NCBI RefSeq assembly: GCF_000025625.1
Contig: NC_013922.1
Span: forward strand, 2,108,001-2,172,000
Origin: Natrialba magadii ATCC 43099
GTDB lineage: Archaea; Halobacteriota; Halobacteria; Halobacteriales; Natrialbaceae
DNA: 64,000 nucleotides
Reading direction: 5' to 3'
The position numbers and the translations under genes are program-made. Below the pieces are notes generated by a model. The model was not told the DNA's origin and did not search any database. It saw only the letters and a list, made by a program, of their open reading frames with translations. Every line of letters begins with the position of its first letter. Position 1 is the stretch's first letter. Shown here piece after piece: positions 1 to 64,000 of this stretch.

Positions 1-79
1 TTGGCGATCCATTTGCAGACCGGTACTCGCGTTTGCCGCCTCGTGATCGTTTTTGCATCTCCTGTTCGTGTCTTGATGT

Positions 80-1510
80 ATGACCAGTGACCTTGCGATC
101 ACGAACACGCTCGCACTCACAATGGGCGACGGCCGGCTCGGAATCGTCGACGACGCGACAATCGCCCTCAAGGACGGTGATCTCACCTACGTTGGACCCG
201 CCAACGAGTTCGACGGCAACCCGGCGCGAACCATCGACGGCACCGGTCGGGTCGTGCTGCCCGGACTGGTGAACGTCCACGCCCATACCGGCCTGACGCT
301 GCTTCGCGGCGGCGCACAGGACGTGCCCGAAATCGAGTGGATGAACCGCGCGCTCGGCCCGCTCTCGGAGGCGATGACGACCGACGACGAGATCGCCGGC
401 GCGCGACTCGGTGTTCTCGAGGCGCTGCGATCGGGGGTGACCACTGTCGGCGAGTACGCAGCAGACGTTTCGGACCTCGTCGACGCGGTCTACGATCCGA
501 TGGGCGTCCGCGTCGTTGCCGCGGAGACGATCAACGCCGTCGACGACGCCGCAGCCGACCTCGGCCCGGACGAACCGTACCCGCTCGACGAGGAGCAAGG
601 CTGGGCGGGACTCGAACGCAACGAAGATCTGTTCGACACGTACGCCGACCACGACCGCGTCTCGTGTCTCTACGGGCCGCAGGCGCTCGACATGGTCCCG
701 CCCGAACTACTCGAGGAGATCCGCGACCGCGCCGTCGAGCACGACCGGGACATCCACATGCATGTCGCGCAGGGCGAGCGCGAGCACCGCCAGATTCAGG
801 CCCGCTACGGCGCGGACGAGACGACCGTCAGCGTTCTCGACGATCTCGGAATCGTCTCGGAGCGACTGCTCGCCGCGCACCTCCACAACGCCACGCCCGC
901 AGAACGCGAGCACCTCGCCGACGCCGGCGTGCGGATGGCCGCAAATCCAAGTTCGATCGCCGCCATCGACGGCATCACCCCACCGATCGCCGAGTACCGA
1001 GAGTACGGCGGCGTCGCCGGCATCGGAACGGATCAGGCTCCCGGTCCGGGCGGGCACGACTTCCTGCGAGAGTTGCGGACCACGGCGCTGCTCGCGAAGA
1101 CCAAGCGGACCGATCCGACCGCGTTTCCCGCGTGGGAGGCGCTTCGCGTCGCGACCATCGAGGGCGCGAAGACGCTGGGGATCGACGACCGCGTGGGCTC
1201 ACTCGAGGCCGGCAAACGCGCCGATCTCGTCGTGCTCGACCTCGACCACCCCTCGACCGCACCCGTCGTCTCCGAGCCGCTGCAGACGGCCGTGCCGAAT
1301 CTGATCTACGGCGCGAACGCCGGTCTCGTCGACACAGTCGTCGTCGAGGGCGAGGTGGTACTCGAGAACGGCATGGTCACGACGGTCGACGAGGAGGCGG
1401 TACTCGAGTCGGCGAACGAGCGCGCTGCGGCAGTCTTCGATCGTGCGGGTGATGCGTGGCGCGCGGCAGATTCCGAACTCGTGGGTCGAGTGGCGGACGG
1501 CTGGCTCTGA
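80..1510 (+). CDS. Amidohydrolase, MTA/SAH deaminase-like (SsnA/AtzA type)
   Basis: A 476-residue metal-dependent amidohydrolase. The N-terminal beta-sandwich leads into the metal motif VHAHTGL (His67 and His69). Downstream come HMHVAQGE, the LAAHLHN histidine region and the GIGTDQAPG aspartate, followed by the C-terminal composite-domain segment GSLEAGKRADLVVLD. This is the layout of the cytosine deaminase/chlorohydrolase branch, which includes 5'-deoxyadenosine, methylthioadenosine and S-adenosylhomocysteine deaminases. Purine-nucleoside deamination is the likely reaction, but the substrate cannot be read from sequence alone. The ATG at 80 gives a natural N-terminus. It is cytosolic. The next gene is on the same strand about 100 bases away, with no functional link visible. 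Confidence 0.85.
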   Translation: MTSDLAITNTLALTMGDGRLGIVDDATIALKDGDLTYVGPANEFDGNPARTIDGTGRVVLPGLVNVHAHTGLTLLRGGAQDVPEIEWMNRALGPLSEAMTTDDEIAGARLGVLEALRSGVTTVGEYAADVSDLVDAVYDPMGVRVVAAETINAVDDAAADLGPDEPYPLDEEQGWAGLERNEDLFDTYADHDRVSCLYGPQALDMVPPELLEEIRDRAVEHDRDIHMHVAQGEREHRQIQARYGADETTVSVLDDLGIVSERLLAAHLHNATPAEREHLADAGVRMAANPSSIAAIDGITPPIAEYREYGGVAGIGTDQAPGPGGHDFLRELRTTALLAKTKRTDPTAFPAWEALRVATIEGAKTLGIDDRVGSLEAGKRADLVVLDLDHPSTAPVVSEPLQTAVPNLIYGANAGLVDTVVVEGEVVLENGMVTTVDEEAVLESANERAAAVFDRAGDAWRAADSELVGRVADGWL

Positions 1511-1606
1511 ACACTGTGCGCAATCGGTGTGGATCACGGCTGTCGAGCGGGTCAGAACCCGATAGACAGCAAACAACTAAGTAACTCGGACAGCGTGGTG
1601 AAAGTG

Positions 1607-2737
1607 ATGGCAGACGACCCCGAGGAGGGGATGTTGTCGTGGGACGAGTCCGTGTTTCGGGACGAGCACGTCTTCGAAATCGACTACGTTCCCGAGACGT
1701 TCCAGCACCGCGAGGGCCAGATGCGAAACCTGACGTACGCGCTGCGGCCAGCGGTGCGTGGCTCGCGCCCGCTCAACGTCGTGGTTCGGGGCCCGCCGGG
1801 CACTGGCAAAACGACCTCGATTCAGAAACTGTTCGACGAGGTCGGCGCACAGACCAGCGACGTGCGAACCATCCGCGTCAACTGTCAGGTCAACGCGACC
1901 CGCTACTCGGTGTTCTCGCGACTGTTCGAGGGAACCTTCGACTACGAACCGCCGTCGTCGGGGATTTCCTTCAAAAAGCTGTTCAGCCAGATCGCAGAGA
2001 AACTCGTCGAGGACGACCGCGTCCTCGTCGTCGCTCTGGACGACGTCAACTACCTCTTCTACGAGAACGAGGCCTCCGACACCCTCTACTCGCTGCTTCG
2101 CGCCCACGAGGAACATCCCGGCGCAAAGATCGGCGTCATCGTCGTCTCTTCTGATCCCTCCCTCGACGTCATCGATGAACTCGACTCCCGCGTGCAGAGC
2201 GTTTTCCGCCCCGAAGACGTCTACTTCCCGGTCTACGACCAGCCCGAAATCGTCGACATCCTCGACGAACGCGTCCGCCGGGGCTTTCACGACGGCGTCA
2301 TCGGCAGAGAGACACTCGAGTACGTTGCCGAGCTCACGGCCGACAGCGGCGACCTTCGGGTTGGGATCGATCTCCTGCGCCGGGCGGGGCTCAACGCGGA
2401 GATGCGCGCGAGTCGCAGCGTCGAACGGCAGGACGTCGAGGAGTCCTACGAGCAGTCGAAGTACATCAACCTCTCGCGGTCGCTGTCGGGGTTGACCGAC
2501 ACCGAACAGGTCCTTCTGGAGGTTATCGCCCACCACGACGGCGAGCAGGCGGGCGAGGTGTACGAGGCCTTCCGCGAGCAGACGGATCTCGGCTACACCC
2601 GCTATTCGGAAATCGTCAACAAGCTCGACCAGCTCGGATTGATCGACGCCGAGTACGCAGAGGTCGACGGCCGTGGCCGGTCGCGGTCGCTGTCGCTGTC
2701 TTACGAGAAGGACGCGGTGCTTGATCGACTCGAGTAA
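1607..2737 (+). CDS. Orc1/Cdc6-family replication initiator (AAA+ ATPase)
   Basis: A 376-residue AAA+ protein. Walker A is GPPGTGKTT near residue 62, Walker B is in VLVVALDDVNYL, a sensor region is SSDPSLDVIDELDSRV, and a winged-helix domain fills the last 80 residues (LTDTEQVLLEVIAHHDG onward). Haloarchaea carry many Orc1/Cdc6 paralogues and only some sit at active origins. The open frame extends back to 1529, but the ATG at 1607 (MADDPEEGML) is the better start because the upstream codons look non-coding. I looked for origin recognition boxes on both sides and saw none. The 3' spacer has a short 9-bp GC-rich repeat (2746-2780). Probably a non-origin paralogue, but that is inference. Confidence 0.9.
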   Translation: MADDPEEGMLSWDESVFRDEHVFEIDYVPETFQHREGQMRNLTYALRPAVRGSRPLNVVVRGPPGTGKTTSIQKLFDEVGAQTSDVRTIRVNCQVNATRYSVFSRLFEGTFDYEPPSSGISFKKLFSQIAEKLVEDDRVLVVALDDVNYLFYENEASDTLYSLLRAHEEHPGAKIGVIVVSSDPSLDVIDELDSRVQSVFRPEDVYFPVYDQPEIVDILDERVRRGFHDGVIGRETLEYVAELTADSGDLRVGIDLLRRAGLNAEMRASRSVERQDVEESYEQSKYINLSRSLSGLTDTEQVLLEVIAHHDGEQAGEVYEAFREQTDLGYTRYSEIVNKLDQLGLIDAEYAEVDGRGRSRSLSLSYEKDAVLDRLE

Positions 2738-2882
2738 GCCGTTGACCGCGCCGACCGCGCCGACTGCGCGGATCGCGCCAACCGGACAGTATGGGCTCAC
2801 CGCCCGCTCGCAAGACGAAAGTTCTTCGACTCGGATACGTGTTTGGCAGCTCGACCTTCTGTTTTATCGTGGTTGCAGCTGT

Positions 2883-2890
2883 GGAGGTGA
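2883..2890 (+). promoter_or_regulatory. Shine-Dalgarno for the RidA gene
   Basis: GGAGGTGA lies 3 bases upstream of the ATG at 2894 and is an almost perfect complement to the archaeal 16S 3' end. It is unusual in this window, where most genes have no ribosome-binding site, and it fixes the start of the RidA gene. Confidence 0.75.
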
Positions 2891-2893
2891 ACG

Positions 2894-3277
2894 ATGGAGC
2901 CAGTTACGACAGACGACGCGCCGTCGTTTACCGACCTGTATTCGCTGCCGATCGGGCAGGGGATGATCCACGGAGAGACGCTACACGCTGTACAGCTCGC
3001 TGGTGATCCGGAGACCGGCGAGATCGTCGGCGACACGATGAGCGAACAGACCGAACAGACGCTCGATAACATCGAAGCGACCCTCGAGGCGGGCGGCTCA
3101 TCCTTCGACGACGTCATCAAGGTAACTGTGTACGTCACCGATCTCGATTCATTCGATGCATTCAACGACGTCTACGAGCAGTACGTCTCTGAGCCGTATC
3201 CGGTTCGGTGTGTCGTCGAAGTCTCCAATCTCGCTGCAACGGCCATGGTCGAGGTCGCCGTCGAAGCCGCAGTCTGA
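2894..3277 (+). CDS. RidA/YjgF/UK114-family enamine/imine deaminase
   Basis: 127 residues, the usual length of the family. RidA proteins hydrolyse reactive enamine/imine intermediates released by PLP enzymes and form trimers in the cytosol. Family features seen are the central EQTEQTLDNIEATLEAGGSS helix, the VIKVTVYVTDLDSFDAFNDVY strand-helix, and the C-terminal YPVRCVVEVSNLAATAMVEV segment holding the conserved Arg. The start is set by a strong Shine-Dalgarno. It stands alone, followed by about 350 bases without a gene. The exact member (RidA versus Rid2-Rid7) is not decided. Confidence 0.88.
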   Translation: MEPVTTDDAPSFTDLYSLPIGQGMIHGETLHAVQLAGDPETGEIVGDTMSEQTEQTLDNIEATLEAGGSSFDDVIKVTVYVTDLDSFDAFNDVYEQYVSEPYPVRCVVEVSNLAATAMVEVAVEAAV

Positions 3278-3629
3278 GACGGTCTGTTGTCGGTCATTCT
3301 GGTGCAACCGCAGGATGGAACCCGGTTTTACCGGGAAACCGTTCGATAACTCGTCCGACACGTGATCGACTGCCCGTCAGCGTCGTCTCTGAACTGTTGT
3401 CGCAAATATACTGACCCGGATCCGATCGGAGCGTTCCTCGGACACCGAGACGGTCGATTTCACCGGTGGCCACTGGGTAGAGCTCGTCTTCGTGAGCGGT
3501 GTGTCTCAGAACAAATCAACTGGTAGTGCGTTGTGGGATAGTGGACTCATATGGATTGCTGTACCGATGTACCGGCGCAACCGCGACCTGTGCGGCGGTT
3601 GCGCCGGAACTGACTTACAGTAACCCGTA
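3278..3629. other. Intergenic region with no recognised gene
   Basis: About 350 bases between the RidA gene and the convergent small gene. All open frames are short and shadow-like. The only clear structure is the hairpin at 3572-3607. Confidence 0.6.
3572..3607. terminator. 13-bp perfect stem-loop between convergent genes
   Basis: CCGGCGCAACCGC (3572-3584) and its exact complement GCGGTTGCGCCGG (3595-3607) enclose a 10-base loop. It lies just 3' of the minus-strand gene that ends at 3630 and downstream of the RidA gene, so it may act as a terminator or 3'-end structure for either. No T-tract is obvious. Confidence 0.45.
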
Positions 3630-3899
3630 TCAGGCCTGATCGACCTGTTTCCGATACTCCTCAGCGATATCGAGTGCGTTATCGACCCGGTCTTGTGTGT
3701 CGGTGTTCGTCCGCTCGCTGAGCTGTCGAAGCTGATTGAGGTGTTCGTCGAGAATCGCGTGATCGGGTTCGTGATCACCGACAGTGTAGTCTTTGAACGA
3801 ATCGGCGACCTCGCGGATCTCCTCGCGAGCATCGTCGTCGTCTGCCGTCTTCGCCGCCTCCTCGAGTTCGTCACGTGCCTCCGATAGTTCCTGAACCAT
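3630..3899 (-). CDS. Small acidic helical protein, haloarchaeal hypothetical
   Basis: 89 residues from the ATG at 3899 (MVQELSEARDELEEAAK); the frame is open four codons further to 3911. It is predicted almost entirely alpha-helical with heptad-like Leu/Ala spacing and a strong Asp/Glu bias, and has no membrane segment or cysteine. It resembles the small uncharacterised helical proteins common in haloarchaea. No function can be assigned. A 13-bp hairpin follows its stop codon. Confidence 0.7.
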   Translation of the reverse strand: MVQELSEARDELEEAAKTADDDDAREEIREVADSFKDYTVGDHEPDHAILDEHLNQLRQLSERTNTDTQDRVDNALDIAEEYRKQVDQA

Positions 3900-4153
3900 G
3901 TGCGGGGCCACAACGACCCTCCCTATAACGCTTAGCGTGGCACCTGAACACGGCGTTGTTAGGGTCTGCCGAAACCCGTTTCAGTCTGTTTCAGACCGGG
4001 TATTTTGTGTGTAACGTTGTGTTTAGCGCCTGCTATTTATGGGGAGGCTGCCACCACTGCCGGGATATACAGCATTACCATCGGAAAGGAAAGTTGGTTC
4101 GGTGAAACGGACTGCTGTGTTCTTCTGGTCGAACGTCCCCTATTCGGCTGCAA

Positions 4154-5107
4154 ATGACGTTCTCACGACGTACGACGCTCAAGGTGATTGGTATCGCAAG
4201 CGGAGTTGGCCTCTCCAGTGGAGTCGCCCTCGCGAGTGGTGACGACACGACAGACGAGTGCGACAAGCCGTCGAAAGACGACAAACCGATGGATGACGAC
4301 CGACCGGTTGACGAGCCCGCCGACGCCGGGGTTCGCGTCGCTCACTTCTCGCCCGACGCACCCGCGGTCGACATCCTCGTCGACGGTGCGGAAGTCCTCT
4401 CGGACGTTCCCTACGGTGCCATCTCGCCCTATCTGGAACTCGATCCCGGAACCTACACGATCACGATTACTGCGGCCGGCGATCCCGACACCGTCGCGTT
4501 CGAAGGTGACGTCGACGTTGGCGACGCTTACTACACGGTCGCAGCGATCGGCGAACTCGAGGCGGAGACGTTCCGGCCAGAGGTGCTGACTGACGCCGAC
4601 CCACTCCCAACAGATGCGCCGGCGGAGTCGGCGTTCGCCCGCGTCGCACACTTCTCGCCCGACGCGCCCGCAGTTGACATCTACGCCGACGACGATCCGC
4701 TGGTCGAGGACGTTTCCTTCGGTGACGTCTCCGAGTATCTCGCCGTTCCCGCAGGTGCCTACGAACTCTCCGTCCGGCCTGCGGGCGACCCAGAGACTGT
4801 GGTTGCGTCGTTCGACGTCGAACTAGACGCCGACGTGGCGTACACCGGATACGCGATCGGCTACCTCGAACCAGCGGCCGACGTGACTGACCGCGACTTC
4901 ACGGTCGAGATCGCGGTCGACGGTCCCGATGCGGACGAGGAGATGCCAGCCGAGAGGGAGGCCGACGCTGTAGACGAGGAGGATGACGTTGATGACACTG
5001 CCGAGCCCGATGAGCCTGCCGAGGAACCGGTGGCTGATCCCGACGCTGACGCCGAAGCCGACGACGCAACTGTCGACGAGCCAGGCGAGGCTGACGCGGG
5101 TGCCTAA
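4154..5107 (+). CDS. Tat-exported protein with two DUF4397 domains
   Basis: 317 residues. The N-terminus SRRTTLKVIGIASGVGL is a twin-arginine signal, with the hydrophobic stretch ending near residue 28. Two copies of a DUF4397 beta-domain follow, at about 60-140 and 161-245. Each opens with the near-identical block RVAHFSPDAPAVDI and contains a YGAISPYLELDPG-type turn. The last 60 residues are a highly acidic, low-complexity tail rich in Asp, Glu and Ala, possibly surface-exposed. DUF4397 domains occur in extracellular proteins and their ligand is unknown. The two domains probably arose by duplication. Confidence 0.85.
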   Translation: MTFSRRTTLKVIGIASGVGLSSGVALASGDDTTDECDKPSKDDKPMDDDRPVDEPADAGVRVAHFSPDAPAVDILVDGAEVLSDVPYGAISPYLELDPGTYTITITAAGDPDTVAFEGDVDVGDAYYTVAAIGELEAETFRPEVLTDADPLPTDAPAESAFARVAHFSPDAPAVDIYADDDPLVEDVSFGDVSEYLAVPAGAYELSVRPAGDPETVVASFDVELDADVAYTGYAIGYLEPAADVTDRDFTVEIAVDGPDADEEMPAEREADAVDEEDDVDDTAEPDEPAEEPVADPDADAEADDATVDEPGEADAGA

Positions 5108-5320
5108 TCAGGGCCTGACGGTACAGTAGGTCGAACGGAGGGCCGAGCGGAGACGGCACCGACCGGCGACACACCGTGACTGTTGGCCCCAATCCGGTCC
5201 GCTTTTTCCCGACTCTCAGTCGTTTCCCCGGTTCGCTTGCTCGAATACGTCTTCTTGTACGAGAGGTCGCTGTTTAACCCGAGTCGAAACCCTGCTACCG
5301 TGCTAGGCGGTCGGTGTGAG

Positions 5321-6544
5321 TCAGTCATACGCCACGACCTGCCCGTGCTCCGTTCCGACCACGAGCAGGCCGTCGACCGCTGCGAGCGACGCCGTTCCAG
5401 CCAGTCGCACGCCCTCGCCTCGCACCTCACGTTCCCAGCGCGTCTCGCCGGTTTCGGGATCGATCGCGGCCAGGGCGGGAGCGTCGTTCTCGCCGCCGAC
5501 GAAGACAGTCTCACCCGCAGCGACCAGCGTCGGCATCTCCCACGCCGTTTCGATTTCCCAGTCGATCGCCCCCTCCGAATCGATGGCGACCAGTTTGCTC
5601 GGCTCGTCACTGTCGCTCCAGTCACCGCGTCCGGCGTGGAACACCGCTCGCTCGCCGACGATAGCGGGTGGGATGATATGCGCGTCCTGATACTCGAGTT
5701 CCCACTCGAGTGCACCGTCGGCCGCGGCATACGCCTGTAGTCGTTCGGAGTCACTGAGTGGGCCGTCCCTTGTACTCGAGAGAACGAGGTCGTTCCAGAC
5801 GACCGGCGGGTGGCCGGTGCCATTTCCGCGAACCTCCCACTGGTTCTCAGGCGGGTTCTCGGAGCCAAGACTGAACCACGAATCCGCGGGGTGGTACGCG
5901 GCCAGCCTCCCACTCCCCCGGAAGAGTTGTCCATCCGCGATGGCACAGCCACCGTAGCCGGACAGCTCCCACAGTTCGTCGCCCGACGTGGCATCGTACG
6001 CGGTGAGTCTGTGATAATCGCCGCGGTAGACGATATCGCCGTCGAACAGCACGGTCGCGCCGACCGTCCGTGCGCTCGATTGGCCGTCGTCGACCCACTG
6101 CTGCTCGCCGGTTTCGCGGTCGTAGGCAGTGACGGCACGCTCGGTCGATGCTGTGTACACGCGCTCGTCGCCGAGTGCGAGCGAATCGACACTCGCAGCC
6201 TCGTCGTCGGCCGCCCACAGCCGCTCGCCGGTGTCGCGGTCGAGGGCGACGAGGCTAGTGCTTGCCGCTCGTTCGCTGCCGGCGAGTACGACGTCCTCGC
6301 CGACGACCAGCCCGTTGACGGCTCGAACTGGTGATTTCGGCTCGAAGCGCCAGCGCTCGTCAGGGTCGTCGGGGACGGTTGCGTCGATGTTGGCGGCCGT
6401 ATTATGCAGATCGTACCGTGACTGTCGCCAGCTGTTCGCGTCCGTCTCGAGTGCACCGAACGAGTGGTTGCTTCCGAGGCAGCCAGCGACTGTGGCGAAC
6501 CCGGCCGTCGCTCCCGCGCCGAGGACGGATCGTCTGGAGGGCAT
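5321..6544 (-). CDS. Lipoprotein with PQQ-type beta-propeller repeats
   Basis: 407 residues. MPSRRSVLGAGATAGFATVAGC combines a twin-arginine motif with a haloarchaeal lipobox (Cys about residue 22), so the protein is exported folded and lipid-anchored. The body is a run of WD/PQQ-like blades, each ending in a pattern such as ALDRDTGERLWAADD, AYDRETGEQQWVDDG or AIDPETGETRWEREV, consistent with an eight-bladed propeller like BamB or quinoprotein dehydrogenases. The methanol-dehydrogenase catalytic features are not apparent, so a scaffold role is more likely than an enzyme role. It is convergent with the DUF4397 gene. Confidence 0.85.
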   Translation of the reverse strand: MPSRRSVLGAGATAGFATVAGCLGSNHSFGALETDANSWRQSRYDLHNTAANIDATVPDDPDERWRFEPKSPVRAVNGLVVGEDVVLAGSERAASTSLVALDRDTGERLWAADDEAASVDSLALGDERVYTASTERAVTAYDRETGEQQWVDDGQSSARTVGATVLFDGDIVYRGDYHRLTAYDATSGDELWELSGYGGCAIADGQLFRGSGRLAAYHPADSWFSLGSENPPENQWEVRGNGTGHPPVVWNDLVLSSTRDGPLSDSERLQAYAAADGALEWELEYQDAHIIPPAIVGERAVFHAGRGDWSDSDEPSKLVAIDSEGAIDWEIETAWEMPTLVAAGETVFVGGENDAPALAAIDPETGETRWEREVRGEGVRLAGTASLAAVDGLLVVGTEHGQVVAYD

Positions 6545-6704
6545 GGCTTGCTACGCGGTCCTGATGTGAGTCGCATAGTTCTTCTGGTGTTCTGTCACGT
6601 CGACGGAACCGATCTGTTGTCCCAGAGCTGATCGAGACAGCCCATTCCGAACCGGGCCTCGCATATGCGAGCGCGTAAAGTAGCTCCAGTCCTTGCTTCC
6701 GATG

Positions 6705-8765
6705 ATGAGTGATTCTCGAGGTCCCCTGCAGCCGGACCGACCGGACGCCGACCATCCCTTCGAGGTCGACGCTCCCTTCGAGCCCGCCGGCGACCAGCCC
6801 GAGGCGATCGAGCAGCTAGCCGACGGGTTCAACTCGGGCATGGAGAAACAGACGCTCCTCGGCGTCACGGGATCGGGGAAGACGAACACCGTCTCCTGGA
6901 CCATCGAGGAGGTACAGAAGCCGACACTCGTGATCGCACACAACAAGACACTCGCGGCCCAGCTCTACGAGGAGTTCCGCAATCTCTTCCCAGAAAACGC
7001 CGTCGAGTACTTCGTCTCCTACTACGACTACTACCAGCCCGAGGCCTACGTCGAACAGACCGACACCTACATCGACAAGGACGCCTCGATCAACGACGAA
7101 ATCGACCGGCTTCGGCACTCGGCCACGCGCTCACTGCTGACCCGCGAGGACGTCATCGTCGTCGCGAGCGTCTCGGCAATCTACGGCCTCGGTGACCCGC
7201 GAAACTACATCGATATGTCGCTTCGTCTTGAGGTCGGCGAGGAAGTCGGCCGCGACGACCTCCTGAAACAGCTCGTGGACCTGAACTACGAGCGCAACGA
7301 CGTCGACTTCACACAAGGCACGTTCCGCGTCCGGGGCGATACCGTCGAAATTTACCCGATGTACGGCCGCTACGCCGTCCGCGTCGAACTCTGGGGCGAC
7401 GAAATCGATCGCATGGTGAAAGTGGACCCACTCGAGGGCACCACCCAGGGCGACCAGCAGGCCGTCCTCGTTCACCCGGCGGAGCACTACTCGATTCCGG
7501 AGCCCAAACTCGAGCGCGCGATGGACGAGATTCGCGACGACCTCGACTCTCGCATCTCGTACTTCGATCGCACAGGCGACATGATCGCCGGCCAGCGCAT
7601 CGAGGAGCGCACGACGTTCGATCTCGAGATGATGCAGGAGACGGGCTACTGTTCGGGGATCGAGAACTACTCGGTCTACCTCTCGGATCGCGAGTCCGGC
7701 GAGGCACCGTACACGCTGCTCGATTACTTCCCGGACGATTTCCTGACGGTGATCGACGAGTCCCACCAGACGATTCCACAGATCCGCGGCCAGTACGCCG
7801 GCGACAAGTCCCGGAAGGACTCGCTCGTCGAGAACGGGTTCCGGCTTCCGACCGCCTACGACAACCGCCCGCTCACGTTCGAGGAGTTCGAAGAGAAGAC
7901 CGACCAGACGCTGTACGTGTCTGCGACGCCGAGCGACTACGAACGCGAACACTCCGAACGTATCGCAGAACAGATCGTTCGTCCGACTCACCTCGTCGAC
8001 CCCGAAATATCGGTTTCGCCCGCCAGCGGTCAGATCGACGACCTCATGGACCGCATCGACGACCGGATCGACCGCGATGAGCGCACCCTCGTCACCACGC
8101 TCACGAAGCGGATGGCCGAGGATCTCACGGAGTATCTCGAAGAGGCCGGTGTCAACGTTGAGTACATGCACGACGAGACGGACACCTTAGAGCGCCACGA
8201 GATTATCCGCTCGCTTCGACTGGGGGAGATCGACGTACTCGTCGGGATCAACCTCCTGCGGGAGGGGCTGGACATCCCCGAAGTCTCGCTCGTGGCGATT
8301 CTCGACGCTGACCAAGAGGGCTTCCTCCGCTCCGAGACGACGCTCGTCCAGACGATGGGGCGCGCGGCACGAAACGTCAACGGCGAGGTCATCCTCTACG
8401 CCGACGACCCCTCGAACGCGATGAAGTCCGCAATCGAGGAAACCAAGCGCCGCCGCCGCATCCAGCAGGAGTACAACGAGGAACACGGCCTCGAACCGAC
8501 CACCATCGACAAGGCCGTCAGCGAGACAAACCTGCCCGGCAGCAAGACCGATACCTCGCAGGTCTCCGGCCGGGAACTCGAGGACGAGGACGAAGCCGCC
8601 CGCTACATCGACGAACTCGAGACCCGGATGGACGAAGCCGCGAGCAATCTCGAGTTCGAACTCGCCGCGGATATCCGCGATCGGATTCGGGAGGTCCGCG
8701 AGGAGTTCGAACTCGCAGGCGGTGCCGAAGACGAGGGTGTCGCGCCGCCGGCCGAGGAGTTCTGA
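6705..8765 (+). CDS. uvrB: Excinuclease ABC subunit B
   Basis: 686 residues, the usual UvrB length. UvrB is the damage-verifying helicase of bacterial-type nucleotide excision repair. It receives DNA from UvrA and recruits UvrC. Visible features are Walker [11 protein letters not shown], the beta-hairpin region [11 protein letters not shown], the [10 protein letters not shown] box, the helicase motifs [10 protein letters not shown] and QTMGRAARN, and a C-terminal UVR motif ([19 protein letters not shown]) that contacts UvrC. Adjacent ATG codons lie at 6702 and 6705. CGTAAAG about 28 bases upstream could be a TATA element for a leaderless message. uvrC lies 6 kb away on the other strand. Confidence 0.97.
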
Positions 8766-9339
8766 CGAAGGCGGTCGTTCGCATCGGCCTGGTTTTGAAT
8801 CCGCCCGATACTGCTCGGAAAGTTAATTTCTGTCTGACAGAGTGATTTCAGTTGTCTTAGCTCGGGATACTCGAGGCACTGTCTAGATGAGAGCTTGAGG
8901 AATGAGCAGGTGGTGGCGGGAAGTGTCCATGCAACTCGCCAATCTGCTCAGAGAGTGCTTAGACGTGGATTGTGATGCGATTTGGGCGAACGAGCGCACC
9001 CTGACACCTGTCAGGATGTCCGGGTGCGTCTGCCTTCAATGGGGTTGCCAGTTCGGAATGTCGTCTCAGTGTTGGAATTACTCGCTATTAGAATGGCTCA
9101 ATATGTCCTGCAGAAACAGTATTACTTATATATCATATTTACAATTCAACGGCTCTGTTGAAACCCTCTTCACGTCTTGTGATTTGCTAAGGAGTTCGTT
9201 CTCAGTCGGATTTGCGAAACCCAGCAGGAATAGTAGCTCTTCTCAATGTCATTTCTGAAGGGTTTCAACAGAGCCAATTCAACTAATATATATTGAACTA
9301 TGACCGAACATTTATTAGCTGTGGAAGGTTATTTGACAT
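8766..9339. other. AT-rich intergenic region with MITE and hairpins
   Basis: No convincing gene. A 118-codon open frame (8902-9258) runs through the MITE and has an unusual composition, so I do not accept it. The region holds a nested hairpin (8995-9028) and a 125-bp MITE (9151-9275), and marks the start of an AT-rich accessory stretch. Confidence 0.6.
9151..9275. mobile_element. 125-bp MITE with 17-bp terminal inverted repeats and 8-bp target duplication
   Basis: The left end GGCTCTGTTGAAACCCT (9151-9167) is perfectly repeated in inverted orientation at 9259-9275. The element is flanked on both sides by the same 8 bases AATTCAAC (9143-9150 and 9276-9283), an intact target-site duplication. 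There is no transposase inside, so it is non-autonomous. The termini and the 8-bp duplication fit IS6- or IS5-type elements; assigning the parent IS would need a database comparison. Confidence 0.85.
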
Positions 9340-9876
9340 ATGAGGCGGAGAATGTTACTTACAGCAATCGGGGTAGGCAAACTCCATTTAGCAGGTTGCC
9401 TAAACTGGATTCCCGACGACCCACCTGAACTGGCCCTTGGTAGAATACATATCGAAAATCATAGTGACCAAGACGTAGAAGTCGATGTCTCTGTGACGAA
9501 AGATAGTGAAAGGGTGTACCAAGAAGAACACTTAATTAGAGGGGAAGAAACATCCGGTGAGTATCCCCAATTTGGTGCGATGAATATCGTCGAGGACTGG
9601 ATGGGCGAACTAGCCGAGTACGAATTCCGGGTAGAGGTGGTTGACTCGGAGATCGGGACCTCCCTGACGACAGAGTCGGTAACTGAGTCGGTAAGAGAAC
9701 AAGTCGAGGAAGCCGCGCGAGACGATATCCAAGATGGAACGTGTTTCGAATTTACTGCCAGGTTCGGCGAGCCGGGCCACGGCGGTGAACTTGATGACGT
9801 GACTATTGGATACGGACTTCTCCAAACGGAGGATTCCCTAGAAACTGCTCCCTCGTGTAACGTTTCAGAGGAGTGA
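9340..9876 (+). CDS. Putative exported lipoprotein, function unknown
   Basis: 178 residues. The short signal MRRRMLLTAIGVGKLHLAGC has an arginine-rich n-region and a lipobox LAGC (Cys about residue 20). The mature part begins with a beta-strand pattern (LGRIHIENHSDQDVEVDVSVT), like small immunoglobulin-type lipoproteins widespread in haloarchaea, and has two cysteines towards the C-terminus. A TTTATTA element at 9311-9317 about 27 bases upstream suggests a leaderless transcript. GC is lower than in the flanking core genes. Function unknown. Confidence 0.75.
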   Translation: MRRRMLLTAIGVGKLHLAGCLNWIPDDPPELALGRIHIENHSDQDVEVDVSVTKDSERVYQEEHLIRGEETSGEYPQFGAMNIVEDWMGELAEYEFRVEVVDSEIGTSLTTESVTESVREQVEEAARDDIQDGTCFEFTARFGEPGHGGELDDVTIGYGLLQTEDSLETAPSCNVSEE

Positions 9877-10477
9877 TCATGAAACAGTTGACAAGGGATC
9901 ACTCTCACCGCTACCAGAACCGTCGAAATGCGTCTTGATGGCGTACCCGATCATTCAGCCGATTCTGCACCTTATCTCGACTTAAGATCAACGTCCTTGA
10001 TCTTCATTTCTAGCCGCCCTTCGATCCACGATTCTGTCTCAAGCTCGGTTCGGTCATGCGTGTTCTTGTCTGTGCGCTCTTGTGTAGACTAGCGGAAGAG
10101 CATGTTAGCAACCCACGCCCGCCCCCGTGTTACGGACTGAGACGGTCGAAGATTCGAGAAAGCCTATTACTCGGTTCGCTGTCTGAGCCAGTACCGCTGT
10201 ACTATAGAAGAGCGTTTAGTATTGAGTACCGCTCCAAGCGTAAACTGATGAGTGAAACCAAACGAACGGTCTCGGTTTCGCCTATTCGATTCAGGTTGAA
10301 ACGCCACTAAATGGTTCTCTCCAGTCTTTATATGGCTCCAATCAATCTTCTCTACATATAAATATATGATGGAAACTCACCATCTGCTATTTTGATATAT
10401 AATAATATTAGATTATAATAATCACGAAGGAACTATTGTCAATTAGCTATATGTATCCAGAGGATATTGCCTATAGT
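9877..10477. other. Intergenic region, probably decayed DNA
   Basis: About 600 bases with no gene I can defend. Open frames are short and overlapping, and codon use does not resemble the neighbours. The last 160 bases turn strongly AT-rich, with several TATA-like stretches before the next gene. Confidence 0.5.
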
Positions 10478-11620
10478 ATGGCAAAAGATACCAATACGAT
10501 AAATCGCCGGACTATCCTTCGAAATGTGTCCGTTGGGACAGCTATTGTCGGTGTAGCCACTAGTACCGTGAGTGCAAATAGCGGAGTTGGAAAAGATAAG
10601 GTTGAAACCTCAGAACAAGATTCCCATTTAAGTTGTACCTCTTGGGAACACCACAGTGATTTCTGTCCTGAATCAACTAAGACTCGTGATTTGACTGCAA
10701 CTTCGATGTCTGATTGTGAGGAATCATGGGTAGAGTTCAATTGTATCAATGATCAAGAACACCGAAGGGAGTGTTGTTATGACCCACATCAATTAGAATA
10801 TGATAGTGATTCTATCGTAGCCTCTGGCGTGACGGAGGTCCATGGAGAATTAACTACTTCTGTCGCCCGTGAGACGGAGTGGCGAAGTCCGTATGAAGAT
10901 GACCCAGTTGAAAGTTATTGGATGGCACAATTCAATCTTGTTACCCTTGCCGAAACTCGAAATGAATCCGGCTCATTAGTCTGTTTTGTTGACGAATCCG
11001 AACTCAATATTAATAGATCTGGAAATGGGCAATTGAGAACATTTATCCAGGATGATAACCGTGAAGATGAAAACTGGGTTGGTGGTTCAGGAGATCTAGA
11101 TAAGAGCAGTGAATATGATATCGGAGATTACGGAGAAGAGATTCTTACGTTTGCTCTTGGTGAAATACCTGGCGGGTTTGGAACAGGATGGAGCGCGGGC
11201 GAAATGTTGGGTAGTATGTATAATATGTACACAGATGAGTACGAATTTGATGATACAATTTCACTCGCGTACAACTGGGATGATAATAGTCCCTGCAGTA
11301 ACCAAGCAGAGAGTACCGCACATTGGCTTCGATTTGAGGTGACAAATATGGACGGAGGTGATGAAGCTACTCTTAGTGTTAGTGATGAAACAAATATAGA
11401 TGGCCCTACGATGGAAACAGATATCACTATGCCAGTTTCAGCACCTTCTGCAGATCCGGATACGCTTCGAGAGATGTCTGACGCGGAACTGCAAGAACAA
11501 AATATGAGTGCGGCAACTGTTAAAGAAATTCGTGAAAGTCCCCAGAATTACGGTGTGTCTTCAGAGAGTATTGAATCCGAGCATCCAGAAACCCTAATAT
11601 TCCTTGGAGAAACTGAGTGA
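10478..11620 (+). CDS. Tat-exported Cys-rich protein of foreign composition
   Basis: 380 residues from the ATG at 10478, where a twin-arginine signal starts (INRRTILRNVSVGTAIVGVA). The frame stays open to 10436, but that extension would place the signal too deep. Residues about 50-100 hold a cluster of six or more cysteines (CTSW, DFCP, SDCEE, NCIN, ECCY) that may form disulfides outside the cell. The rest is acidic and probably beta-rich. The C-terminus carries a charged helical segment (LREMSDAELQEQNMSAATV). Base composition is far more AT-rich than in core genes, indicating horizontal acquisition. No family recognised. Confidence 0.75.
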   Translation: MAKDTNTINRRTILRNVSVGTAIVGVATSTVSANSGVGKDKVETSEQDSHLSCTSWEHHSDFCPESTKTRDLTATSMSDCEESWVEFNCINDQEHRRECCYDPHQLEYDSDSIVASGVTEVHGELTTSVARETEWRSPYEDDPVESYWMAQFNLVTLAETRNESGSLVCFVDESELNINRSGNGQLRTFIQDDNREDENWVGGSGDLDKSSEYDIGDYGEEILTFALGEIPGGFGTGWSAGEMLGSMYNMYTDEYEFDDTISLAYNWDDNSPCSNQAESTAHWLRFEVTNMDGGDEATLSVSDETNIDGPTMETDITMPVSAPSADPDTLREMSDAELQEQNMSAATVKEIRESPQNYGVSSESIESEHPETLIFLGETE

Positions 11621-12180
11621 CACAATAGAAATCTATTAAGGGTATTAAAATTTTATATATCACGATAGGGTTAGGGATGTAACTCGTCTTTGCATGTTTA
11701 TAAGCCACCTTCAGAACGGATAAAGAAATGGCCAATTCTTTCAGCAATCCATCAAGGCCTCGCTCTGATTGTTTGCGGACCCAGGAAAATAGGTTGTAGA
11801 TAGCCTCTTTCAGACCATGAATGGATCGTCAATATTTCCAACGAACGAAATGTGGAACCTTACAAGTGCAATGTGGTTTCATTCATATTGTATCCTTAAT
11901 CGCCTCAAATAGGGGAGCTTTAGATTTAATTGAGAAAATTCTATTTAAAAATCTATGGTGTATTATAACCCTTGAATAGCTCCGTGGTATCTATTCACTG
12001 ACCCCATAACTGTAGGTCATATTTAAAGTCAACATTCATGGCGATAACACAGTCGTGTGGTACGTCAGCTTCTCGCTTGTCCACTACGTTTTCACAGCGT
12101 CGCCTCTGCTTGACCAGCAATCTGTTCCTGGAGAGCGACCCACGGTAGCGCCCAAGCACAAATCAAACTACAGATCGCTA
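11621..12180. other. AT-rich intergenic region
   Basis: About 560 bases, strongly AT-rich up to about 12050. On the minus strand an open frame of roughly 100 codons (about 11520-11840) runs antisense to the end of the previous gene. It contains hydrophobic stretches but lacks a good start, so I do not call it. No tRNA or repeat seen. Confidence 0.45.
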
Positions 12181-12669
12181 CTACAACTCGAGTGTGTAGA
12201 CGACTTCCTCGTGCTCCTCGTCACCCATTTCGACCGTGCCGCCGCCCGTCTCCTCGAAGCCCAGGTCTTCGTAGAACGTTCGCCCGCCCTCGTTCGTGGC
12301 GAGGTCGATTGCCCGCATTCGGTTCATGTTGAAATCCGCGAGGTCGTCGCGCAGACGCTCGTGGAGCGCCGTGCCGACACCCTCGCGCTGGTGCTCCGGA
12401 TGGACGTACATCCGGAGCACATTGCCCTCGTCTTCCTGCACGACGCCGTGGGTGAAGCCGACGACGCCGTCGTCGGTTTCGGCAACTAGCACTGCGGTGC
12501 CGGGTTTCGAGAGTGCGCGCTCGAGTTCGTCGTCGGCGTACCAGTCGTCGACCGTTTCGTCGATGACGTCGCTCTCGAGTTCGTCGTAGGTGTCGTGCCA
12601 GGTGTCACGGGCGACTTCGCGGATTGCCTCGCGGTCGTCGGCAGTTGCTGGTCGGATTGCTCCCTCCAT
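12181..12669 (-). CDS. GNAT-family N-acetyltransferase
   Basis: 162 residues from the ATG at 12669 (MEGAIRPATADDREAI). It has the GNAT fold: beta1-alpha1 with IRPATADDREAIREVARDTW, the beta4 strand VVGFTHGV, and the acetyl-CoA loop VHPEHQREGVGTALHERL, which matches the Q/RxxGxG/A pattern. The acceptor (protein, antibiotic or small amine) cannot be predicted. Cytosolic. The open frame extends 9 codons upstream, but the conserved fold starts at the chosen Met. It stands alone at the edge of the AT-rich island and its composition is back to the core type. Confidence 0.85.
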   Translation of the reverse strand: MEGAIRPATADDREAIREVARDTWHDTYDELESDVIDETVDDWYADDELERALSKPGTAVLVAETDDGVVGFTHGVVQEDEGNVLRMYVHPEHQREGVGTALHERLRDDLADFNMNRMRAIDLATNEGGRTFYEDLGFEETGGGTVEMGDEEHEEVVYTLEL

Positions 12670-12791
12670 ACTGTGCTCTACAATACCGAGGGACAAAGAG
12701 ATACACTCAACGCGGGTTGTGTTAGTGCAACTAACGTTACGCCTGGGTGGGGACTGAGTCGGTCAGCAGTCGGTTTGGACAGGTGCGAACG

Positions 12792-13088
12792 CTACGCCTG
12801 CACGTCGAATCCGCGGTCACGAAGCAGGTCCGGTACTCTGTCGCGGTGCTCGCCCTGCAGTTCAATTCGCCCGTCGTCGACGGTGCCGCCGGTGCCGAGC
12901 GACGATTTGAGATCGGAGGCGATCGACTCGATTTCGGAGTTCGAGAGGTCGAAGCCCTCGACGATCGTCACTGGCTTGCCGTACCGCCGGGATTCCATGC
13001 GAATCGACAGCACCTGCTCTGCGGTTTCGAGGTCACTTTGGCTATCTAATTCGTCAAGCAGGTCGTCGAGTGGGTCGTCTGCGGGCAC
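12792..13088 (-). CDS. SUI1/aIF1-family translation initiation factor
   Basis: 98 residues, the normal size for archaeal aIF1. The conserved SUI1 core is present: the basic strand RRYGKPVTIVEGFD, the helix IESIASDLKSSLGTGGTV and the strand DGRIELQGEHRDRVPDLLRDRGF. aIF1 binds the small ribosomal subunit and monitors start-codon selection. An acidic helix precedes the core (DDPLDDLLDELDSQS). Monocistronic; the upstream region has no obvious Shine-Dalgarno. Confidence 0.92.
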   Translation of the reverse strand: MPADDPLDDLLDELDSQSDLETAEQVLSIRMESRRYGKPVTIVEGFDLSNSEIESIASDLKSSLGTGGTVDDGRIELQGEHRDRVPDLLRDRGFDVQA

Positions 13089-13255
13089 AGTTGAACGAAT
13101 GTCCTCCAGTGACTAAGACCTGCGCCTCACGTCCGCCGGTGTTGCTTGGAATTGTCTCCGTAGGTATTGTGCCTGTGAAACACGAGATTTGAACACAACG
13201 ATCTTAATTCATCACATTCAGAAAGCTTATTATTCCTCCTAAATGGTGAACGCAT

Positions 13256-13699
13256 ATGTTGCGGAGGAAATTCGCATTTGCATGTGGTGCAGTCACCGTT
13301 CCAGCCCTCTCTTCGTTCTCGACGAGTGCTGGCGAGTCGAACGCTAGTAACACGGACGTTCAAAAGACCGCCCTCATCGTTGTCAATGAATGCAACGGTA
13401 CGATCGACGGAGACGTGTCGTTTGAAGGAACGAACGGTGATCACGAGGCTGTCGCGGAATTTTCACTCACGGCTGAGTCAGTCGAACGGATTCCGGTAGC
13501 CCTGCCAGCAGACCGTGAGATTGACGTTATCATTTCCGGCGAAATTCGGTCGACAGGAGCAACGTTCACGAGATCGGATACCGAGGTAACGACAACGTTC
13601 CCCGTCAAGGAGACGGAAGCAATCGTTCCGGGTGATGGACCACTTCTCGTTCTCGTCACTCGAGACTCGGTGACGGTCGCTACTGTTCAAGGACAGTGA
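13256..13699 (+). CDS. Small exported protein, function unknown
   Basis: 147 residues. MLRRKFAFACGAVTVPALSSFSTSAGES looks like a signal peptide with an arginine pair; there is no clean lipobox although a Cys lies at residue 10. The mature part is rich in beta-strand-forming residues and resembles short extracellular immunoglobulin-like haloarchaeal proteins. An AT-rich stretch (GAAAGCTTATTATT) about 25-35 bases upstream may be its promoter. No family is recognised. Confidence 0.65.
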   Translation: MLRRKFAFACGAVTVPALSSFSTSAGESNASNTDVQKTALIVVNECNGTIDGDVSFEGTNGDHEAVAEFSLTAESVERIPVALPADREIDVIISGEIRSTGATFTRSDTEVTTTFPVKETEAIVPGDGPLLVLVTRDSVTVATVQGQ

Positions 13700-13790
13700 C
13701 GTCTCGGTTTGTCGGTTGTATGTGTGCGAACTGTTTGCCGAATTCGTATTCGTCTGTCATCGCGTACGCCGCAGTACTACTGGCCACCGA

Positions 13791-14324
13791 TCAGATTTCC
13801 GGACCGCCATCCGTCCTCCAGCGCCCAACGAGTTCGGTGGTGCCGACCGAGAGGACCGACAGCCAGAGGGCACAGGCGACGAGACCGACCGTCGTCGCGA
13901 CCGCGGAGTGGATCGCAAGCGGTGCGAGAACGAGCAGCGGGAGGCCGGGGAGGAGCATCACGAACGTCAGCGCGTCGCCGAGAATTGCTGGTCCGATTCC
14001 GGCGAAGGCGACCAGCGCCCAGAGCGCACAGAGTCCGACCAGCGCGAGAAAGACGGTAAGCGAGGCCGTGTCGGGCTGAAACACCCGCTGTCGAAATGGC
14101 AACTCTTCGGCCGCGACGGACTGATTTCGCCCGACGGCCGCGAGAAGGGCGGCAACAGCGGCCGAGCCGACGACCGCGCCAGCCAACCCGAGTAGGATCA
14201 GCCCTGCACTCGGTTCGACCGTCGGCGGAAGCTGGGCGGTCGTCAAATTCCGGTTGACGAACCAGACCGCCGGAAAGAGGGCCATGAAGAAGGGGACCAC
14301 CATGGCGCGGACGAAGTCGTTCAT
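13791..14324 (-). CDS. Multi-pass membrane protein, function unknown
   Basis: 177 residues from the ATG at 14324 (MNDFVRAMVVPFFMAL). Four to five hydrophobic segments are visible, including VVPFFMALFPAVWFV, LILLGLAGAVVGSAAVAALL, LALVGLCALWALVAFAG, LPGLPLLVLAPLAI and VGLVACALWLSVLSV. It is an inner-membrane protein without recognisable catalytic motifs. It lies immediately downstream of uvrC on the same strand with a gap of about 100 bases, but no link to repair is implied. Confidence 0.75.
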   Translation of the reverse strand: MNDFVRAMVVPFFMALFPAVWFVNRNLTTAQLPPTVEPSAGLILLGLAGAVVGSAAVAALLAAVGRNQSVAAEELPFRQRVFQPDTASLTVFLALVGLCALWALVAFAGIGPAILGDALTFVMLLPGLPLLVLAPLAIHSAVATTVGLVACALWLSVLSVGTTELVGRWRTDGGPEI

Positions 14325-14420
14325 TACCCAACGGTTCAACCGGGCAATACAAATACGTTAGCGAACTGTGACGAATCGGCCTGCTGTGACTTTTGTGCGT
14401 CCTCTCACTGCACATCGACG

Positions 14421-16235
14421 CTACAGCCGTTCCTTCACCGTTCGAGCCGTCTTCTCGCCGACACCAGAAACGCTCTGTAGGTCCTCCACGCTCGCCTCGC
14501 GAACGTTCTCCACACTCCCGAAGCGACCGAGCAGCCGTTTTCGCGTCTCAGGGCCGATTCCCGGAACGTCGTCTAACACCGTCCTCACGTCGTCACGCAG
14601 CGTCTGATGGTACTGGACGGCAAAGCGGTGAGACTCGTCGCGAACACGCTGGAGCAGGTGCAGATGCGGCGCATCCGAGGGCCAGGAAAGCTGTCTATCG
14701 GGGATGATAACCGTCTCCTCGGCCTTTGCCAGCGCGATTGCAGGTACGTCCCAGCCGACTGCACTCAGGGCGTCCCGGGCCGCCTCGAGTTGCCCCTCGC
14801 CGCCGTCGATCAGCAGGAGATCCGGATCCGGCCTGTCGTCCCGGTCCTCGACGGCTCGGCTGGCGCGCCACTCGAGTAGCGCGCGCATGTTGTCGTAGTC
14901 GTCGTTCTGGTCGGTGAGTTTCTTCCGGCGGTAGTCGGCCTTTTCAGCGCTGCCGTCGACGAAGGTGACGTTGCTGCCCACGGCGGCTGTTCCCTGGGCA
15001 TGGCTCACGTCGAAGCCCTCGATTCGGCGGGCCGTGTCGAGGTTGAGTGCGTCGGCGAGCATGCCACACTCGTCGCGCCGGCCGACGTTTCGCCGGGCGT
15101 TTTTGAGCGCGAGGTCGACGAGTTTGGCCTCGCGACCGGCACCGGGGACGCGGACGGCGACGCCCTCGGCGTCGAGCCAGGTGCTGACCTCGTCGTCGTT
15201 GTGGCGTTCGGGGAGGAGGAGTGCGTCGGGGAGGTCGCGTTCGGCGTAGTACTGAACGATGAAGGCGGCGAGGACGGCGGGGACGCCGCCCTGGCTGTCC
15301 GCTGTCTCCGCACCCGCTGCGAGGCCGCCATCGCCTGCAGCTGCCGTTTTCGCTTCCGCTCCCGCTTCTGTTCCTGCACCCGGCGCTTCGAGCGTGTGGC
15401 GCTCTCGATCCACGAGCTTCCCGCTCTCGGCGCGCAGTCGAGCCACCGTCGCGTCCTCGCCCTCGATGGCGACGCCGAGCACGTCGACGGCACGCTCGTC
15501 GCCGACCGATTGGACCGCCTCGCCGCCCTCACCGTGGAAGGCTTCGACCGTCTCGAGTCGGTCCCGCAGATTCGCCGCGCGCTCGAAGTGCTGTTCCTGG
15601 GCGGCGGTTTCCATCTCCCGACGCAGTGGATCCGTGAGAATCCCGGTCTCGCCCTCGAAGAAGCGCTCGACGGCGGTCACGTCTTCGGCGTACGTCTCGA
15701 GTTCGATCTCTCGCGTGCAGGGGGCGGTACAGAGCCCCATCTCGTAGTCGAGGCAGGGACGGTCCCGGCCCGAGTACTTGTGGTCCGAACAGCCGCGGAC
15801 GCCGTAGGTCTCGCGCAGGGCCTTCACGACGGTCTCGACCTGCCGTTTGTTGGTGTAGGGCCCGAAGACGGTCGCGGATTCGCTCGGATCACGGGTGATC
15901 TCGATCTGCGGGGCGGGGTGATCCGTCAACTGGACCATCGGGTACGATTTGTCGTCCTTGAGCCGGACGTTGTACCGCGGCTGGTGGCGCTTGATCAGGT
16001 TGGCCTCGAGCAAGAGCGCCTGTGTTTCGGTGTCGGTGACCGCAATCTCGACCGCGTCTGCGCGGTCGATCATCCGACTGATGCGGGCGCTTCGCGGATC
16101 GGCGTAGGAGCCGACGCGACTCCGGAGGTCGACGGCCTTGCCGACGTAGAGGGTTGTGCCGTCGGCCTGGAACTGGTAGACGCCCGGCTCTCGCGGCAGC
16201 GATCGGGCACGCTCGCGAACCGCGTCTGCGTTCAT
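14421..16235 (-). CDS. uvrC: Excinuclease ABC subunit C
   Basis: 604 residues. UvrC makes both incisions around a lesion after recruitment by UvrB. The N-terminal GIY-YIG domain ([20 protein letters not shown]) performs the 3' cut. A Cys-containing linker follows ([16 protein letters not shown]). The UVR motif is near the middle ([18 protein letters not shown]). The RNase H-like endonuclease half has [15 protein letters not shown] and [13 protein letters not shown]. Two C-terminal helix-hairpin-helix motifs ([13 protein letters not shown] and [12 protein letters not shown]) bind DNA. A low-complexity Ala/Gly insert sits near residue 290. The same window also encodes uvrB. Confidence 0.97.
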
Positions 16236-16323
16236 CGGGCGCGCTAGGAGGTGGACGGCTTTCAGCCTGACTCATCGGGTCTGCGGTTCCGTCACTGTCA
16301 CCACCGCTGACTGTACCCGTAAC

Positions 16324-17193
16324 TCACCACCCGTTCCCTGGACCGAACTCGTCGTTTAGCGAGTGGTCGTCTCTGTCCCGGTCTCTGTCTCCGTTGGAAA
16401 CACCGCCGCTCGTCGCCGCGAGGGACTGCCCACCGATCGGCGAGCCCGGCTGGATCGCCTCGCGGAGACTGAGCGCAGTCACCCTCCCGTCGTCCGTTCG
16501 ACTGAGCGGCAGTTCGATATCAGCCTCGCCCGCAACTTCGATCCGCAGGCGCTCACTGCGAGAGCGGACGTACAGTGTCGCGAACACGGCCGCCAGTCCG
16601 AGTGAGAGCAGGCCACCCACGAGCACGACCAGGTCGAGCACTTGAAACACCAGCCCGAACGTCTCGAAGAGTCCATCGACGGCAGCTGTCGTCGCGATAT
16701 CCGTTCCGGACTCTGCGCCGGCTGCTGTTTCCGCGCCCGACCCGGCCGTTTCCGATTCAACACCTGCGCCGGCCCCGTCTCCGCTCGCCTCGTCGCTTTC
16801 GAGTGCCACCGTTGGAACCATGGCCGCGAACGAGGTTGCCAGCGAAATCGTCAGGAGTGTGAGTCCGAGCGCGCCGGCGAGCAGCGTCCGGTAGAGGTTC
16901 GCTGGTGACCCGCCCGTGCTGACAGCAACGTGCTGGACGTTCGGCCGATCGACGTGTCGGTAGGGTCGACTATCGGTGCCGGTGGTTCCTCGACCGCTGC
17001 TACCATCGTGATCGACCGCCAGCACGCGGTGGCTGGTGACGACGACCGTCGCCGACTCGAGTGCGACGCGTCGCTGTTCGGTTTCGCCCTCGTAGCGAAG
17101 CTGGTCGAGGTAGTCGAGTCGAGATCCGGGGTTGGAGGGGTCGCTCTGGTTCTCTCGACTGTCCCCATCGTCCCGGTTCCTGCGCGTGGCCAT
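16324..17193 (-). CDS. Membrane protein with possible PH-like domain
   Basis: 289 residues. The N-terminal third (LDQLRYEGETEQRRVALESATVVVTSHRVLAV then VDRPNVQHVAVSTG) resembles the short PH-like/YdbS-type domains of haloarchaeal membrane proteins. Two hydrophobic segments follow (about 105-128 and 178-205), separated by a long Ala/Gly/Ser/Glu-rich loop. The tail ends in an Asp/Arg run. Function unknown. It ends about 90 bases before the uvrC start, on the same strand. Confidence 0.65.
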   Translation of the reverse strand: MATRRNRDDGDSRENQSDPSNPGSRLDYLDQLRYEGETEQRRVALESATVVVTSHRVLAVDHDGSSGRGTTGTDSRPYRHVDRPNVQHVAVSTGGSPANLYRTLLAGALGLTLLTISLATSFAAMVPTVALESDEASGDGAGAGVESETAGSGAETAAGAESGTDIATTAAVDGLFETFGLVFQVLDLVVLVGGLLSLGLAAVFATLYVRSRSERLRIEVAGEADIELPLSRTDDGRVTALSLREAIQPGSPIGGQSLAATSGGVSNGDRDRDRDDHSLNDEFGPGNGW

Positions 17194-17330
17194 CGGTTCG
17201 TCTCGTCCGTGAGTCCATCAACGCGCCTCAAGTACGCTGTGGCGTTCTGCTGTACGTGCGAACGCTCGATTCTGCGACCGGCTACGACGGACGCGATACT
17301 TTCTCGGTGTTCCGTCGGTAACCATAGTCC

Positions 17331-17600
17331 ATGACTGAGTCGACGGTTCAGTGTTGGCTGGTCGAACGCGAGTTCGGGACGCGAAATATCGTGACGCTCG
17401 TCTACGCGACACCCGATGGCTCACGATACCAGCAGCGTGAGCGTTCATCGACTGCGCTGCAGACGGGTTCTCAGGTGACTGCCGCAACGGCTGTCCCCGA
17501 GTCGGATCTCGAGCCAGTCGAGGACGAACAGACCCGCGAACGCTACGCCACGGAGGTCGAGCGCGTGACTGATCAGTATGAGCCTGACGACCCGATCTGA
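17331..17600 (+). CDS. Small haloarchaeal conserved hypothetical
   Basis: 89 residues, soluble. An N-terminal beta-hairpin pattern (VQCWLVEREFGTRNIVTLVYATPDG) is followed by an acidic helical tail (TRERYATEVERVTDQYEPDDP). There are no cysteine pairs or membrane segments. It is divergent from the preceding membrane-protein gene and lies about 90 bases upstream of the ABC transporter pair on the same strand. I do not recognise a function. Confidence 0.7.
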   Translation: MTESTVQCWLVEREFGTRNIVTLVYATPDGSRYQQRERSSTALQTGSQVTAATAVPESDLEPVEDEQTRERYATEVERVTDQYEPDDPI

Positions 17601-17692
17601 CTGGCTGCTGTAGTTTCTTCCTTTCGATCTGGTGAGTGGATTATCTCTCACAAGTGGCAACTCTTATCGGTGAACGCACTGATGGGTCAGCC

Positions 17693-18625
17693 ATGCCCGC
17701 ACTCCGCGTCGACGACCTGACGAAATCATACGGTCAGACGCTCGCGCTCGACGACCTCTCCTTCGAGGTCCGTGAGGGCGAGGTCTTCGGCTTTCTCGGC
17801 CCGAATGGCGCAGGGAAGTCGACCACGATCAATGTGGTCCTCGACTTCATCCGCCCGACAGCCGGCCGCGTCGAGGTGCTCGGCCGCGACGCGCAGGCTC
17901 ACAGCCGCGAGATTCGCTCGCGGACCGGCGTCCTCCCCGAAGGGTATCGAACCTACGACCGGCTCACCGCCCGCCAGCATCTCGAGTTCGCCATCGAATC
18001 GAAAGGTGTTGACGACGATCCGGAAGCCCTCCTCGAGCGGGTCGATCTGGCAGACGCCATCGACAAGAAGGCCGGCGGCTACTCGAAAGGGATGGCCCAG
18101 CGACTCATGCTTGCGATGGCGCTGGTCGGCGAACCCGACCTGCTGATCTTAGACGAGCCCTCGACGGGGCTCGACCCGAACGGCGCACGCGAGATGCGCG
18201 AAATCGTCCGCGAGGAGAACGCCCGCGGCGCGACGGTGTTCTTCTCGAGCCACAGCATGGAGCAGGTCGAGGCGGTCTGTGACCGCGTCGGCATCCTCCG
18301 GAACGGCGAGATGGTCGCCGTCGACTCCGTCGAGGGGCTTCGCGACTCGGTCAGCGGCGGTACAACGCTTCGGATTACGGTTGACCGTATCGACGACGAG
18401 GCGATCCAGGCCGTTCGTTCCCTCTCTGACGTATCGAACGTTACCGTTGGGTCGGCGCAGGAACAGTCACCGACGATCACCGCACAGGTCGAGGGCTCGA
18501 AGACCGCTGTGCTCACCGCACTCGAGGACCACGGCGTCGACGTCAGGGATTTCTCGACGGAGGAGGCCTCGCTCGAAGACGTCTTCCAGTCGTACACGAC
18601 GGGAACGGAGGTGCATGCGCGATGA
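17693..18625 (+). CDS. ABC transporter ATP-binding protein (ABC-2 type)
   Basis: 310 residues from the ATG at 17693 (MPALRVDDLTKSYG); the longer frame from 17636 is not needed. Walker A is FLGPNGAGKST, the ABC signature is GGYSKGMAQRL, Walker B plus D-loop is LLILDEPSTGLDPNG, and the switch His is in VFFSSHSMEQVEAVC. The C-terminal 80 residues form the small extra domain common to ABC-2 exporters. It overlaps the permease gene by 4 bases (ATGA), so the pair is co-translated and forms one transporter. The substrate is unknown; drugs, lipids or NosF/CcmA-like cargo are possible. Confidence 0.93.
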   Translation: MPALRVDDLTKSYGQTLALDDLSFEVREGEVFGFLGPNGAGKSTTINVVLDFIRPTAGRVEVLGRDAQAHSREIRSRTGVLPEGYRTYDRLTARQHLEFAIESKGVDDDPEALLERVDLADAIDKKAGGYSKGMAQRLMLAMALVGEPDLLILDEPSTGLDPNGAREMREIVREENARGATVFFSSHSMEQVEAVCDRVGILRNGEMVAVDSVEGLRDSVSGGTTLRITVDRIDDEAIQAVRSLSDVSNVTVGSAQEQSPTITAQVEGSKTAVLTALEDHGVDVRDFSTEEASLEDVFQSYTTGTEVHAR

Positions 18626-19581
18626 GCACCGACGTTGGGTCCGGCTCTGGGTCCGAGGCGACCGCAACCGACACTGGGCCTGACACGGCTGCAGGTGGCT
18701 CTCCGAGCAGTTCGATCAACCCGTCGAGTGTCCGCGCGGTCGCGAAGAAGGACTTTCGGGACTCCATCCGCTCGTGGATGTTCTGGGGGCTGAGCGTCTT
18801 CTTCTTCACCCTGCTGGTTGCGACGACCGGCGTCATTTCCTACTTCGGCGATGATATCGCCGCACAGGGACAGACGACGGAGGCGCTCGTGGCCATGGTC
18901 AACGGGATCACGCGGCTGGTCATCCCGCTGATCGCGTTGATCCTCGGCTGGAAGGCCATCGCCGGTGAGCGCGAGTCGGGGAGCATCAAGATCCTGCTCT
19001 CGCTTCCTCACTCCCGGAAGGACGTGCTCCTCGGGAAGCTTATCGGCCGGGCTGCCGTGCTTTCGGTGTCACTCGTCGTCGGCTTCGTGCTTGCGGCGCT
19101 CGTCGTGGTCGCCCTACTCGGCAGCTTCGATATCGTCGACTACGGCGGACTCCTCGTGATGTCGATCATCTACGGGCTCGCCTACACGAGTATCGCGGTC
19201 GCCGTCTCGTCGCTGACGCGCTCGACGACCGTTGCCGGTGCGGGGATGTTCGGCATCTTCGTCCTGTTCTACATTCTCTGGGACACCATGCTCGTCGCGT
19301 TCATGACGCTGATGAATATGGGCTATTTGCCGGAAGGAGAAACGACCGCGCAGGTCATGCTGTTCTTCAACAGCCTCGATCCTGGAATGGCCTACCAAAA
19401 CGTTCTCTCGCTGGTGACGTCGGTGGGTGACCTCGACGGACAGACGGTGATGATGCTCGAAAATATGTTCGGTAGCGTGCCGTTCTATCTGCAGGATTGG
19501 TTCGCGTTCGTCATCCTGCTGGGCTGGATCGTCGTGCCGATCGCGATTGCGCTCTTCCGGTTCGATCGGGTCGACCTCTAG
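18622..19581 (+). CDS. ABC-2 family transporter permease
   Basis: 319 residues with about six transmembrane segments. Each of these is long and hydrophobic: FWGLSVFFFTLLVATTGVIS, LVIPLIALILGWKAI, AAVLSVSLVVGFVLAALVVV, GLLVMSIIYGLAYTSIAVAV, MFGIFVLFYILWDTMLVAF and AFVILLGWIVVPIAIALF. The cytoplasmic motif GERESGSIKILLSLPHSR is typical of NosY/ABC-2 permeases. The start overlaps the stop of the ATPase gene. A polar, Gly/Ser/Thr-rich tail of 35 residues precedes the first membrane helix. Confidence 0.92.
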   Translation: MSTDVGSGSGSEATATDTGPDTAAGGSPSSSINPSSVRAVAKKDFRDSIRSWMFWGLSVFFFTLLVATTGVISYFGDDIAAQGQTTEALVAMVNGITRLVIPLIALILGWKAIAGERESGSIKILLSLPHSRKDVLLGKLIGRAAVLSVSLVVGFVLAALVVVALLGSFDIVDYGGLLVMSIIYGLAYTSIAVAVSSLTRSTTVAGAGMFGIFVLFYILWDTMLVAFMTLMNMGYLPEGETTAQVMLFFNSLDPGMAYQNVLSLVTSVGDLDGQTVMMLENMFGSVPFYLQDWFAFVILLGWIVVPIAIALFRFDRVDL

Positions 19582-19623
19582 AGCGACTCTCTCGCGTCAC
19601 TCGTTGTAGAGCGCCCTCTCGCA

Positions 19624-20025
19624 TCACCCTTCGAAGTGACTCACACGCTCAGGTTCGATTGAAATAATGACGCGCTCGGTCTCGATTGGGTTCGGGTACT
19701 CCTCGACGTCCATATACCGCCGTGCGAGTTCGTCGATGTGCTCGCGAGCGTTCTCGGTCGTCACCTCGTCGACCCGTCCGGTCACTGAGAGCATCCGATA
19801 CGGGTTATCGGGATCGGTCATACTCACGGCCACACGGACGTCGTGCCGGGCATTTTTCTCCTTGCGCCGGTCTCGTTCAGTGTTCACCAGTAGTCGATCT
19901 GCGTCGGCATCGTAGTCGATCCACACCGGTGTCACGTGCGGTGCACCGCCCGGCAACAGCGTGGCGACGTGGGCGAACGTTTCCTTCTCGAACAGGTCCT
20001 GAAAGTCGTCGGGGATCGAAGCCAT
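19624..20025 (-). CDS. Pyridoxamine 5'-phosphate oxidase-fold (F420/FMN) protein
   Basis: 133 residues with the split-barrel fold: FEKETFAHVATLLPGGAPHVTPVWIDYD, VNTERDRRKEKNARHDVRVAVSM and MLSVTGRVDEVTTENAREHIDEL. These match the family of deazaflavin (F420)- or flavin-dependent reductases common in archaea and actinobacteria. The basic DRRKEKNAR segment lies where the cofactor phosphate binds. The substrate is unknown. It is convergent with the ABC transporter pair. Confidence 0.85.
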   Translation of the reverse strand: MASIPDDFQDLFEKETFAHVATLLPGGAPHVTPVWIDYDADADRLLVNTERDRRKEKNARHDVRVAVSMTDPDNPYRMLSVTGRVDEVTTENAREHIDELARRYMDVEEYPNPIETERVIISIEPERVSHFEG

Positions 20026-20101
20026 GAGGGCCGTACACCGCTTCGCTACTAAGTCACGTGGCCCACATTGGTAGGGTACGATTCACTAGACAGCAGCCTG
20101 G

Positions 20102-20524
20102 TCAGTCTTCGTCCGAGAGCGGCACGATCGTCAGTGGGATCTGTGTCTGTTCCGCCAGTTGCTCGGTCGTCCGTCCGAAGATCGTCGCCTCGAGCTGTCC
20201 TGCACCACTCTGTCCAACGAGGACTAGATCCGCATCAATTTCAGCAGCATACGCCAGCAAGGTATCAGCGGGGTCGCCTCGACGAACCTCTGCTGTAATA
20301 TCCCCATCATCGGTTGCGTCTGTGATATTCTCAACGAGGGTCGCCTTCGCCTGATTCAGCTCGTCCACTTCAGTAACGCTGAACCGCATTGGATTCGCCG
20401 TCGAATCGACAACCGTGATGACGTGGAGGGTTGCCCCAACAGCTTGCGACAGTTCGACAGCATGCTCAAGCGCTTTCTGTGCAAAGTCACTGCCATCCAT
20501 CCCGACCAGAAGCGTTTCGTACAT
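20102..20524 (-). CDS. Universal stress protein (UspA family)
   Basis: 140 residues from the ATG at 20524 (MYETLLVGMDGSDFAQ). The frame continues upstream through an 18-bp tandem repeat whose translation is Thr/Arg-rich filler, so that extension is rejected. The ATP-binding pattern GQSGAGQLEATIFGRTTEQ near the C-terminus fits G-2x-G-9x-G-(S/T), so this is probably a nucleotide-binding Usp. Haloarchaea carry dozens of such stand-alone proteins. It lies downstream of ligA on the same strand, separated by the repeat. Confidence 0.9.
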   Translation of the reverse strand: MYETLLVGMDGSDFAQKALEHAVELSQAVGATLHVITVVDSTANPMRFSVTEVDELNQAKATLVENITDATDDGDITAEVRRGDPADTLLAYAAEIDADLVLVGQSGAGQLEATIFGRTTEQLAEQTQIPLTIVPLSDED

Positions 20525-20552
20525 GTGATACTGTTGTGCACCGATCAGCTTC

Positions 20553-20624
20553 GGCGTTCTGGTTGCCGTCGGCGTTCTGGTTGCCGTCCCCGTTCTGGTT
20601 GCCGTCGGCGTTCCGGTTGCCGTT
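20553..20624. repeat. Four 18-bp tandem repeats upstream of the UspA gene
   Basis: The unit GGCGTTCTGGTTGCCGTC is repeated four times with few changes (third copy starts CCCG, fourth has TTCCGG). It is followed by degenerate copies of a TTTTCGTCC-type motif to about 20690. The array occupies most of the spacer between ligA and the UspA start, where the UspA promoter should lie. Confidence 0.85.
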
Positions 20625-20719
20625 CTCGTTTTCGTCCCCGCCCCGTCTCCATTTTCGTCCACGTCCCGTCTCCGTTTTCGTCCCTGCCCCCGTCCTCTAC
20701 TCTCCACCACCGACTCACG

Positions 20720-22819
20720 CTACTGTGACGCGAGGCCGATCCCACGCTCTGCCAGCAGCTCGCGGAACTCACTCTCGTCGATGATCGGCACGTCGTTTTC
20801 CTCGGCGTCCTCGCGCTTCGTCGCACCCGGATTCTCGCCGACAACGAGGTAGTCCGTATTCCCCGACACGCTTCCCGTCGCGTTCGCCCCATGGGCCTCG
20901 ACCGTCTCCTGGGCCTCGCTGCGGGTCACGTCGGCGAGCGACCCCGTAAAGACGAACGTCAGGCCGTCGAGTTCGTCGCCGCCGGACTCCAGGTCGGACT
21001 CCTGTGGCGAGACGTGAGCGAGAATGTCGGCCACTGCTGCAGCGTTCGCCTCGCTTGCGAAGAACTCGTGAATCGTCTCCGCGACTGTCTCGCCCACGTC
21101 GTCGACGCCCTCGAGTGCCGCCGGGTCGTCCTCGGCGGCCTCGCGGACTGCCTCGAATGTCCCGAACTCACGGGCGAGTTCGCGTGCCGTCGTCGGTCCC
21201 ACGTGGGGGATACCAAGCGCTGAGAGGAAGTCCGCCAGCGGTGGCTCGCGGCTGGCCTCGATCTCCGACAGGAGGTTCTCTGCGCTCGTGTCACCCCAGC
21301 CCTCGAGTGCGGTCAGTTCCTCGCACTCGAGTTCGTAGAGGTCAGCGATGGATTCGACGAGTCCGGCGTCGACGAGTTGGCGGACGCTCTTCTCGCCGAG
21401 GCCCTCCAGGTCGAGACCGCCGTCGCTTGCGTAGTACTCGATAGAGCGCCGGAGCTGGGCGTCACACGCCAGGCCGCCGGTACAGAACGCCATCGGCCCG
21501 TCGCGTTCGATGGCGCTGTCACAGACGGGGCAGTGGTCGGGGAGTTCGTAGTGGCTCTCGGGGTCGTTGTCCGCCCCTTTCTCGATGACTTCCTCGACAT
21601 AGGGGATTACGTCGCCGGCGCGCTGGACGCGGACAGTGTCGCCGATAGCGACGGTTTTCTCGGCGATTTCCTCGGGGTTGTGCAGGCTCGCACGCGAGAC
21701 GGTGACGCCGCCGACGTCGACCGGTTCGAGCAGTGCGACGGGGGTTACTCGACCGGTGCGGCCGATCTGGACGGCCACGTCGGCGATTGGCGTCACCTCC
21801 GCGCGGGCGGGGAACTTGTAGGCGAAGGCGTAACGGTCGTGTCTGGCCGTTCGGCCGAGTTCCTCGCGAGCGTCGCGGTCGTCGACCTTGATCACGGTGC
21901 CGTCGATTTCGTAGTTCAGGTCGTCGCGAGCCTCGAGCATCCGGTCGCGGTACGCAATGGCGTCGTCGATGTCGTCGACAATCTCGACATGGTCCGTCAC
22001 TCGCAGGCCGAACTCGGGAAAGCGCTCGAGTTCCTCGCGATGGCTGTCCTCGAGTTCACTCGCTGCGAGCACGTCGAAGTAGAAGACGTCGAGCGGCCGC
22101 TCGGCGACAATTTCGGGGTCAAGCTGGCGGATGGTGCCGGCGGTCGCATTGCGCGGGTTGGCGAAGGGCTCCTCGCCGCGTTCGATCCGCTCGCGATTGT
22201 GTTCCTGAAAGGCGTCTTTCGGCATGAAAACCTCGCCGCGGACCGCGAGGAAGTCGGGGTAGTCGCCGTGGAGCTTCTGTGGAACCGAGCCGATGGTCCG
22301 GGCGTTTCGCGTCACATCGTCACCCTCACGGCCGTCGCCGCGGGTGACGGCGCGCTGGAGGCTGCCGTCCTCGTAGACGAACTCCATCGAGACCCCGTCG
22401 AACTTGGGCTCACAGACGTAGTCGACCGCTCCGACCTCGCGCCGGACGCGCTCGTCGAACTCACGAACATCGGCCTCCTCGCCGCTCTGGTCGATCGAGA
22501 GCATCGGTGCCTCGTGTTCGACCGTCTCGAAGGCCTCGATCGGCTCGCCGCCGACGCTTCTCGTCGGACTGTCGGGGTGACTGAGATCGAAGGTGGACTC
22601 GAGTACCTGCAGTCGCTCGAACAGCGTGTCGTAGGTCCGGTCGGCGATGAGCGGGTCGTTTTCGACGTAGTACCGGCGGTCGTGTTCGCGGATGGCGTCC
22701 CGAAGCTGTTCGACCTGTTGCTCGGCCTCGTCGTCCGAGAGTTGTTCTGGCGGCTCGAACGCTGTCGGTGGGTCCCGGAGATACGGGTTCTCGTCCGTGT
22801 TTTCGTCGGCGAGAGACAT
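20720..22819 (-). CDS. ligA: NAD-dependent DNA ligase
   Basis: 699 residues from the ATG at 22819 (MSLADENTDENPYL); an ATG at 22840 is possible. Order of domains: Ia region (YDTLFERLQVLE), adenylation domain with KxDG in CEPKFDGVSMEF, OB fold, a four-Cys zinc finger (CPVC...CTGGLAC), helix-hairpin-helix repeats, and a C-terminal BRCT domain (LTFVFTGSLADVTRSEAQE). This is the bacterial-type ligase that seals nicks using NAD. Haloarchaea are known to hold it beside their ATP-dependent ligase, acquired from bacteria. It shares the window with uvrB and uvrC, also bacterial in origin. Confidence 0.97.
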   Translation of the reverse strand: MSLADENTDENPYLRDPPTAFEPPEQLSDDEAEQQVEQLRDAIREHDRRYYVENDPLIADRTYDTLFERLQVLESTFDLSHPDSPTRSVGGEPIEAFETVEHEAPMLSIDQSGEEADVREFDERVRREVGAVDYVCEPKFDGVSMEFVYEDGSLQRAVTRGDGREGDDVTRNARTIGSVPQKLHGDYPDFLAVRGEVFMPKDAFQEHNRERIERGEEPFANPRNATAGTIRQLDPEIVAERPLDVFYFDVLAASELEDSHREELERFPEFGLRVTDHVEIVDDIDDAIAYRDRMLEARDDLNYEIDGTVIKVDDRDAREELGRTARHDRYAFAYKFPARAEVTPIADVAVQIGRTGRVTPVALLEPVDVGGVTVSRASLHNPEEIAEKTVAIGDTVRVQRAGDVIPYVEEVIEKGADNDPESHYELPDHCPVCDSAIERDGPMAFCTGGLACDAQLRRSIEYYASDGGLDLEGLGEKSVRQLVDAGLVESIADLYELECEELTALEGWGDTSAENLLSEIEASREPPLADFLSALGIPHVGPTTARELAREFGTFEAVREAAEDDPAALEGVDDVGETVAETIHEFFASEANAAAVADILAHVSPQESDLESGGDELDGLTFVFTGSLADVTRSEAQETVEAHGANATGSVSGNTDYLVVGENPGATKREDAEENDVPIIDESEFRELLAERGIGLASQ

Positions 22820-23044
22820 TCGTTGCCCGAAACTTGCCACGCGCCCCCGTTAACGTTACTGTCGTGGCTTTGGCTCCTTTGGGCTGTCGTGGCGCTGGCT
22901 CCGGCCAGTGCGCCAGCGACGTGTGAGTGCTGTGCCAGCACGATAATGTGCCACGGCTGCACCAGCATCACGATGTGCCAGCTACCGGGCGGGTACGGTA
23001 ACGACAGAGTGACGATCACACTGGTGACGATCGAGTACAGTGGC

Positions 23045-23422
23045 CTACCGCCAGGGACTGTCGCCGACTTCGGCACGCACCTGCGGCCCGGCCTCGATGC
23101 GACAATCGGCCCGTGGCAGCGCGATACACAGCAACACGTAGCCGTCGGCGCGCTCGTGTCCGGCGAGCGCCTGCGGCGGCCGTCGGTAGTCAACGGCGAG
23201 CGCTGCGTCCGGTCTGGAATCAGTCGTCTCGTCATCACCATCGTCTTCGCCTTCGACCCCAACCACTCGTCCCACGCAGGTCGTGCACGTCCCTTTCAGG
23301 CAGTCCGCCGGGAGTCGAACACCGTCTCGGCGGGCCGCTTCGAGTATCGTCTCGCGTTTGCTGACCTCGAGCGTGTGGTCTGGCGAACCGGGGCGCTCGA
23401 GTACCACTTCGTAGCTGGTCAT
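23045..23422 (-). CDS. 2Fe-2S plant-type ferredoxin
   Basis: 125 residues. A [2Fe-2S] cluster motif of the CxxxxCxxC type is seen in ADCLKGTCTTCVG, with the distal fourth Cys in YVLLCIALPRADC. The N-terminus VVLERPGSPDHTLEVSKRETILEAARRDGV is the usual ubiquitin-like fold. An acidic insert of about 25 residues separates the third and fourth ligands (EGEDDGDDETTD), a haloadaptation seen in halophilic ferredoxins. It carries electrons in the cytosol; the partner is unknown. It is divergent from rio1. Confidence 0.92.
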   Translation of the reverse strand: MTSYEVVLERPGSPDHTLEVSKRETILEAARRDGVRLPADCLKGTCTTCVGRVVGVEGEDDGDDETTDSRPDAALAVDYRRPPQALAGHERADGYVLLCIALPRADCRIEAGPQVRAEVGDSPWR

Positions 23423-23614
23423 GGCTGTCCCTCCGCAGTCAGCCGACCGCCAGTGAACTGGCCCATACCGGTGCTACGTTGCGACGGGAAAAAAGACGAG
23501 GCTGGCATACCGATTCAGACGGTCTCCTGTCCGTACGGTGAGCCATCTCAGGCTGGTCGGTCGGGCAACGGATACCCAGTGCTTTACCCGCCTGCACCTC
23601 TTAGGTGCGACTAG

Positions 23615-24490
23615 ATGGGACAGGGAACGGACGCGGAGTTCGGGTTGGTCGATCTCGAGGAGGTCGAGACACCGGGAGACGAATGGGAGGAGATCGATGT
23701 CTCGGACACCGAGGCCGACCGGATCGCTCGCAAGCGCGACCGCGAGTTCGAGCAGTTCGAGGAGCGAATCAAGGACGCCGATCAGTTCAAAGTCGAGCAG
23801 TCGGTGTTCGACGATGCGACGCTGGCGGCGCTCTATAAGCTCGTCCAGGATGGCTACGTCGAGGCCTTCGGCGGCCCGCTCTCGACGGGAAAGGAGGCGA
23901 ACGTCTATCACGCACTCGGCGACGAGCGCGAGGTCGCGGTCAAGATCTACCGAATCAACGCCTCGAACTTCCGGCACATGCGCGACTATCTCGAGGGCGA
24001 CCCGCGCTTCGAGGGGCTGGGTGGCAAGAAGAAGGACGTCGTCCTCGCCTGGACGAAAAAGGAGTTCGCGAACCTCCGGCGAGCCGAGAAAGCGGGCGTT
24101 CGCGTTCCCGAACCGATCGCCACCGAGCGAAACGTCCTCCTTATGGAGTACATTGGGAACGAGGACGGCCGCGCAAAGCGCCTCGGCGAGGTCCACATCG
24201 AGAACCCACAGACCGCCTACGAGGTCATGCGCGAGTACATGCGCCGTCTCTACGCGGCCGGCATCATTCACGGTGACCTGAGCGAGTACAACGTCGTTTT
24301 CCACGAGGGCCAACTCGTCGTCATTGACCTCGGACAGGCCGTCACCGTCCACCATCCCAACAGCCGCGATTTCTTAGAACGCGACTGCGAGAACGTCGCG
24401 ACCTTTTTCTCCCGACAGGGACTCGAGACCGATGCCGACGAGCTACTCGAGTTCGTCACCGATCCGGAGCCGGATCCGTCCCGAGACTGA
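23615..24490 (+). CDS. rio1: RIO1-type serine protein kinase
   Basis: 291 residues. The RIO fold is clear: the ATP loop STGKEANVYHAL, lysine in VAVKIYRI, the catalytic loop IIHGDLSEYNVVF and the metal motif VVIDLGQAV. RIO1 acts in late maturation of the small ribosomal subunit. In many archaea rio1 lies next to aIF1A and a KH-domain Dim2/Pno1 homologue. Here the KH gene is about 7 kb downstream, beyond trpS and the IS cluster. CTTTA about 30 bases before the ATG may be part of the promoter of a leaderless message. Confidence 0.95.
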   Translation: MGQGTDAEFGLVDLEEVETPGDEWEEIDVSDTEADRIARKRDREFEQFEERIKDADQFKVEQSVFDDATLAALYKLVQDGYVEAFGGPLSTGKEANVYHALGDEREVAVKIYRINASNFRHMRDYLEGDPRFEGLGGKKKDVVLAWTKKEFANLRRAEKAGVRVPEPIATERNVLLMEYIGNEDGRAKRLGEVHIENPQTAYEVMREYMRRLYAAGIIHGDLSEYNVVFHEGQLVVIDLGQAVTVHHPNSRDFLERDCENVATFFSRQGLETDADELLEFVTDPEPDPSRD

Positions 24491-24568
24491 CCCGAGGGTA
24501 GCAGTTCGCTCAAAGAGACGTTTCACCTTCCTGAAGATACTTGTTCGGTCCCGGCGTGCGTGTTCGTA

Positions 24569-25483
24569 ATGTACCGACGCCGCCTGCTGGCTGCTGCCGG
24601 ACTGACCACTGCGGTGGTTGCTGGCTGTCTCACCAGCGACGGCACTGACGGTGATGGTGGCGATAACGACGACAGCGACGGCAGCGACAGCAACAGCGAG
24701 ACAGACGGCTCCGAGGAATCTCTTCCAGACCCACCCCAAAACGCGCCGAGTGGTGACTGTCCCGCGACCGACGCTGAGCCGCCGACGGAGCTCTCGCGTG
24801 AGACGGCCGAATCGTTTGTCGACGCGTTCGAATCAGACTGGGTCGCTGTCTCAGCACCGAAAAACGCGACACGCAGCGGGTCCGTCTCCATCGAGGCGGT
24901 GCGCGTCGCGGACGAGGCTGAGGGAGAGAGCGAAGATGAAGGTGAAAATGAAAATGAGGACGAAAACGGGGTCGACCGGGCACGAGTCGATGCATCCGTC
25001 GACTTCAGCGGCCGCGGCTGGGAGGGTGAGATAGTGATCCGGCCGTTCGAGGACGACGAGTCTGCTGCGGACAGCGACAAAGACGATACCGAAGCCGCGG
25101 ACTCGTCTGATCTCGAACGCGTCTCCACGACAGCGGACCCGATCGCCACCTCCGAGCCGGTACTCGACGCAATCGACCACGTCGTCGACACCGGCGAGTC
25201 CCGGTCGATCACGGACGCCGACTCGCTCGAGACGCTCACTGAGGCAGGCGAGTACCTCGATAATTTCCTGATCGAGGTCGAACACGACGACAAGCTACTC
25301 TACGCCGAGAACGACGCAACCACCTGGGCGAGTCACGGCCAGTGGTTCGTCGGTTACTTCCTCACGCCGGATGCCGTCTACCGAACCGAACACGACCCTG
25401 GCGAGTGGACCGACAACAACCGTTCCGACGAACCGCTCTCGGTTCCCGACGAGGACTGGAAACGACTCGAGTGCTGGTCGTGA
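24569..25483 (+). CDS. Acidic lipoprotein, function unknown
   Basis: 304 residues from the ATG at 24569 (MYRRRLLAAAGLTTAVVAGCLTS). It has an arginine-rich n-region and the lipobox VAGC. The first 60 mature residues are an Asp/Ser/Gly linker. Further Asp/Glu/Asn-rich stretches occur near residues 120 and 165. Between them are folded segments, and the C-terminus ends with Trp-rich WASHGQWFVGYFLTPDAVY. It is surface-anchored. No family assigned. It lies between rio1 and trpS on the same strand. Confidence 0.75.
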   Translation: MYRRRLLAAAGLTTAVVAGCLTSDGTDGDGGDNDDSDGSDSNSETDGSEESLPDPPQNAPSGDCPATDAEPPTELSRETAESFVDAFESDWVAVSAPKNATRSGSVSIEAVRVADEAEGESEDEGENENEDENGVDRARVDASVDFSGRGWEGEIVIRPFEDDESAADSDKDDTEAADSSDLERVSTTADPIATSEPVLDAIDHVVDTGESRSITDADSLETLTEAGEYLDNFLIEVEHDDKLLYAENDATTWASHGQWFVGYFLTPDAVYRTEHDPGEWTDNNRSDEPLSVPDEDWKRLECWS

Positions 25484-25741
25484 TCGAACCCCCTGCGCTG
25501 TCTGCCCGTGTTCGGGGTCGGCGAAACTGTTAGGTGGTCTGGGTAGCTACTGGGTAGTGATGACGACTGCTCTCGAGTGGCAGTGGCGCTGGGGTTGGCA
25601 GCCATCCTCGAGAGCGGACAGTATCGTCGCTGCGGCCGACGCGGCCTAACCCGCGGTTGCGGCGGCGGGTGCTCCCTCCGTTTTTCGTTTCGCACAGAAT
25701 CGCCGACGAGCACCTGCGATACCCTCAAGTACGCGATACGA

Positions 25742-26965
25742 ATGCCGACACCAACCGACACCACGAATTCCACAGACGCGACAGCAGATCCGCCTGAAGA
25801 CGACTTCACCGTCACACCGTACGCCGTCACCGGTGAGGTCGACTACGACAAACTCTTAGAGCGCTTCGGTGCTGACCCGCTCACCGACGACCAGATCAAG
25901 CGCTTTCCCGATCATCCGCTACTCCGTCGGCGGACGTTCTACGCGGGTCGAGACGTAGATAGCTACCTCGACGCCGCTGCGGCCGGCGAACCGCACGCCA
26001 TCGTGACCGGCCGTGGCCCCTCGGGACCGATGCACCTCGGGCACGTCCTCCCGCTGTACCTCGCGAAGCGCTTCCAGCAGGAGACGGGTGCGACGGTCTA
26101 CATCCCGCTCTCGGATGACGAGAAATTCCTCGCGAAGGCACAGTCGTTCGAATCGATCGGCGAGCACACTCACGAGAATCTCCGGGACGTTCTCGCGGTC
26201 GGCTTTGACCCGGAGCGAACGCGAATCGTGGTCGACACCGCTGACGCGGACGTGGTCTACCCGATTGCCGTCCGCCTCGCGAAACACCTTACGCCGGCCA
26301 CCGTCGAAGCCGTCTACGGCGAGCAGGACACCGTCGGCCTGCAGTTCTACCCTGCCGTGCAGGCGACCCACCTTTTGCTCCCGCAACTCGTGGCGGGCCG
26401 GCAGCCAACACTCGTCCCCATCGCCATCGATCAGGACCCGCACGTTCGCATCTGTCGCGACGTGGCCGCGAAAGAGGCGCTGCCCGTCGACAAACCCGGC
26501 GCGTTGCTCGGGCGATTCCTCCCGAGTCTGGCGGGCCCGGGGAAGATGAGTTCCTCCGGCGACGCACCGTCGATCGAGTTGACGGCCGACTACGACACCG
26601 TCGCCGAGACGATCCACACCCATGCCTACACCGGTGGCCGGGCCACGCTCGAGGAGCATCGCGAACACGGCGGCGATCCAGCGGTCGACGTCCCCTTCCA
26701 GTACCTGCGATTCTTCTTCGAGGAAGATGACGACGCACTCGATTCCATCGCCGACGCCTACCGTGCGGGCGACCTGCTCAGCGGCGAGTTGAAGGAACTC
26801 GCAATCGAGCGGATCACGGACTTTCTCGCAGCCCATCAGCGCCGGCGCGCCGAATTGGATGGGATTTCGAACGAACTCGAGTCCTATCGGCTCACGGACG
26901 ACGAGCGCCGACGGGCGCTGGAGCGGGCTGGCGTTCCGCGGGTACTCGAAAACTATAGCCACTGA
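25742..26965 (+). CDS. trpS: Tryptophan-tRNA ligase
   Basis: 407 residues from the ATG at 25742 (MPTPTDTTNSTDATAD). Class I features are the HIGH-type SGPMHLGHVLP, the archaeal/eukaryotic-type AIDQDPHVRICRDVA and the KMSKS-type GKMSSSGDAP. It charges tRNA-Trp. Haloarchaea often have two TrpRS genes, and this matches the ligase with the acidic N-terminal extension. Notably, the last four codons and the stop (NYSH*) lie inside the palindromic-ended element that starts at 26951, so an insertion appears to have replaced the original C-terminus. Confidence 0.93.
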   Translation: MPTPTDTTNSTDATADPPEDDFTVTPYAVTGEVDYDKLLERFGADPLTDDQIKRFPDHPLLRRRTFYAGRDVDSYLDAAAAGEPHAIVTGRGPSGPMHLGHVLPLYLAKRFQQETGATVYIPLSDDEKFLAKAQSFESIGEHTHENLRDVLAVGFDPERTRIVVDTADADVVYPIAVRLAKHLTPATVEAVYGEQDTVGLQFYPAVQATHLLLPQLVAGRQPTLVPIAIDQDPHVRICRDVAAKEALPVDKPGALLGRFLPSLAGPGKMSSSGDAPSIELTADYDTVAETIHTHAYTGGRATLEEHREHGGDPAVDVPFQYLRFFFEEDDDALDSIADAYRAGDLLSGELKELAIERITDFLAAHQRRRAELDGISNELESYRLTDDERRRALERAGVPRVLENYSH

Positions 26966-27034
26966 AAGTCAGTACACACTCAATCGTACGGAGGCTGTGC
27001 GAATAGTGTGTAAATGGTTTCAGTTGTTACTATA
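26951..27034. mobile_element. 84-bp palindrome-ended element, copy 1 (trpS 3' end)
   Basis: It starts AACTATAGCCACTG and ends CAGTTGTTACTATA. The two ends are imperfect inverted repeats of each other, and the middle has ACACAC...GTGTGT complementarity. A related copy with the same ends lies at 52737-52823. There is no coding capacity and no target duplication. It resembles the non-autonomous, palindrome-associated elements related to IS200/IS605 that are described in haloarchaea; the family link is inference. Confidence 0.65.
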
Positions 27035-27121
27035 GATCTCTCCGAACTGCTTTGTTGAAGAGCGATCTAATCAGCTGATATCACGGGTTAGAAGGATGAA
27101 GTCAAGGAAATCGAGGTGGAT

Positions 27122-27562
27122 ATGGAAATCGATATCCTCGACTTCGTTGAGCAGTGTCGAGACCTAGCCAAACAAGCGTTGGGGAAGCACGCGGGCGAGC
27201 CCGCCAGCGGCGGGTTCGCCCGCTGGGTACACGTCGTTTTGCACTGTTTTCGGCTCGAAGAGGGCCATAGCTACCGTGAAACGCCGAACCGGCTGAAGTA
27301 CATGTCTGAGGTTCGTGACGTACTTGGCCTAGATCAGGACGAGCTGCCGGATTACAGCACGATCTACAAGTCGTTCGATCGGCTGAAAATGTGGGTGTGG
27401 CGGGCGTTGCTGCGCGTTTCAGCGCAGCAACACCCGCAGTCTGGGCACGTCGCTCTCGACAGTACGTTCTTTGACCGACGCGCTGCTTCATCGTACCACT
27501 GTCAGAGATCTGGATATAGCGTGCAGACGCTGAAAGTGACGACACCATTCGTCTTTAGCTAA
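27122..27562 (+). pseudogene. IS5-type transposase, N-terminal fragment
   Basis: About 140 codons match the N-terminal part of a haloarchaeal IS5-family transposase: FVEQCRDLAKQALGKH, the helix GFARWVHVVLHCFRLEEG, SYRETPNRLKYMSEVRDVLG, and the first DDE aspartate in VALDSTFFDRR. The match ends near VQTLKVTT, where the sequence runs into the terminal repeat of another element (27546). The second aspartate and the glutamate of the catalytic triad are missing, so it is inactive. Confidence 0.8.
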
Positions 27563-27767
27563 TACTCTCAGTAATTCTCAATTCTGTCGATAGGCGTCGA
27601 AAACCGCCGTTCAAAGCGGTTGAATCGGCTGGGTCGAGGCCATGGAATAACTCACGATGCTACGGCATCGGCACAGCTGACGGCTGAACTCCACAACAGT
27701 CATCGATAATACCCCCATGCATAATCATAACACGGATATTACTGATGGGCTTAGCTAAAGACGGATG
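27546..27767. mobile_element. 222-bp element with 30-bp terminal inverted repeats, internally deleted
   Basis: The left end CATTCGTCTTTAGCTAA (27546-27562) and the inverted right end (27751-27767) differ at one base. Six bases further in, both carry CAGTAAT, so the repeat reads CATYCGTCTTTAGCTAA-6 nt-CAGTAAT. The interior encodes no recognisable transposase. The left end truncates the IS5 gene and the right end abuts the protease pseudogene exactly where its start codon should be. Confidence 0.75.
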
Positions 27768-28962
27768 ACCGCCGTTCCTTCACAAAGACACTCCTTGCGG
27801 CAGGTTTCTCGCTCGGAACTGCTCTTGGACTCTCCACAGGCGATGTGAGAGCGGCCAAACGGGATGAGGTGCCTATTGTAATCGGATACTCCACAGAAGA
27901 GGAAAGTGGACCGAACAACGAGCACAAAAAGACGGTTTCTGCCCGCTGGTACGATCGGCTCACCAAAGCCCGAAGCGAATACCAAAAATTCCTGGATGGA
28001 AATTCAATCGCGGGCCGACAGGCGTCCAGCGAGACTGTTCGAGGGATTTGGGTTTCTGCTGGCAAAGTTGATGGTCAACACCCATACCTCGAGCTTCAAG
28101 TGACGGATACTGATGAAGTGACTCCGTAGGATATCTCGAAACAAATGGCGTCCCAGTGAGGATCACAGAAACTGAAAAAGAAGAACCCAAAAAGCCGACT
28201 CCAGGGACAGAAGACGAGGTAACGACATCGAACACTACTCGCCAACCTGGTGAGGCAATCGGTGATGGTGAAGATTATATTGGCACGTTGGGTGCACCAG
28301 TTCGCGAATCCGCAGGCGATGACTGGCATTTCTTCACGTGCGAGCACATTGGTGATGGGTTCAGCGAAGGCGACACGCTATATACTGGAGGATCATCATT
28401 TTCCTCTGAGATTGGCGAAGTCATTGACGAGAGCTGCTCAGATGACATGGCAGTCGCTGAACCAGAAGACGGTTGGGAACCGTCGAGGGCAATTGCTGGT
28501 GAGGGTGGAACAGAAGTTTCTGGTGCTGGTCAGTTCACGCTTGACGGTCTCGCAGACCTTGAGGAAAACGATGAAGAAGTGAAAAAATTTGGCACATCAA
28601 GTGGTATAACTAGTGGAGAAGTAGAAACCCACGACGGTACTTATTGGGTCAACGAATTTTCGTGCCCACGTCGAACGAATCAGCTACGGTGGGGCGATGA
28701 AGATGTCGGTGAAGGTGGTGATAGCGGTTCCCCAGTCTATAAGACATCGCCCAATAACGATGACTGGTTCTGGGTTGCTGCGTCATTCCACGCAATCAGG
28801 GAGGACCACATTGGTGGTGGTGACTTTGCCCATGGAACTTCTGCGTGGACAATAACGGAAGACCACGGCTGGCAGTTTTACTCACCTGAATTAGTGAACC
28901 GCCTCGGGGTCAATCCCCGAAGCGCTCGGCCTGCTCAGCCTGTAGAACAATTTCTTTGTTGA
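27755..28962 (+). pseudogene. Tat-exported chymotrypsin-like serine protease, start lost and frameshifted
   Basis: Reading from 27758 gives KTDDRRSFTKTLLAAGFSLG, a complete twin-arginine signal whose ATG is missing: the codon before Lys is CTA, supplied by the adjacent element. This frame continues to a stop at 28129. The protein then resumes in another frame, already readable from about 28120 as VGYLETNGVPVRITETEKEE, and runs to 28962. One frameshift around 28110-28128 explains this. The C-terminal part has a full trypsin-type triad: FFTCEHIGDG (His), SDDMAVAEP (Asp) and GGDSGSPVYK (Ser). It was therefore once an active secreted protease. Confidence 0.8.
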
Positions 28963-29015
28963 GTGCGGAGTGTGAAACTCGCGGTGAGTACAGAAGGTGC
29001 TTCCTCCAGAGTGAA

Positions 29016-29213
29016 TTAACTCTGGTAAAATGCAGGTTTAACCCGAGGCAACATATAATGTATCATAGGTAAATTGACAAATACGGTGCCAACATGAAAT
29101 GGAGTTACCCAATCCAGTCGCAGTATAGAGTCAATGAACACGCAAGGAAGAGGGGGTATTACTGCAATGAATAACAACCAAAATGGCAAGTCTATAAGTT
29201 TTCTGCTCGGCAA
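29016..29213 (-). CDS. Possible small membrane protein or remnant
   Basis: 65 codons with two hydrophobic stretches (LPFWLLFIAVIPPLPCVFI and HVGTVFVNLPMIHYML). It lies just outside the IS1595-type element and reads away from it. It could be a remnant of a gene cut by the insertion or a chance frame. There are no homologous features I can name. Confidence 0.3.
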   Translation of the reverse strand: MPSRKLIDLPFWLLFIAVIPPLPCVFIDSILRLDWVTPFHVGTVFVNLPMIHYMLPRVKPAFYQS

Positions 29214-29224
29214 AAACCGCCAAC

Positions 29225-30223
29225 GCTCTTGTGTAGCACTTTGTTGATCTCATAGTGTGGCTTTGATAGCGTGTTTGAGCGCTTTTCTCCCTGGTTTCCG
29301 CAGTAACTTTCGTCGAAGTTGGAACGCTCGGAGATACTGTGTGAGCTTATCTTTTGAGATGCCTCGATGAGGTGAGAGCCACGGTCGCAGCAGCGATCCG
29401 TGGCTCTCGCAGGTGTTGACGTGAACGTCTTCGTCGGCGTATTCGCCGTCACCGTGGACGACGTATTCGCGGTCGAATGCGTCGTCCTCGGCTAACGGAT
29501 CGTAGGCACGAAATCCATCGGTGTAGACAGTCAGTGGCTCCTTCTCGCGGTTTGCAAGAAGGAGCCGAACCGTCGATTCGTCGGCGGATTTCGCGGGGAT
29601 CACGTACCGATTGCCGGTGCCACGATCGACGATCGTGAACACCGGCGGTTTGTCCTGCTCGTACGATCCTCGTCCACGTGTGGACAGGCCACGCGAGCGC
29701 GACGGTCGGTCGCGCTCGCGGCCTTTCATCCCTGCAGAAACGTAGACTTCGTCAATTTCGATCGGACCAACGAGGTCAAGCGAAGGCGCGTCGAGCGCCT
29801 TCGTGAAGCGCTCGACGCGCTTGTAGATCGTTTTGTACTGAACATCGATCTCTAGCTGAAGTTGGCGCAGACTTGTGTTGAACCGGAGGAACGCGTAAAT
29901 CGAGAACAGCCACTTTCCGAGTGCGATCTTCGAATGGGCGAAGATTGTGCCAGTCTTATCGTTGAACGTGCGGTCGCAATTCTTACAGAGATAGCGCTGA
30001 AAGTGCCCATAGCTGCCGTTCTTGACCGTTAGGTCAGAACGGCAGCGAGGGCAAGTAACACCGTTACGCCAGCGAACCTGCTCCAACAGGTCCGCTGCGA
30101 CCGATTCCGACCCAAACACATCTAGCGGAATCATGCCTAACGGACACCGCTGACGCGGTGTCCTTGCTCTCTTCGATTTCCGAGCCACAGCTGAGCAGTA
30201 TCAACAATCTCCTACAGAAGAGC
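29225..30223 (-). mobile_element. IS1595-family (ISH4-like) insertion sequence, about 1 kb
   Basis: The ends are imperfect inverted repeats. The left reads GCTCTTGTGTAG then TGTTGAT and TGTGGCT, and the right, inverted, reads GCTCTTCTGTAG then TGTTGAT and TGTGGCT. They enclose one intact transposase gene. No target duplication is visible in the immediate flanks. The element looks complete and could be active. Confidence 0.8.
29250..30188 (-). CDS. IS1595-family transposase (ISXO2/ISH4-like)
   Basis: 312 residues; an internal ATG at 30134 (MIPLDVFGSESVAADLL) is the start usual for this family. An N-terminal zinc ribbon has CPRC and CKNC pairs. The DDE-like catalytic domain shows GPIEIDEVYVSAG, TVYTDGFRAYDPL and VNTCESHGSLLRPW, and ends in a basic tail. 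No frameshift or stop is seen. It catalyses movement of its own element. The coding sequence runs between the terminal repeats with its 3' end about 25 bases from the left end. Confidence 0.92.
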   Translation of the reverse strand: MARKSKRARTPRQRCPLGMIPLDVFGSESVAADLLEQVRWRNGVTCPRCRSDLTVKNGSYGHFQRYLCKNCDRTFNDKTGTIFAHSKIALGKWLFSIYAFLRFNTSLRQLQLEIDVQYKTIYKRVERFTKALDAPSLDLVGPIEIDEVYVSAGMKGRERDRPSRSRGLSTRGRGSYEQDKPPVFTIVDRGTGNRYVIPAKSADESTVRLLLANREKEPLTVYTDGFRAYDPLAEDDAFDREYVVHGDGEYADEDVHVNTCESHGSLLRPWLSPHRGISKDKLTQYLRAFQLRRKLLRKPGRKALKHAIKATL

Positions 30224-30790
30224 GTAATGGTAAAACAACCCTATCAACCCTCGAGATTCTCAAGGGGTAGTCTGTCTGTGAACTGCCTCAAGTCAAATCC
30301 CGTGGCACTCTGCCTTGACCACATGGAGAACACCAAACCTCCCTCAACAGTCAAACACCTGGATACCATCCAAAAGATCAACATATGCTTAGTGGGCCAG
30401 CTGACCTGAATATCTCCAGACTGCCAGCCAACGTCGAACTCAGAAGGGTCCGCCACCGCAGAATGTTTGACGCCGAGAAGTCATATTGTGGGTCCTTAGT
30501 GGAATCACATCCCTGATTGGAGGGCCGAAGCAACGGAGTTAAGAATCAGTTTCGGAGTCTAAATTCTCGCCCACCAGTGATGACCAGATCGTGTCGGCGA
30601 GAGACGACCGGACAGTCATCGTTTCCATCGTGTTCTCACGCTAATACTATGTAGGTAGGGGTTAGGATACCGATGTCTGTCGCGAGCCGTTCGCTCAAAA
30701 ACGCTGTCGAATGTCGCAGACGTTCGTCCGTCTGCGGGATATGAACACCCATCCCGAACGGCTTAGTGGCTCGCCGGTACCCCATTGGGT
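30224..30790. other. Intergenic region downstream of the IS element
   Basis: About 570 bases without a convincing gene. A 70-codon minus-strand frame (30244-30456) has a plausible but unrecognised sequence containing IQVSWPTKHMLIFWMV and may be a gene fragment. A perfect 8-bp stem, CGCAGACG/CGTCTGCG (30715-30736, 6-base loop), lies about 55 bases upstream of the phosphoesterase start. Confidence 0.5.
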
Positions 30791-31294
30791 ATGAAGATCG
30801 GAATCGTCTCCGACACTCACGACAACGTCGCGGCAACCGAGCGAATCACCGACATTCTCGACTCCGAAGGCGTCGAAATCGTTATTCACTGCGGCGACTT
30901 CGTCGCGCCGCTGCTCCCACCGTACTTCTCGGAGTTCGAACTGCACGGGGTTCTTGGGAACAACGACGGCGACGTTGCCAACCTGCAGGCAGCCTTCGAC
31001 TCGCTCGGTGGTGAAAGCGAACTCCACGGTCGGTTCGCCACACTCGAGTTCGACGGGCTTTCCTTCGCCGTCCTGCACGGGGAGTCGATGGACGAAGTGC
31101 GAGCAATCGCTGACTCCGAGGCGTACGACTTCGTCTGCTACGGCCACCACCACACCCGCGACCGATCGGAACATGGCCGCACGACGCTGGTGAACCCCGG
31201 CGCGCAGTTCCCGACGACGCCCGCTGACCATCAGACGATTGCACTCGTGGACACGCGCACGGAGTCCGTTCAGTTTCGGTCGGTACTCGAGTAA
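30791..31294 (+). CDS. YfcE-type metallophosphoesterase
   Basis: 167 residues from the ATG at 30791 (MKIGIVSDTHDNVAAT). Motifs of the calcineurin-like family are present: the D-x-H motif SDTHDN, GDFVAP, GNNDGD, LHGES and GHHHTRD. Two metal ions would be bound by these residues. It probably hydrolyses phosphodiesters; the natural substrate is unknown. It is followed closely by the KH-domain gene on the same strand. Confidence 0.93.
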   Translation: MKIGIVSDTHDNVAATERITDILDSEGVEIVIHCGDFVAPLLPPYFSEFELHGVLGNNDGDVANLQAAFDSLGGESELHGRFATLEFDGLSFAVLHGESMDEVRAIADSEAYDFVCYGHHHTRDRSEHGRTTLVNPGAQFPTTPADHQTIALVDTRTESVQFRSVLE

Positions 31295-31390
31295 CGACCT
31301 GTGCTGAGCCGTTTGTCGCGGTGTGTGCAGTGGTCCCGAACGGCGACGACGGACCAAGGCCTTAACCTCACGCAGCAAGTACCCGGGTAC

Positions 31391-31969
31391 ATGCAGCACG
31401 TGAAGATTCCGCAGGACCGGATCGGAGTTCTCATTGGTGAGGGTGGCGAGACGATGCGCGAGATCGAGGCGGAAGCCGAAGTGCGACTGGACATTGATTC
31501 GGAGAACGGTTCCGTTGCCATCGAAACGGTTGGCGACCCCGTTCTCGGGCTGAAGGGGCCCGAAATCGTTCGTGCGATCGGACGTGGGTTCCCGCCAGAA
31601 GACGCGCTTCGGTTGCTCGAAGACGACATGATGATGTTCGATATCGTCGACATCGACGCCGCCTCGCGGAACAAGAACGACATGAAGCGCCAGAAGGGCC
31701 GACTCATCGGCGAAGGCGGGCGGACCCGCGAGCTCATGGAAGAGCTCTCGGGTGCGTCGGTTGTCATCTACGGGTCGACGCTGGGACTCATTGGGACGCC
31801 GCCCGAGGTCGAGGCCGCACGAACCGCCGCAGAGATGCTTCTCGATGGGGCTCCGCACGGAACGGTCTATTCGTTCTTAGAAGAGAAGCATAACGAGATG
31901 AAACATCAGGGGCTGCAGTATCATCGGTACCCTGGCTCCGGCTCCGATTCTGGGTCAGAGTCGCCGTAG
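31391..31969 (+). CDS. KH-domain RNA-binding protein, Dim2/Pno1-like
   Basis: 192 residues from the ATG at 31391 (MQHVKIPQDRIGVLIGEGG). It has two KH domains. The first carries the GxxG loop in LIGEGGETMREIE. The second has the longer RLIGEGGRTRELMEELSGA and an IYGSTLGLIGTP strand. This layout matches archaeal homologues of eukaryotic Pno1/Dim2, which bind the 3' end of small-subunit rRNA and work with RIO kinases. The frame stays open to 31301 but the conserved start is internal. The C-terminus has a Ser/Gly/Asp tail. Confidence 0.92.
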   Translation: MQHVKIPQDRIGVLIGEGGETMREIEAEAEVRLDIDSENGSVAIETVGDPVLGLKGPEIVRAIGRGFPPEDALRLLEDDMMMFDIVDIDAASRNKNDMKRQKGRLIGEGGRTRELMEELSGASVVIYGSTLGLIGTPPEVEAARTAAEMLLDGAPHGTVYSFLEEKHNEMKHQGLQYHRYPGSGSDSGSESP

Positions 31970-32275
31970 CTCCTATCTTCCTGCTCCGTCAATTCTCGTG
32001 CCGTTCTGTCCCGTCACGGTCTCTCCCGCTCCCTTCTGTCACAGTGTCCGACGGCCGTTTTCGCTTTTCCAGGTTCTCCGACGCGTTTTTCGCTCTCCAT
32101 CGAGTTCCTAACTTTCGATTGGCTCGCTGGAACTTCCTCGATCATGCGGACTGATCGCTGATAAATAACTGCTGACCGGTTTCACGCGGTGCAACACCCC
32201 CCGTCGATTCAGTGCTGCTGAGGGATCGAACACCACAACATTTATATAGAATAACAATCAATCCTTCGGTTGACT
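31970..32275. other. Promoter region of the thermosome gene
   Basis: About 300 bases without a gene, T/C-rich on the plus strand in the first half. The thermosome promoter occupies the last 40 bases. Confidence 0.6.
32239..32250 (+). promoter_or_regulatory. TATA box of the thermosome gene
   Basis: CATTTATATAGA is centred about 31 bases upstream of the ATG at 32276, preceded by an A/C-rich BRE-like stretch (CACCACAA). The spacing predicts a very short leader. It is the clearest archaeal promoter in the first half of the window, as expected for an abundant heat-inducible chaperonin. Confidence 0.75.
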
Positions 32276-33949
32276 ATGGCTCAACAGCAGATGGGCAACC
32301 AGCCCCTTATCGTTCTCTCGGAGGACAGCCAGCGAACCTCCGGGAAAGACGCGCAGTCGATGAACGTACAGGCCGGCAAGGCAGTCGCCGAGTCCGTTCG
32401 GACGACCCTCGGCCCGAAGGGGATGGACAAGATGCTTGTCGACTCCTCGGGCAACGTCATCGTTACGAACGACGGGGTCACACTCCTCTCGGAGATGGAG
32501 ATCGACCACCCGGCGGCCGACATGATCGTCGAAGTCGCCGAAACCCAGGAGGACGAGGTCGGCGACGGCACCACGAGCGCCGTCGTCGTCTCTGGTGAAC
32601 TCCTGAGCCAGGCCGAGGATCTCCTCGAGCAGGACATCCACGCAACCACGCTCGCACAGGGATACCGCCAGGCCGCCGAGGAAGCCACGAACGCACTCGA
32701 GGAGATCGCGATCGAGGTCGACGAGGACGACGACGAGATCCTCCACCAGATCGCCGCCACCGCGATGACCGGCAAGGGCGCAGAGAGCGCACGCGACCTC
32801 CTCTCGGAGCTCGTTGTCGACGCCGTCCAGGCCGTCGCTGACGAGGACAGCATCGACACGGACAACATCAAGGTCGAGAAGGTCGTCGGCGGCTCGATCG
32901 AGAACTCCGAGCTCGTCGAAGGCGTCATCGTCGACAAGGAGCGTGTCTCGGACAACATGCCGTACTTCGCCGAGGACGCAAACGTCGCGATCATCGACGG
33001 CGACCTCGAGATCAAGGAGACCGAGATCGACGCCGAGGTCAACGTCACCGACCCAGAGCAGCTCGAGCAGTTCTTAGAGCAGGAAGAGGCACAGCTGCGC
33101 GAGATGGCCGAAGCAGTTGCTGACGCCGGCGCTGACGTCGTCTTCGTCGACGGCGGTATCGACGACATGGCCCAGCACTACCTCGCACAGGAGGGCATCA
33201 TCGCCGTCCGTCGCGTCAAGTCCAGCGACCAGTCTCAGCTGGCCCGCGCGACCGGCGCAACGCCCGTCTCCTCGGTCGACGACCTCACCGAGGACGACCT
33301 CGGCTTCGCCGGCAGCGTCGCCCAGAAGGACATCGCAGGCGACCAGCGCATCTTTGTCGAGGACGTCGACGACGCGAAGGCCGTCACCCTCATCCTCCGC
33401 GGTGGCACCGAGCACGTCATCGACGAAGTCGACCGCGCAATCGAGGACTCGCTGGGTGTCGTTCGGACGACGCTTCAGGACGGCAAGGTGCTCGCCGGCG
33501 GCGGCGCACCGGAAGTCGAGCTCTCGCTCGCGCTGCGTGACTACGCTGACTCCGTCGGTGGCCGCGAACAGCTCGCCGTCGAGGCGTTCGCAGACGCACT
33601 CGAGGTCATCCCGCGCACGCTGGCCGAGAACGCGGGTCTCGATCCAATCGACTCGCTCGTTGAGCTTCGCGCAGACCACGACGGCGGCAACGAGGCCGCT
33701 GGCCTCGACGCGTTCACCGGCGACACGATCGACATGGCCGAGGAAGGCGTCTACGAGCCGCTGCGAGTGAAGACGCAGGCGATCGAGTCCGCAACCGAAG
33801 CCGCAGTCATGCTGCTTCGAATCGACGACGTCATCGCGGCCGGCGACCTCGCGGTTGCCGACGATGACGAGGGCGAGGACATGCCACCAGGCGGCGGTGG
33901 CATGGGCGGCATGGGCGGTATGGGTGGCGGCATGGGCGGCATGATGTAG
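32276..33949 (+). CDS. Thermosome subunit (group II chaperonin)
   Basis: 557 residues. The ATP-binding loop is [15 protein letters not shown], with further motifs [26 protein letters not shown] and the [14 protein letters not shown] apical region. The C-terminal GGM-rich tail ([17 protein letters not shown]) is typical of haloarchaeal CCT subunits. It forms an eight-fold double ring that folds proteins in the cytosol. The preceding TTG at 32270 is less likely to be the start. Which paralogue (cct1, 2 or 3) cannot be decided here. Confidence 0.97.
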
Positions 33950-34296
33950 GCGAGGGACGAACGAAGTGAGTTCCTCGTAAATTCGAGCGGGGAGCGCGAG
34001 CGATCCGCGAGCAAAGCGCGGTTTGAACGAAACCAAACCCGCGTCCATGCGAACGGCGCGTTGCGCCGTGAGTACGCGACGTCGGGGCAACCCACACGAG
34101 CAAGCGTCTCGTGAAAGCGAGCGGGAAGCGAACGACCCGCGAGCAAACCCGACTCGCAGCGACCCACGCCCCACTGAGTAGTACTGTCGTCTCGGATTCC
34201 ATCCGAGAACACTTGCGACGGCCCATTTTGCCGTTTGCGCTCGCTATCACTGAGTGACAACGATACTGTTGTCCGGCTCTCTCGGCCGGAGAACCA
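33950..34296. other. GC-rich intergenic region with imperfect repeats
   Basis: No gene. Two imperfect direct copies of a GCGAGCGAnCCGCGAGCAAA-like block lie at about 33995-34020 and 34120-34147. A stem TCCGGC/GCCGGA with a 7-base loop (34272-34290) sits just before the inverted repeat at 34297 and could be a 3'-end structure. Confidence 0.55.
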
Positions 34297-34375
34297 CTTA
34301 ACAGTTGTTGGCAATGTGGGTGATGTTATTCAGTTTGAGGGTGCCGTCGGGACGATCTCTTTCAGAGGCTGAGCT

Positions 34376-34801
34376 TCAGGTAAAACCCTTCCGAATCATC
34401 TCGATGAATTCTGATAACTCCCCCTCAGGAACTTCCCCGATTTCGAGTGAACCCGGGTCGTCAATCATGTTACTCAGGAACACGATAGCCTTCCAGTATT
34501 TCCCGTCCTCACCGAGGTCGTGATCGTCGTCTCGGTCGGCACCAATCGCGTTCGCCACTGTCCACATGTTGTACAGCAGCACCGCGTAGCCGAACAGGAA
34601 CATTCGGTGTTCGATCTGACTCGATCCGGACTGTGGCAGAAACCGATTCTTGATCACTCGATATGAGGTCTCTACCCTCCATCTGCCACGGAATTTCTCA
34701 GCCAGTACCTCCGCGCCGTTTCGCTCCTTGGTGGCGAATTCTCGCGGGTCGCGGTTGGTGTAGAACTGCGTCAGCGCGTCGGTCGGGTCGTCGATAATCA
34801 G
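34376..34801 (-). pseudogene. DDE transposase, C-terminal fragment
   Basis: About 140 codons resemble the C-terminal end of an IS4/ISH3-type transposase: KFRGRWRVETSYRVIKNRF carries the conserved YREK-like glutamate region, followed by RMFLFGYAVLLYNMWTVANA. Its stop lies 79 bases from the inverted repeat at 34297, as expected for an IS 3' end. The upstream catalytic aspartates are absent. The family assignment is by motif memory only. Confidence 0.7.
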
Positions 34802-34983
34802 CATACTGGCATTAGTACTACCTAGCGTGCAAGATGTCGAGAATATATGCAGCAATCAGGTCCTGTTTTCACTGATATTATGTTGGATCAAAATTATTGT
34901 ATCTTGAACTAAACGCTGGAATGCCTGGTCTACTCTCACAGAATGCGTGATGAACGTGTGGGAGTTAGAGGCGTCTATTCGAG

Positions 34984-35796
34984 TTATTTCTGAGAAGCGA
35001 TCGAGTGAGCACCCAAGAACGAATCGATCTCCAAAGAGATTCGTTTTGGCGCTTCAGCGGGACCGCTGTGACTCACACCGTCGAATTCAACAAGACGACT
35101 GTGGGGAATCACCTTGTGAATATCTCGGGCACTCTCACGGAGGAAGTTGGGTCCGCTGGTGCCGGTCAGTACGAGTACGGGAACGGAAATGTCGAGACGG
35201 TCGGGGAGTTGGTATTGCTCGACGGCTCGGTTCATCCTGACGACTTCCTCGGCGAGCTGTACGCACTCTGGCCAGACTGGCCACTCCGCTAACCACGCAT
35301 CCAGGTCGTCGATTCCCTCGGGATGGAGGACCTGTTCAATATAACGCTTCACCGCCTCCCGGGGTTCTCCCGTGTCAATGAGTGTCTGCATGCGATCGGC
35401 AAGATCAGCATCGGCCCGGTAGTCCTCAGGGAGGACTGCTGGCTCATACGCGACAACTCCTCCAACCGATGCTTCCGTCGCGGACTCAATCGCGGTGAGT
35501 GCGCCGTACGAGTGCCCGAAGAGGATCGGCTCGCCGTCAACAGAATCAACGAGGGTTCGGACATACTCCACCTCACGGTTCAGCACATCGTCGGCACTGG
35601 TCTCGCTCGGGTCGTCGAGACACGTCCCGAATCCGGGTCGTTGTGGAACGATAGCGGCGTACTCGTCGAGGTGTGAAACGACTGGATTCCAGTATTCGCG
35701 TGGTGCCATTCCTCCGTGAAGGAGGACTACCGGCCGACCATTGCCATGGCGTTCGTACGTTACGTCGATAGCACCTTCTGATTGTTTCGTCTGCAT
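34984..35796 (-). CDS. Alpha/beta hydrolase
   Basis: 270 residues from the ATG at 35796 (MQTKQSEGAIDVTYERHG). The oxyanion-hole motif is VVLLHGGMAPREYW, the nucleophile elbow is ILFGHSYGALTA (Ser), and the catalytic His is in FDGVSHSGP. A cap region rich in acidic residues and Trp lies between. It is close to haloalkane/haloperoxidase-like hydrolases; the substrate is unknown. The frame extends further upstream but without a plausible start. It is divergently arranged with the HTH-10 regulator 206 bases away, suggesting that the regulator controls it. Confidence 0.88.
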   Translation of the reverse strand: MQTKQSEGAIDVTYERHGNGRPVVLLHGGMAPREYWNPVVSHLDEYAAIVPQRPGFGTCLDDPSETSADDVLNREVEYVRTLVDSVDGEPILFGHSYGALTAIESATEASVGGVVAYEPAVLPEDYRADADLADRMQTLIDTGEPREAVKRYIEQVLHPEGIDDLDAWLAEWPVWPECVQLAEEVVRMNRAVEQYQLPDRLDISVPVLVLTGTSGPNFLRESARDIHKVIPHSRLVEFDGVSHSGPAEAPKRISLEIDSFLGAHSIASQK

Positions 35797-36002
35797 ACGT
35801 GTCGGCGTTCGTGGCGAATTGGCCAAAGCTATTCTCTCAGTGATGGTGCCGTTTAAGTCAGAGATGCCATTTCCTGAACATGTGAACCACGGCCGTCCGT
35901 CCAGTACCGAGGTATCCGTGGTTAGATCCAGATATTCCACATGAATTCAGGCTTGCCCAACTCTTTCGATATCCTCATTACCGTAACTAGAGACCACGAT
36001 GC

Positions 36003-36689
36003 ATGGGGCTCGTTGCAGAGTTCAATATTCACTGTGAGGCTCTCCCACTCGTCGAGGTAGCGGCTGCAGTGCCACGAGCAACGCTCATTCTTGACATTCA
36101 GTTCAATCACGGTGACCGGCCACTGTTTATTGCTACCGTAACAGACGGTTCGCAGGCTGTCATTGAGGAGGCTTTGACCGACGCTTTCGACGTTGGTGAG
36201 TGGACACTGATTGGTCAGGCTGGCAAGACGCGACGGTATCAGGTGTCACCAGCACTCGACTTCGAGGAACAACTTGGTGAGCACATCGAGGACCTTTCTG
36301 GGCTCGAATCCCTCGCCACCACCGAAGCTATCATTGAACGTATCGAGGTGAAAACGGACGGCTGGCGACAGTCAGGCTGGTTTGCCGACCGGGAGGCGTT
36401 CAACGAGTTCTCGTCATTCTGGCAGCAAAACGCTGGGTTTCGGTTGCACCGACTCACTCGTGATGGCGAGTCTGAGCCACCCGGTGATGGCCTCTCGGAC
36501 CGACAACACGAGGCACTTAGAACAGCCTACGAAATGGGTTATTTTGACATTCCACGGAAGACCTCTCTAGACAGAATCGGGAAAGAATTAGACATTTCGG
36601 CGTCTTCCGTATCGGAGCGTCTCCGTCGCGCTCAAACCCAGTTCCTACAGGATACGATGGCCCCAACGTGGCCACCACTCCCCGAGTAA
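36003..36689 (+). CDS. HTH-10 family (bacterio-opsin activator-like) transcriptional regulator
   Basis: 228 residues. The C-terminal HTH-10 domain is clear (LSDRQHEALRTAYEMGYFD, then IGKELDISASSVSERLRRAQ). The N-terminal 150 residues are the Bat-type sensor-like beta/alpha region seen in this archaeal family (FNIHCEALPLVEVAAAVP, VGEWTLIGQAGKTRRYQV). Members bind promoters and respond to unknown signals. It is divergent from the hydrolase and lies upstream of the RAMP cluster inside the repeat-bounded segment, so either could be its target. Confidence 0.9.
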   Translation: MGLVAEFNIHCEALPLVEVAAAVPRATLILDIQFNHGDRPLFIATVTDGSQAVIEEALTDAFDVGEWTLIGQAGKTRRYQVSPALDFEEQLGEHIEDLSGLESLATTEAIIERIEVKTDGWRQSGWFADREAFNEFSSFWQQNAGFRLHRLTRDGESEPPGDGLSDRQHEALRTAYEMGYFDIPRKTSLDRIGKELDISASSVSERLRRAQTQFLQDTMAPTWPPLPE

Positions 36690-36887
36690 CAAATGTTCAT
36701 ATGGATTTACTGGACTAAATGGTCGCCCTAGTCCCAATCAGACCAAATCCTCGTGCAAGACTTGCGCCTTGTATCCATCTCAGCGTATTCTGACTGGAAA
36801 TAGAAACGGCCGTCTTCTCACTCGAATAAGAGTCTACGGTTAATACTATGAGCTGATGTTTCGCCCGAGGCATTACCTCGTAATCAG

Positions 36888-37070
36888 TCACCCCTCGTCA
36901 CAAACAACGTCTCGCAACTCTTTGAGCAGTTCCGGGTGATGTTCTGCGAGAACATCGACATCTGTCTCCAATTCATCGATTCTGCTACGCACACGGTGGA
37001 TCGCCTGGTATCGTTTTTCATCAGATACAGTAACCTCACCGGTAATTCTCTCACGGTCAGTCGTTGTCAT
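36888..37070 (-). CDS. Small acidic haloarchaeal hypothetical protein
   Basis: 60 residues from the ATG at 37070 (MTTTDRERITGEVTVSDEKR). An N-terminal loop is followed by a long helix (YQAIHRVRSRIDELETDVDVLAEHHPELLKELRD) and a Cys near the end. Its regular coding character and typical amino-acid use support a real gene. I do not recognise a function. It points away from the RAMP cluster. Confidence 0.6.
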   Translation of the reverse strand: MTTTDRERITGEVTVSDEKRYQAIHRVRSRIDELETDVDVLAEHHPELLKELRDVVCDEG

Positions 37071-37213
37071 AATGGCTCGGTATTTGCTCACGTACCGTGA
37101 TTCAGAGACCATCTACTTCTACGTTAGCACCAAAGCAACCTAACTTTGCACCATAGCCAATAGTTTGCTATAATGCTAAGTTCTAAGTTGGTGGCCAATA
37201 GAGATGTAGCTGA

Positions 37214-37269
37214 GAAGCGCGGGATTGCTGAAAATGAGACCGGTGTTGAAGGCACCGACCCCGCGCTTC
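37214..37269 (+). ncRNA. Candidate structured RNA upstream of the RAMP cluster
   Basis: GAAGCGCGGG (37214-37223) pairs perfectly with CCCGCGCTTC (37260-37269), and inside the 36-base interval CGGTG (37241-37245) pairs with CACCG (37253-37257) around a TTGAAGG loop. GCTATAAT at 37168-37175 would place a start near 37198, just before the structure. Strand and transcription are inferred. It is not a CRISPR repeat array because only one copy exists. Confidence 0.35.
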
Positions 37270-37576
37270 GTGGAGCACACGAAGCATGAAAAACTCGACC
37301 CTAAAACCAGATGAAGGCATCGGACTGATGCTGTCTGGCGATATGAAGCAGCGGGGTATCCTGCTGCTGTACCATGACAGTGAACCGCACTGCAGGGAGC
37401 CGCTTGAAGCTAACGCGAAGACGCAACTGAAAAAGTTAGAACACTCCTGCGAGATGATTACTAATGATTGCCGAGACGGTGGTGGGAACGGACGACTTGA
37501 TCCACCAGCAGCACGTGGGTGGTGTCGTCTATGTCTCTCTCGACGCGCTGAGGAAGGCACTCGACACTCGCTGACC

Positions 37577-37582
37577 TTTAAA
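37577..37582 (+). promoter_or_regulatory. TATA-like element of the RAMP cluster
   Basis: TTTAAA is centred about 31 bases before the ATG at 37611, so the message would start only a few bases upstream and be essentially leaderless, as is common in haloarchaea. No BRE is clear. Confidence 0.4.
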
Positions 37583-37610
37583 TGTGATGAGGTCACGAAA
37601 CTGGCTCACC

Positions 37611-38474
37611 ATGATTGAAGACATCGACCGCGACGTATTCGTGCGAATCCAGACTGACCTGCTGGTGGTCGGTGACAGCATCATGACCGATAGACACCAC
37701 GCCTCGAACGGCAACTACGAGGACGACGACCCGCAGAACCAGATTGGCGGCATCATCCCCGCCTTTCCGCTCTCGGGCTGGCTTCGCCACGGAATGGAGC
37801 GCGTCGTTCACGAATACGACGGCACCGCCTGTCATCCTGGCGAGGCCAACGCGAACTTCATGAAGGAAGACGTCTACGAGCGCGATCTCGGCGACGGCTA
37901 CCACGAGAAGGGTGCGTGCATCGATGATCCCAAAGAAGACAACGGCTGCGTGGTCTTCGACCTCTTCGGCGGCTTCGGCAACCAGCCGGGAAAGGTGATG
38001 CGTCGCCCGATCAAGTTCAACCCCGTCCGCTCCAGCGTGGACTACACGTGCGGACAGGCCGAAGGCCACTACCGGCGGTTGAACCGGAATATCGTCTCTC
38101 GCAACCGGGAAGACAACCGCGAACCGCTCCGGAACGCCGAGGTGGATGCCGTCGCCAATCTGGACGGCTGCTGGCATCTCTCGTTCCGGGAGACGAAGCC
38201 CGAGTTCATCGGTCTCCTCGCGGAGGGGATCGACTTCCTTGATGAGCACAAGACGAACTTTATGCACCAGCTCGGTGGCGCGCGCAACTTCGGCGCGGGG
38301 ATCGTTGATTGCCACCTCATCAATCCGCTGTACGAGGAGCGCGAACTGAAGTGCGTCTTCGACCGCGGGAAGGGCAACACGAACAAGATGGACGAGAAAG
38401 ACGACCGGTGGGCCGAAGAGTACCGCCCGGCGTTCGCGGATGCGCTGGAAGAGCGCATCGCGGAGGGGCTGTAG
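37611..38474 (+). CDS. Cas7-like RAMP protein (HRAMP-type)
   Basis: 287 residues from the ATG at 37611 (MIEDIDRDVFVRIQTDLL). The pattern follows Csm3/Csf2-type Cas7 proteins: strand beta1 VFVRIQTDLLVVGD; the IGGIIPAFPLSGWLRHGMER block (45-64) corresponding to the family's P-x-x-P-G-S-S-L-K-G-x-x-R; VVFDLFGGFGNQPGKV (114-129) for the C-x-L-F-G region; and a Gly-rich HQLGGARNFGAGIV loop (219-232). Cas7 proteins form the RNA-binding backbone of class 1 effectors. This family is highly diverged and has no obvious catalytic aspartate. Its stop abuts the next start. Confidence 0.7.
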   Translation: MIEDIDRDVFVRIQTDLLVVGDSIMTDRHHASNGNYEDDDPQNQIGGIIPAFPLSGWLRHGMERVVHEYDGTACHPGEANANFMKEDVYERDLGDGYHEKGACIDDPKEDNGCVVFDLFGGFGNQPGKVMRRPIKFNPVRSSVDYTCGQAEGHYRRLNRNIVSRNREDNREPLRNAEVDAVANLDGCWHLSFRETKPEFIGLLAEGIDFLDEHKTNFMHQLGGARNFGAGIVDCHLINPLYEERELKCVFDRGKGNTNKMDEKDDRWAEEYRPAFADALEERIAEGL

Positions 38475-39257
38475 ATGGCCAAGAACGTCGCAGTCAGCGA
38501 CTTCCAAGGCGACGGCGGCCAGGACATGATGATCGCCGCGTACCGGCACGACGCCCACAAGCTCAACGGTGAGACGCATGACTACGCGCCGGACACCTTC
38601 AACGGCGTCCCGGTCAACCAGACCGTCCCGCACGGCGCGGACGGCGACGCGTCGGCGCTCTCACGACCCAACGGGAAGCCCGAACAGACGGTAGACAACC
38701 ACGAGACGCACTACCGGCTCTCGCTGCTGACGGGCAACTCTCACTACGACCCCGAGGAGTTCTCACGCCCGCGTCTTTCTGAGGCCATCAACGACCTGCT
38801 GACGGGCTCCGGCCCCGAGGCGATGCATCGGGCGTGGCTCACGTCGGACGTAACGAGCGGGTTCAACGAGAGCATCTACTACCCGTACACGAGCTTGAAG
38901 TACCACACGCTGCTCGTAGCGGCGCTCTTGGACAACTACCGCGCCGGTCACGAGTTCCCCGATCTCCACCTGGTCGTGGACGACGCCGAGGAGATCGTGC
39001 CCCACCGGACGGTCTACGCGGGCGACCGCTTCTCGCTTCGAATCGACGAGAGCGCGGGCGGGCAACCATGGGCGCGCCTTGGAAGCCGTCCGTGGCGGTC
39101 GTGGGCGTCAGCGTGGAAGCGCCTCACCGCGCACCCGCTCGATGTCAATCACGACAAGCACGACATGGTGCTCGATGCGAACCTCCGGCGGATCTGGAGT
39201 TGGAGCACCGCGCTCCAGTACATCGAGGATCTCGAAATCCGGAAGGTGAGCCAATGA
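38475..39257 (+). CDS. Uncharacterised RAMP-cluster protein
   Basis: 260 residues. The ATG directly follows the TAG of the Cas7-like gene, with GGAGGGG (38462-38468) as ribosome-binding site. No RAMP glycine loop is visible. Features are an N-terminal segment rich in Asp, Gly and His, SEAINDLLTGSGPEAMHRAW, the aromatic YYPYTSLKYHTLLVAALL, and a Trp-rich C-terminal part (GSRPWRSWASAWKRL and LRRIWSWSTALQYI). By position it is the conserved protein of unknown function reported in HRAMP loci. It could be a third, very diverged backbone subunit, but I see no support for that. Confidence 0.65.
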   Translation: MAKNVAVSDFQGDGGQDMMIAAYRHDAHKLNGETHDYAPDTFNGVPVNQTVPHGADGDASALSRPNGKPEQTVDNHETHYRLSLLTGNSHYDPEEFSRPRLSEAINDLLTGSGPEAMHRAWLTSDVTSGFNESIYYPYTSLKYHTLLVAALLDNYRAGHEFPDLHLVVDDAEEIVPHRTVYAGDRFSLRIDESAGGQPWARLGSRPWRSWASAWKRLTAHPLDVNHDKHDMVLDANLRRIWSWSTALQYIEDLEIRKVSQ

Positions 39258-40189
39258 CCCGCATCCAGCAGGTTCATTGGGAACTCGACATGGACTACCT
39301 CGGGCACCCGTACTACGTCTCGGGGAACGCGATTTACCACGCGCTCGGGATGCAGCTGGAACACGACGTCCACCAACACATCAACGCCAGTCACGGGATG
39401 TTCGTGCCGGGGCAGTTCGGGACGTTCCCCGAGGAGCACTCGCAGAGCGGGATTCGCCCGTACATGGGGTCGTCGCTCCCCGACGTGGAGAGCTACGACG
39501 ACCTGTTCCTCTTCCGGCATTCCGATCATCCCTGGCTGCTCGATACTCGGCCCCGAGACGGGCTGAACGCCCACGATATCCGGTTCCAGAACAGGATGCC
39601 CGCGCTGGCTCACGAGACGATCATGGGCCGGCCCGACGACGCTCGGAAACAGCAGCAGACCACGCGCTGGTACGTGAACGCCTACTTGCACGCCGATGAC
39701 CCGGACGTTCTGCCCCTCGGCGAGGACGTGCTTGACGGCCTCCAGTTCGGAGGCAAACGGAACTACGGCTACGGGACGACCACATTGAAAGACACGCAGG
39801 TCGTTGACTTGGAGGCCCTGGACTACTCGCGTCTCGAAGACGGCGAGGCGTTCATCCTCGAACTCGTGACGCCGTTCGTCCTCCGGTCGGAGTACCCGAA
39901 GGCGGACAACGTGGACGTGCCGTGGTGGTGGAGCGTAGACGATGGCGCGCAGCTGCGCCACCGCCTGGAGAAGGTCATCGAGGGCGGCGACGTGTACGAG
40001 TTGGAGACCGTCGATCACGGCGTGGTCGTCGGCTACGACGGCAACCGTCCGGTGGAGACTGCGATGTCAGTACTCACTCGGGTCGGGAACCACTCGAAGT
40101 ACGGTTTCGGAGAGCTTCGAGTGAAGCCAGTCACTCCAGACGAAACTAACGTCAAGAAACAAATAGAAAAGCCGGAGCCGGAGCACTGA
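39254..40189 (+). CDS. Cas5-like RAMP protein (HRAMP-type)
   Basis: 311 residues. Its ATG overlaps the preceding stop by 4 bases (ATGA), and GGAAGGTGA at 39241-39249 is its ribosome-binding site. A first glycine-rich loop, LQFGGKRNYGYGTTTL (163-178), sits mid-protein. A second, VGNHSKYGFGELRV (277-290), near the C-terminus resembles the G-rich loop of Cas5/Cas6-type RRM folds. Two such loops suggest tandem RRM-like domains. Cas5 usually caps the crRNA 5' handle and can process it. Whether this one is catalytic is unclear: the histidines (His36, 40, 42, 120) are candidates only. A charged tail ends the protein. Confidence 0.68.
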   Translation: MTRIQQVHWELDMDYLGHPYYVSGNAIYHALGMQLEHDVHQHINASHGMFVPGQFGTFPEEHSQSGIRPYMGSSLPDVESYDDLFLFRHSDHPWLLDTRPRDGLNAHDIRFQNRMPALAHETIMGRPDDARKQQQTTRWYVNAYLHADDPDVLPLGEDVLDGLQFGGKRNYGYGTTTLKDTQVVDLEALDYSRLEDGEAFILELVTPFVLRSEYPKADNVDVPWWWSVDDGAQLRHRLEKVIEGGDVYELETVDHGVVVGYDGNRPVETAMSVLTRVGNHSKYGFGELRVKPVTPDETNVKKQIEKPEPEH

Positions 40190-40300
40190 CAAACGAATAA
40201 TGACCGGCAAGGATTCCGCAGTGTCCCGGTCGGTCAGACTGAATAAAGTAGATCACATTGCCAACAACTGTTAAGGTGTCACCCCGCAATATTCGCCTCT

Positions 40301-41380
40301 ATGCAGACACTGCTTTTAGACAGCGACGACGTCGAGGCGAACGCCCAGATGGGTGCCGTCATTGGGGCGGTCGAACAGGCTTTCGGTGCGTTCGAGCGCG
40401 GCAATACACAGATGCCAGCCAAGTCCTACATCGACCTCCCACAGTACAACGGCGACTTCCGATCGATGCCGGCCTACCTCGAGGTGCGAGAAAGCGACGC
40501 CTCCTCGAGTCAGTCGGGATCACAGCGCGATTCCGACGCCGCCGGTGACTGGGACGCAGCAGGCATCAAGTGGGTCAACGTCCACCCAGACAATCCGGAA
40601 AGCCACGACCTGCCAACTGTGCTGGGGACGATGATTTATTCCGATCCCGAAACGGCCTCTCCCCTCGCGATCATGGACGGGACGGCGCTCACGATGAAAC
40701 GAACCGGAGCCGCGGCCGCCGTTGCGACCGACTACCTCGCTGTCGAGGATGCGACGAGTCTCGGCCTCGTCGGCGCTGGCGTTCAGTCCTACACCCAACT
40801 CGACGCGATCAGCGAGATTCGGCCCATCGAGGAGGTCGTCGTCTCGGATCTCGACGACGAGCGCACCCAGCGGTTCATCGACGCCTACGACGACGAGTTC
40901 GACGTCCGCGCCGGCTCGATCTCGGAGGCTGGCCACTGCGACGTGCTCTCGACGGTGACGCCTGTCCGCAACCCCGTCGTCACGCCCGACGATGTCGGCG
41001 AGCACACGCACATCAACGCCATCGGTGCCGACGCAGAAGGCAAGCACGAACTCGCCGACGAACTCTTAGAGGCGGCGACCATCGTCATCGACGACCACGA
41101 GCAGTGTACCCACTCGGGTGAGATCAACGTCCCGTACAACGAGGGAACGCTGACCGATGCAGACATCTACGGCGAGATCGGCGAACTCGTCGTCGGCGCA
41201 AAAGCGGGTCGGACTGGCGAGACAGGTGGAGACGATGAGTCGGGCGTGACCGGCGTCTCCGTCTTCGATTCCACTGGCCTCGCAATCCAGGACGTCGCCG
41301 CCGCCCGCATCGTCTACGAGAACGCCCGCGATCACGACAACGGCACTCCGTTCGGGCTGATCGATACTGAGGTCCAGTAA
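40301..41380 (+). CDS. Ornithine cyclodeaminase / mu-crystallin family protein
   Basis: 359 residues. Family features are the substrate-pocket arginine in GDFRSMPAYLE, the lysine in GIKWVNVHPDNP, GTALTMKRTGAAAAVATDYLA, and the NAD-binding Rossmann motif GLVGAGVQSYTQL. The aspartate at SDLDDER specifies NAD(H). Activity may be ornithine cyclodeaminase, alanine dehydrogenase or a related imine reductase. A Ser/Gly/Asp insert of about 20 residues near 65-90 is a haloarchaeal addition. It begins only 26 bases after the right inverted repeat at 40254-40275, whose insertion may have altered its promoter. Confidence 0.88.
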   Translation: MQTLLLDSDDVEANAQMGAVIGAVEQAFGAFERGNTQMPAKSYIDLPQYNGDFRSMPAYLEVRESDASSSQSGSQRDSDAAGDWDAAGIKWVNVHPDNPESHDLPTVLGTMIYSDPETASPLAIMDGTALTMKRTGAAAAVATDYLAVEDATSLGLVGAGVQSYTQLDAISEIRPIEEVVVSDLDDERTQRFIDAYDDEFDVRAGSISEAGHCDVLSTVTPVRNPVVTPDDVGEHTHINAIGADAEGKHELADELLEAATIVIDDHEQCTHSGEINVPYNEGTLTDADIYGEIGELVVGAKAGRTGETGGDDESGVTGVSVFDSTGLAIQDVAAARIVYENARDHDNGTPFGLIDTEVQ

Positions 41381-41394
41381 GCACAGGACACCAG

Positions 41395-42177
41395 CTACCG
41401 CACACGCCGCGGAATCGACCCCGTCATCTCGAGTTCGTCACAGTAGTAACAGACCGGCTCGGCAGTCGGCTCCGGCAACCCGTGCAGTTCGAACATCGTA
41501 TTCTCGAGAATCGTCGCATCCGCTGGCTGCAACGGCCACGGGTCGTGTGCAATCTCCCCCGCGAGCACACTCCCATCCTCCGGTGCGTAGAATTGACGGC
41601 GTTCAGTCAGCCAGTACTCGAGTGTCCCCGGTTCTGCCGTGGTGACTGGCCCGTTCGGACGATAGGTTGTGGCGAACCAGGCAGTCCTGTCGTCGGTATC
41701 CGCATTCGGGTCGGGGAGATCGGCGTTCGTCGCCGATCGGCGACTCGAGAAGGTGATTCCGTCCTCGGTGCCGCTGACGGACATGTCGGCGTTGAAGACG
41801 GGCAGTCTGGTGAGGCGGCCGATGGCGTTTGCGAGCAGCGGTTTGTCGAGGTCGACGCTGAGGAAGAAGAGTCCCGGATCGCCGCGGTGGGTGACGTATG
41901 TGCGGACGTTGAGTTCTGGAAACGCGGTTCTAGTTGCAGCGGGCGAGCCACGGACGCCGGCGTTTGTCAGAACGAACGGGAGGATGCTAACCCAGGCGTT
42001 GCCGTCCCAGGTTTCGAGACGTAGTGGATTCGGAATGTGGGGCCGGAGTTCGTCCGGGTCGACTGGCCAGTTTGCAAACAATCCGTGTCGCCAGGTCATC
42101 GTCGCCAGGTGCGGTGCTCGTGGCGCGGTACCGTCGGTGAACCGCCACCGAAGCTGTCCCGTTCGTTTGCCTGTCAT
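41395..42177 (-). CDS. DUF2071 (YqjF-type) family protein
   Basis: 260 residues from the ATG at 42177 (MTGKRTGQLRWRFTD). The characteristic YqjF features are TMTWRHGLFANWPVDPDELRPHIP near the N-terminus, NAWVSILPFVLTNAGVRGSP, and FPELNVRTYVTHRGDPGLFFLSVDLDKP in the middle. The fold is acetoacetate-decarboxylase-like and the biochemical role is unknown. It is convergent with the ornithine cyclodeaminase-type gene, with 14 bases between the stops. Confidence 0.88.
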   Translation of the reverse strand: MTGKRTGQLRWRFTDGTAPRAPHLATMTWRHGLFANWPVDPDELRPHIPNPLRLETWDGNAWVSILPFVLTNAGVRGSPAATRTAFPELNVRTYVTHRGDPGLFFLSVDLDKPLLANAIGRLTRLPVFNADMSVSGTEDGITFSSRRSATNADLPDPNADTDDRTAWFATTYRPNGPVTTAEPGTLEYWLTERRQFYAPEDGSVLAGEIAHDPWPLQPADATILENTMFELHGLPEPTAEPVCYYCDELEMTGSIPRRVR

Positions 42178-42656
42178 TTCTCTTGTCACGGTGTGACGAC
42201 CGGTGAATACCCATCTCCACCGTATGCTGGACAGCGACATAAAACAGATAGCTGTCTGTCAGAACCGGTGGAGGTTCGCCACCCGGGAGACACCTGTGAG
42301 TGTATCGAAATCCGAAATGAAACTGGGTTGAGATCGGGACGAGATTGGGACAGGATTGGGACGAGGTCGGGACGAGATTGGGACAGGATTGGGTCGCGAT
42401 CGGAACGAACTCGGAACGTAATCGAGATAGATCGAACTGAGACTGAAACGAACTTAATACGGGGATTTGAGCACACCATCTTCGCGAGCGGCGGACATCA
42501 GATCTGCAAGGAAGACACAGCCAATACAGACGGAGTTTTACCTGTCTCGTTCAAAACGTCGGCTATGACTGCGAACAGGTGCTGTCGTTCGAACGAGCGG
42601 ACTGACACTGATGACGGGGTGCCAGCTAGAGGCTGCAGCCATCGGGGTGGCGACCG
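42178..42656. other. Intergenic region dominated by an 11-bp repeat array
   Basis: About 480 bases with no gene. The open frames across it are products of the repeat at 42330-42428. Its right half precedes two small membrane-protein genes. Confidence 0.6.
42330..42428. repeat. Nine 11-bp tandem repeats (GAGATTGGGAC type)
   Basis: Units read GAGATCGGGAC, GAGATTGGGAC, AGGATTGGGAC, GAGGTCGGGAC, GAGATTGGGAC, AGGATTGGGTC, GCGATCGGAAC, GAACTCGGAAC and GTAATCGAGAT, decaying rightward. A 33-bp higher-order period is visible in the first six. Each unit is about one DNA helical turn, so every copy faces the same side. Confidence 0.85.
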
Positions 42657-42836
42657 ATGACGGCGCGCCGGTTGCAGGCGATGTACGTCTTCGGAATCCT
42701 TCTGAATGCGGGTGCGCTGGTCGCTGCGGCGACAAACGGAGCGACACTGTATGCCGTCACGTTCGGGTTCGTAATGTGTTATCTGGGGATCCGATTCTGG
42801 ATGGTGAGCCGGGACCAGGCGGCTAGCAGTAGTTAA
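42657..42836 (+). CDS. Small two-helix membrane protein
   Basis: 59 residues: MTARRLQAMYVFGILLNAGA begins the first hydrophobic helix and a second follows (TLYAVTFGFVMCYLGIRFWM). The tail is polar (SRDQAASSS). A positively charged start and two well-formed helices in a high-GC frame make it credible. Function unknown. It was missed by a 60-residue cutoff. Confidence 0.6.
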   Translation: MTARRLQAMYVFGILLNAGALVAAATNGATLYAVTFGFVMCYLGIRFWMVSRDQAASSS

Positions 42837-42936
42837 CTTTCACTGCCTCTCAGTACAGGGCCGTCTCCCCTCGTCGGATAAAGCGTTACTCAGTTCAGGT
42901 GTGGGTGTATCCGTCACGGGCCGCTATTCGACGGTG

Positions 42937-43098
42937 ATGGATCCGGTCCCCGTCTACGTCGAAACGGCAATTTATGGCTACTTCTTGCTCGTGTGTGCAA
43001 TCGGCTGTTTCCTCCACGGTCGACTTTGGCTCGGCACTCGGAGTGGCGAGGCCGCGACCCGATCGGAATCTCAGTCCTCCCGTCGGAACACCCGGTAG
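42937..43098 (+). CDS. Small single-helix membrane protein
   Basis: 53 residues from the ATG at 42937 (MDPVPVYVETAIYGYFLLV). One transmembrane helix (IYGYFLLVCAIGCFLHGRLWLG) is followed by a basic, Ser/Arg-rich tail. It lies 100 bases after the previous small gene and its end overlaps the convergent thioesterase gene by 28 bases. Function unknown. Confidence 0.5.
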   Translation: MDPVPVYVETAIYGYFLLVCAIGCFLHGRLWLGTRSGEAATRSESQSSRRNTR

Positions 43099-43571
43099 GA
43101 ACCCTGTCCGGTCGCGACCTCCTTTGTTTCGCCGTCCGGCGTCGTACTCTCGACTGTCACCTCGCTAACGCCGACAGTCCCACCGACACGGATCACGTTC
43201 GCCGTTGCCGTCAGATCACCTGTCGCCGGACGCAGGTAGTTCACGTTGAGGTTGATCGTCGCAATCGAGGCATCGACCGGGTCCTCGAGTTTGGTCCGAA
43301 GCGCGAGGCCGCCGACGGTGTCGATTAACGTGGCGGCGATGCCGCCGTGAATGTCGGGGCGGCGGTCGGTGTCGCCCGCGGCGGCCGGGCGGACGTTCGT
43401 GAGCTTCTGGTCGTAGGGGATCGACATGGTCATCGTCCCTGGCCCGACGTCATCGACGCTGGTGCCGATCCACGAGAGGAAGTCCTGGTACTCGTCGATG
43501 TAGCTCTGGAGGTACTGTGCGATGTCGTCGTAGCCGCCGTCGCCGGTGATGTCGGGGGCGTCTTCGGTCAT
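43071..43571 (-). CDS. PaaI-type hotdog-fold thioesterase
   Basis: 166 residues from the ATG at 43571 (MTEDAPDITGDGGYDD). The hotdog motif HGGIAATLIDTVGGLALRTKL carries the His-Gly-Gly followed by the acidic catalytic residue in LIDTVGG. The strand INLNVNYLRPATGDLTATANVI is typical of the family. It likely hydrolyses aryl- or acyl-CoA thioesters, perhaps as a salvage enzyme. Codons upstream to 43670 are open but look like spacer. Confidence 0.87.
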   Translation of the reverse strand: MTEDAPDITGDGGYDDIAQYLQSYIDEYQDFLSWIGTSVDDVGPGTMTMSIPYDQKLTNVRPAAAGDTDRRPDIHGGIAATLIDTVGGLALRTKLEDPVDASIATINLNVNYLRPATGDLTATANVIRVGGTVGVSEVTVESTTPDGETKEVATGQGSYRVFRRED

Positions 43572-43802
43572 ATCCTGTGGTCCGGCAGCGAGTGTCTTGA
43601 TCGCTGCGCTTCTGTGGCTGCCAGTTGATCGGCGTTTGTTGTCGCTTCGGCGAGCGTTCACCGGACTCACACTGGCTCGATGACACTCTCGCCCGTCTCT
43701 GGTACTGGCACTGGCACTGGCACTGGCTCCACAGTTGCGTCACGTAGCGTGGTTTCGTATGCCGGCCGAGGGTCGTTCCCACTGGTCCGCCACAGGTGAA
43801 CT

Positions 43803-44273
43803 ATGGGGGACAGATCGACGGACACCGACGACGGTCCGGAGTACGGGATCGACTTCCGTGCCAACCCCGCCGAATACGATATCGGCCGCGGCGAGGAAGG
43901 CGTTTTCAAGATAGAGCCGTACAAGAGCGAACTCTTGCCGCTGTGGTCGTACAAAGACGAGGCCGCAGCCGCGGCGTCCGCCGAGGCAATCTATGACCAG
44001 TACGAACAGTACCGAGCGAACGACGAGTTCCCCGGGATGGATATGGCCCGCAAGTACCTCCAGATGGGCTATACGCGGGCGATGCGCTACGCGAAGTACC
44101 CTGGCGGACAGAAGTACGACGAGGACGGTACCGAGCGCGACCCCGAACAGTGGGCAGACCCCGACAAACGCGAGGCAGCGCTCGTCTTCGAGTCCTACTG
44201 GGAACGAGTGCGCGAAGACGACGTCTACCAGCAGGCGAAAGAGCGCCACCGCGAGCGCACCGCCGAGCCGTAA
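43803..44273 (+). CDS. DUF4385 family protein
   Basis: 156 residues. It matches the DUF4385 pattern: IGRGEEGVFKIEPYKSELLP, LWSYKDEAAAAASAEAIYDQY, FPGMDMARKYLQMGYTRAMR, then YAKYPGGQKYD. The family is found in bacteria, archaea and phages with no known function. It is soluble, helical and acidic. It stands alone on the plus strand just before the serpin gene. Confidence 0.88.
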   Translation: MGDRSTDTDDGPEYGIDFRANPAEYDIGRGEEGVFKIEPYKSELLPLWSYKDEAAAAASAEAIYDQYEQYRANDEFPGMDMARKYLQMGYTRAMRYAKYPGGQKYDEDGTERDPEQWADPDKREAALVFESYWERVREDDVYQQAKERHRERTAEP

Positions 44274-44333
44274 GCTGAAACCGTCGTTTCACTTTGGAGA
44301 ACACGTTTGCTATCCCAGTTCGTTGTATCGTAT

Positions 44334-45836
44334 ATGTCACAGGGTCACACCGATCGGCGGACGATGCTCGCCCTCTCCGGTGCCTTTCTCGCGGGGATGG
44401 CCGGCTGTACAGGGACGGCTCCCGATTCGGAAGACGAGGCCGGAAACGGGGATTCGAACGGAACCGAACCCGACGGCGAGACAGGTGGGTCCGACTCCGA
44501 TATCGACTTCGACGGCGAGTTTCCTGAACTCGAGTTCGTCACTGATCCCGACCTCGAGGACGACCTGCTCGCAGCACAGATTCGACACAACGTTGCGTTC
44601 TCGCTCGACCTACTTTCGCAGCTCCGAGCGGACCGACCGGATGAGAATCTCTTTTTCTCCCCGTACAGCGTCTCCGTGGCGCTGGCGATGACCTACGCCG
44701 GTGCGCGCGGTGAGACGGCCGACGAGATGCGCGAGGCACTGCGGTACGATCTGCCGGGAAGTGGCGACGACTGGTCGACAGCAACCGGATCCGATGACGC
44801 GACTCTCCACGCAGCCTTCGGTGCACTCGAGTCCGAGTTCGATCGGCGAAACGAAGACGGGGAGGAAGTCGACCAGCCGCGGGCTGATTCGGATGGAGAT
44901 GACGACGGCGCTACCGAGAACGAAGACGTGGACGACAGCGAGGACGAGCTGGGCTTCCAGCTCTCGAGTGCCAACGCCGTCTGGGCGGCTGAGGATCATC
45001 CGTTCGACGACGCGTACTTCGACCTCCTCGATGCCTACTACGGGGCCGGCGAGCACCTCGTGGACTTCTCGGGCAGTCCCGAAGCAGCGCGAGAGGAGAT
45101 CAACACCTGGGTCGAGGAACGGACGAACGACCGCATCGAGGACCTTCTGCCTCAGGGCTCGGTGGACGCCTCGACGCGGCTCGTGCTGACGAACGCGGTT
45201 TACTTCCTCGCGGCCTGGAAGCACGATTTCGACCCTGCGAACACCGAGCCGGAGACGTTCACCGGGCTTGCTGGTGCCGAGACCGAGGTCGAGATGATGC
45301 ACCAGACCGCCCAACTGCGCTACGCCGAGCACGATGGTCACCAGTTCGTCGAACTTCCCTACGCCAACGAGGAGACGAGCATGGTCATTATCTTCCCCGC
45401 AGAGGACGAGTTCGAGTCCTTCGAGGAGTCGTTCTCGGTGGACGTCCTCGCGGCGATGCTCGACGATGCCTCGGCCTCACAGGTCGACCTCGCGATGCCG
45501 AAGTTCGGTATCGAGTCGAAGTTCAGTCTCGTCGAAATCATGCAAGACCTCGGGATGCAGCGAGCATTCACCACCAGCGCAGATTTCAGCGGGATGGTTG
45601 ACGGTGAGACGAGTGACCTCTTCATCGGCGATATCGTCCACCAGAGTTTCGTCGAGGTGGACGAGGAGGGAACCGAAGCCGCCGCGGCGACGGCCGTCAC
45701 GATGCCGGTTTCGGCTCCAACGAATCAGGTCGAACTGGTGCTCAACCGGCCGTTTCTCTTCTACATCCGTGACCAGCCGACCGAGACGCCGCTGTTTCTG
45801 GGTCGTGTCGTCGACGGTGAGACAATCGAGGACTGA
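44334..45836 (+). CDS. Serpin-family protein, lipid-anchored
   Basis: 500 residues from the ATG at 44334 (MSQGHTDRRTMLALSGAFL), with twin arginines and a lipobox MAGC, so it is exported and anchored. The serpin body has FFSPYSVSVALAMTYAGARG, LTNAVYFLAAWKHDF, a hinge EVDEEGTEAAAATAVTMPVS and the C-terminal LVLNRPFLFYIRD. The small-residue hinge (EAAAATAV) is the hallmark of inhibitory serpins, and the reactive loop would be around MPVSAPTN. A 40-residue acidic insert lies near 180-215. It probably protects the cell surface from proteases. Archaeal serpins are uncommon. Confidence 0.93.
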   Translation: MSQGHTDRRTMLALSGAFLAGMAGCTGTAPDSEDEAGNGDSNGTEPDGETGGSDSDIDFDGEFPELEFVTDPDLEDDLLAAQIRHNVAFSLDLLSQLRADRPDENLFFSPYSVSVALAMTYAGARGETADEMREALRYDLPGSGDDWSTATGSDDATLHAAFGALESEFDRRNEDGEEVDQPRADSDGDDDGATENEDVDDSEDELGFQLSSANAVWAAEDHPFDDAYFDLLDAYYGAGEHLVDFSGSPEAAREEINTWVEERTNDRIEDLLPQGSVDASTRLVLTNAVYFLAAWKHDFDPANTEPETFTGLAGAETEVEMMHQTAQLRYAEHDGHQFVELPYANEETSMVIIFPAEDEFESFEESFSVDVLAAMLDDASASQVDLAMPKFGIESKFSLVEIMQDLGMQRAFTTSADFSGMVDGETSDLFIGDIVHQSFVEVDEEGTEAAAATAVTMPVSAPTNQVELVLNRPFLFYIRDQPTETPLFLGRVVDGETIED

Positions 45837-45868
45837 CTCAGCGAGTCTGTTCCGCCACCGTTACTCCG

Positions 45869-46774
45869 CTATTGCCTTCGAACGCGGACCTGTACCTGCT
45901 CGCCCTCTTCGAATGCCCGATCCGGGCAGATCAGTTTCGCACCGAAATCCGCATCTCGCGCACAAAATAGCGAGAGTCCTGTAATCGGATCGCCGTTCGC
46001 CATGACCACCACATCGTTCCACGTGATCGAGCGGCCGTCGTCTGCGACCGAGCCGAGTTCGTCCCCGTTCAGCGAAATCGGTGACGGAAGCCGGGTACTC
46101 GAGTACACACCGCCGCCGTCGTAATGCGGGAGCCCGCCGTCGAGGACGCCGCTCGTGTCGTTGCCGTCGGCTCCGACACCGACGAATTCCGTGCCCGGAT
46201 TCGGGTGTGTCGGCGCGTCGAGGACGGCGTACGTTTCGCCGGTCGCGACGACGGTTCCCGTCCCGTCCCATGCGAGTGGCCGCGGGCGGACGTCGTCTGT
46301 GAGGTCGATCGGAATTGACCCCGACGCACGGTACGGGTTCTGCTCCGGTGTTCGAAAGCCGACGTGGAGGTGGTTGTCGACCCACGGCGCGAAGAAGCCG
46401 GCGCGGACGAGTGAGCCGAGCGAGTCACCCGGTTCGACGCGGTCGCCGGCCTCGACGGCGGGGTCGACGTGGAGGATTCGGGCTGTCAGCCCCGCGCAGG
46501 CATCGGGGCCGTCGCAGTCGATCAGGATGAGGTAGTCGTGTTCTGGCGCGTATGATTTCGGCGGTGCGCGGACCGTTCGCGTCTCGCGGACGGTGCCGGC
46601 GACGGGGCTCGGTGCGGCGGTCGTTCGGCCGTCGCGCAACGTCCCGGGATAGAGGTCGATCGCACACCCTGCGTCGTGGGCCGGATACGGCGAGTTGTAC
46701 AGCGAGAAGCGGGCGTACGGTGCCAGTGCTGCCGCCGAGAGCGGTACCGCGTCCGTGTCCGTCAGATCGATCAC
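45869..46774 (-). CDS. M23/LytM-like peptidase domain protein
   Basis: 301 residues with no signal peptide. Zinc-ligand patterns of the LytM/M23 fold are visible: YPAHDAGCAIDLYPG (His and Asp), ILHVDPAVEAGDRVEPGDSLG and the H-x-H of NHLHVGFRT. The C-terminal 120 residues form an unrelated beta-rich domain. M23 enzymes cut peptide bridges of bacterial peptidoglycan, which archaea lack, so the true substrate is uncertain. It is convergent with the serpin gene and divergent from the lipoate-ligase-like gene. Confidence 0.72.
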   Translation of the reverse strand: MIDLTDTDAVPLSAAALAPYARFSLYNSPYPAHDAGCAIDLYPGTLRDGRTTAAPSPVAGTVRETRTVRAPPKSYAPEHDYLILIDCDGPDACAGLTARILHVDPAVEAGDRVEPGDSLGSLVRAGFFAPWVDNHLHVGFRTPEQNPYRASGSIPIDLTDDVRPRPLAWDGTGTVVATGETYAVLDAPTHPNPGTEFVGVGADGNDTSGVLDGGLPHYDGGGVYSSTRLPSPISLNGDELGSVADDGRSITWNDVVVMANGDPITGLSLFCARDADFGAKLICPDRAFEEGEQVQVRVRRQ

Positions 46775-46833
46775 AACTGTACCGACGACTCGCAGCGAGA
46801 GCGTTTAGGTGCGTCGACACAAATGTCACTGGT

Positions 46834-47643
46834 ATGCGAGTGCTTCGCGGCCGCGCCGACACGATCGACGCAGACCGGCGGGCAAGCGAGTCGCTACTCG
46901 AGTTCGCCGCCAACGGCGAACCCGCAGTTCGGGTCTGGCGACCGCACCGACAGGTCGCCTTCGGCCGGCGTGATCGCAGGCAAGAGGGGTACGACGAGGC
47001 TTACGAGGCCGCACGCGAGCACGGATTCGCACCGATCGAGCGGGCGGTCGGTGGCCGCGCGGTCGCCTACGACGGCGAGACATCGATTGCGTTCGCGCGC
47101 GCTGACCCGGTCGACGACTTCCGGCGCGGGACCGACGCGCGCTACGAACGAACCACGAACGCGACGGAGCGGGCACTCTCCGAATTGGGTGTCGACGCCG
47201 AGCGCGGCGAGCCGGCGGATGCGTTCTGTCCCGGCTCGCACTCTGTCTCAGCCGGGCTCACCGCCGACGCGGAACCATCACTCGGCAAACTCGTCGGCCT
47301 CGCCCAGCGCGTTCGGCAGGACGCCGCCGTCACGGCAGGAATCGTGCTCGTCGATAACCGCGAGCTGATTGGAACGGTACTCGAGTCGGTCTACAGCGCG
47401 CTCGGGATTGCGTTCGACCCCGACTCGGTGGGGTCGATTGCAGCGGTCGGTGGCGAGGCGGAGCCGGCTGTTGTCCGTGCGCGGTTCGAGGACGAACTTG
47501 TCGGCGATGTCGACTCGGAGGCCGTCACTGTCGAGTCTGTGCCGGTCGAGGGCGATGGTGATCCGGCAGATAGCGGTCAGTCCAACGGTGGTCCGGCGGC
47601 ACAGCAACCGGATGCCGATGTGGTAGACGACAGATCGATGTGA
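46834..47643 (+). CDS. Lipoate-protein ligase A-family protein
   Basis: 269 residues from the ATG at 46834 (MRVLRGRADTIDADRR); the open frame further upstream is non-coding. It follows the LplA/BPL fold: PAVRVWRPHRQVAFGRRD, the catalytic-loop-like ERAVGGRAVAYDGETSIAF (RRxxGG-type), and LGKLVGLAQRVRQDAAVTAG. It would attach lipoate or octanoate to target lysines, or be a haloarchaeal paralogue with another ligand. The C-terminal 40 residues are disordered and rich in Asp, Pro and Gln. Confidence 0.85.
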   Translation: MRVLRGRADTIDADRRASESLLEFAANGEPAVRVWRPHRQVAFGRRDRRQEGYDEAYEAAREHGFAPIERAVGGRAVAYDGETSIAFARADPVDDFRRGTDARYERTTNATERALSELGVDAERGEPADAFCPGSHSVSAGLTADAEPSLGKLVGLAQRVRQDAAVTAGIVLVDNRELIGTVLESVYSALGIAFDPDSVGSIAAVGGEAEPAVVRARFEDELVGDVDSEAVTVESVPVEGDGDPADSGQSNGGPAAQQPDADVVDDRSM

Positions 47644-47654
47644 GGGGGGAGTGG

Positions 47655-47720
47655 CATTTGGTGTGCGAGAGCGGGTGTGTGAGTGGGTGGGAGTGCGAGA
47701 GCGGGTGTGTGAATGAGTGA
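47655..47720. repeat. Imperfect direct repeat, about 32-bp period
   Basis: GTGCGAGAGCGGGTGTGTGA occurs twice (about 47663-47682 and 47695-47714) with similar GTGGG/GAATG-rich spacers. It lies between the lipoate ligase-like gene and the next gene. No function is apparent. Confidence 0.6.
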
Positions 47721-47845
47721 GAGCGACGAGCGAAAAGCGAAAAGCGAAAGGTACTGTTTTCGGGCTTCGGCCCGTCGGCCTCGAGTATGCACACCGACGC
47801 AACGATGATTCTACAGCGTAGCGGCGGAACCGCGGAGGGATCGCG

Positions 47846-48379
47846 ATGAGGAACGACGCACCCACAGCCGACGACCGGTGGACGGAACTGCTCACCGACG
47901 CGAACGCAATCGCCGCGGAGTACGACGACGACGGCTGGGAGTCGGTCGTTCTCGAGCCATCGTCGGTCTCACCGAGCGAGGCCGAGGAGCGTTTCGGGCT
48001 CAACGTTAGCATCGATCGAGAGACGTTCGAGCAGGTTGAAGCGCACGTCGCGGATTCGGAGGCGACGTTCGGCGACGCGGAGGTGTACTATCTACCGGTC
48101 GACGAGGATGGCACCACTCACGACGACAGCCGTCGCTTCGCACTCGCCGTCGAACGCGACGCCGACAACTCGATCGCTGTGTTCGTCCCGGTGACTTACA
48201 CCCTCCCCGAAGCGAAAACAGTCTTCGAGACGGCACTCCTCGAGGAGCAATTGCTGCTCCACGTTCGGGCGACCGATGCGGACGAGACGGACCCGTGGGT
48301 GACGTTTTCGCACGACGATCCGTCGCTGTTTCTCTCGAAGTCGGACGTGCAGTCGTGGGAGTTCTCGCCAGGTGAGTGA
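47846..48379 (+). CDS. Soluble haloarchaeal hypothetical protein
   Basis: 177 residues. Strands and helices alternate: WTELLTDANAIAAEYDDDGW, ERFGLNVSIDRETFEQVEAH and a beta-rich middle (RRFALAVERDADNSIAVFVPV), ending LHVRATDADETDPWVTFSHDD. It is strongly acidic and has no cysteine pairs or membrane segment. It is a plausible conserved haloarchaeal family but I do not recognise a function. An ATG at 47846 follows a GC-rich leader. Confidence 0.7.
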   Translation: MRNDAPTADDRWTELLTDANAIAAEYDDDGWESVVLEPSSVSPSEAEERFGLNVSIDRETFEQVEAHVADSEATFGDAEVYYLPVDEDGTTHDDSRRFALAVERDADNSIAVFVPVTYTLPEAKTVFETALLEEQLLLHVRATDADETDPWVTFSHDDPSLFLSKSDVQSWEFSPGE

Positions 48380-48390
48380 CGACTGCTTCA

Positions 48391-48423
48391 GACAGGTTCA
48401 GTCAGGTTCAGTCAGGTTCAGAC
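48391..48423. repeat. 10-bp tandem repeats between convergent genes
   Basis: Three copies of CAGGTTCAGT-like units (GACAGGTTCA GTCAGGTTCA GTCAGGTTCA GAC) sit between the stop of the 47846 gene and the stop of the exported lyase-like gene. Confidence 0.7.
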
Positions 48424-48427
48424 TGAT

Positions 48428-49549
48428 TCAACATGGTTCGAACTCGAACGCCCCGTTCAACGCCATCGAGTGGTCGTCGTAGTAGGCATAGAGATTCTGC
48501 GGTGCGGTGTACTGGCCGCCGTAGTGCCCCGCGGGACCGTTCGAATCGATGATGTTGTCCGCGTGGTCCGTCGTGAACCGAAGATCCTCGCGCTCGTAGA
48601 CGAGGTCGTCGTCGAGCCAGTAGCGAACGATCCCGTCCGGATTCGCCGCGCCGTCGGTCACGGTGTTCACACAGACGTAGTACTCGAACTCGTACCAGTT
48701 CCCGAGGACGAGCTCGGGCTGGCCGAGCGCGTACGGCTCACCCTCCATGACGAAATCGTGGTCCTGGTTCTGATCCAGATGGTACGTGTGCGAGAGCAGA
48801 TAGAACGGGCCGTCGGGGTCAGACCCCTGGTTGGTGATGTAGAGGCGATTACTCCAGCCGTTCGTCCCGTCAGGCCTCCCGCCACCGGCGCTCCCTTCGC
48901 CGAGCGCCATCGCACAGTTCCAGAGCCGGCAGTTCGCCGGATACCGGCCTGTCATTTCCCAGCCCGTATCGAGTGCGAACCGGACGCGCCCGGTGAGTTC
49001 GAACAGGCCGTCCGAGAAATCGTAGTGCGTGCTCGCACCCCAGTGCCCACCCTCCTGCATGCGCATCTGCAGCGCCCGGTTCCCGGAAGCGGTCGGATCA
49101 GCGACGAGGTCGAGCGCCGCCGGATCGCCGTTCGACAGGCGATAGACGTCGTTCCACTCGTCGTACTCGTCGTAGTCGAGATGAACTACGTCATCCGGCC
49201 GACCACACTGCATTGTGTCCGGTGTCTGTGCTGCACCGACGTTTGTTCCGAACTCGAGTCCTCCTACGATTCCACCCAGTCCGAGCGCTCCCAGAACGCC
49301 ACTTGCGCGTATCGTTTGTCTGCGACTCAGGTTCGGGCTCAGGTCCTGGTTTTGGTTCTGATTGTGGTTCTGGTTCTGATTGTGGTTCTGGTTCTGGCTC
49401 TGGTTCTGACCCAGGTTATCCGCTGCTGGCGGAGCACTCGAGTTTGCGCTGGTATCGGCATCAGAAGACTCACCAGTGGTTACAGTCTCGCATCGGTCGC
49501 GGCTCTCGTCGGTGTCGCTGGTCCCGTCGTCTGCTGCGTGGGATGTCAT
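48428..49549 (-). CDS. Tat-exported polysaccharide-lyase-like jelly-roll protein
   Basis: 373 residues. The mature part (from about 105) is a beta-sandwich of the kind found in polysaccharide lyase 14 and related lectins: MRMQEGGHWGASTHYDFSDG, FYLLSHTYHLDQNQDHDF, ELVLGNWYEFEYYVCVNT and DGIVRYWLDDDLVYEREDLRF. The N-terminus is odd. About 75 residues precede the twin-arginine motif (NLSRRQTIRASGVLGALG), including a block rich in Asn, Gln and His encoded by an 18-bp repeat. No internal ATG gives a normal start. It may act on uronate polymers outside the cell, which is inference. Confidence 0.72.
   Translation of the reverse strand: MTSHAADDGTSDTDESRDRCETVTTGESSDADTSANSSAPPAADNLGQNQSQNQNHNQNQNHNQNQNQDLSPNLSRRQTIRASGVLGALGLGGIVGGLEFGTNVGAAQTPDTMQCGRPDDVVHLDYDEYDEWNDVYRLSNGDPAALDLVADPTASGNRALQMRMQEGGHWGASTHYDFSDGLFELTGRVRFALDTGWEMTGRYPANCRLWNCAMALGEGSAGGGRPDGTNGWSNRLYITNQGSDPDGPFYLLSHTYHLDQNQDHDFVMEGEPYALGQPELVLGNWYEFEYYVCVNTVTDGAANPDGIVRYWLDDDLVYEREDLRFTTDHADNIIDSNGPAGHYGGQYTAPQNLYAYYDDHSMALNGAFEFEPC
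49340..49413. repeat. 18-bp repeats encoding an Asn/Gln/His-rich linker
   Basis: On the plus strand the unit TTCTGATTGTGGTTCTGG is repeated twice with flanking GGTTCTGG half-units. On the minus strand it codes for Gln-Asn-His-Asn-Gln-Asn blocks in the lyase-like protein, just before its twin-arginine motif. Confidence 0.75.
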
Positions 49550-49745
49550 GCACGACTCGCTCTCACAGGAGGACGGTTAGTATCGAGTCAGCTACCGGAC
49601 AGTCCCGATTCAGAAACGGTGTTTTCCGATGGTTACTACCACTCTGGACGATTTTGCTCGGTGCAACGGTCGCTTCCGTTTGCGGGTAGTCCCTGCATTC
49701 GCACTGCGTGGGGTCTCCGCTACTCTGCTTCGGCTGCGTCTTCCG

Positions 49746-50471
49746 TTACTCCGCCTCGTCTTCTCCTGTTCCTTCCTGTTCGCGCAATTCCTCGCTTGCC
49801 TCGCGAACCTCGCGCATCACACTGGAGATTCGTTCTTCGGCCTCGAGTTCGTCCTCGACGGAGAGGTCGACGCCCTCGACCTCCAGCAGGAATTTTGCGA
49901 CTTCGGTGGACTCGTACATCACGTCGTCGAGTTCTTCGGCGGTGAAGAAGTCACACATCGCGCCGTAGAGGAAGGTTGCGCCGGCGGTTCGGACCTTGTC
50001 TTCGAAGGAGGAACGGGCCTGGTTGACTGCCTGGGGCGTGTAGGTGTCGGTCATGAACGGCACGAGTTCGGGCAGATTCTCGCCGATTTTGGTCATCTCG
50101 ACGCCGGTTTCGGTCCGGAAGTCAGAACAGAGCCGCGCGATGGCCCACTCGCGGGCGGTGATGTAGGTTCGATCGCGCAGGAACTCGTTGACTCGGTCGT
50201 ACTGCGCGCCGTCCATCTTCTTGAAACGGGCGTACTTCTGGACGTCTTCGGGGACATCGGACTCTTCGGGTTCGGTGTCCGGGACGTTCGGTAGTGGGTC
50301 AGTGTCGTCGCCCGCTCGTGCTTGGTCCTCGCTGCTCGATTGCTCCGTAGGCGAACTTTCGGCGACGGTTTGTGATTGGTCCCCCGCTGATTCACCGTCA
50401 CTGTCGGCGTCGGCGTTGGTCCCGGTCGATCGGTCCGACTCCGTGCTGACTTTCGGGCCGTCCTCGTCCAT
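49746..50471 (-). CDS. DUF5806 family protein
   Basis: 241 residues. An Asp/Ser/Thr/Glu-rich disordered N-terminus of about 75 residues is followed by a helical domain (DGAQYDRVNEFLRDRTYITA, REWAIARLCSDFRTETGVEMT, AVNQARSSFEDKVRTAGATF, CDFFTAEELDDVMYESTEVA) that matches the haloarchaeal DUF5806 family from memory. It is soluble and of unknown function. A long acidic C-terminal helix ends it. The next upstream reading frame overlaps its start. Confidence 0.82.
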   Translation of the reverse strand: MDEDGPKVSTESDRSTGTNADADSDGESAGDQSQTVAESSPTEQSSSEDQARAGDDTDPLPNVPDTEPEESDVPEDVQKYARFKKMDGAQYDRVNEFLRDRTYITAREWAIARLCSDFRTETGVEMTKIGENLPELVPFMTDTYTPQAVNQARSSFEDKVRTAGATFLYGAMCDFFTAEELDDVMYESTEVAKFLLEVEGVDLSVEDELEAEERISSVMREVREASEELREQEGTGEDEAE

Positions 50472-50477
50472 GCGCGC

Positions 50478-51099
50478 CTATTTCTGCAGGCTCGAGATAA
50501 GGGTTCTTGGTTCGGGGACGCTTTTTGATTCTACTCGCACCGCCGTCCGCCGAACCCATGTCGTCGGTGTAGGGACTGTCGGTTCGACGAGCACGGGCGG
50601 CGCTTCGTCGTCGGCAAGTTGATCCGGCACGTAGGTAGTACGGATAGTTGAACCCGGACGATGGATCCGCTTCGACGAACCGTTCGTCCACCCCGGGGAC
50701 GACATCGACTGTGTCTTCGAAGGTGACCGTCGCAACCTCACGAGCAATCCCCTGCCTGGTCTCGCCGTCGTAGATACTGACAGCAATATCGATCTCCCCA
50801 TCATCGCCGATCGGCTCGCTGAACTCGAGTGTCAGGTCCTCGATTGTCGTGCCGGCCTCGATTGTCGTTCGTCCGAACTCTCCGGTTTCGTCGCTACGAG
50901 CTGCTAGCATGCCATCGACCGAGGAACTCGCTTCAGCGATGGTGATCGAAGTGCCATCGGATGTCTGTTCGTCGAAGACGAGTGATGCGTCCGGATCGCT
51001 CGTCGCACCAGCCGTATTCGAAGCTAGACTGGCCGCTGAGACCAGTCCTGCCCCGGCCAGTTGAAACAGCGTTCTCCGAGTCGACTTCGGTTCGCTCAT
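50478..51099 (-). pseudogene. Tat-exported protein, C-terminus frameshifted
   Basis: The frame from 51099 begins with a clean twin-arginine signal (STRRTLFQLAGAGLVSAASL). It continues as a beta-rich domain resembling archaeal DUF7282-type proteins (TSITIAEASSSVDGMLAARS; IGDDGEIDIAVSIYDG) to about FNYPYYLR at 50645. After that it turns into Arg/Ser filler that overlaps the DUF5806 gene. The neighbouring frame instead reads VPDQLADDEAPPVLVEPTVP and stops at 50478, so a single-base frameshift near 50640 is likely. A sequencing error is possible. Confidence 0.6.
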
Positions 51100-51278
51100 G
51101 GGGGTGTCCCCCGTTCACATGATTCAACCTGTTTCATCGACTGGCTGTTCTGAATGGGATCAAATCATCGTTATGGCCGACTGCCGGTTTCGCGTGACTG
51201 GATCTCGTCTCAGTAAACTCTCCTCGCATCCTCGTGAGTTCTCCCGGATTTAAGTTTGTTAAGCGTCTTCGATACGGT

Positions 51279-52415
51279 ATGTCACAGACGCCAGTCGTAG
51301 TGAAGGCCGTGCGGACACCACAGGGCAAGGAGGACGGCGTGTACGCTGATCTCCGTAGTGAGGACCTCTCGGTCCCGCTGATCGACGAAATCCTGTCCGA
51401 AACCGGTCTCTCCGGCGAGGATGTCGACGACCTGATGTGGGGCTGTGCACAGCAGCGCGACGAACAGGGCAACAACGTCGCTCGCGTCATCGCCTTGCTC
51501 TCCGAACTCGGCGAGCACACTCCCGCGACGACGATCAACCGATGGTGTGCCTCCTCGATGCAGGCCGTCATCTCCGCCTCGGACGCTATCGCCGCCGGCA
51601 ACCGCGACGCTGTCATCGCGGGCGGTGTCGAGAGCATGAGCCGCGTCGCGATGGGGCAGAACACGCACAACGTCCACCCCAAGATGGCCGAACTGTACAA
51701 CATGGGCGAACTCCAGATGGGGATGACCGCCGAGAAGGTCTCCGAGGAGTACGGCGTCAGCCGCGAGGAGCAGGACGAGTACGCCGCCCAGAGCCAGCAG
51801 CGCGCCGTCGAGGCAACCGAGGAAGGCCGCTTCGACGACGAAATCGTCCCGATCGAAACCGAGGACGGCACCGTCGAGGAAGACGAAGGTCTCCGCCCAG
51901 GCACGACCGCCGAGAAGCTCGGCGAGCTGCCGACCGTCTTCAAGTCCGACGGCACCGTCACGCCCGGCAACGCCTCCCAGATCTCCGACGGCGCGTCCGC
52001 GCTGCTCATCACCAGCAAGGCATTCGCCGAGGAGAACGACCTCGAGATTATGGCCGAAGTCGGCATGAACAACGTCGCCGGTGTCGACCCGACCGTGATG
52101 GGTATCGGTCCGGTGCCCGCGACGCGTGGTCTGCTTGAGCGCAACGGCCGCGACATCGACGAGTACGACCTCGTCGAACTCAACGAGGCTTTTGCCAGCC
52201 AGTCGCTCTATTCGCGTGACGAACTCGGCATCGATCCCGACATTTTCAACGTCAACGGCGGCGCAATCGCCATCGGTCACCCGCTGGGTGCCTCCGGCGC
52301 GCGCCTCCCCGTGACGCTGATCCACGAACTCCAGAAGCGCGGCGGCGGCCTCGGACTGGCGACGCTCTGTGTCGGCTTCGGCCAGGGTGCAGCGATCGAG
52401 TTCGACGTGAACTAG
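51279..52415 (+). CDS. Thiolase family acetyl-CoA acyltransferase
   Basis: 378 residues from the ATG at 51279 (MSQTPVVVKAVRTPQG). The thiolase catalytic residues are present: the nucleophile in TINRWCASSMQAV, the His of NVNGGAIAIGHPLGASGAR and the second Cys in LATLCVGFGQGAA. It acts in beta-oxidation or acetoacetyl-CoA formation. TTTAAG at about 51250 suggests a leaderless transcript. Its last 11 codons form the head of a 109-bp unit repeated three times downstream. The other acyl-CoA genes lie 3-12 kb to the right. Confidence 0.95.
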   Translation: MSQTPVVVKAVRTPQGKEDGVYADLRSEDLSVPLIDEILSETGLSGEDVDDLMWGCAQQRDEQGNNVARVIALLSELGEHTPATTINRWCASSMQAVISASDAIAAGNRDAVIAGGVESMSRVAMGQNTHNVHPKMAELYNMGELQMGMTAEKVSEEYGVSREEQDEYAAQSQQRAVEATEEGRFDDEIVPIETEDGTVEEDEGLRPGTTAEKLGELPTVFKSDGTVTPGNASQISDGASALLITSKAFAEENDLEIMAEVGMNNVAGVDPTVMGIGPVPATRGLLERNGRDIDEYDLVELNEAFASQSLYSRDELGIDPDIFNVNGGAIAIGHPLGASGARLPVTLIHELQKRGGGLGLATLCVGFGQGAAIEFDVN

Positions 52416-52740
52416 AGCGGTCGATAGGGCTTTTGGTCCAGATTTTGCGAGCGAGCGGTGTAGTCGCGAGCGAGACAAAAGGTGGTTGTGCCAGGGTGCA
52501 GCGATCGAGTTCGACGTGAACTAGAGCGGTCGATAGGGCTTTTGGTCCAGATTTTACGAGCGAGCGGTGTAGTCGCGAGCGAGACAAAAGGTGGTTGTGC
52601 CAGGGCGCAGCGATCGAGTTCGACGTGAACTAGAGCGGTCGATAGGGCTTTTGGTCCAGATTTTACGAGCGAGCGGTGTAGTCGCGAGCGAGACAAAAGG
52701 TGGTTGTGCCAGGGCGCAGCGATCGAGTTCGACGTGAACT
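52381..52740. repeat. 109-bp tandem repeat containing the thiolase 3' end
   Basis: Units start at 52381, 52490, 52599 and 52708 (period exactly 109). Each begins GCCAGGGYGCAGCGATCGAG, encoding the GQGAAIEFDVN-stop end of the thiolase, and continues with a TCTCGC/GCGAGCGA-rich tail. Copies 2-4 differ at only a few bases. The fourth is cut after 33 bases by the element at 52737. Confidence 0.95.
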
Positions 52741-52823
52741 ATAGTAGCCACTGCAAGTCACTGCACACCTGATCGCCAGCCTGCTCGGCGATCAGTGTGT
52801 AACTAGTTGCAGTTGTTACTATA
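52737..52823. mobile_element. 87-bp palindrome-ended element, copy 2
   Basis: It reads AACTATAGTAGCCACTGCAA at the left and TTGCAGTTGTTACTATA at the right. The ends are inverted repeats with two mismatches, and the interior GATCGCC/GGCGATC stem is perfect. It shares both ends and length with the element at 26951-27034. It interrupts the fourth thiolase-tail repeat. Confidence 0.7.
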
Positions 52824-52909
52824 ACTGCGGACACGGTTTCACGGGGTTGCGGTAGTTTTCACCACGCCCGAGCAGTCGACTTACAATCCTCGGGCACGTA
52901 GCACCACCA

Positions 52910-53347
52910 ATGGACCTGCTGCTCCTGGCTATCGTCGTCGGGATCCCACTCGCCTGGCACATTGGGCTGACGGCGTTCACCTATTACGACGCCGGCAACG
53001 TTGGACTCGAGCCGCCGATGAAATGGGCGGCGATCACGTTCTTCATCCCGCTCTTTGGCTTCTTCATCTATCTCTTCGAGCGCAGCGAACTCGACTACGA
53101 TCCGGAGACGGACCCGTATCGTGGTCACAACTTCAATATTCATCCCTCGCGAGCGGACGACACCCCGATTCGATCTCGCGGCGACAATCGCCTGTCACCG
53201 GAGGACGAACAGGAAGGCGGTGTCGGTAGCGACCGTGATCGTAACGGCGAGAGCACCACAGACCACAACAGCGTTCCGAGCAACGACAGCGACCAGAGAA
53301 ACAGCAGAGAGGCCGAGAACGACCGCTCGAGCTCACGCTGGGAGTGA
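52910..53347 (+). CDS. Membrane protein with acidic disordered tail
   Basis: 145 residues. Two hydrophobic helices fill the first 65 residues (LLLLAIVVGIPLAWHIGLTA and WAAITFFIPLFGFFIYLF), followed by ERSELDYDPETDPYRGHNF, a pattern common in short haloarchaeal membrane proteins. The last 70 residues are charged, Ser/Asn-rich and presumably disordered. Function unknown. Confidence 0.72.
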   Translation: MDLLLLAIVVGIPLAWHIGLTAFTYYDAGNVGLEPPMKWAAITFFIPLFGFFIYLFERSELDYDPETDPYRGHNFNIHPSRADDTPIRSRGDNRLSPEDEQEGGVGSDRDRNGESTTDHNSVPSNDSDQRNSREAENDRSSSRWE

Positions 53348-53482
53348 CAGACATCGCTCCGATCGAGCACCGCTCCCGTCTGGTTGGTCACGCTCGGAGC
53401 ACGCGTTCCTCACTGGCCACACTCTCGTACAATCGGAACTGGCTCGGAATGCGAACCGAAATCGAACCGCAGCCACACCCCC

Positions 53483-55174
53483 TCAGTCGTCAGCCGGTGC
53501 CGCGTCAGAGCCACTCGACTCGAGTGCACTCGCTGGGACCGTGCCGTCCTCGTTCCAGCCGCGTTCCTCGTAGTACTCGTCGAGTCCCTGCTCGAAGCCG
53601 GGGACGTCGTACGGCAGACTGTCGTCCTCGCGGTCGAAGCCGCGCTGGTTGTTGAAGTGGCGCTCGAGGGCGACGGTTTCACCACCGAGTGCGAGCAGTT
53701 CCTCGTAGTCGGCATCGAGCAGCGTCTCCATGCGCTCGTTGGTCATGAAATCACGAGAGAACTTACAGAGGACGGCGCTGTCCTTGATCGCGTTGATGTT
53801 CTCGAGTTCGATGATTTTCGGTGGCTTGTCCTCGAGTCCGTCCTTGCTGAAAGCCTTCTCGGCGTCGACGAGTGGGTACTCGTAGGGGTAGAACTCGGCG
53901 TACATGTGGTCAGCGCCGCGGTTCGAGGTGGCAAAGGAGAGGCCCTGTCCGTTCAGCGTGCGGCCGTCGTGGGCTGGGAACTCCATCCCTTTGACACTCC
54001 AGTTGTCGACGCCGAGGTCATCGTGAACGCGGTCGATGCCTTCGGCGAGGTCGTCGCCGATGCCCTCGCGGTGGGCAATCTCCTCGACGGTTTCGTGGAT
54101 GAGGTCGACGTTGCCGAATTCGTCTTCGCTGGCGAGGTAGGCGGCGACGACGTCGCCGGCGGAGATCGTGTCCAGTCCGAGTTCGTCACAGAGCTTGTTC
54201 GACTTCATGACGTCGACGATGTCGTCGACGCCGGAGTTCGAGCCGAACGCCATGACGGTCTCGTATTCGGGGCCTTCCGTTTCGAATCCGGCCTCCTCGT
54301 CCTTCGTCGGGAGCTTGCAGGCGAACGCACAGGCCGAGCAGGTCCCCTTCTTGTACTTTTTCTCCTCGACACGGTCGCCGTTGATGCCTTCGGCGCCCTC
54401 GAATGAGAGTTCCGAGAAGTACCGCGTCGGCAGGGCCTCGACGGTGTTCGCGTATTCGGTCATCGAGGAGGTGCCCTGTCGCTTCATGATGTGGTCAGAC
54501 TGGGCGGCCTCGCGGTGGACGTCCATCTGCAGTGGCGGGATCTCGACCTCGTGGGTGGAGTCGCCCTCGAAGGTGATCGCCTTGACGTTCTTCGACCCGA
54601 GGACGGCACCGAGGCCGCCGCGGCCGAACGCGCGCTCCTCGGACGTCATAATCGAGGCGAAACGAACCTCGTTCTCACCACTGGGTCCGATCACGACCGT
54701 GTGTTCTGCGTCCAACCCGTGTTCGTCCTCGATGTACGAACAGGTTTCTGGCACGGTGGCCTCCGCGAGATCGGATACGTCCTCGAACTCGACGCCCTCG
54801 TCAGTCACGTGAACGATAACGAGGTCGTCGCTCGAGCCGGTGATTTCGACGGCACTGTAGCCGGTACCGGTGAAGTTCCGCGAGAGGAAGCCGCCCGCGT
54901 TCGAGGAGAGCAGGCCGTCGGTCAGCGGCGAGACGCCGGTGGCTGACATGCGACCCGTGAAGCTCATCGTCGAGTGCTGGAGCGGGCCAGTCGCGAAGTA
55001 GAGACGATTTTCCGGCCCGAGCGGGTCGGCGTCGAACGGGATGCGCTCGTGGGCGAGGGATGTCCCGAGCGCGCGGCCGCCGATCGACGATTCGAGAACC
55101 TCGTCGATCGATTCAGTTTCGACTGTTTGTTCGCCGACGTCGATCGTACACAGTGGTCCCCGGACGTGTTTCAT
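53483..55174 (-). CDS. Aldehyde:ferredoxin oxidoreductase
   Basis: 563 residues. It carries the N-terminal domain shared by all tungsten AORs (SSIGGRALGTSLAHE; ENRLYFATGPLQ; GFLSRNFTGTGYSAVEITG). The [4Fe-4S] ligands are in CSACAFACKLPTK and the later LCDELGLDTISAG region, with a final Cys in AVLCKFSRDF. Pterin-binding stretches (RGGLGAVLGSKNVKAI) are also present. It oxidises aldehydes to acids using ferredoxin, in the cytosol. The C-terminal YDVPGFEQGLDEYYEERGW fits the family. The substrate range is unknown. Confidence 0.93.
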   Translation of the reverse strand: MKHVRGPLCTIDVGEQTVETESIDEVLESSIGGRALGTSLAHERIPFDADPLGPENRLYFATGPLQHSTMSFTGRMSATGVSPLTDGLLSSNAGGFLSRNFTGTGYSAVEITGSSDDLVIVHVTDEGVEFEDVSDLAEATVPETCSYIEDEHGLDAEHTVVIGPSGENEVRFASIMTSEERAFGRGGLGAVLGSKNVKAITFEGDSTHEVEIPPLQMDVHREAAQSDHIMKRQGTSSMTEYANTVEALPTRYFSELSFEGAEGINGDRVEEKKYKKGTCSACAFACKLPTKDEEAGFETEGPEYETVMAFGSNSGVDDIVDVMKSNKLCDELGLDTISAGDVVAAYLASEDEFGNVDLIHETVEEIAHREGIGDDLAEGIDRVHDDLGVDNWSVKGMEFPAHDGRTLNGQGLSFATSNRGADHMYAEFYPYEYPLVDAEKAFSKDGLEDKPPKIIELENINAIKDSAVLCKFSRDFMTNERMETLLDADYEELLALGGETVALERHFNNQRGFDREDDSLPYDVPGFEQGLDEYYEERGWNEDGTVPASALESSGSDAAPADD

Positions 55175-55270
55175 ACACGGTACCGTGGTACGCGCTCCGG
55201 CAAAATGATACCGGTTCTGCGACTGTGGCTATTTGACCATGAGTCGACGTCGATGTACTATTCTTCTGCT

Positions 55271-55561
55271 TTAGGCAGTATCCTGTGTGCTTTTCGAAGC
55301 TAGGTCAAACATTCCTTCGCCTGCCGGTGGCAGGTGGTCGGTGTCGTCGAGGACGACCTCGAGTCGCCCGTCTCGAATCAGGCGGTCGATCTGGTCGTGC
55401 GTGAACCGGCCGTTGCACTCCTCACCGATGAACGTAACGTAGCGCTCGGTGCGCTCTGTAACGGTAGCGAGGGAGTCGCCGGTTCGGTAGTAGTAGCGAA
55501 CGGTCGTGCCGGGGTGGAGGGCATCTGCACTCGTGCGATACGCCCAGCGGTGGAGGACCAT
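55271..55561 (-). CDS. Small haloarchaeal hypothetical protein
   Basis: 96 residues from the ATG at 55561 (MVLHRWAYRTSADALHPG). It reads as a real coding region: TVRYYYRTGDSLATVTERTE, RYVTFIGEECNGRFTHDQID, then an acidic tail. The longer frame upstream through the acyl-CoA synthetase gene is a shadow. It has a single Cys and no domain I can name. It sits between the oxidoreductase and synthetase genes on the same strand. Confidence 0.6.
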   Translation of the reverse strand: MVLHRWAYRTSADALHPGTTVRYYYRTGDSLATVTERTERYVTFIGEECNGRFTHDQIDRLIRDGRLEVVLDDTDHLPPAGEGMFDLASKSTQDTA

Positions 55562-55695
55562 CGGTGGCTGATGCTTGGATGGGGGGCTTGTCTGTCTTCT
55601 GGTCTCAGCGTTGCTGGCTAACCAATATATCCTGCAGGCGAAAATCAAAACTCCCCAGCAGCGGTCGTGCTGGGGACTCGTTACAGCACCCCGCC

Positions 55696-57714
55696 TCAGG
55701 CTTCGGGTGCTTGCTCGGCCGAGTCCTCCGCGTAGATCGACTCGATCTCGTCGTCGAACGCATCGAGGATCGCGCGGCGCTTCTTCTTCATCGTCGGGGT
55801 GAGCAGATCGTTCTCCTCCGTGAACTCGATCGGAACGAGCCGGTACTCCTTGATCGTCTCGTGGGACTCGAAGTCCTCGTTGACTGTGTCGACCACCTGG
55901 TCGATCTGGTCGCGAACCCACTCGTGATCGCAGATGTCGGACGGATTCTCCGGGAGCGCGACGCCCTCGTCTGCGGCCGCGCGCTCGATCGCGTCGATGT
56001 TCGGCACGAGGAGCGCGCCGACGAACTTCTCGCTGTCGCCGACGACCATACACTGTTCGACGAGTTCCTTCGAGGCGAAGGCGTCCTCGATCGGCGCTGG
56101 CGCGACGTTCTTCCCGGTCGAGAGCACGACGAGCTGTTTCGTGCGCTCGTGGAACTCGATGTAGCCGTCGGGGCGGATCGTGACGATGTCGCCGGTACGG
56201 AACCACTTGCCTTTGTCCTCACCGTCATCGTCTTCGTCTACACCCGGTGCGTGCTCAGTGAACGCCCGATCCGTCGCCTCGGGCTTATTCCAGTAGCCCT
56301 GGGTCACGTTCGGCCCGCGGACGAGGAGTTCACCCGTCTCGCCGGGCGTGCTCGCAGCGTCGCCGTCCGGGACGATCGAGTCGTCGACGGTCACGTCGCA
56401 GTCGACGATCGCCGGGCCGACGGTACCGATCTTCGGCTCCTCGGGCGGATTCGTCGTGACGACCGGCGAGGTCTCGGTCAGGCCGTACCCCTCGAAAATC
56501 GGCAGTCCCATGCCGTGGTAGAGCTGGCAGAGCTCCGGCGAGAGGCTGCCACCGCCGCTGACGAGCATCTCGATGTTCCCGCCGAGCGCTTCCTTGACCT
56601 TGCTGAACACGAGTTTGTCCGCAACCGAGAGCTTGAATTCCAGAACCGGCCCCGGATCGTCCGCACGGTAGTACTCGCGGCTCACGTCGGTCGCCCAGTT
56701 GAAGATACGCTCTTTGACCGGAGACTCCGTCGCTTGCTCGCGGATCGTGTCGTAAATTTTCTCGTAGACGCGTGGCACACTCGTCGCACCAGTCGGCTGG
56801 ACGGCCTGGAAATCCTCCTTCAGCGTATCCGAACTCTCCGCGTAGGCGACGGTCGCGCCCGCAGCGAACAGCAGGAAGTGTCCCGCCGTCCGCTCGAAGA
56901 CGTGCGCCAGCGGCAGGTAGGAGACCAGCGTGCTGTCCTGGTCGATCGTCGGCACGTCGTCGTCCTTGTCCGGCCGCGGCCCGTACCGCCGATAGACCTG
57001 GTTGACGTTCGTCCGGAAGTTTCCGTGGGTGAGCATGACACCCTTCGGCTTGCCCGTCGTCCCGCTCGTGTAGATGATACTCGCCAGATCGTCGAGATCA
57101 CGCTCCTCGAGCCACTCCTGGTAGGCGTCCGGATCGTGTCGCTCCTCGCCGATCTCGTAGACGTCCGCGAGCGTGTAAATCTCCGTCTCAGCGTCTGCGT
57201 ATTCGCCGTCTAACTCGTCCATCGAGACGATGAACTCCAGATCGAGTTCGTCCTCGACTTCCAGCACGCGCTCTAACACGTCCGCATTTTCGACGACGAC
57301 ACCCTCCGCGTCAGGATCGTCGAGCAAATACCTGGCTTTCTCCGTCGAGGAGTTCTTGTAGACCGTCGTGACGACTGCGCCGGCGGCAAGCAGCGCGAAG
57401 TCAGTCTGTGCCCACTCCATGCGCGTCTGGGCGAAGATGCCGACCCGATCGCCCCCCTCGACGCCGAGTTCTCGAAAGCCGGTCGCCAGCGGCCGGACAA
57501 TCTCGGCCATCTCGGTATAGGTAAGACTCGCGTAGTCGCCGTGTGGGGCGGGTTCGAACGCCGTCCCCGCCAAACTACGGTCGTAGATTCCGCCCTGATA
57601 CTGCTGGGCGACCGCGTTCGGATTCCGCTCGACCGACGCCTCGAACAGCTGCCCCAGTGGTTCCCCTCCCAGTACGTCGCTCGAGAACTCTCGCTCTGCA
57701 GTCTGCCAATCCAT
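55696..57714 (-). CDS. Long-chain acyl-CoA synthetase (AMP-forming)
   Basis: 672 residues. The adenylate-forming motifs are clear: the P-loop-like SIIYTSGTTGKPKGVMLTHG, EGYGLTETSPVVT, the FRTGDI aspartate, and the C-terminal lysine region in SKELVEQCMVVGD. The length and the FPL/LPLAHVFERTAGH segment match bacterial-type FadD15-like long-chain acyl-CoA ligases. It activates fatty acids for beta-oxidation or lipid use. It is convergent with nothing and followed downstream by a small unknown gene and the oxidoreductase. Confidence 0.94.
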   Translation of the reverse strand: MDWQTAEREFSSDVLGGEPLGQLFEASVERNPNAVAQQYQGGIYDRSLAGTAFEPAPHGDYASLTYTEMAEIVRPLATGFRELGVEGGDRVGIFAQTRMEWAQTDFALLAAGAVVTTVYKNSSTEKARYLLDDPDAEGVVVENADVLERVLEVEDELDLEFIVSMDELDGEYADAETEIYTLADVYEIGEERHDPDAYQEWLEERDLDDLASIIYTSGTTGKPKGVMLTHGNFRTNVNQVYRRYGPRPDKDDDVPTIDQDSTLVSYLPLAHVFERTAGHFLLFAAGATVAYAESSDTLKEDFQAVQPTGATSVPRVYEKIYDTIREQATESPVKERIFNWATDVSREYYRADDPGPVLEFKLSVADKLVFSKVKEALGGNIEMLVSGGGSLSPELCQLYHGMGLPIFEGYGLTETSPVVTTNPPEEPKIGTVGPAIVDCDVTVDDSIVPDGDAASTPGETGELLVRGPNVTQGYWNKPEATDRAFTEHAPGVDEDDDGEDKGKWFRTGDIVTIRPDGYIEFHERTKQLVVLSTGKNVAPAPIEDAFASKELVEQCMVVGDSEKFVGALLVPNIDAIERAAADEGVALPENPSDICDHEWVRDQIDQVVDTVNEDFESHETIKEYRLVPIEFTEENDLLTPTMKKKRRAILDAFDDEIESIYAEDSAEQAPEA

Positions 57715-57977
57715 GGCTTATCATACCAAGGGAAGCGATCACTCTTGAAAGCATAGGATGTTTCACAGAACAGAGTTTGAAATAATCCTGGAAAACAGGA
57801 GCGGTAAGCGGAACGTCTGGTTTGAGTGAACACTGGTAACCAGGCGGTGCCAGCAGCGAACCGTTTGGGCACCCCTCCCCAAATGGCAGACAGCAGACGA
57901 CCGTGACAACCATAGTATATAAATAGGCTCGAAATTCACACAATTCGTTTATTCACGTACCGACGACAGTTCCTATA
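57715..57977. other. Divergent promoter region
   Basis: About 260 bases between the acyl-CoA synthetase start and the small zinc-finger gene. The only clear element is the TATA box at 57914-57925; the synthetase promoter is not obvious. Confidence 0.55.
57914..57925 (+). promoter_or_regulatory. TATA box of the small zinc-finger gene
   Basis: AGTATATAAATA is a consensus archaeal TATA element. Transcription would start near 57945, leaving a leader of about 30 bases before the GTG at 57978. Confidence 0.7.
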
Positions 57978-58157
57978 GTGAGTGGAGAAGACAAACTGAT
58001 GGTTGTCTGTCAGTCGTGTGGACGGATGTATGCGGGCAAAACCACGATCAGTGATCGTGCCCTGCCGATTGGTCGACCGCAAGGCTGTGATTGTGGATGT
58101 GAAACGTTCGAACCGTTGCGCTCTTCGCAGGTGGACATTTCAGAGGACCCTGACTGA
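57978..58157 (+). CDS. Small zinc-finger protein
   Basis: 59 residues from a GTG at 57978, or 52 from the ATG at 57999. Two pairs of cysteines, CQSCG and CDCGC, flank a basic loop (GKTTISDRALPIGRPQG), forming a likely zinc knuckle of the kind found in many tiny haloarchaeal proteins. A consensus TATA box precedes it. Function unknown; roles in RNA or DNA binding or in motility control are known for relatives. It is shorter than typical cut-offs and easily missed. Confidence 0.72.
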   Translation: MSGEDKLMVVCQSCGRMYAGKTTISDRALPIGRPQGCDCGCETFEPLRSSQVDISEDPD

Positions 58158-58295
58158 GTACCCCTCTTCTGTAGGATCCGGGTATCGTGTCGAGACAGAA
58201 GCTCATGAGCGCAATCTGTCACACTTCATCCACTGCTCCGTTTCGCCGACCCCCAATCAGGCACAGTGTACGGAACCAATGGACAGTCGCCCGCC

Positions 58296-58661
58296 TCACT
58301 CGAGTAGTTCGATCTCGTCGTCGCCGTTCGGGACCGCACAGAGGAACGCACCGTCTTCGTCGCCCTCGTTTCGGTACCAGTGGACCGTTCCCGCAGGAAT
58401 GAGCAGCGAGTCGCCCGCCTCGACCTCGTACTCCTCATCGTCGATGCCGACGGTGTACGCGCCCTCGAGGACGTACTGCTCGTGTTCGACCGCGTTCGTG
58501 TGCTCCGGAACCTCGGCTCCCGACTCGAGGACGAACCGCCGGATCGCGAAGTTCGGCGCGCCGTGGTCGTCCGCGATCAGCACGCCCTTCTCGAGTCCGT
58601 CCGCAGCGTCGACGGCCTCGTACTCAATCTCGTCGCTGGTTCGGATCAGTGGATCAGCCAT
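58296..58661 (-). CDS. Cupin-domain protein
   Basis: 121 residues from the ATG at 58661 (MADPLIRTSDEIEYEAV). The two cupin motifs are visible: EHTNAVEHEQYVLEGAYTVG (G-x5-HxH-x-E-type) and PAGTVHWYRNEGDEDG. One His triad would bind a metal. It could be an isomerase, a dioxygenase or a sensor. It lies 63 bases downstream of the carboxyltransferase gene on the same strand and may be co-transcribed. Confidence 0.85.
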   Translation of the reverse strand: MADPLIRTSDEIEYEAVDAADGLEKGVLIADDHGAPNFAIRRFVLESGAEVPEHTNAVEHEQYVLEGAYTVGIDDEEYEVEAGDSLLIPAGTVHWYRNEGDEDGAFLCAVPNGDDEIELLE

Positions 58662-58724
58662 GGACGCCGGTTCGGAGGCCAGAACCAAAACAGCACCCGG
58701 TTTGGGTGCGCTCGACAGCCAGGC

Positions 58725-60602
58725 TCAGAGAATCGTCCCGTGCTTCTTGTCCGGAATATCCTTTTCGACCGTCTCGTAGAATTCGAAGCGGTTCTCGAGT
58801 TCCTCGCGCAGCGAACTCGGCGGGACGATCTCGTCGACGACGACCTCGCTGGCCATCCGGTGGATGTCGATATCTTCGCGGTACTCCTCGCGCAGTTCCT
58901 GTTCTCGCTCGGCGCGCTCCTCGAGATCGTCGATGTCCGCGAGTCGGTTCGCGTAGACTGCGTTGATCGCGGCCTCGGGGCCCATGATCGCGATTTCGCC
59001 GCTCGGCAGGCCGATGACGCTCTCCGGATCGTAGGCCGGGCCGGACATCGCGTAGATGCCCGCGCCGTAGGCCTTGCGGACGACTACCGACTGCTTCGGG
59101 ACTGTCGCCGAGGAGGTCGCGTAGATCATCTTCTTGCCCTGCTCTAAGATGCCGTCCTTCTCGACCTGTGAGCCGGCCATGAACCCCGGCGTGTCACAGA
59201 GGTATAGCAACGGCACGTCGTAGGCGTCGCAGGTCCAGATGAACTCGGCGGCCTTCTCGGCCGCGTCGGGGAAGATTGCGCCCGCGCGGTGGTTCGGCTG
59301 GTTGGCCACGATGCCGACCGGCCGGCCGTCGATTCGCGCGAAGGCGGTGATGATCTCCTTGCCGTACTCCGGCCGCAGTTCGAGTACCGAGTCGGCGTCG
59401 ACGACGCGCTCGATGACGTTGAACATGTCGTAGCCGCGGTTCGGTTCCTGCGGAACGACGGCGTCGATGCCCTCGGGTGAGAGCCGCGGCGCTGTTCCCG
59501 CAGTTTGGGGCGGCTTCTCGTCGCTGTTGTCCGGCAGGTAGCTGATCAGCTTCGCGACGAGTTCGCGGGCGTGTTCTTCGTCCTCGGCGATCAGATCCGC
59601 GCTACCCGAGTGCTGGGCGTGAACGTCTGGGCCACCGAGGTCCTGCAGGTCGATGTTCTCGCCGGTGACCATCTCGACCATCCGGGGCGAGGCGATGGCC
59701 ATCGCGCTCACGTCCCGGACCATGATCGTGAAGTCCGCGAAGACGGGCGTGTAGGCCGCGCCGGCGATACACGGGCCGTAGAGCACGCAGATCTGTGGGA
59801 CGCGCCCGGAAAGCATCGAGTGGTTGTAGTAGTACTTCCCGATGCCTTCGCGGTTAGCGAAGAAGCCGGTCTGCTGGTCGATGCGGCCGCCCGAGGAGTC
59901 CATCAGGTAGAGGACGGGGCGGCCGGTCTTGAGCGCCCGCTGTTGCATCCGCAGAAACTTCTCGACGCCCTTCTCGGCCATCGAGCCCGCCTTGACGGTG
60001 AAGTCGTTGGCCATGAAGTGGAGGTCACGCCCCTCGAACTCCGCCGCGCCGGTGATGAGGCCATCCGCCGGCAGGTCGTCCTCGGCGTCGAAGTTGGCGA
60101 ACTTGCCGTCCTCGAACTTGATGGTATTCCCGCTCTCGCTCCCGCCCGCCTCGCTGTCTGAACTCCCCTCATCCGTCCCGCCGTCGTCACCGAACCAGAG
60201 ATCCAGTCGGTCGCGGACGAACAGCTTCCCCTGGTCGGGGAGTCGCTCCTTGTACTTCTCGGGGCCGCCCTCGAGTATCTCTTCAATCTCCTCACGGAGC
60301 AGTTCCTCGCGCTCGGTTGGCCCGAGGTCGTCCGCTGCCCTGCTGCGGTCGCGGCTTCGGCCGGCGCTCTGGACTGGTCCGGAGCCCGAACCAGATCCGG
60401 AGCCGGCAGCGCCACTGCCACCACTACCGCCACTCGCCGCACCGGTGGGCGCTGACGCGCTCGCGAGCAGGTCCTCACCCGACTGCGTGTACAGTTCGAC
60501 ATCCTCGCCGAAGTGCTCGGCGAGCGCCGAGGCGACCGCCTGCACTTCGCTCTCGTCCTGTGCCGCCGCGTCCGAAATCCTGAGTTTGAGGTCTATCGTC
60601 AT
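58725..60602 (-). CDS. Acyl-CoA carboxylase carboxyltransferase subunit with N-terminal extension
   Basis: 625 residues, about 100 longer than usual PccB/AccD-like proteins. The first 45 residues form an acidic strand-helix segment (IDLKLRISDAAAQDESEVQA) followed by a Gly/Ser/Ala linker. The carboxyltransferase domain proper starts about residue 95, with N-half KTGRPVLYLMDSSGGRIDQQ and C-half LCDTPGFMAGSQVEKDGILE. It transfers CO2 from carboxybiotin to acetyl- or propionyl-CoA. The extension resembles the small extra subunit of haloarchaeal propionyl-CoA carboxylase (PccX-like) fused in frame; that is inference. It is the third gene of the operon. Confidence 0.9.
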   Translation of the reverse strand: MTIDLKLRISDAAAQDESEVQAVASALAEHFGEDVELYTQSGEDLLASASAPTGAASGGSGGSGAAGSGSGSGSGPVQSAGRSRDRSRAADDLGPTEREELLREEIEEILEGGPEKYKERLPDQGKLFVRDRLDLWFGDDGGTDEGSSDSEAGGSESGNTIKFEDGKFANFDAEDDLPADGLITGAAEFEGRDLHFMANDFTVKAGSMAEKGVEKFLRMQQRALKTGRPVLYLMDSSGGRIDQQTGFFANREGIGKYYYNHSMLSGRVPQICVLYGPCIAGAAYTPVFADFTIMVRDVSAMAIASPRMVEMVTGENIDLQDLGGPDVHAQHSGSADLIAEDEEHARELVAKLISYLPDNSDEKPPQTAGTAPRLSPEGIDAVVPQEPNRGYDMFNVIERVVDADSVLELRPEYGKEIITAFARIDGRPVGIVANQPNHRAGAIFPDAAEKAAEFIWTCDAYDVPLLYLCDTPGFMAGSQVEKDGILEQGKKMIYATSSATVPKQSVVVRKAYGAGIYAMSGPAYDPESVIGLPSGEIAIMGPEAAINAVYANRLADIDDLEERAEREQELREEYREDIDIHRMASEVVVDEIVPPSSLREELENRFEFYETVEKDIPDKKHGTIL

Positions 60603-60611
60603 CGTTTCAGC

Positions 60612-62390
60612 TCACTCCAGTACGACCAGCGGATCGCCCATATCGACCGAATCGCCCTCGGAAACGGGAACCGAGGCGACGGTTCCAGTCCCCGGCGCGA
60701 CCACGTCATTTTCCATCTTCATCGCCTCGAGGACGCAGACCACGTCCCCGCTGGCGATTTCGTCGCCCGGTTCGACGTTGATCGAGAGCACGGTGCCTTG
60801 CATCTCGGCCGTGACCGCGTCGCCGGCCGCAACCTGTTCGGTAGCGCCAGACCCACCACCCGATCCTGACGACTCACCAGCGGCTGTGCCGCCGTTGCTG
60901 GCCGCCCGCGGCAGGCCGTCTTCGACCAGTACGTCGAATCGGCGGCCGTCGACTTCGACGGTAAGTTCGTGCTCGCTCGCGTCGTCACCGCTTGCGCCGC
61001 CGCTCGCTACACCCGAGCCCCAGCGCTCGACTGCGTCGGCGAGTTCGTCCTGGCTCACTTCGTGGTCGAGGTAGGCCGTCGTGTGCTCGCCTGCGCGGAA
61101 GACCTCGTCTGTGAGCATGAGTCGGTGGAACGGCACGATGGTTTCGGGACCCGAGATGTCGAAGTGGGCGAGTGCGCGCTGTGAGCGGTCGAGACAACGC
61201 TCGCGCGTCGGTGCGCGAACGATCAGTTTCGCGATCATCGAGTCGTAGTCGCCCGCTATCTCGTCGCCCTGGGAGACCGCGTCGTCGAGGCGAACGCCGA
61301 GGCCGCTCGGCGGGTTGTAGGTTTCCAGTGTCCCTGGTGTCGGCGCGAACTCCTTCGCAGGGTTCTCGGCGTTGATCCGGAACTCGATGGCGTGGCCCTC
61401 GATCGAGATGTCGTCCTGTGCGTAGGGGAGTTCCTCGCCTGCCGCGATGCGAAGCTGTTCCCGGACGATATCGATTCCCGTCACCTCCTCGGAGACGGTG
61501 TGCTCGACCTGAATCCGGGTGTTGACCTCCATGAAGTAGAACTCGCCGTCCTCGACGAGGAACTCGACGGTGCCGGCGTTCGTATAGCCTGCCTCGCGGA
61601 CCCCGCGGCGTGCTGCCTCGCCGATCGACTCGCGCAGTGAGTCGTCCAGTGCTGGACTCGGCGCTTCCTCGATGACCTTCTGGTGCCGGCGTTGCAGCGA
61701 GCAGTCGCGTTCGCCCAGGTGGAGCACGGTGTCGTGTTCGTCCGCCAGGATCTGCACCTCGACGTGCTTGGGGGACTCGAGATACTTCTCGACGTAGACC
61801 GTGTCGTCGTCGAAGTAGGCCTCGCCCTCGCGTTTTGCGCTCTCGAAGGCGTCGTCGGCCTCCTCGGCGCTGCGGACGATCTTCATACCGCGACCGCCAC
61901 CGCCGCCGGCTGCCTTGATCGCGACGGGATAGCCGTACTCCTCGCCGAGTTCGCGGACTTCGTCGGCGGAGTCGACGGGATCAGTCGTGCCGGGGACGAC
62001 CGGCACGTCGGCCTCCTGCATGACCTGTCGGGCCGTCGTCTTCTCGCCGAGGGCTTCCATGGCCTCGCTCGGTGGGCCGACCCAGGTGACTCCCTCGGCA
62101 TCCTCGACACGGGCGGCGAACGTGGCGTTCTCCGCGAGGAAGCCGTAGCCGGGGTGGATCGCGTCGGCACCCGCGCGGTCGGCGACGTCGATGATCGTCT
62201 CCTGATCGAGGTAGGAGTCGCTCGCGGGTGCGGGGCCGACGTTGTACGCCTCGTCGGCGTACTCGACGTGGCCCGCGTTCCGGTCCGCGTCGCTGTAGAT
62301 GGCGACGGTGTCGATACCCAGTTCCTCACAGGCCTGCATGACGCGCACGGCGATTTCGCCGCGGTTGGCAACGAGTAGTTTGTCGAACAT
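60612..62390 (-). CDS. Acyl-CoA carboxylase biotin carboxylase / biotin carrier protein
   Basis: 592 residues from the ATG at 62390 ([19 protein letters not shown]); a GTG at 62399 is an alternative. The ATP-grasp biotin carboxylase domain has [31 protein letters not shown] and [17 protein letters not shown] Ser/Gly/Ala linker leads to the biotinyl domain with the target lysine in [11 protein letters not shown]. It carboxylates biotin on its own carrier domain for the next subunit. It starts 10 bases after the dehydrogenase stop and ends 10 bases before the carboxyltransferase start, so the three are one operon. Confidence 0.95.
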
Positions 62391-62399
62391 TGTGATCAC

Positions 62400-63566
62400 T
62401 CAGTAGGACTTGGGGAACCCGAGCTGCTGGCTGATGTGATTGTACGCCATCTGCTGGGAGACCGGGGCGAGCCGGGTCAGGTTGATCTCGCGCCACCAGC
62501 GCTCGACGTCGTACTCGGTGGCGTACCCCCAGCCGCCGAAGGCCTGCATCGACTGCTTGACGGCCTCAATGCCGGCTGACACGGCGGTCGCCTTCGCGAC
62601 GTTGGTCTCGTAGGCACAGTCCTCGCCCTGATCGTAGAGCCAGGCCGCCTTCTCGCGCATGAGCGTGGCGGTCTCCATCTTCGCGTAGGGTTTCGCGATC
62701 GGGAACGAGACACCCTGGTGGGAGCCGATCGGCGCGTCGAACACCTCGCGCTCGTTTGCGTACTCGATAGCCGTGTTCGCAGCGAGTTTGCCGATTCCCG
62801 TTCCAGCCGCGGCGAAGCCGATTCGCTCGGGATTGAGCATGTCGACCAGGACCCACCAGCCGTCGCCCTCGTCACCGAGCATGTTCTCCTCGGGAACGCG
62901 GACGTTCTCCAGGAAGACCTCGCAGGACTTCGAGTAGTTGATGCCGTGTTTGTCGATCGGCGAGACGTCGATGTTCGAGTCGTCCATATCGACGATGAAC
63001 AGGCTGATGCCGTCTGTGCCGCGGTCGACTTCCTCCCGCGGAGTCGTCCGCGTGACGATGATCATGTTCTCGGCGCGATCCGAGAACGTGATCCAGGCCT
63101 TCTGGCCGTTGAGAACGTACTCGTCCCCGTCCTTCTCTGCCTTCGTCGCCACGTTCAGCGTGTTCGTCCCCGCTTCAGGCTCCGTGATGCCGATCGAGAA
63201 GTTGCGCTTCCCGTTCGCGATGTCCGGCAAATAGGTCTCCTTCTGGGACTCGGTGCCGTACTCGCGGATGCCGACCGCGGCCATCCCCGCGGTGAGCACG
63301 AGGTACCAGGTGCCCGCCATGCCACAGCCCTCCGCACAGAGGGTCTCCATGGCGAGGCCCATCTCCTGCATTCCCATGCCAGCGCCCTCGTACTCCTCGG
63401 GGATCAGCAGGCCGTGAAAGCCCGCCTCGGCGAGTTCGTCCCAGAAGGCCTCGGAGAACTCGCCGGCTTCTTCCTTCTCGCGCCAGTGCTCGGGGCCGTA
63501 CTCCGCGGCCACGTCGGCCGCCGTCTGTCGGATCAGATCGCGTTCCTGTGTAGATTCGAAGTTCAT
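62400..63566 (-). CDS. Acyl-CoA dehydrogenase
   Basis: 388 residues from the ATG at 63566 (MNFESTQERDLIRQTAADVA); codons upstream stay open only by chance. Family features: SIGITEPEAGTNTLNVATKA (FAD and substrate contact), YVLNGQKAWITFSDRA and the C-terminal QAFGGWGYATEYDVERWWRE, in which the catalytic Glu is expected nearby. It makes enoyl-CoA from acyl-CoA, reducing an electron-transfer flavoprotein. As the first gene of the carboxylase operon it fits leucine/branched-chain or propionyl-type catabolism. Confidence 0.93.
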   Translation of the reverse strand: MNFESTQERDLIRQTAADVAAEYGPEHWREKEEAGEFSEAFWDELAEAGFHGLLIPEEYEGAGMGMQEMGLAMETLCAEGCGMAGTWYLVLTAGMAAVGIREYGTESQKETYLPDIANGKRNFSIGITEPEAGTNTLNVATKAEKDGDEYVLNGQKAWITFSDRAENMIIVTRTTPREEVDRGTDGISLFIVDMDDSNIDVSPIDKHGINYSKSCEVFLENVRVPEENMLGDEGDGWWVLVDMLNPERIGFAAAGTGIGKLAANTAIEYANEREVFDAPIGSHQGVSFPIAKPYAKMETATLMREKAAWLYDQGEDCAYETNVAKATAVSAGIEAVKQSMQAFGGWGYATEYDVERWWREINLTRLAPVSQQMAYNHISQQLGFPKSY

Positions 63567-64000
63567 AGTCTGTAGTCTGCGTATCGTCGTGCACCGGTAT
63601 CCGTGTCCCCACCCGATAGTTGGGTCGTCGACACGTCGTGACTGACCTCGCGCGACCACCCAGTTCGCGGGACGTGAACCAGTCGGTTGCCGCGCGATGG
63701 CATACACCGAAGCGGTTTCCCCATCCCCAATAACTATTCCGGTAACTTTTGCGCGGTTAGCTGGGGGAACCAACCTGTTCGATACAACAACAAGGTCACT
63801 AACCCGACGCCCACTTGCGTAAACAGTTTCGTATACACCAGTACCGAGCGTGACCAGTTCAGTACCTACTGGTCGGTACTCGAGTCCCTTTCGTCCGACT
63901 CTGTCGAGCCCCTCACTCCCTGATAAGAGAAGCGTGCTGAATACAAAGCGCGAATGTCCCACGAGATTCGACGCGATTTGCGAGTTTAGAGATTGTTCAG
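63567..64000. other. Intergenic upstream of the acyl-CoA operon
   Basis: About 430 bases with no gene (63687-63923 is a short shadow frame). It holds a nested dyad at 63852-63880 that could be an operator, and presumably the promoter of the leftward operon and of a gene beyond the window edge. Confidence 0.55.
63852..63880. promoter_or_regulatory. Nested dyad, possible operator
   Basis: GACCAGT (63852-63858) and ACTGGTC (63868-63874) form a perfect 7-bp inverted repeat with a 9-base spacer. AGTACC (63861-63866) and GGTACT (63875-63880) form a second, overlapping one. Such symmetry fits a dimeric repressor, for example one of the TetR-type fatty-acyl regulators, but no regulator gene is in view. 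Confidence 0.4.

Follow-up and report, generated by a model that had tools for sequence, protein, structure and literature searches.

Phage early transcripts that open with a structured RNA, encoded opposite an immunity gene, are known from the put RNAs of HK022 and the nut sites of lambda. Riboswitches and strand-exchange leaders have two exclusive stems that share one strand and lie beside an expression platform, and in the PeSLs of T4-type phages a promoter and a hairpin stand before many different small early genes, an arrangement that suggests exchange. Among haloarchaeal viruses, the T4 transcript of phiH1 is needed for lytic growth, lies back-to-back with rep and is repressed by Rep, which binds the T4 promoter region in phiH; ORF49 of phiCh1 is also regulated by Rep, and antisense and processed RNAs are documented for the L region of phiH (PMC4284463). 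HRAMP, the haloarchaeal RAMP system, is array-less and has Cas7-like and Cas5/Cas6-like genes, and according to its reviews nucleases are typical of it, not obligatory (PMC8730458, PMC12669027).

The stretch of DNA analysed here (the window; 64,000 nucleotides of the Natrialba magadii ATCC 43099 genome) carries three RAMP genes which, like HRAMP, include Cas7-like and Cas5/Cas6-like members without an array, and a structured RNA lies upstream of them (Table 1). The Cas7-like and Cas5-like RAMP genes were recognised by weak profile and fold matches; Foldseek related RAMP-A (model pLDDT 71) to Cas7 chains of types IV, VII and III (E 3e-5), and family searches with RAMP-B gave no match. No HRAMP-associated nuclease gene (HNH or PD-(D/E)xK) was recognised among the neighbouring genes that were translated and scanned. 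As such nucleases are typical rather than obligatory, this does not exclude HRAMP, although the locus differs from that system in this respect, and also in that the RNA is not restricted to HRAMP. The same genome has a second HRAMP cluster (L062; G000 C1:2858000-2870500), whose copy of the RNA scores far higher (101.8 bits under covariance model R1, see below). At 34376-34855 on the minus strand lies a C-terminal fragment of a DDE transposase; related transposases of 540-630 amino acids occur near more than 30 loci, and several lie directly upstream of the unit formed by the regulator gene and the RNA.

Table 1. Features of the window at and around the structured RNA (positions count from the first base of the window).
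Feature	Position	Strand	Remarks
Divergent gene for 60-aa S protein (phrog_26393)	36891-37070	-	start 143 nt from the RNA
TATA-like element CTAAGT	37183-37188	+	31 nt before the RNA; same position as the box of relatives
Structured leader RNA (covariance-model match), ATG at its end	37214-37288	+	R1 34.8 bits; R2 53.1 bits, E 1.7e-8 (this copy is itself among the R2 seed sequences)
P1, 5' strand	37214-37223	+	two-sided changes in relatives at 5/9 modelled P1 pairs
P2 region	37224-37239	+	weak in the window (2-3 pairs), strong in most relatives
P3 hairpin CGGTGTT-GAA-GGCACCG	37241-37257	+	two-sided changes at 5/6 P3 pairs
P1, 3' strand	37260-37269	+	CTTC half doubles as 5' strand of P4
P4, alternative hairpin GCTTCGTG-GAGCA-CACGAAGC, abuts the ATG	37265-37285	+	95.5% of cells paired, 39 two-sided changes
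First ORF downstream of the RNA, 110 aa	37286-37618	+	drifts in this clade, little codon-position bias
RAMP-A, Cas7-like backbone protein	37611-38474	+	weak Csm3 profile match; Foldseek
RAMP-B, conserved HRAMP-cluster protein	38475-39257	+	kept beside A and C in relatives
RAMP-C, Cmr3/Cas6-like RAMP	39254-40189	+	Cmr3 profile E 5e-6; weak Foldseek match to Cas6

A preliminary description of the window had pointed to a perfect 10-bp stem enclosing a CGGTG/CACCG hairpin, and both are present, the stem being formed by GAAGCGCGGG (37214-37223) and CCCGCGCTTC (37260-37269) and the inner hairpin by 37241-37245 and 37253-37257. Taken by itself the stem is a weak and unremarkable finding, because 10-mer stems with comparable spacing form 31 overlapping, or about 17 distinct, hairpins in the window; the 141-nt fold of this copy has a z-score of -2.28. 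Comparison is what gives the stem significance. A further hairpin, 37265-37272/37278-37285, competes with the stem for its 3' strand and is included in the minimum-energy fold.

RAMP-A relatives were drawn from 391 genomes of the class and from GTDB contigs. Blastn of the stretch upstream gave separate matches to 37202-37296 before many HRAMP loci whose surroundings otherwise differ, and compensatory changes were visible among the matched copies. A descriptor scan recovered the same architecture, in almost wholly different letters, at distant loci including one (L119) in which RAMP-A identity is only about 31-34%. The architecture, of about 80 nt, is an outer stem (P1) around two hairpins (P2 and P3), followed on the 3' side by a hairpin (P4) that shares the 3' strand of P1 and terminates at an ATG. 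The fold is kept before most HRAMP clusters and compensatory change is abundant, which bears out the conserved structure suggested in the preliminary description.

A first MAFFT alignment misplaced P2 and P3, and RNAalifold on that alignment retained P1 only; alignments from covariance models were used instead, R1 being built from 13 copies and R2 from 64 aligned matches. When the 64 copies are aligned by structure, 96.0% of pair cells contain standard pairs, compared with 35-45% in slid controls and with none of 500 shuffles as high, and two-sided compensatory changes occur at 17 of 22 pairs, including all seven of P2. Fitting the alignment to the structure favours a high pairing score; the covariation is more than a fitting effect, since the gap to the controls is large and unfitted examples (the blastn pairs, L119 and the GAACCC-type variants) show the same. 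Pairing of P4, which lies outside the modelled structure, was also matched by none of 500 shuffles. The shared strand varies jointly with both of its partners, GAAGC/GCTTC/GAAGC becoming CAGC/GCTG/CAGC in L119, and the triple being GAACCC/GGGTTC/GAACCC in L076, L103 and L112. G-U cells outnumber A-C cells (86 versus 27), and the operon strand is therefore the strand that folds. The hairpin is a real, conserved folded RNA, for which no Rfam family scored above its gathering threshold. A second conserved stretch, 25-37 nt past the ATG and within the ORF (37311-37323 in the window, with equivalents in 78 copies), forms a GCCGGA/TCCGGC hairpin in one subtype and may extend the RNA element.

Across the four closest copies, divergence is 2.7-5.3% in the RNA, 7.5-22% in the ORF behind it and 6-13% in RAMP-A. 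In these relatives the ORF stays open and changes almost equally at all codon positions; what is conserved is therefore the RNA rather than the peptide after it. Many loci share only the first 10-15 residues of the ORF, after which unrelated small proteins follow. An ATG stands at the 3' end of the RNA in all 78 distinct copies examined, and at L089 it is the start of the RAMP-A ORF itself, which speaks against the separate transcript proposed earlier. In ChaoS9 the annotated start of gp64 (L179 11998-12603) lies upstream of the RNA, and the conserved ATG directly after the RNA is the likelier start of this gene.

Upstream of the fold, a TATA-like box is found at -40 to -27 in 62 of the 78 distinct copies, with a sharp peak at -31/-32 (shuffled sequences: mean 11, maximum 20). 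By this comparison CTAAGT is more likely to be the promoter element of the window copy than GCTATAAT (37168-37175), the preliminary choice, because its distance from the stem (-31) is that of the TATA-like box in relatives. A divergent small regulator gene was recognised beside 67 of the 78 copies, encoding an S protein in 34 and a winged-helix protein in 33. The S protein family occurs in haloviruses, so that with its own S gene the window has the divergent small regulator characteristic of the viral leaders. About half of the copies have the S protein instead of the winged-helix repressor, for which it could be a substitute regulator.

Of the described systems, the T4 region of phiH1 and the ORF49 region of phiCh1 are in the same place as the RNA, at the start of an early operon opposite a winged-helix repressor. 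An equivalent P1/P2/P3/P4 fold was found by position and by eye in phiH1, phiCh1 and HJTV-4, and the annotated T4 start site of phiH1 (34556) is the first base of this fold. Neither R1 nor R2 detects any of these three folds, and phiH1 differs in that its first ORF begins about 75 nt beyond P4, whereas in the RNA family the ATG abuts P4. Our search, which the primary phiH and phiCh1 papers lay outside, found no report of the fold in phiH1 or phiCh1. The window has in common with the viral leaders the P1-P2-P3 fold with its alternative P4, P2 being weak. Its TATA-like box at -31 would fit a transcript that begins with the first bases of the fold, as mapped in phiH1. The put and nut RNAs are alike in place, but their hosts and folds are different, and to our knowledge strand exchange of the P1/P4 type is not a feature of put RNAs. 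Riboswitches and strand-exchange leaders have in common with the RNA the exclusive stems with a shared strand; the RNA, however, has a start codon in place of a terminator, no known ligand and no Rfam match. PeSLs, like the RNA, combine promoter and hairpin before varied small early genes, but the RNA is archaeal and larger, with a three-way fold and an alternative hairpin.

We consider it probable that the RNA is the 5' leader, with two states, of an early operon of viral type and that HRAMP operons have captured it repeatedly. Its identity as a leader is well supported, and a promoter-leader module of viral origin is the best explanation of its setting. P1 and P4 are mutually exclusive, one strand being common to both. 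When either was forced, the energies differed by a median of only 0.2 kcal/mol (61 copies; -30.3 versus -30.1 for the window copy), a near-equality that is partly due to the sequence identity of the two outer strands. The joint conservation of both outer strands is what a strand-exchange switch would need.

In such a switch, transcription would begin at P1 or a few bases before it, from a promoter divergent from the S or winged-helix repressor gene, a layout that would resemble the lysogeny regions of phiH and phiCh1, with a small regulator gene divergent from the leader promoter. The nascent leader would take one of two exclusive, nearly isoenergetic folds. In the first, the 5' strand would pair with the middle strand, so that P1 closes P2 and P3 and leaves the bases beside the AUG unpaired; in the second, the middle strand would pair with the bases directly before the AUG, and P4 would mask the start region. 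We infer that a bound factor, possibly a ligand, or the timing of transcription may pick the fold and thereby set the level at which the first early gene is expressed. In the window as at other loci, HRAMP operons would then occupy the slot of viral early genes and be expressed through the leader switch. Since no ribosome-binding motif that P4 could hide is visible, translational control by P4 is a guess.

A survey with R2 found 127 copies in 81 of 194 haloarchaeal genomes, and the eight genomes with matches in a draw across the phylum all belonged to the order of the window. The RNA is also present on plasmids such as pNRC200 of Halobacterium salinarum NRC-1 (219771-219854), in IMG/VR contigs and in the isolated tailed viruses BJ1, ChaoS9, Humcor1 and DL1, in each of them in the gap opposite a winged-helix or S gene. 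Around copies that stand without HRAMP, tblastn searches with structural and early proteins of viruses gave a mixed outcome, about 14 of 35 regions matching, and we therefore do not claim proviral status for every copy. Two consecutive identical CRISPR spacers, CGCCCGACCGCGCTTCGTGGGGCTCACGAAGCATGC, at L164 (G118 C1:399528-399674) match P4 and its surroundings; related mobile elements have therefore been targets of immunity. Genomes carry up to six copies, some in tandem or close together; at L153, L175, L095 and L090 two copies lie 1.2-2.8 kb apart in one genome or plasmid.

Such multiplicity, together with the conserved loops, would suit a small RNA that is processed out of the leader and acts in trans, for instance in superinfection control, with the mRNA as its carrier, and the antisense and processed RNAs of the phiH L region offer a precedent (PMC4284463). 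However, the fixed ATG junction and the divergent regulator favour action in cis, and we think this explanation unlikely.

The preliminary description had favoured a guide or scaffold RNA dedicated to the array-less HRAMP complex, which Cas7-like and Cas5/Cas6-like proteins would load. An RNA partner is expected of a Cas7-like RAMP-A and a Cmr3/Cas6-like RAMP-C, and the association is strong: the RNA lies 30-1700 nt upstream on the same strand at 63 of 96 HRAMP loci (a set that includes some duplicates), with RAMP-A identities from 31 to 100%, and some other HRAMP loci carry GAACCC-type variants, found by eye. It is not exclusive, however. Only 16 of the 127 genomic copies lie upstream of RAMP-A, isolated tailed viruses carry the RNA without HRAMP, and the RNA always leads into an ATG. 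On the RNA tree the HRAMP-linked copies are scattered among viral and other copies and are not one lineage, their distribution needing 14 changes, at least 7 of them forced by supported branches. The survey and the tree rule out an RNA confined to HRAMP, and dedication to the effector genes is quite improbable; of the preliminary RNA candidate the conserved structure stands, while the separate transcript and the guide or scaffold role are not supported. The simplest account is that HRAMP operons came repeatedly into a promoter-leader slot of viral type, or the slot to them; it fits an association that is strong but not exclusive and argues against an HRAMP-dedicated RNA. RAMP-A itself gave no match when IMG/VR viral contigs were searched with exact peptide patterns, and HRAMP in the slot may therefore reflect other mobile elements.

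A combination of the two ideas is decidedly speculative: HRAMP operons may have retained the viral leader they captured for the sake of the RAMP complex, which would use it as an invariable, built-in guide or bait. If it held, the leader, having the same sense as incoming viral leaders, would act against a conserved early region of related tailed viruses, and its target would be the same stretch that the G118 spacers target.

A DNA element, that is, an operator with an inverted repeat to which the divergent repressor binds, would agree with the adjoining repressor gene and with the binding of Rep to the T4 promoter region in phiH (PMC4284463). Against this, three strands covary, G-U exceeds A-C on one strand (86 to 27), loop lengths vary, and the entire fold comes after both the TATA-like box and the mapped T4 start; we regard an operator as very unlikely. 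A chance hairpin or a small coding sequence has next to no probability: 10-bp stems are common in the window and an open frame (37174-37287) crosses the RNA in the window copy, but covariation far above the controls rules out the former, and copies of 65-92 nt with no constant reading frame the latter.

As a probable two-state leader of viral type, the RNA belongs to an apparently undescribed structured RNA family, with about 127 copies in the 194 surveyed genomes, whose members occur alike in tailed viruses of haloarchaea, in other mobile elements and in HRAMP operons. It provides a concrete candidate for a two-state leader beside the archaeal lysis-lysogeny region, and the virus systems already established for haloarchaea allow it to be tested. 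For HRAMP, an unexplained relative of CRISPR, it suggests expression from an early regulatory slot of viral type, and this leaves fewer options for when, and for whom, HRAMP works.
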